This document shows, one piece after another, positions 1-10,165 of a stretch of 10,165 nucleotides of DNA. Positions within the stretch are counted from its first letter, which is position 1. Each line of letters opens with the position of its first letter. Position numbers and translations under genes: made by a program. A model generated the notes under the pieces. The model was not told the DNA's origin and did no database searches. It was given only the letters and a program-made list of their open reading frames with translations. The stretch spans positions 1 to 10,165 of the forward strand of contig JAFGBW010000207.1 of NCBI GenBank assembly GCA_016932965.1. The letters run 5' to 3'. The DNA comes from Candidatus Auribacterota bacterium. GTDB taxonomy: Bacteria > Auribacterota > JAFGBW01.

Positions 1-1739
1 CTGAGTTTAAAAAACACAGGCCGGCCATGGGGGCAGGAATAAGGGTTTTCGCACTGAAAAAGCTCATTTACCAGCTTTTCCTGTTCTGTTGAAGATAAAG
101 AGTCACCGAACATGACAGACTGCCGGCAGACACCCCGGACGAGTTTTTCCATTGCAGGTTCAGCGGAAGAAGAATCCCGCAAATAGGCGGACAGTCCCAG
201 AAAATAATCCTGCAATTTTTTCTCATTCAATTCAGAAGGCATGGCATCCACTTTAAACGTATTTTTTCCGAACAGCTCAATGGAAAAACCCAATTGGTTC
301 AATTGATCCCGGTTTTCCTCCAGAATTTCCGCATCTTCAGGCGCAAAGGAAAGCACCTGGGGAACCAGTAAATACTGGGCCGCCACAGGACCTGTTTCCC
401 GGGATTTCAATAATTTTTCATACAGCACCCTTTCATGGGCGGCGTGCTGGTCCAGGACAGCCATGGCATCCGCCATCTGCAGAATCAAATAGCGGTTTTT
501 TATCTGGCCGATCAAAATAGGCTCTGTTTTATCCAAAGGGATTTCCCTCAGCGGCTCTTTTTGGGAAACAAAATCACCATGTAAAGGAAGCTTCCCGGAA
601 GAAAGAATATCCGGACCAGCGGCCTGTTTTATTTCTCCGTGTGAAACAGGATGCTGTCCGTACACATCCGTGAGTAAATCTTCCTTGTTCAGCGGAACAT
701 TCACTGCAGCCAGGGGAAAAGATTCCAACGTCCCTGGCATAGAGAGGCTGACTTTTTTTGACAGGGCAGCGGTAAAAGCCTTCAGACAGGCCGTGATGAT
801 TTCCCCTTCATTTCTAAAACGGACCTCCAGTTTTGCCGGATGCACATTCACGTCCACCAAAGACGGTTCCACTTCCAGTAAAAGCACGACTGTAGGAAAA
901 AAACCGCCCGGGATCTTATCCTTATAAAACTTGGAAATAATGAAATTCAGGGTGGCATTCTGTACCAGGCGTTTATTGATAAAAGTTCTGATACCCGTCC
1001 GGTCCCTCCTGGTATTGGAAGGTTCCGTGATCAATCCCTGAACGGTTCCATGTTCAAAATGCCAATTCAAAAGACAGGAGGATTGCATGAACTCGTCTCC
1101 GTAGATTTCAAATAACCGGTCAGCCAATTTGGCCCTGGCGGTATTTTCCCATGATATTCTTCCATCCTGAATAAAACGGAACGTGATGGAGGGATGCGCA
1201 AGGGAAAAAGCCTGGATCCAGGTAAGAACCCTTTTATTTTCCGTGGAATCGGTCTTTAAAAATTTAAGCCTGGCAGGAAGATTAAAAAAAAGGTTCTCCA
1301 CCGTGACCTGGGTTCCTTTTTCAAAAACCGAGCTTTCAACTCCTTGTATTTTTCCGCCCGATGAACGCAATTGATATGCCTCCTGCTGAGACGGACTTTT
1401 ACTCAACAGAGTTAAATGGGATACAGATGCAATGCTGGGCAAAGCCTCACCGCGGAATCCATAGGACGAAATGCAATCCAAATCCTGGGCACTTTTTATT
1501 TTGGATGTGGCAAAACGCTGCAGCGATTTCTCCAGGTTCACCCGGTCCATTCCGCAGCCGTTGTCCGTCACCCGGAGGAAAGTCCTGCCGCCGTCTTTGA
1601 CTTCAACGGTGATCAAATCCGCTCCGGCATCAATGGCGTTCTCAACCAGTTCCTTCACAACGGAAGCCGGCCGTTCGATGATTTCGCCGGCGGCAATCTG
1701 GTCAACAACCACATCCGGCAGGATTTGTATCGGGTTCAT
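1..1739 (-). CDS. mutL: DNA mismatch repair protein MutL, endonuclease type (3' end outside window)
   Basis: MutL is the GHKL-family ATPase that couples MutS mismatch recognition to strand incision. 579 codons are visible and the frame runs off the window edge just after the C-terminal CPHGRP motif (569-574), so probably only a few to a few tens of residues are missing. The N-terminal ATPase motifs are intact: IAAGE (15-19), catalytic Glu33 in ENAIDAGA, DNGCGM (59-64), GFRGEAL (94-100) and the HPAKLEVRF loop with Lys303. A variable linker (about 335-405) leads to the dimerisation/nuclease domain with DQHAAHERVLYE from Asp430, matching the DQHA-x2-E-x4-E metal site. Cys538 and the CPH cluster fit the zinc/metal site. 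This motif marks MutLs that nick DNA themselves, in organisms without MutH. The ATG is favoured because MNPIQILPD is a typical MutL N-terminus; its Shine-Dalgarno is weak. It lies downstream of ychF on the same strand. Confidence 0.97.
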   Translation of the reverse strand, partial: MNPIQILPDVVVDQIAAGEIIERPASVVKELVENAIDAGADLITVEVKDGGRTFLRVTDNGCGMDRVNLEKSLQRFATSKIKSAQDLDCISSYGFRGEALPSIASVSHLTLLSKSPSQQEAYQLRSSGGKIQGVESSVFEKGTQVTVENLFFNLPARLKFLKTDSTENKRVLTWIQAFSLAHPSITFRFIQDGRISWENTARAKLADRLFEIYGDEFMQSSCLLNWHFEHGTVQGLITEPSNTRRDRTGIRTFINKRLVQNATLNFIISKFYKDKIPGGFFPTVVLLLEVEPSLVDVNVHPAKLEVRFRNEGEIITACLKAFTAALSKKVSLSMPGTLESFPLAAVNVPLNKEDLLTDVYGQHPVSHGEIKQAAGPDILSSGKLPLHGDFVSQKEPLREIPLDKTEPILIGQIKNRYLILQMADAMAVLDQHAAHERVLYEKLLKSRETGPVAAQYLLVPQVLSFAPEDAEILEENRDQLNQLGFSIELFGKNTFKVDAMPSELNEKKLQDYFLGLSAYLRDSSSAEPAMEKLVRGVCRQSVMFGDSLSSTEQEKLVNELFQCENPYSCPHGRPVFFKL

Positions 1740-1769
1740 AATAGAAAATCCGCTGCTAATATTTTAATC

Positions 1770-1862
1770 CGCGAAATGCACTAAAAACACGAAAATTTTT
1801 TCCGGTTTCGCTTCGAAAAATAATACGGAATTCATTTTTTCGTGCGTTTCGTGATTTTCGTG
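1770..1862. repeat. Fold-back element of 9-bp CACGAAA-type units
   Basis: The mutL-ychF gap contains two arms of three 9-bp units each, in opposite orientation. The left arm has CGCGAAATG (1770-1778), CACTAAAAA (1779-1787) and CACGAAAAT (1788-1796). The right arm, read on the minus strand, has CACGAAAAT (1862-1854), CACGAAACG (1853-1845) and CACGAAAAA (1844-1836). The arms match at about 20 of 27 positions. The spacer has nested inverted repeats: TTCCG (1800-1804) with CGGAA (1826-1830), and TTTCG-CTT-CGAAA (1806-1818). From memory, CACGAAA-rich intergenic repeats recur in many environmental bacterial genomes, but their function is not known to me. It could act as a 3' structure for ychF or a leader structure for mutL. 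No coding signal was seen in this gap. Confidence 0.7.
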
Positions 1863-1887
1863 GTTTCTATTCCTATTCTTAAAACAA

Positions 1888-2979
1888 CTAAACATTGAAC
1901 CGGAAAACACAGACATCCCCGTCCTCTAACTCGTAGGTTTTGCCTTCCAGCCTTAAAAGTCCCCTGTTTTTGGCTTCTGCATAACTTTTACAATCTGCCA
2001 AATCCTTATATTTGACGACTTCCGCTGCGATAAACCCCCGTTCAAAATCCGTATGAATAACCCCGGCTGCCTGGGGAGCCTTGGTGCCTTTTCTGACTGT
2101 CCAGGCACGGACCTCTTTCTCCCCGGCCGTTAAAAAAGTGATTAACCCCAAAAGGGAATACACTTCTTTAATTAAAAGATATCTTCCTGGAATTTTCAGA
2201 CCTACACTCTCCAGATACGCGGACCGTTCCTCTTCAGGGAGGTCTGTTAACTCGCATTCAAATTTCCCGCTGATGACGATCACAGCGGATTTTTCCTGCT
2301 GCGCGTACTCCATTACTTTTTTAGCTTTTTCCCCGCCATGGGGGAGGAGATTTTCCGAAACATTCGCCACATAAAGGACCGGTTTCTGGGTCAACAGGGC
2401 CAGATCCTTTATGAGGGCTTTTTCATTATCATCCAGATCCAGCTTCCTCACGGGGACACCCTGATCCAGGGCCTCCTTGACTTTTTTATAGACCGGAAAA
2501 TGGGTTTTGGCCTCTTCATCCTGATGGATGAGTTTTTCATATTTGGAATACCTTTTCCCTATTGTTTCCATGTCCTTGAAAATCAGTTCCATGTTGATGA
2601 CTTCAATATCGCGCAATGGATCCACGCTCCCGTTGACATGAACGATATTATCGTCTTCAAAACAGCGGACAATATGACAGACGGCGTCCACTTCCTTGAT
2701 ATGACCTAAAAATTGGTTGCCCAGACCTTCCCCCTGGGAGGCCCCTTTGACCAGCCCGGCGATATCGGAAAATTCCACGGTTGTGGGAATGGTTTTTTTG
2801 GGTTTAAAAATCTCCGTGAGGATATCCAGTCTTTCATCAGGGACGATCACCTGTCCCTGGTTGGGATCAATGGTACAAAAAGGGTAATTGGCGATTTCCG
2901 CCCCGGCGCCGGTTATCGCCTTGAAAATGGTTGACTTACCCACATTGGGAAGCCCAACCACTCCGCACTTTAAAGACAT
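1888..2979 (-). CDS. ychF: YchF/Ola1-family redox-regulated ATPase/GTPase
   Basis: YchF is a universally conserved TRAFAC P-loop NTPase of the Obg superfamily. It binds ribosomes and is linked to translation and oxidative-stress responses. The product is 363 residues, the usual length for the family. The G domain starts with GLPNVGKST (Walker A/G1, 9-17), and the G3 region reads [20 protein letters not shown]. The G4 motif is NVSE (206-209) rather than NKxD, the hallmark of YchF proteins that prefer ATP over GTP. A helical insertion (about 130-200) interrupts the G domain. The C-terminal TGS domain contains [19 protein letters not shown] and ends [11 protein letters not shown], a classic YchF terminus. 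The start is fixed by the motif spacing and by a strong Shine-Dalgarno. The gene is intact with a TAG stop. It is followed at 148 bp by mutL. Confidence 0.98.
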
Positions 2980-2986
2980 CTTGCTT

Positions 2987-2996
2987 CTTCCTTCCT
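2987..2996 (-). promoter_or_regulatory. Ribosome binding site of ychF
   Basis: Reading the minus strand, AGGAAGGAAG ends 7 nt before the ychF ATG, a strong and well-spaced Shine-Dalgarno. It confirms the start and shows that this genome uses standard SD initiation, which makes the SD-poor macB start notable. Confidence 0.75.
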
Positions 2997-3023
2997 AATA
3001 GATGATAGATAAAACAAAATCCT

Positions 3024-3052
3024 ATTTTATCATCATTTCCTTAAACGACCAA
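3024..3052 (-). promoter_or_regulatory. Candidate sigma70 promoter for ychF (and possibly mutL)
   Basis: On the minus strand, TTGGTC (3052-3047) is followed after 17 nt by TAAAAT (3029-3024). The -10 matches consensus at 5 of 6 positions; the -35 at only 3 of 6. The transcript would start about 40 nt upstream of the ychF ATG. The -10 overlaps one arm of a perfect 7-bp inverted repeat, GATAAAA (3008-3014) with TTTTATC (3025-3031), which could be an operator or chance in AT-rich DNA. Confidence 0.35.
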
Positions 3053-3104
3053 GTTTGAATTACAATGCGCTTTTATAAATCAAGAAATATAAAATAATTA
3101 ATTT

Positions 3105-3314
3105 TTAGACAGGATATTAAATACCTATCCTCTCGTTTATTTTTACAAGGTAAAATTGATGAAAAACCCCGATTTTTCCCTTTCTCATAAACGTTTGAAG
3201 AAGACACTAATTGCTAAAAAATATACGAAGCCAATGATTTTTTCAGTAAAGTTTGTATCAGCCATGCTCCTAACTTGTTATCCCCAGCGTGTCCATCCTG
3301 TTAATCCTGTCTAA
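3105..3314. repeat. 210-bp segment with perfect 11-bp inverted ends (MITE-like candidate)
   Basis: TTAGACAGGAT at 3105-3115 is the exact reverse complement of ATCCTGTCTAA at 3304-3314. The right end is part of the dispersed ATCCTGT repeat. The segment contains a 51-codon ORF whose TAA is formed by the right end. It could be a small non-autonomous element, or two copies of the dispersed repeat lying in opposite orientation, the left one degenerate. No convincing target-site duplication is visible in the AT-rich flanks. Confidence 0.35.
3159..3314 (+). CDS. Small hypothetical ORF, 51 aa, possibly a truncated gene
   Basis: An ATG at 3159 is preceded by AAGG (3147-3150) at 8-nt spacing, a usable Shine-Dalgarno. 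The ORF runs 51 codons to the TAA at 3312-3314. The product has a basic N-terminal part (KRLKK, AKKYTK) followed by a short hydrophobic stretch, MIFSVKFVSAMLLTCYP, which resembles a signal or membrane segment with a Cys but no good lipobox. The last residues, HPVNPV, are encoded by the dispersed ATCCTGT repeat. It may therefore be the 5' remnant of an exported-protein gene cut by repeat insertion, or a chance ORF. No family is recognised. Confidence 0.25.
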   Translation: MKNPDFSLSHKRLKKTLIAKKYTKPMIFSVKFVSAMLLTCYPQRVHPVNPV

Positions 3315-3321
3315 TGAATTC
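3292..3321 (+). repeat. Dispersed ATCCTGT repeat, copy 1
   Basis: Two 9-bp units, ATCCTGTTA (3295-3303) and ATCCTGTCT (3304-3312), followed by AATGAATT. It matches the copy at 9946-9975 at 27 of 30 positions in the same orientation. Both copies are intergenic and lie upstream of, or between, genes. Similar ACAGGATTAACAGGAT words are, as I recall, scattered through many environmental genomes. Confidence 0.75.
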
Positions 3322-3399
3322 CCTTTTACCTTCACATACAAACGCCAAACTCATCATATCTTTTTCCGAAAAAATTGTAACAAGATACCTCTCAGCGGG

Positions 3400-3428
3400 T
3401 TGACTCCTGAAGCGATAAATGGTATTAT
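3400..3428 (+). promoter_or_regulatory. Sigma70-like promoter for the large kinase-like gene
   Basis: TTGACT (3400-3405) and TATTAT (3423-3428) are separated by exactly 17 nt. Each hexamer matches consensus at 5 of 6 positions. The predicted transcript starts near 3435, giving a leader of about 25 nt with AAAAGG (3441-3446) before the ATG at 3460. This decides the start: the upstream in-frame GTG at 3289 lies before the promoter and inside a dispersed repeat. Confidence 0.65.
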
Positions 3429-3459
3429 CCTATATGACAGAAAAGGTAATTGCATCTTC

Positions 3460-6400
3460 ATGAACAGAAAAAAGATAACTTATATCTGCATCCTGGTATT
3501 GGGTCTGATCCCCCCGCCCGTAAGTGCCTCGGATTGCCGCTCTTTCTCATTGAGTCCGAGGTCCATGCTTCAGGACCTTTTCCTTCGTCTCAGTGAAACC
3601 CAAACAGATGAAAGTGAACGATTGAAAGTGGAGCAGGAATACGGCGGCCTCATTGTGCCGGAGGTGAAATCCATTCTTCTGGGGCTTGGTTCCTACACCA
3701 TAGAGGAAAGTTTAGATAATGAACAAGATGACATTCCGGTTAATATTGAAGTGAGCGATGAGGCTCACGATGCTGAAATTGAAAGAAATGCGGATCATAT
3801 CAGTTTGATGAATTACCTTCATGGAAGAGCGGAAAAAATTATAAAAGCGGGCAACTGCTCTTTTGACATGGAAAAAATGTATGAACAATTGAAGCAGATT
3901 CATCGGGCCAATCTCCGCATGGCTGCTGAAATGAAATGCCTGATCGACATGACCAATCCCTCAATCGATTTCACCTCCGACTTATACGGTGAATTTCGTG
4001 AAATATCCGGCCATATTGAAAGAGGGGGATATCAAAGGACCTATTATAAAGTTCTGAAAGATTATTATTCTCCTGCCACAGAAGAAGGGGACATTGCAGA
4101 ACAGATTGATCCTCAGATCTGGGAGAGATTACAAAGCCGTGGATGGGTAAAAATCATCAATGGCATCACCGTATTCACCCGGAATTTCACTGATGATGAG
4201 CTCCTTCAAATAGATGAAGCTTTAACAGGGATGGCTGTTCCTGATCTTCAGGGCCAAAAGGAGCTGCTCATGCAGGCCATTTTGTATCTTCAGAAAAAAA
4301 GAAACAGCAAGGCTCCTTCCAGGTTGTACATGAGCCGGCTGCTGGAATCCTCCAATCTGTCCCTGAACGGCCTGAGCAATATACTCACTGAAGTCATGAG
4401 GGCCTCTTCAAAGGTTAAAGCACATGCCACTGCAGACGAGAGACGGAATGAAATCTATAAAGCCCTGGGCCGGCTTTTAGCCGCCTATTTTTCCCAATCC
4501 GAGGACATGAAACACTGGAAGTTCGAATATGATGAGGTCCAGCGCAGGGTGAATGTGACGTTTGATAAGCCCGAACCCTATAACATGGGGGAAATCACCA
4601 TGTCATTCGCTTCCACGGAGCAGCCCGCTGCGATGGAAATGAACCGTGCCATTTCCTATCCGGATTTTTTCAGTTTGATAGCGTCACTCCCTAACACGCC
4701 GGATAATCTTTATGAGCTCAACCACAACCTAAGAATGGATCTGCCGGACCGGTCTGCGGATGAGGAAGACTTGAGAAAACAGGAATGGCTCTCTGCCTGC
4801 TCCCGATCCTGTGCTGAACTCACAAATACCGATCCCGGCCAGATTCAAAACGAATTGGCATCCAATCCATGGTTAAATGCCCTGGAAGCTGAAGAAATCA
4901 TTACCGGAGGGGGAAAAGTCGTTCTGATTGTGAAAGTCCGGCCGGGCTGTTCCCTCACTCTCAAAGATCACAGGGGCAATCCCGTCACCAAATATGCCGG
5001 GGACCGCATGGTGCTCAATATTCCCAGATACGGGACAAATAATGATGCCATGCGCTGGGACGCTTTCCGCATGGAAGCCTACCGATCCATGCAGATTGAT
5101 ATCCCCGGAGTGATGAAAACAATCGGATACAGCGGGAATGTGCTTATCACAGAATACATAGAAGGACAACCGGTTGACCAGCAAATCGGCATTCCTTCCA
5201 TGGTACAGCACCTCGAACAGGCATACCGGGAACTAAATGAGCTGCAGAAACAGCTCAAGGAACAACCCAGGACAGATGACCCATCCGGAACAAAGAGTGA
5301 TTTATCCGCAAGGATAGAGAAAAAAAAGCAAGACCTTCAGGATTTCTGCGATATTTATCCGGTTCGAATGGCGGAAATGCTGCTGCAGCTGATCCTCAGC
5401 CTTCAGTATCTGCATGACGAACTGGGGCTGTCCCACAATGATCTGAAATGGGAAAACATTTATTTATCTTCATTCAAAGGATTGATGCAATGGCTGACTC
5501 TTTTTGATTTTGGCTCCATGGGCTATCATGACATTTATAACCCTTACGCGATCCAGGCCACTCCGCAGGATTTTTTTGCCAGTGAACTGGTGGTGAGATC
5601 GAGAAATACTTCTCCAACCAGCGACATGTTTCTGGTCGGACAGATCCTATTTCATCTTATTTCAGGAGAAAAATATTTCTGGGATAACTTCCTGATCAAA
5701 CTGTTTCATAAAATCAGGGATCAGAAAGGACAAACCGTCCTGGCCATGCCGAATGCCCATGGCAATTTTTTTGAACCCCAGGAATGGATGAGTCAAATCA
5801 TCAAACTGACCGTGAATCGTGCCGCAAGCATCCAGGACCTGATAGAAAGTTCACCCGGCATCAGCGATCTGATAAAAACGGACGAAGAAACGGATTTATG
5901 CAACCCGGACAAGTGGAGGGAATTATTCGCCCGATTGAGCGAAGAAGAACTCCGTCTTTTCATGGAACTGGGAGACTCTCCTTTAAAACAGGAAACAACT
6001 GACCCGAGAATCTTCGCTCATGCTAATCTTTACACTCTCCTGGAAAAGCTTGAGAAATTTCAGGAGCTTGAAAAAAGATTCCAGGATTCAATCCAGGCAA
6101 AACTGGATGCCCTTTATTTATTGAAAAACAGCGTTCCGGAAGCCTTCAAACAAAGGGAGGCGAAGTTAACCCAGCTCTATGAAACTCATCTGTCTTTTCT
6201 GAATGATACACAGCAGCGGAACTCAATCCTTTTTGCAGGGAAACCTGTCTTCCTCGACGGCCCGGAACCGGCCTTAAAAGCCCAAATCCAGTATTTTCTG
6301 AACTCAACCCATAACATGACTCCTTTTACCCTTCTTTATTATGCCATGGAAAACACCCATAAGCCTCTTATTCAGCAAACGATTGAAGAAATCATCTCAG

Positions 6401-7641
6401 AAAAAGAACGCCCGCTGTATTCCAGGGCCCATATCACGGTTCAGAAAGAACTTGAACTCCGAAGCACGGTTGGACAATTCACAGCATCCACAGCGGATCT
6501 TCAACAACAGATGACCGCGCTTGAAAGCGCAGCCCCCGCCCTGCTGAAAAAATGGGGGGAACATTACCAGGTGACGGATGATGCGACAGAACGGGACGGG
6601 GTCCAGGACCAGTTCAAAGACGTTTTTTCCCTTTATCAAAAATGTTCACAGTCCTATCAGGAAGCCATGAATAATGTTGTGAGGACACTTGAACAGGCAT
6701 TCAATCAGATCATCGATCCCCAGGTACAGGCAGCCTTTTCTCAAACTGAAAGTAACCGCCTGGCAGAACTGATGGTCAGATTATCGGAAGCTTCAGCAGC
6801 CCTTCGGACTGCAACGGAAAAAGTCCGATCCTTCAGCATCGAATCCGCTGAATTAAGTGCAATCCTCAACCTCCAGGAAGCCTTGTTATCCGGTTTCAGC
6901 AAAGCAGCCCTGGCTTTTGGAGACCAACTGGATATTGAAATGAAAGTCGCCTCAAGGCTGACCATGACTTTTGACAATAATCCGCAGATGCAGCTGATCC
7001 ATTCTGTAATCCGGCACCTGTTGCGCAATGAGCCGGAAAAGAAAGATGCGGCTGCCTCACGCGTTGTGTATGACCTGATTGCCTATCTGACCCGTGGGAA
7101 TGCCTCCCGCATGCTGCAGATCAGAGAACCGGACGGAACCCCATCCGGACAAGATCAAACTCTTTTTGATTTGATCAAAAAATTCGGCCTGGTCCATGTG
7201 GTCATGAGCGATCCCTGGGGAGGGCATCCATACAAGGTCAAACCCCAGATTGAATTCAAATCCCTTTCGAATCCACATCAGCCGGGGCCTCCCAGTCAGA
7301 TCAGAAAATTTTCCGAACTATTCGCCGCAGAAGTAGCCAGACTGCACCTGACTTTAAAGAAAAGGATAGAAAAAGCGTCCCTGGATATTGAACAGAGAAC
7401 GGATCTGGCAGACGATGCTGCAAAGGACAGAGAAGAAGTAAGAATTAAAACGGAATGGAGTCTGACCGACGATGAAGAAAAATTCAAACGATTGTGGAAA
7501 GATGTGTACGGCATAACGGTTGAAGAATGGGAAGATTCCACTGCCAAAAAACTGGGCATGATAATATTAAGGCCCTCCTTTGAGCCTGTGTCGCGGCGAA
7601 CGCTAAGGCCTCCAAACCTTGTACCGCTCAGATCAGCCTGA
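3460..7641 (+). CDS. Large predicted exported protein with a divergent Hanks-type kinase domain
   Basis: The 1393-residue product starts at the ATG giving MNRKK, a hydrophobic core (about 6-18) and PPPVSAS, a typical signal peptide likely cut after residue 24 or so; no lipobox or other membrane segment is seen. Residues 30-475 are mostly helical and unrecognised. A protein-kinase fold spans about 480-760: N520 at the beta-3 Lys position, alpha-C Glu539, hinge TEYIEG (564-569), a charged coiled-coil-like insert (581-628), catalytic loop HNDLKWEN (659-666; Asp661, Lys663, Asn666), DFG (683-685), ATP/ASE (700-702, 707-709) and alpha-F SDMFLVG with Asp722. HRD is HND and no clear glycine loop is visible. 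Residues 760-1393 are helical with coiled-coil-like stretches (e.g. 858-889). The kinase fold is well supported; activity is not. Substrate, partners and role are unknown. No homologous neighbour clarifies its job. Confidence 0.85.
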   Translation: MNRKKITYICILVLGLIPPPVSASDCRSFSLSPRSMLQDLFLRLSETQTDESERLKVEQEYGGLIVPEVKSILLGLGSYTIEESLDNEQDDIPVNIEVSDEAHDAEIERNADHISLMNYLHGRAEKIIKAGNCSFDMEKMYEQLKQIHRANLRMAAEMKCLIDMTNPSIDFTSDLYGEFREISGHIERGGYQRTYYKVLKDYYSPATEEGDIAEQIDPQIWERLQSRGWVKIINGITVFTRNFTDDELLQIDEALTGMAVPDLQGQKELLMQAILYLQKKRNSKAPSRLYMSRLLESSNLSLNGLSNILTEVMRASSKVKAHATADERRNEIYKALGRLLAAYFSQSEDMKHWKFEYDEVQRRVNVTFDKPEPYNMGEITMSFASTEQPAAMEMNRAISYPDFFSLIASLPNTPDNLYELNHNLRMDLPDRSADEEDLRKQEWLSACSRSCAELTNTDPGQIQNELASNPWLNALEAEEIITGGGKVVLIVKVRPGCSLTLKDHRGNPVTKYAGDRMVLNIPRYGTNNDAMRWDAFRMEAYRSMQIDIPGVMKTIGYSGNVLITEYIEGQPVDQQIGIPSMVQHLEQAYRELNELQKQLKEQPRTDDPSGTKSDLSARIEKKKQDLQDFCDIYPVRMAEMLLQLILSLQYLHDELGLSHNDLKWENIYLSSFKGLMQWLTLFDFGSMGYHDIYNPYAIQATPQDFFASELVVRSRNTSPTSDMFLVGQILFHLISGEKYFWDNFLIKLFHKIRDQKGQTVLAMPNAHGNFFEPQEWMSQIIKLTVNRAASIQDLIESSPGISDLIKTDEETDLCNPDKWRELFARLSEEELRLFMELGDSPLKQETTDPRIFAHANLYTLLEKLEKFQELEKRFQDSIQAKLDALYLLKNSVPEAFKQREAKLTQLYETHLSFLNDTQQRNSILFAGKPVFLDGPEPALKAQIQYFLNSTHNMTPFTLLYYAMENTHKPLIQQTIEEIISEKERPLYSRAHITVQKELELRSTVGQFTASTADLQQQMTALESAAPALLKKWGEHYQVTDDATERDGVQDQFKDVFSLYQKCSQSYQEAMNNVVRTLEQAFNQIIDPQVQAAFSQTESNRLAELMVRLSEASAALRTATEKVRSFSIESAELSAILNLQEALLSGFSKAALAFGDQLDIEMKVASRLTMTFDNNPQMQLIHSVIRHLLRNEPEKKDAAASRVVYDLIAYLTRGNASRMLQIREPDGTPSGQDQTLFDLIKKFGLVHVVMSDPWGGHPYKVKPQIEFKSLSNPHQPGPPSQIRKFSELFAAEVARLHLTLKKRIEKASLDIEQRTDLADDAAKDREEVRIKTEWSLTDDEEKFKRLWKDVYGITVEEWEDSTAKKLGMIILRPSFEPVSRRTLRPPNLVPLRSA

Positions 7642-7702
7642 CCGGATATAGAGAAGGCACAGAGGGGGAAAGTGCCAGGGCAATCAAAAAAAGATCGATA
7701 AA

Positions 7703-7735
7703 GATTGCTTCTTCGCAAAGCCTCCTCGCAATGAC
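7703..7735. repeat. Dispersed ATTGCGAGGAGG-type palindromic repeat
   Basis: The 33-bp word begins GATTGCTTCTTCGC and ends CCTCCTCGCAATGAC. On the minus strand it starts GTCATTGCGAGGAGG and ends GAAGAAGCAATC. GATTGC (7703-7708) can pair with GCAAT (7728-7732) or with GCAATC upstream (7680-7685), giving alternative hairpins. This closely resembles the GTCATTGCGAG...GAAGCAATC repeat that I recall as common in many unrelated bacterial genomes. It sits in the convergent gap between the kinase-like gene and macB. The rest of the gap shows no gene. Confidence 0.65.
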
Positions 7736-7766
7736 AATGGGCACATGTATTTCAGATACACTACAC

Positions 7767-7794
7767 TAGACCACTTTCAAAGACCGGTGGTCTA
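7767..7794 (-). terminator. Hairpin at the 3' end of macB, possible terminator
   Basis: TAGACCAC (7767-7774) and GTGGTCTA (7787-7794) form a perfect 8-bp stem with a 12-nt loop, 7 nt beyond the macB stop codon. Its position suits a 3'-end structure for macB. No T-run follows on either strand, so it is not a canonical intrinsic terminator. It may instead stabilise the 3' end of the mRNA. Confidence 0.4.
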
Positions 7795-7801
7795 CCAGAT
7801 A

Positions 7802-9766
7802 TTATTCATACCGCAGTGCCTCTACCGGGTTCATGCGGGAGGCCTGTCTGGCAGGCCAGACCCCGAAGACCACTCCGATGAGGATGGAAAAGGAGGTGGA
7901 AACCAGAACCGATTGCAAAGACACTTTTGTGGCCCATCCGGCAATCAGTGACAAGGATTTCGCGATTCCCCACCCAAATGCGATTCCGATGCATCCTCCC
8001 AAAACCGTCATCATCACCGCCTCAATCAGGAATTGAATGAGGAGGTCCCCGCTTCCCGCCCCAATGGCTTTTCTAAGGCCTATTTCCTTTGTCCGTTCCG
8101 TGACGGAAACCAGCATGATATTCATGATCCCGATTCCGCCGACCAGAAGGGAAATAGCCGCGATGAAACCCAGAAGAAGGGTCATGGTGGTCGTCGTGCT
8201 CTCCAGGGTCTCCTGGATTTCAGCCATGTTCCGGATCTCAAAATTATCTTCGGCATCCTTGGCCAGATGAGCCCTTTTCCGGATGACATCACGCATGGCC
8301 TTTTGGGCTTCCTCCATCAGATTGGAGTCCTTTATTTCCACGTCAATGGAATCAACATATTCCTTGCCAAGGAGCCTGTACATGGCCGTGGTAATGGGGA
8401 TCACCACCACATCATCCTGATCGCGCCAGCCCCCGGACCCTTTTTCCGGCAGAATACCTATGACTTTAAAATTGATCCGGTTGATCTTGACATCCCTTCC
8501 CAACGGGTTTTCGTTTTCAAACAAATTATTAACAACGGTCGCACCCAGGACCACGACCTTGGCGCGGCTTCGGACCTCCTCGTCGGTAAAAAACCTGCCT
8601 ATTTTTGGCACCGAGGCCCTCATGGCGGCATAAGAAGATTCATTTCCCTGGACGGTTGTGTTCCAGTTTTTATTTTTATACACCATCTGACCGCGTCCAC
8701 GGACACTGCAGGAAGTCCGTTTCACCTGGGGAAGCTTCAAAAGCGCTTCTGAATCCTGGAGGGTAAAACGGGTAACCGCCCCCGCCTCCATCGCCACACC
8801 ATGAAGACGGCGCGATCCGGGAGAAACAGACAAAAGGTTCGAACCCAACGAAGCCAGTCTCTGGGAAATGGATTCCTTGGCGCCTTCTCCCAAAGCCAGC
8901 ATGGCAATGACCGCTGTGACGCCGATCGTGATGCCGAGCATGGAAAGAAAGGAACGCAGTTTATGGGAAAAAATGGCGTGCAGCGCCTGGCGGCAATGAT
9001 CAAAAAAATGCGCACCCATGCCCGAAGATCGGATCTCCTTCATCAAGGAGCCTACCGATACGGCATTTTCTGCAGTCGGGGAATTGGATGGCCCGTGTTT
9101 GACCGTCTCATCAGAGAGAATTTTTCCATCCCGCATGGTGATGATCCGCCTGGCCCGGACAGCCACCTCCTTTTCATGCGTGACCATGATGATGGTGATC
9201 CCCTGGCGGTTCAACGATTCCAATACCTTGATGATTTCCTCCTCGGTTTTGGAATCCAGATTTCCCGTCGGCTCATCCGCAAACAGAACAAGAGGGTCAT
9301 TGACCAATGCCCTGGCAATGGCCACGCGCTGCTGCTCTCCTCCGGAAAGCTCATTCGGCCGGTGCTTCATACGGGGTCCCAATCCCACTTCTTCCAGTCT
9401 CTTCAGGGCCTTTTCCTTCAACTTACGTTTTCCGGCATAAACCAAAGGCAGTTCCACGTTTTCAAGGGCCGTGACACGGGATAGAAGATGAAACTGCTGA
9501 AACACAAAACCAGCCAGCGTATTCCTCAAGACAGCCAGTTCCCTGTCCTTAAAAACGCTTACTTCTTCCCCGCCGATCGAATAAGAACCGGAATCCGGCT
9601 TGTCCAATAAGCCTAAAATGTGAAGGAGCGTGGATTTCCCGGAGCCCGAAGCTCCCATGATGGCCACAAACTCCCCCCGTCCGATCGAAAGAGAAACATC
9701 CGACAGAGCCTGAACCTGCACGGCCCCCATCTGATAAGTCTTTTTAATATGCTGAAGCTGAATCAT
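7802..9766 (-). CDS. macB: MacB-family ABC transporter ATP-binding/permease protein
   Basis: MacB is an inner-membrane ABC protein that drives a tripartite pump with a MacA-type adaptor and a TolC-type channel, using a periplasmic stalk to expel substrates. At 654 residues this matches the family (E. coli about 648). The nucleotide-binding domain has Walker A GASGSGKS (38-45), Q-loop Gln90/91, signature LSGGE (140-144), Walker B LFADE with Glu165, D-loop NLDS and switch His197. TM1 lies near 273-292, the periplasmic domain spans about 293-527, and three C-terminal helices lie near 528-551, 575-602 and 620-637. It ends NPVEALRYE, typical of the family. The start is set by the NBD N-terminus, but no Shine-Dalgarno precedes it and a 20-bp hairpin ends 17 nt upstream. 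The substrate cannot be read from sequence; macrolides are only the namesake. No macA is in the window. Confidence 0.95.
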   Translation of the reverse strand: MIQLQHIKKTYQMGAVQVQALSDVSLSIGRGEFVAIMGASGSGKSTLLHILGLLDKPDSGSYSIGGEEVSVFKDRELAVLRNTLAGFVFQQFHLLSRVTALENVELPLVYAGKRKLKEKALKRLEEVGLGPRMKHRPNELSGGEQQRVAIARALVNDPLVLFADEPTGNLDSKTEEEIIKVLESLNRQGITIIMVTHEKEVAVRARRIITMRDGKILSDETVKHGPSNSPTAENAVSVGSLMKEIRSSGMGAHFFDHCRQALHAIFSHKLRSFLSMLGITIGVTAVIAMLALGEGAKESISQRLASLGSNLLSVSPGSRRLHGVAMEAGAVTRFTLQDSEALLKLPQVKRTSCSVRGRGQMVYKNKNWNTTVQGNESSYAAMRASVPKIGRFFTDEEVRSRAKVVVLGATVVNNLFENENPLGRDVKINRINFKVIGILPEKGSGGWRDQDDVVVIPITTAMYRLLGKEYVDSIDVEIKDSNLMEEAQKAMRDVIRKRAHLAKDAEDNFEIRNMAEIQETLESTTTTMTLLLGFIAAISLLVGGIGIMNIMLVSVTERTKEIGLRKAIGAGSGDLLIQFLIEAVMMTVLGGCIGIAFGWGIAKSLSLIAGWATKVSLQSVLVSTSFSILIGVVFGVWPARQASRMNPVEALRYE

Positions 9767-9783
9767 GGCTGTAAATAATACGA

Positions 9784-9826
9784 TGAAGGGAAACTTTTCT
9801 TTTAAAAAAAGAAAAGTTTCCCTTCA
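9784..9826. repeat. Perfect 20-bp palindromic hairpin upstream of macB
   Basis: The arms at 9784-9803 and 9807-9826 are perfect reverse complements separated by AAA. The outer part of the stem is TGAAGGGAAAC paired with GTTTCCCTTCA. On the minus strand it ends 17 nt before the macB ATG, so it would fold in the macB leader. Its near-zero loop allows either RNA hairpins on both strands or a DNA cruciform. No clear terminator T-run follows on the minus strand. Confidence 0.8.
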
Positions 9827-9852
9827 AACTTCCTTTCTAAAGAAAATCCTGG

Positions 9853-9893
9853 CTGCCTTTTCATTTTCTTGAAGCAAGAAAATGAAAAGGCAG
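9853..9893. repeat. Perfect 19-bp palindromic hairpin between permease and macB
   Basis: The arms at 9853-9871 (CTGCCTTTTC...) and 9875-9893 (...GAAAAGGCAG) are perfect reverse complements with a 3-nt loop. It lies 26 nt from the hairpin at 9784-9826 and has the same architecture but a different sequence. On the plus strand it is followed by AATGTTTTTATT, a mediocre U-tract, so it could terminate rightward transcription. Confidence 0.8.
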
Positions 9894-9911
9894 AATGTTT
9901 TTATTAAAAAA

Positions 9912-9940
9912 TTTATAATTAGTCCAGCGCTGGCGAATCA
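9912..9940 (-). promoter_or_regulatory. Weak candidate macB promoter with a central palindrome
   Basis: On the minus strand, TGATTC (9940-9935), a 17-nt spacer and TATAAA (9917-9912) could be a promoter. The spacer holds the perfect 10-bp palindrome CCAGCGCTGG (9924-9933), which would suit an operator. The -35 is poor, and a 10-bp palindrome in 250 bp is not rare by chance. Confidence 0.2.
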
Positions 9941-9945
9941 CTTTT

Positions 9946-9975
9946 TCTATCCTGTTAATCCTGTCTAAAGAATTT
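9946..9975 (+). repeat. Dispersed ATCCTGT repeat, copy 2
   Basis: Units ATCCTGTTA (9949-9957) and ATCCTGTCT (9958-9966), followed by AAAGAATTT, match the copy at 3292-3321 at 27 of 30 positions in the same orientation. It lies 40 bp beyond the stop codon of the permease fragment. Confidence 0.75.
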
Positions 9976-10015
9976 ATTCTTTGCCCATCTTGTCGTAAAA
10001 TCATTCGATTGATTT

Positions 10016-10165
10016 TTAATCCCTGGATATGGCATCCAAGGGGGTGATCTTGGAGGCAACTCTCACAGGATAAATGACAGCCAGAAGACTCACTGAGATC
10101 AACTGAATGATCGTGATGAGAATATCCCATGTATTCAAAAATGGACGGAGGGTGTCCCCTCCGTA
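10016..10165 (-). CDS. FtsX/MacB-family ABC permease, C-terminal fragment (5' end outside window)
   Basis: The last 49 residues of a gene entering from the right edge are visible. They contain one hydrophobic segment (ILITIIQLISVSLLAVIYP) followed by PVRVASKITPLDAISRD and a TAA stop. This is the pattern that ends FtsX-like permeases (final TM helix, then P-x-R-x-A-x-x-x-P-x-x-A-I/L-R), and it parallels the PARQASRMNPVEALRYE end of the neighbouring MacB. It is therefore probably an ABC exporter permease of the MacB or LolC/E group. Being co-directional with macB suggests one export locus, but the 249-bp structured gap argues against tight translational coupling. Which subfamily it belongs to cannot be told from this fragment. 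Confidence 0.7.
   Translation of the reverse strand, partial: YGGDTLRPFLNTWDILITIIQLISVSLLAVIYPVRVASKITPLDAISRD

What the first reader, a model, noticed from the sequence alone, without database searches (positions are those of the whole stretch)
3460..7641. Very long exported protein with a central protein-kinase fold and unrecognised flanks
Seen directly: a signal peptide, then about 450 unrecognised residues, a kinase-like C-lobe with Asp661, Lys663, Asn666, DFG 683-685, Glu709, Asp722 and Gly727 in correct order and spacing, then about 630 helical residues. Bacterial Hanks-type kinases normally keep the kinase domain in the cytoplasm and use a transmembrane anchor. A kinase fold behind a cleavable signal peptide without other membrane segments is unusual. 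Inference: it could be a surface or secreted effector-like protein, or a structural pseudokinase scaffold. I recognise no family for the flanking regions.
Basis: partly seen in the sequence, partly recalled or inferred. Interest (0 to 1): 0.8.

Follow-up and report, generated by a model that had tools for sequence, protein, structure and literature searches.

The report
Exported kinase with two-ended tag
This uncultured bacterium makes an exported protein with a real but altered protein-kinase domain, and it belongs to a previously unnoticed set of roughly a hundred exported, cytosol-type enzymes that share a short motif behind the signal peptide and the same last two amino acids, which points to a dedicated sorting route to some ATP-containing place outside the cell's own cytosol.

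Summary
The 1393-residue ORF (3460-7641, +) has a signal-peptide-like leader, no other membrane segment, and a bilobal protein-kinase fold (AlphaFold pLDDT 70; VIA Z 16.4 to PknA). The flanks have no relative in 44 phylum genomes or two contig collections. The kinase keeps D661, K663, N666, D683 and E539. The beta3 lysine is Asn520, and Lys486 sits where WNK kinases carry their relocated lysine. So it is an active WNK-like kinase or a pseudokinase; sequence cannot decide.

It is not a one-off. In about a third of its genome, exported proteins repeatedly carry L[AS]Px[ST] just after the signal peptide and end in -SA, -AA or -SS. This protein has both (LSPRS; ...LRSA*). The two ends co-occur in 30 of 709 ORFs (3.5 expected) and in none of 957 ORFs from phylum relatives, 80 named loci and viral contigs. 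The tagged set includes five divergent kinases, glucan water dikinases, uridine kinase-CYTH, radical SAM, GNAT, AAA+ and WD40 proteins.

Best reading: a lineage-specific sorting tag sends cytosol-type enzymes, this kinase among them, to an ATP-containing place outside the cell's own cytosol, most likely a prey or host cell. The tag is shown statistically; destination and activity are inferred.

The parts
3460..7641 (+). CDS, 1393 aa exported kinase-fold protein (P0001)
   Evidence: no homologue outside the kinase domain
3460..3528 (+). signal peptide-like leader, residues 1-23, MNRKKITYICILVLGLIPPPVSA, likely cleaved after Ala23
   Evidence: composition only; SignalP not run
3550..3564 (+). 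N-terminal half of the tag, L31-S-P-R-S35
   Evidence: motif L[AS]P.[ST] enriched behind signal peptides of this genome
3565..4869 (+). N-terminal flank, residues 36-470, no known relative
   Evidence: AF2 alone pLDDT 41, uninterpretable
4885..5859 (+). protein kinase domain, residues about 476-800
   Evidence: Pfam; AF2; Foldseek; VIA Z 16.4
4906..4917 (+). glycine-rich loop GGGK, Gly483-Lys486; Lys486 takes the place of the third glycine
   Evidence: alignments A1 and A3
5017..5019 (+). Asn520 in place of the beta3 (VAIK) lysine
   Evidence: alignment A3, column at least 90% Lys in 26 kinases; strand in AF2 model
5074..5076 (+). Glu539, alpha-C glutamate
   Evidence: helix in the model
5200..5424 (+). 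long helical insertion between hinge and catalytic loop, residues about 581-655 including helix E
5434..5457 (+). catalytic loop H-N-D-L-K-W-E-N, residues 659-666 (HND, not HRD)
5506..5514 (+). DFG, residues 683-685
5860..7632 (+). C-terminal flank, residues 801-1391, no known relative
7633..7638 (+). C-terminal half of the tag, Ser1392-Ala1393-COOH
3..1739 (-). mutL (runs off the contig end), neighbour, ordinary
1888..2979 (-). ychF GTPase, neighbour, ordinary
7802..9766 (-). MacB-type ABC transporter/permease, neighbour, ordinary

Best explanation
Shown: the protein has a kinase fold behind a signal-peptide-like leader and carries both ends of a lineage-specific tag (L[AS]Px[ST] after the signal peptide, -SA at the C-terminus) shared by dozens of proteins of this genome. 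Inferred: the Sec machinery exports it; the two ends are read by a dedicated sorting machine in the envelope; and it is passed on, with other ATP-, SAM- or acetyl-CoA-dependent enzymes, to an ATP-containing place outside the producer's cytosol, most likely the cytosol of a prey or host cell. There the kinase domain phosphorylates or binds target proteins, with Lys486 in the role of the missing beta3 lysine as in WNK kinases, and the long flanks choose the targets.
For: Kinase fold. Catalytic D, K, N and DFG-D invariant in a ten-kinase alignment. N-tag: 29 of 250 signal-peptide-like ORFs against 8 of 485 others; shuffled windows mean 0.97, maximum 5; LAP.S, LAP.T and LSP.S are the three top hits of an unbiased motif count, absent in relatives; permuted motifs give 0-1. 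C-tag: 29 of 45 N-tagged ORFs end [SA][ASG] against 22 of 624 others, Fisher p about 1e-25, codons varied, so selected as protein; 21 of 26 ORFs ending [SA]A carry the N-tag against 16 of 580. Both ends: 30 of 709 own ORFs (3.5 expected), 0 of 957 others. Two glucan water dikinases 57% alike keep LAPSHS within diverged leaders. Tagged proteins are cytosol-type enzymes, some with intact motifs such as CxxxCxxC and Walker A (34, 39, 40, 70, 78, 79). Leaders are positive at the N side, so the body should face out. Five secretin matches in the genome.
Against: No delivery machine or receptor was found. No ATP/ADP translocase hit in the phylum, though that search had no positive control (77). Glucan water dikinase, radical SAM and uridine kinase are unusual effectors and would fit an internal compartment equally well. 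The beta3 lysine is missing, so the domain may be dead. One MAG only; no expression data. Lifestyle and phylum name of the organism are unknown.
Confidence: 0.42

Rival explanations
1. The tag targets proteins to the lumen of an internal, ATP-containing membrane compartment of the bacterium, an organelle in the manner of the anammoxosome, and the kinase regulates enzymes there.
For: The tagged set reads like a small metabolic and signalling proteome: glucan water dikinases, uridine kinase-CYTH, radical SAM, isochorismatase, racemase, methyltransferase, kinases, WD40. Anammox bacteria use canonical signal peptides, and a specific sorting signal for their organelle remained elusive (PMC2881027).
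Against: No compartment marker was searched for or seen; no report of such an organelle in this lineage is known to me.
Confidence: 0.22
2. It is a periplasmic or surface pseudokinase: a structural or ligand-binding scaffold that needs no ATP, and the tag is a surface-retention signal.
For: Beta3 lysine lost in this protein and apparently in two tagged paralogues (His in L136, Pro in L138); long flanks; periplasm is poor in ATP (general knowledge).
Against: All metal- and catalysis-linked residues are kept; paralogue L137 keeps a full glycine loop and lysine; many other tagged proteins are nucleotide-dependent enzymes.
Confidence: 0.2
3. The hydrophobic leader is only a membrane anchor and the kinase faces the cytosol, as in ordinary Hanks-type kinases with a membrane segment.
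For: Four other kinases of this genome have an N-terminal hydrophobic segment followed by a canonical kinase (L123, L124, L128, L132).
Against: The leader contains a PPP stretch, ends Val-Ser-Ala and is positive at its N side; the four anchored kinases do not show the LxPxS motif, 64 lists and score as canonical kinases.
Confidence: 0.13

Closest known systems
Hanks-type Ser/Thr kinases PknA/PknB (PF00069)
   Same: Bilobal fold, catalytic loop Asp/Lys/Asn, DFG, APE-like Glu709, alphaF Asp722; best structural matches
   Different: Behind a signal-peptide-like leader with no transmembrane anchor after it; HND instead of HRD; beta3 lysine is Asn520; long helical insertion; orphan flanks
WNK (with-no-lysine) kinases
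   Same: Beta3 lysine lost and a lysine at the third-glycine position of the glycine loop / start of beta2 (Lys486 here; Lys233 of WNK1 comes from beta2, PMC4718504)
   Different: No sequence kinship beyond the general kinase fold was shown; the swap rests on alignment, not on a solved structure
Secreted kinases of other systems (Fam20, VLK, Toxoplasma ROP/WNG, Salmonella SteC and Legionella effector kinases)
   Same: Kinase fold acting outside the producer's cytosol
   Different: Other export routes and families; none is known to carry this two-ended tag. From general knowledge and abstracts
PEXEL (Plasmodium) and RxLR (oomycete) host-targeting motifs
   Same: Short motif recessed a little behind a signal peptide on many unrelated cargo proteins
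   Different: Eukaryotic; different motif; no conserved C-terminal dipeptide. Analogy from general knowledge
Anammoxosome protein sorting
   Same: Signal peptides on proteins of an internal compartment
   Different: No N- or C-terminal sorting signal was found there (PMC2881027)
Giant proteins of Omnitrophota and related phyla (PMC10066038, PMC12057145)
   Same: Relatives in this phylum have giant ORFs (up to 28,618 aa), several with signal-peptide-like leaders, holding kinase and dikinase domains
   Different: Here the domains sit in separate, tagged proteins of ordinary to large size

Membership tests
Protein kinase superfamily (PF00069) | Bilobal kinase fold | tested here: met
   AF2 pLDDT 70.4, pTM 0.66; VIA Z 16.4 over 220 residues to PknA
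Protein kinase superfamily (PF00069) | Catalytic-loop Asp and Asn, DFG Asp | tested here: met
   D661, N666, D683 aligned and invariant
Protein kinase superfamily (PF00069) | Beta3 (VAIK) lysine | tested here: not met
   Asn520 at a column that is Lys in at least 90% of 26 kinases; fold membership stands, canonical active site does not
Protein kinase superfamily (PF00069) | Phosphotransferase activity | not testable with these tools
   needs purified protein
Hanks-type receptor kinases of bacteria | Cytosolic kinase domain with transmembrane anchor | tested here: inconclusive
   only hydrophobic segment is the N-terminal leader, N-side positive; topology itself not measured
WNK-type active site | Lysine moved from beta3 to the glycine loop / beta2 | tested here: inconclusive
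   Lys486 aligns at the third-glycine place and starts beta2 in the model; side-chain geometry not available
WNK kinase family by descent | Closest relatives are WNK kinases | tested here: inconclusive
   phmmer top hits are ULK3, CaMK and others at weak scores; no tree was built
Two-ended tagged export set of this genome | Signal-peptide-like leader followed by L[AS]Px[ST] | tested here: met
   LSPRS at residues 31-35
Two-ended tagged export set of this genome | C-terminal -[SA][ASG] | tested here: met
   ends LRSA
Two-ended tagged export set of this genome | Common export route | not testable with these tools
   needs localisation data

The most novel reading that the evidence does not exclude
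This lineage has a previously undescribed protein-sorting system that recognises both ends of its cargo (L[AS]Px[ST] behind the signal peptide and a C-terminal -SA/-AA) and delivers about a hundred cytosol-type enzymes, including divergent with-no-lysine kinases, to a nucleotide-containing compartment outside the cytosol: another organism's cell or an internal organelle.
Probability: 0.55. Interest if true: 0.9.

Novelty: new variant of a known kind. Interest (0 to 1): 0.76.

Why it matters
Exported proteins normally avoid ATP-, SAM- and acetyl-CoA-dependent chemistry because the periplasm lacks the cofactors. Dozens of such enzymes sharing one tag in one uncultured bacterium imply a cofactor-rich destination that is not its cytosol. 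That makes a concrete question testable: is this predation or parasitism by delivered enzymes, or a bacterial organelle with its own targeting code? The tag gives a list of cargo and a handle to find the sorting machine.

Tried and rejected
Relatives of the whole protein or its flanks: none in genome contigs, viral contigs or 44 phylum genomes; weak hits in G025 and G027 were not pursued as they cover 55-75 residues at E 0.007-0.04. A weak kinase hit without the tag (G000:C294) turned out to be a glycosyltransferase-kinase-like fusion. ATP/ADP translocase search found nothing, and had no positive control. N-terminal flank alone: AF2 pLDDT 41, not used. Homology of the N-lobes of the three lysine-less tagged kinases: suggestive motif (GGxK/R, then a VxxxPR-like beta3) but BLASTP E=0.48, not claimed. 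MutL tree to place the organism: long branch, no safe place. False positives of the tag pattern (e.g. a BtuF-type binding protein, where LAPATTE is part of the mature domain) were removed by hand in the curated count of 34; the uncurated counts are given too. The search of 20 named genomes found no relative beyond a kinase core.

Full report
Observation. The ORF is real: ATG 3460 to TGA 7641, 1393 aa, on a contig that is the whole window (G000:C287) of a 3.14 Mb MAG, 92.6% complete. Its neighbours mutL, ychF and a MacB-type transporter lie on the other strand and are ordinary. Pfam PF00069 matches residues 636-765 at E=4.5e-13.

Kinase domain. Pfam sees only the C-lobe, so I built an alignment of residues 441-815 with 25 kinases from viral contigs and predicted the structure: pLDDT 70.4, pTM 0.66, an N-lobe of strands with an extra hairpin, helix C, a long helical insertion before the catalytic loop, then the C-lobe. 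Foldseek returns PknA/PknB and eukaryotic kinases at probability 1.00; VIA gives Z 16.4, 3.2 A over 220 residues to PknA 4ow8. The kinase fold is therefore established at the level a prediction allows.

Active site. D661, K663, N666, D683, G685, E709 and D722 are invariant in a ten-member alignment. The beta3 lysine, present in at least 90% of the aligned kinases, is Asn520; Lys486 stands at the third glycine of the glycine loop and opens strand beta2 in the model. WNK1 is active with a lysine from beta2 (PMC4718504). Whether Lys486 does this job is inference. HND replaces HRD. Two tagged paralogues also seem to lack the beta3 lysine (L136: His; L138: Pro; read by eye), while L137 has a full set.

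Flanks. Residues 24-470 and 790-1393 have no detectable relative in the phylum, in genome contigs or in viral contigs. The N-terminal flank alone folds at pLDDT 41 and tells nothing.

Is an exported kinase unusual here? PF00069 hits in the phylum were fetched and read. In the window's genome the hits split: about twenty better-scoring kinases and four low-scoring ones (C196, C182, C19, C287), and exactly these four have signal-peptide-like leaders plus the motif below. A fifth, L133:960-2030, is too weak for the cut-off. In other families of the phylum kinase domains occur in giant ORFs, most with a signal-peptide-like leader where the start was fetched: 6202 aa with at least five kinase domains, 7037, 5103, 4551 and 3074 aa; a 28,618-aa frame was only partly fetched.

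The N-terminal motif. The four exported kinases share LxPxS after the leader. In 985 kb fetched from the genome (about 31%), 29 of 250 signal-peptide-like ORFs carry L[AS]P.[ST] within the following 50 residues, against 8 of 485 other ORFs; shuffling those windows gives 0.97 on average, 5 at most in 300 trials. Rearranged versions of the motif give 0-1. An unbiased count of short patterns puts LAP.S, LAP.T and LSP.S on top in this genome and finds nothing alike in G001/G002 or in other genomes of the phylum.

The C-terminal motif. Printing the C-termini of tagged proteins showed that most end in SA, AA, SS or SG. With a looser N-terminal definition, 29 of 45 end [SA][ASG] against 22 of 624 other ORFs, Fisher p about 1e-25; the last codons vary (GCC, GCA, GCT, GCG; TCN, AGT, GCN), so the protein end is conserved, not a DNA site. 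After removing eleven evident false positives, 29 of 34. Conversely 21 of 26 ORFs ending [SA]A carry the N-terminal motif against 16 of 580 others. Both ends occur together in 30 of 709 complete ORFs (3.5 expected if independent), and in 0 of 957 ORFs from G001/G002, the rest of the phylum, 80 named loci and viral contigs. The C-terminal motif was found by looking at the data, so its p-value is not that of a prior hypothesis; its size and its absence elsewhere make chance very unlikely. The sampled contigs were taken partly because they hold kinases, mostly in index order, so the extrapolation to about a hundred proteins is rough.

What is tagged. Pfam: five kinase-fold proteins, alpha-glucan water dikinase, uridine kinase plus CYTH, a P-loop protein, an NDK-like protein (weak), radical SAM (CxxxCxxC intact), isochorismatase, GNAT, a PrmA-like protein (weak), amidohydrolase, Asp/Glu racemase, AAA+ and WD40 proteins of more than 2700 aa (their C-termini run off the contigs), and many with no family. 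A second dikinase on C219, 57% identical, keeps LAPSHS inside a diverged leader: selection on the motif. Tagged genes cluster: nine on contig C37, seven on C2; the window's gene stands alone.

Mechanism. Leaders are positive at the N side and their hydrophobic run is 11-23 residues, so Sec export with the body outside is likely; SignalP was not available. The enzymes need ATP, SAM or acetyl-CoA, so the destination should be a cytosol-like place that is not the producer's cytosol. I rank delivery into another cell first, an internal organelle second. Giant proteins and predation are proposed for Omnitrophota (PMC10066038) and relatives (PMC12057145), but I could not name this phylum and do not lean on it. 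Five secretin matches exist in the genome; no ATP/ADP translocase was found.

Membership. It is a member of the protein kinase superfamily by fold, with one defining active-site residue missing; it is not shown to be a WNK kinase by descent; it is a member of the two-ended tagged set by both sequence criteria. A literature search for a comparable tag found none, within an open-access library only.

Noticed in passing
L256 (G000:C37) 980-15778: Island of nine genes in 16.5 kb whose products carry the N-terminal L[AS]P motif, most also ending -SA/-AA/-SS; includes GNAT, methyltransferase-like and amidohydrolase proteins.
   Followed up: partly
L214 (G000:C2) 1583-12084: Second island of seven tagged genes: NDK-like, P-loop protein, radical SAM, isochorismatase, uridine kinase-CYTH and an 848-aa protein of no family.
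   Followed up: partly
L226:301-3648 and L361 (G000:C82, C219): Two signal-peptide-bearing alpha-glucan water dikinases, an enzyme type known mainly from plant plastids, both with the LAPSHS motif; a shorter neighbour (L226:3664-5340) has only the N-terminal Ig-like domain.
   Followed up: partly
L146 (G007:C10:183500-203499): ORF of about 6200 aa with a signal-peptide-like leader and at least five kinase domains with HND/FND catalytic loops; its N-terminal region resembles those of giant ORFs of G005, G015, G016 and G017 (ELG...QDxHxNxxAQ pattern, by eye).
   Followed up: partly
L149 (G007:C19:306500-326499): Part of an open frame of 28,618 aa that contains a degenerate kinase domain.
   Followed up: no
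L333:905-2728 (G000:C294): Glycosyltransferase-like protein with a C-terminal kinase-like domain (HHDLKASN loop).
   Followed up: no
L354 (G017:C274): A 5103-aa ORF of a relative holds both kinase-like and dikinase (PPDK_N-like) stretches, i.e. functions that in the window's genome sit on separate tagged proteins.
   Followed up: partly
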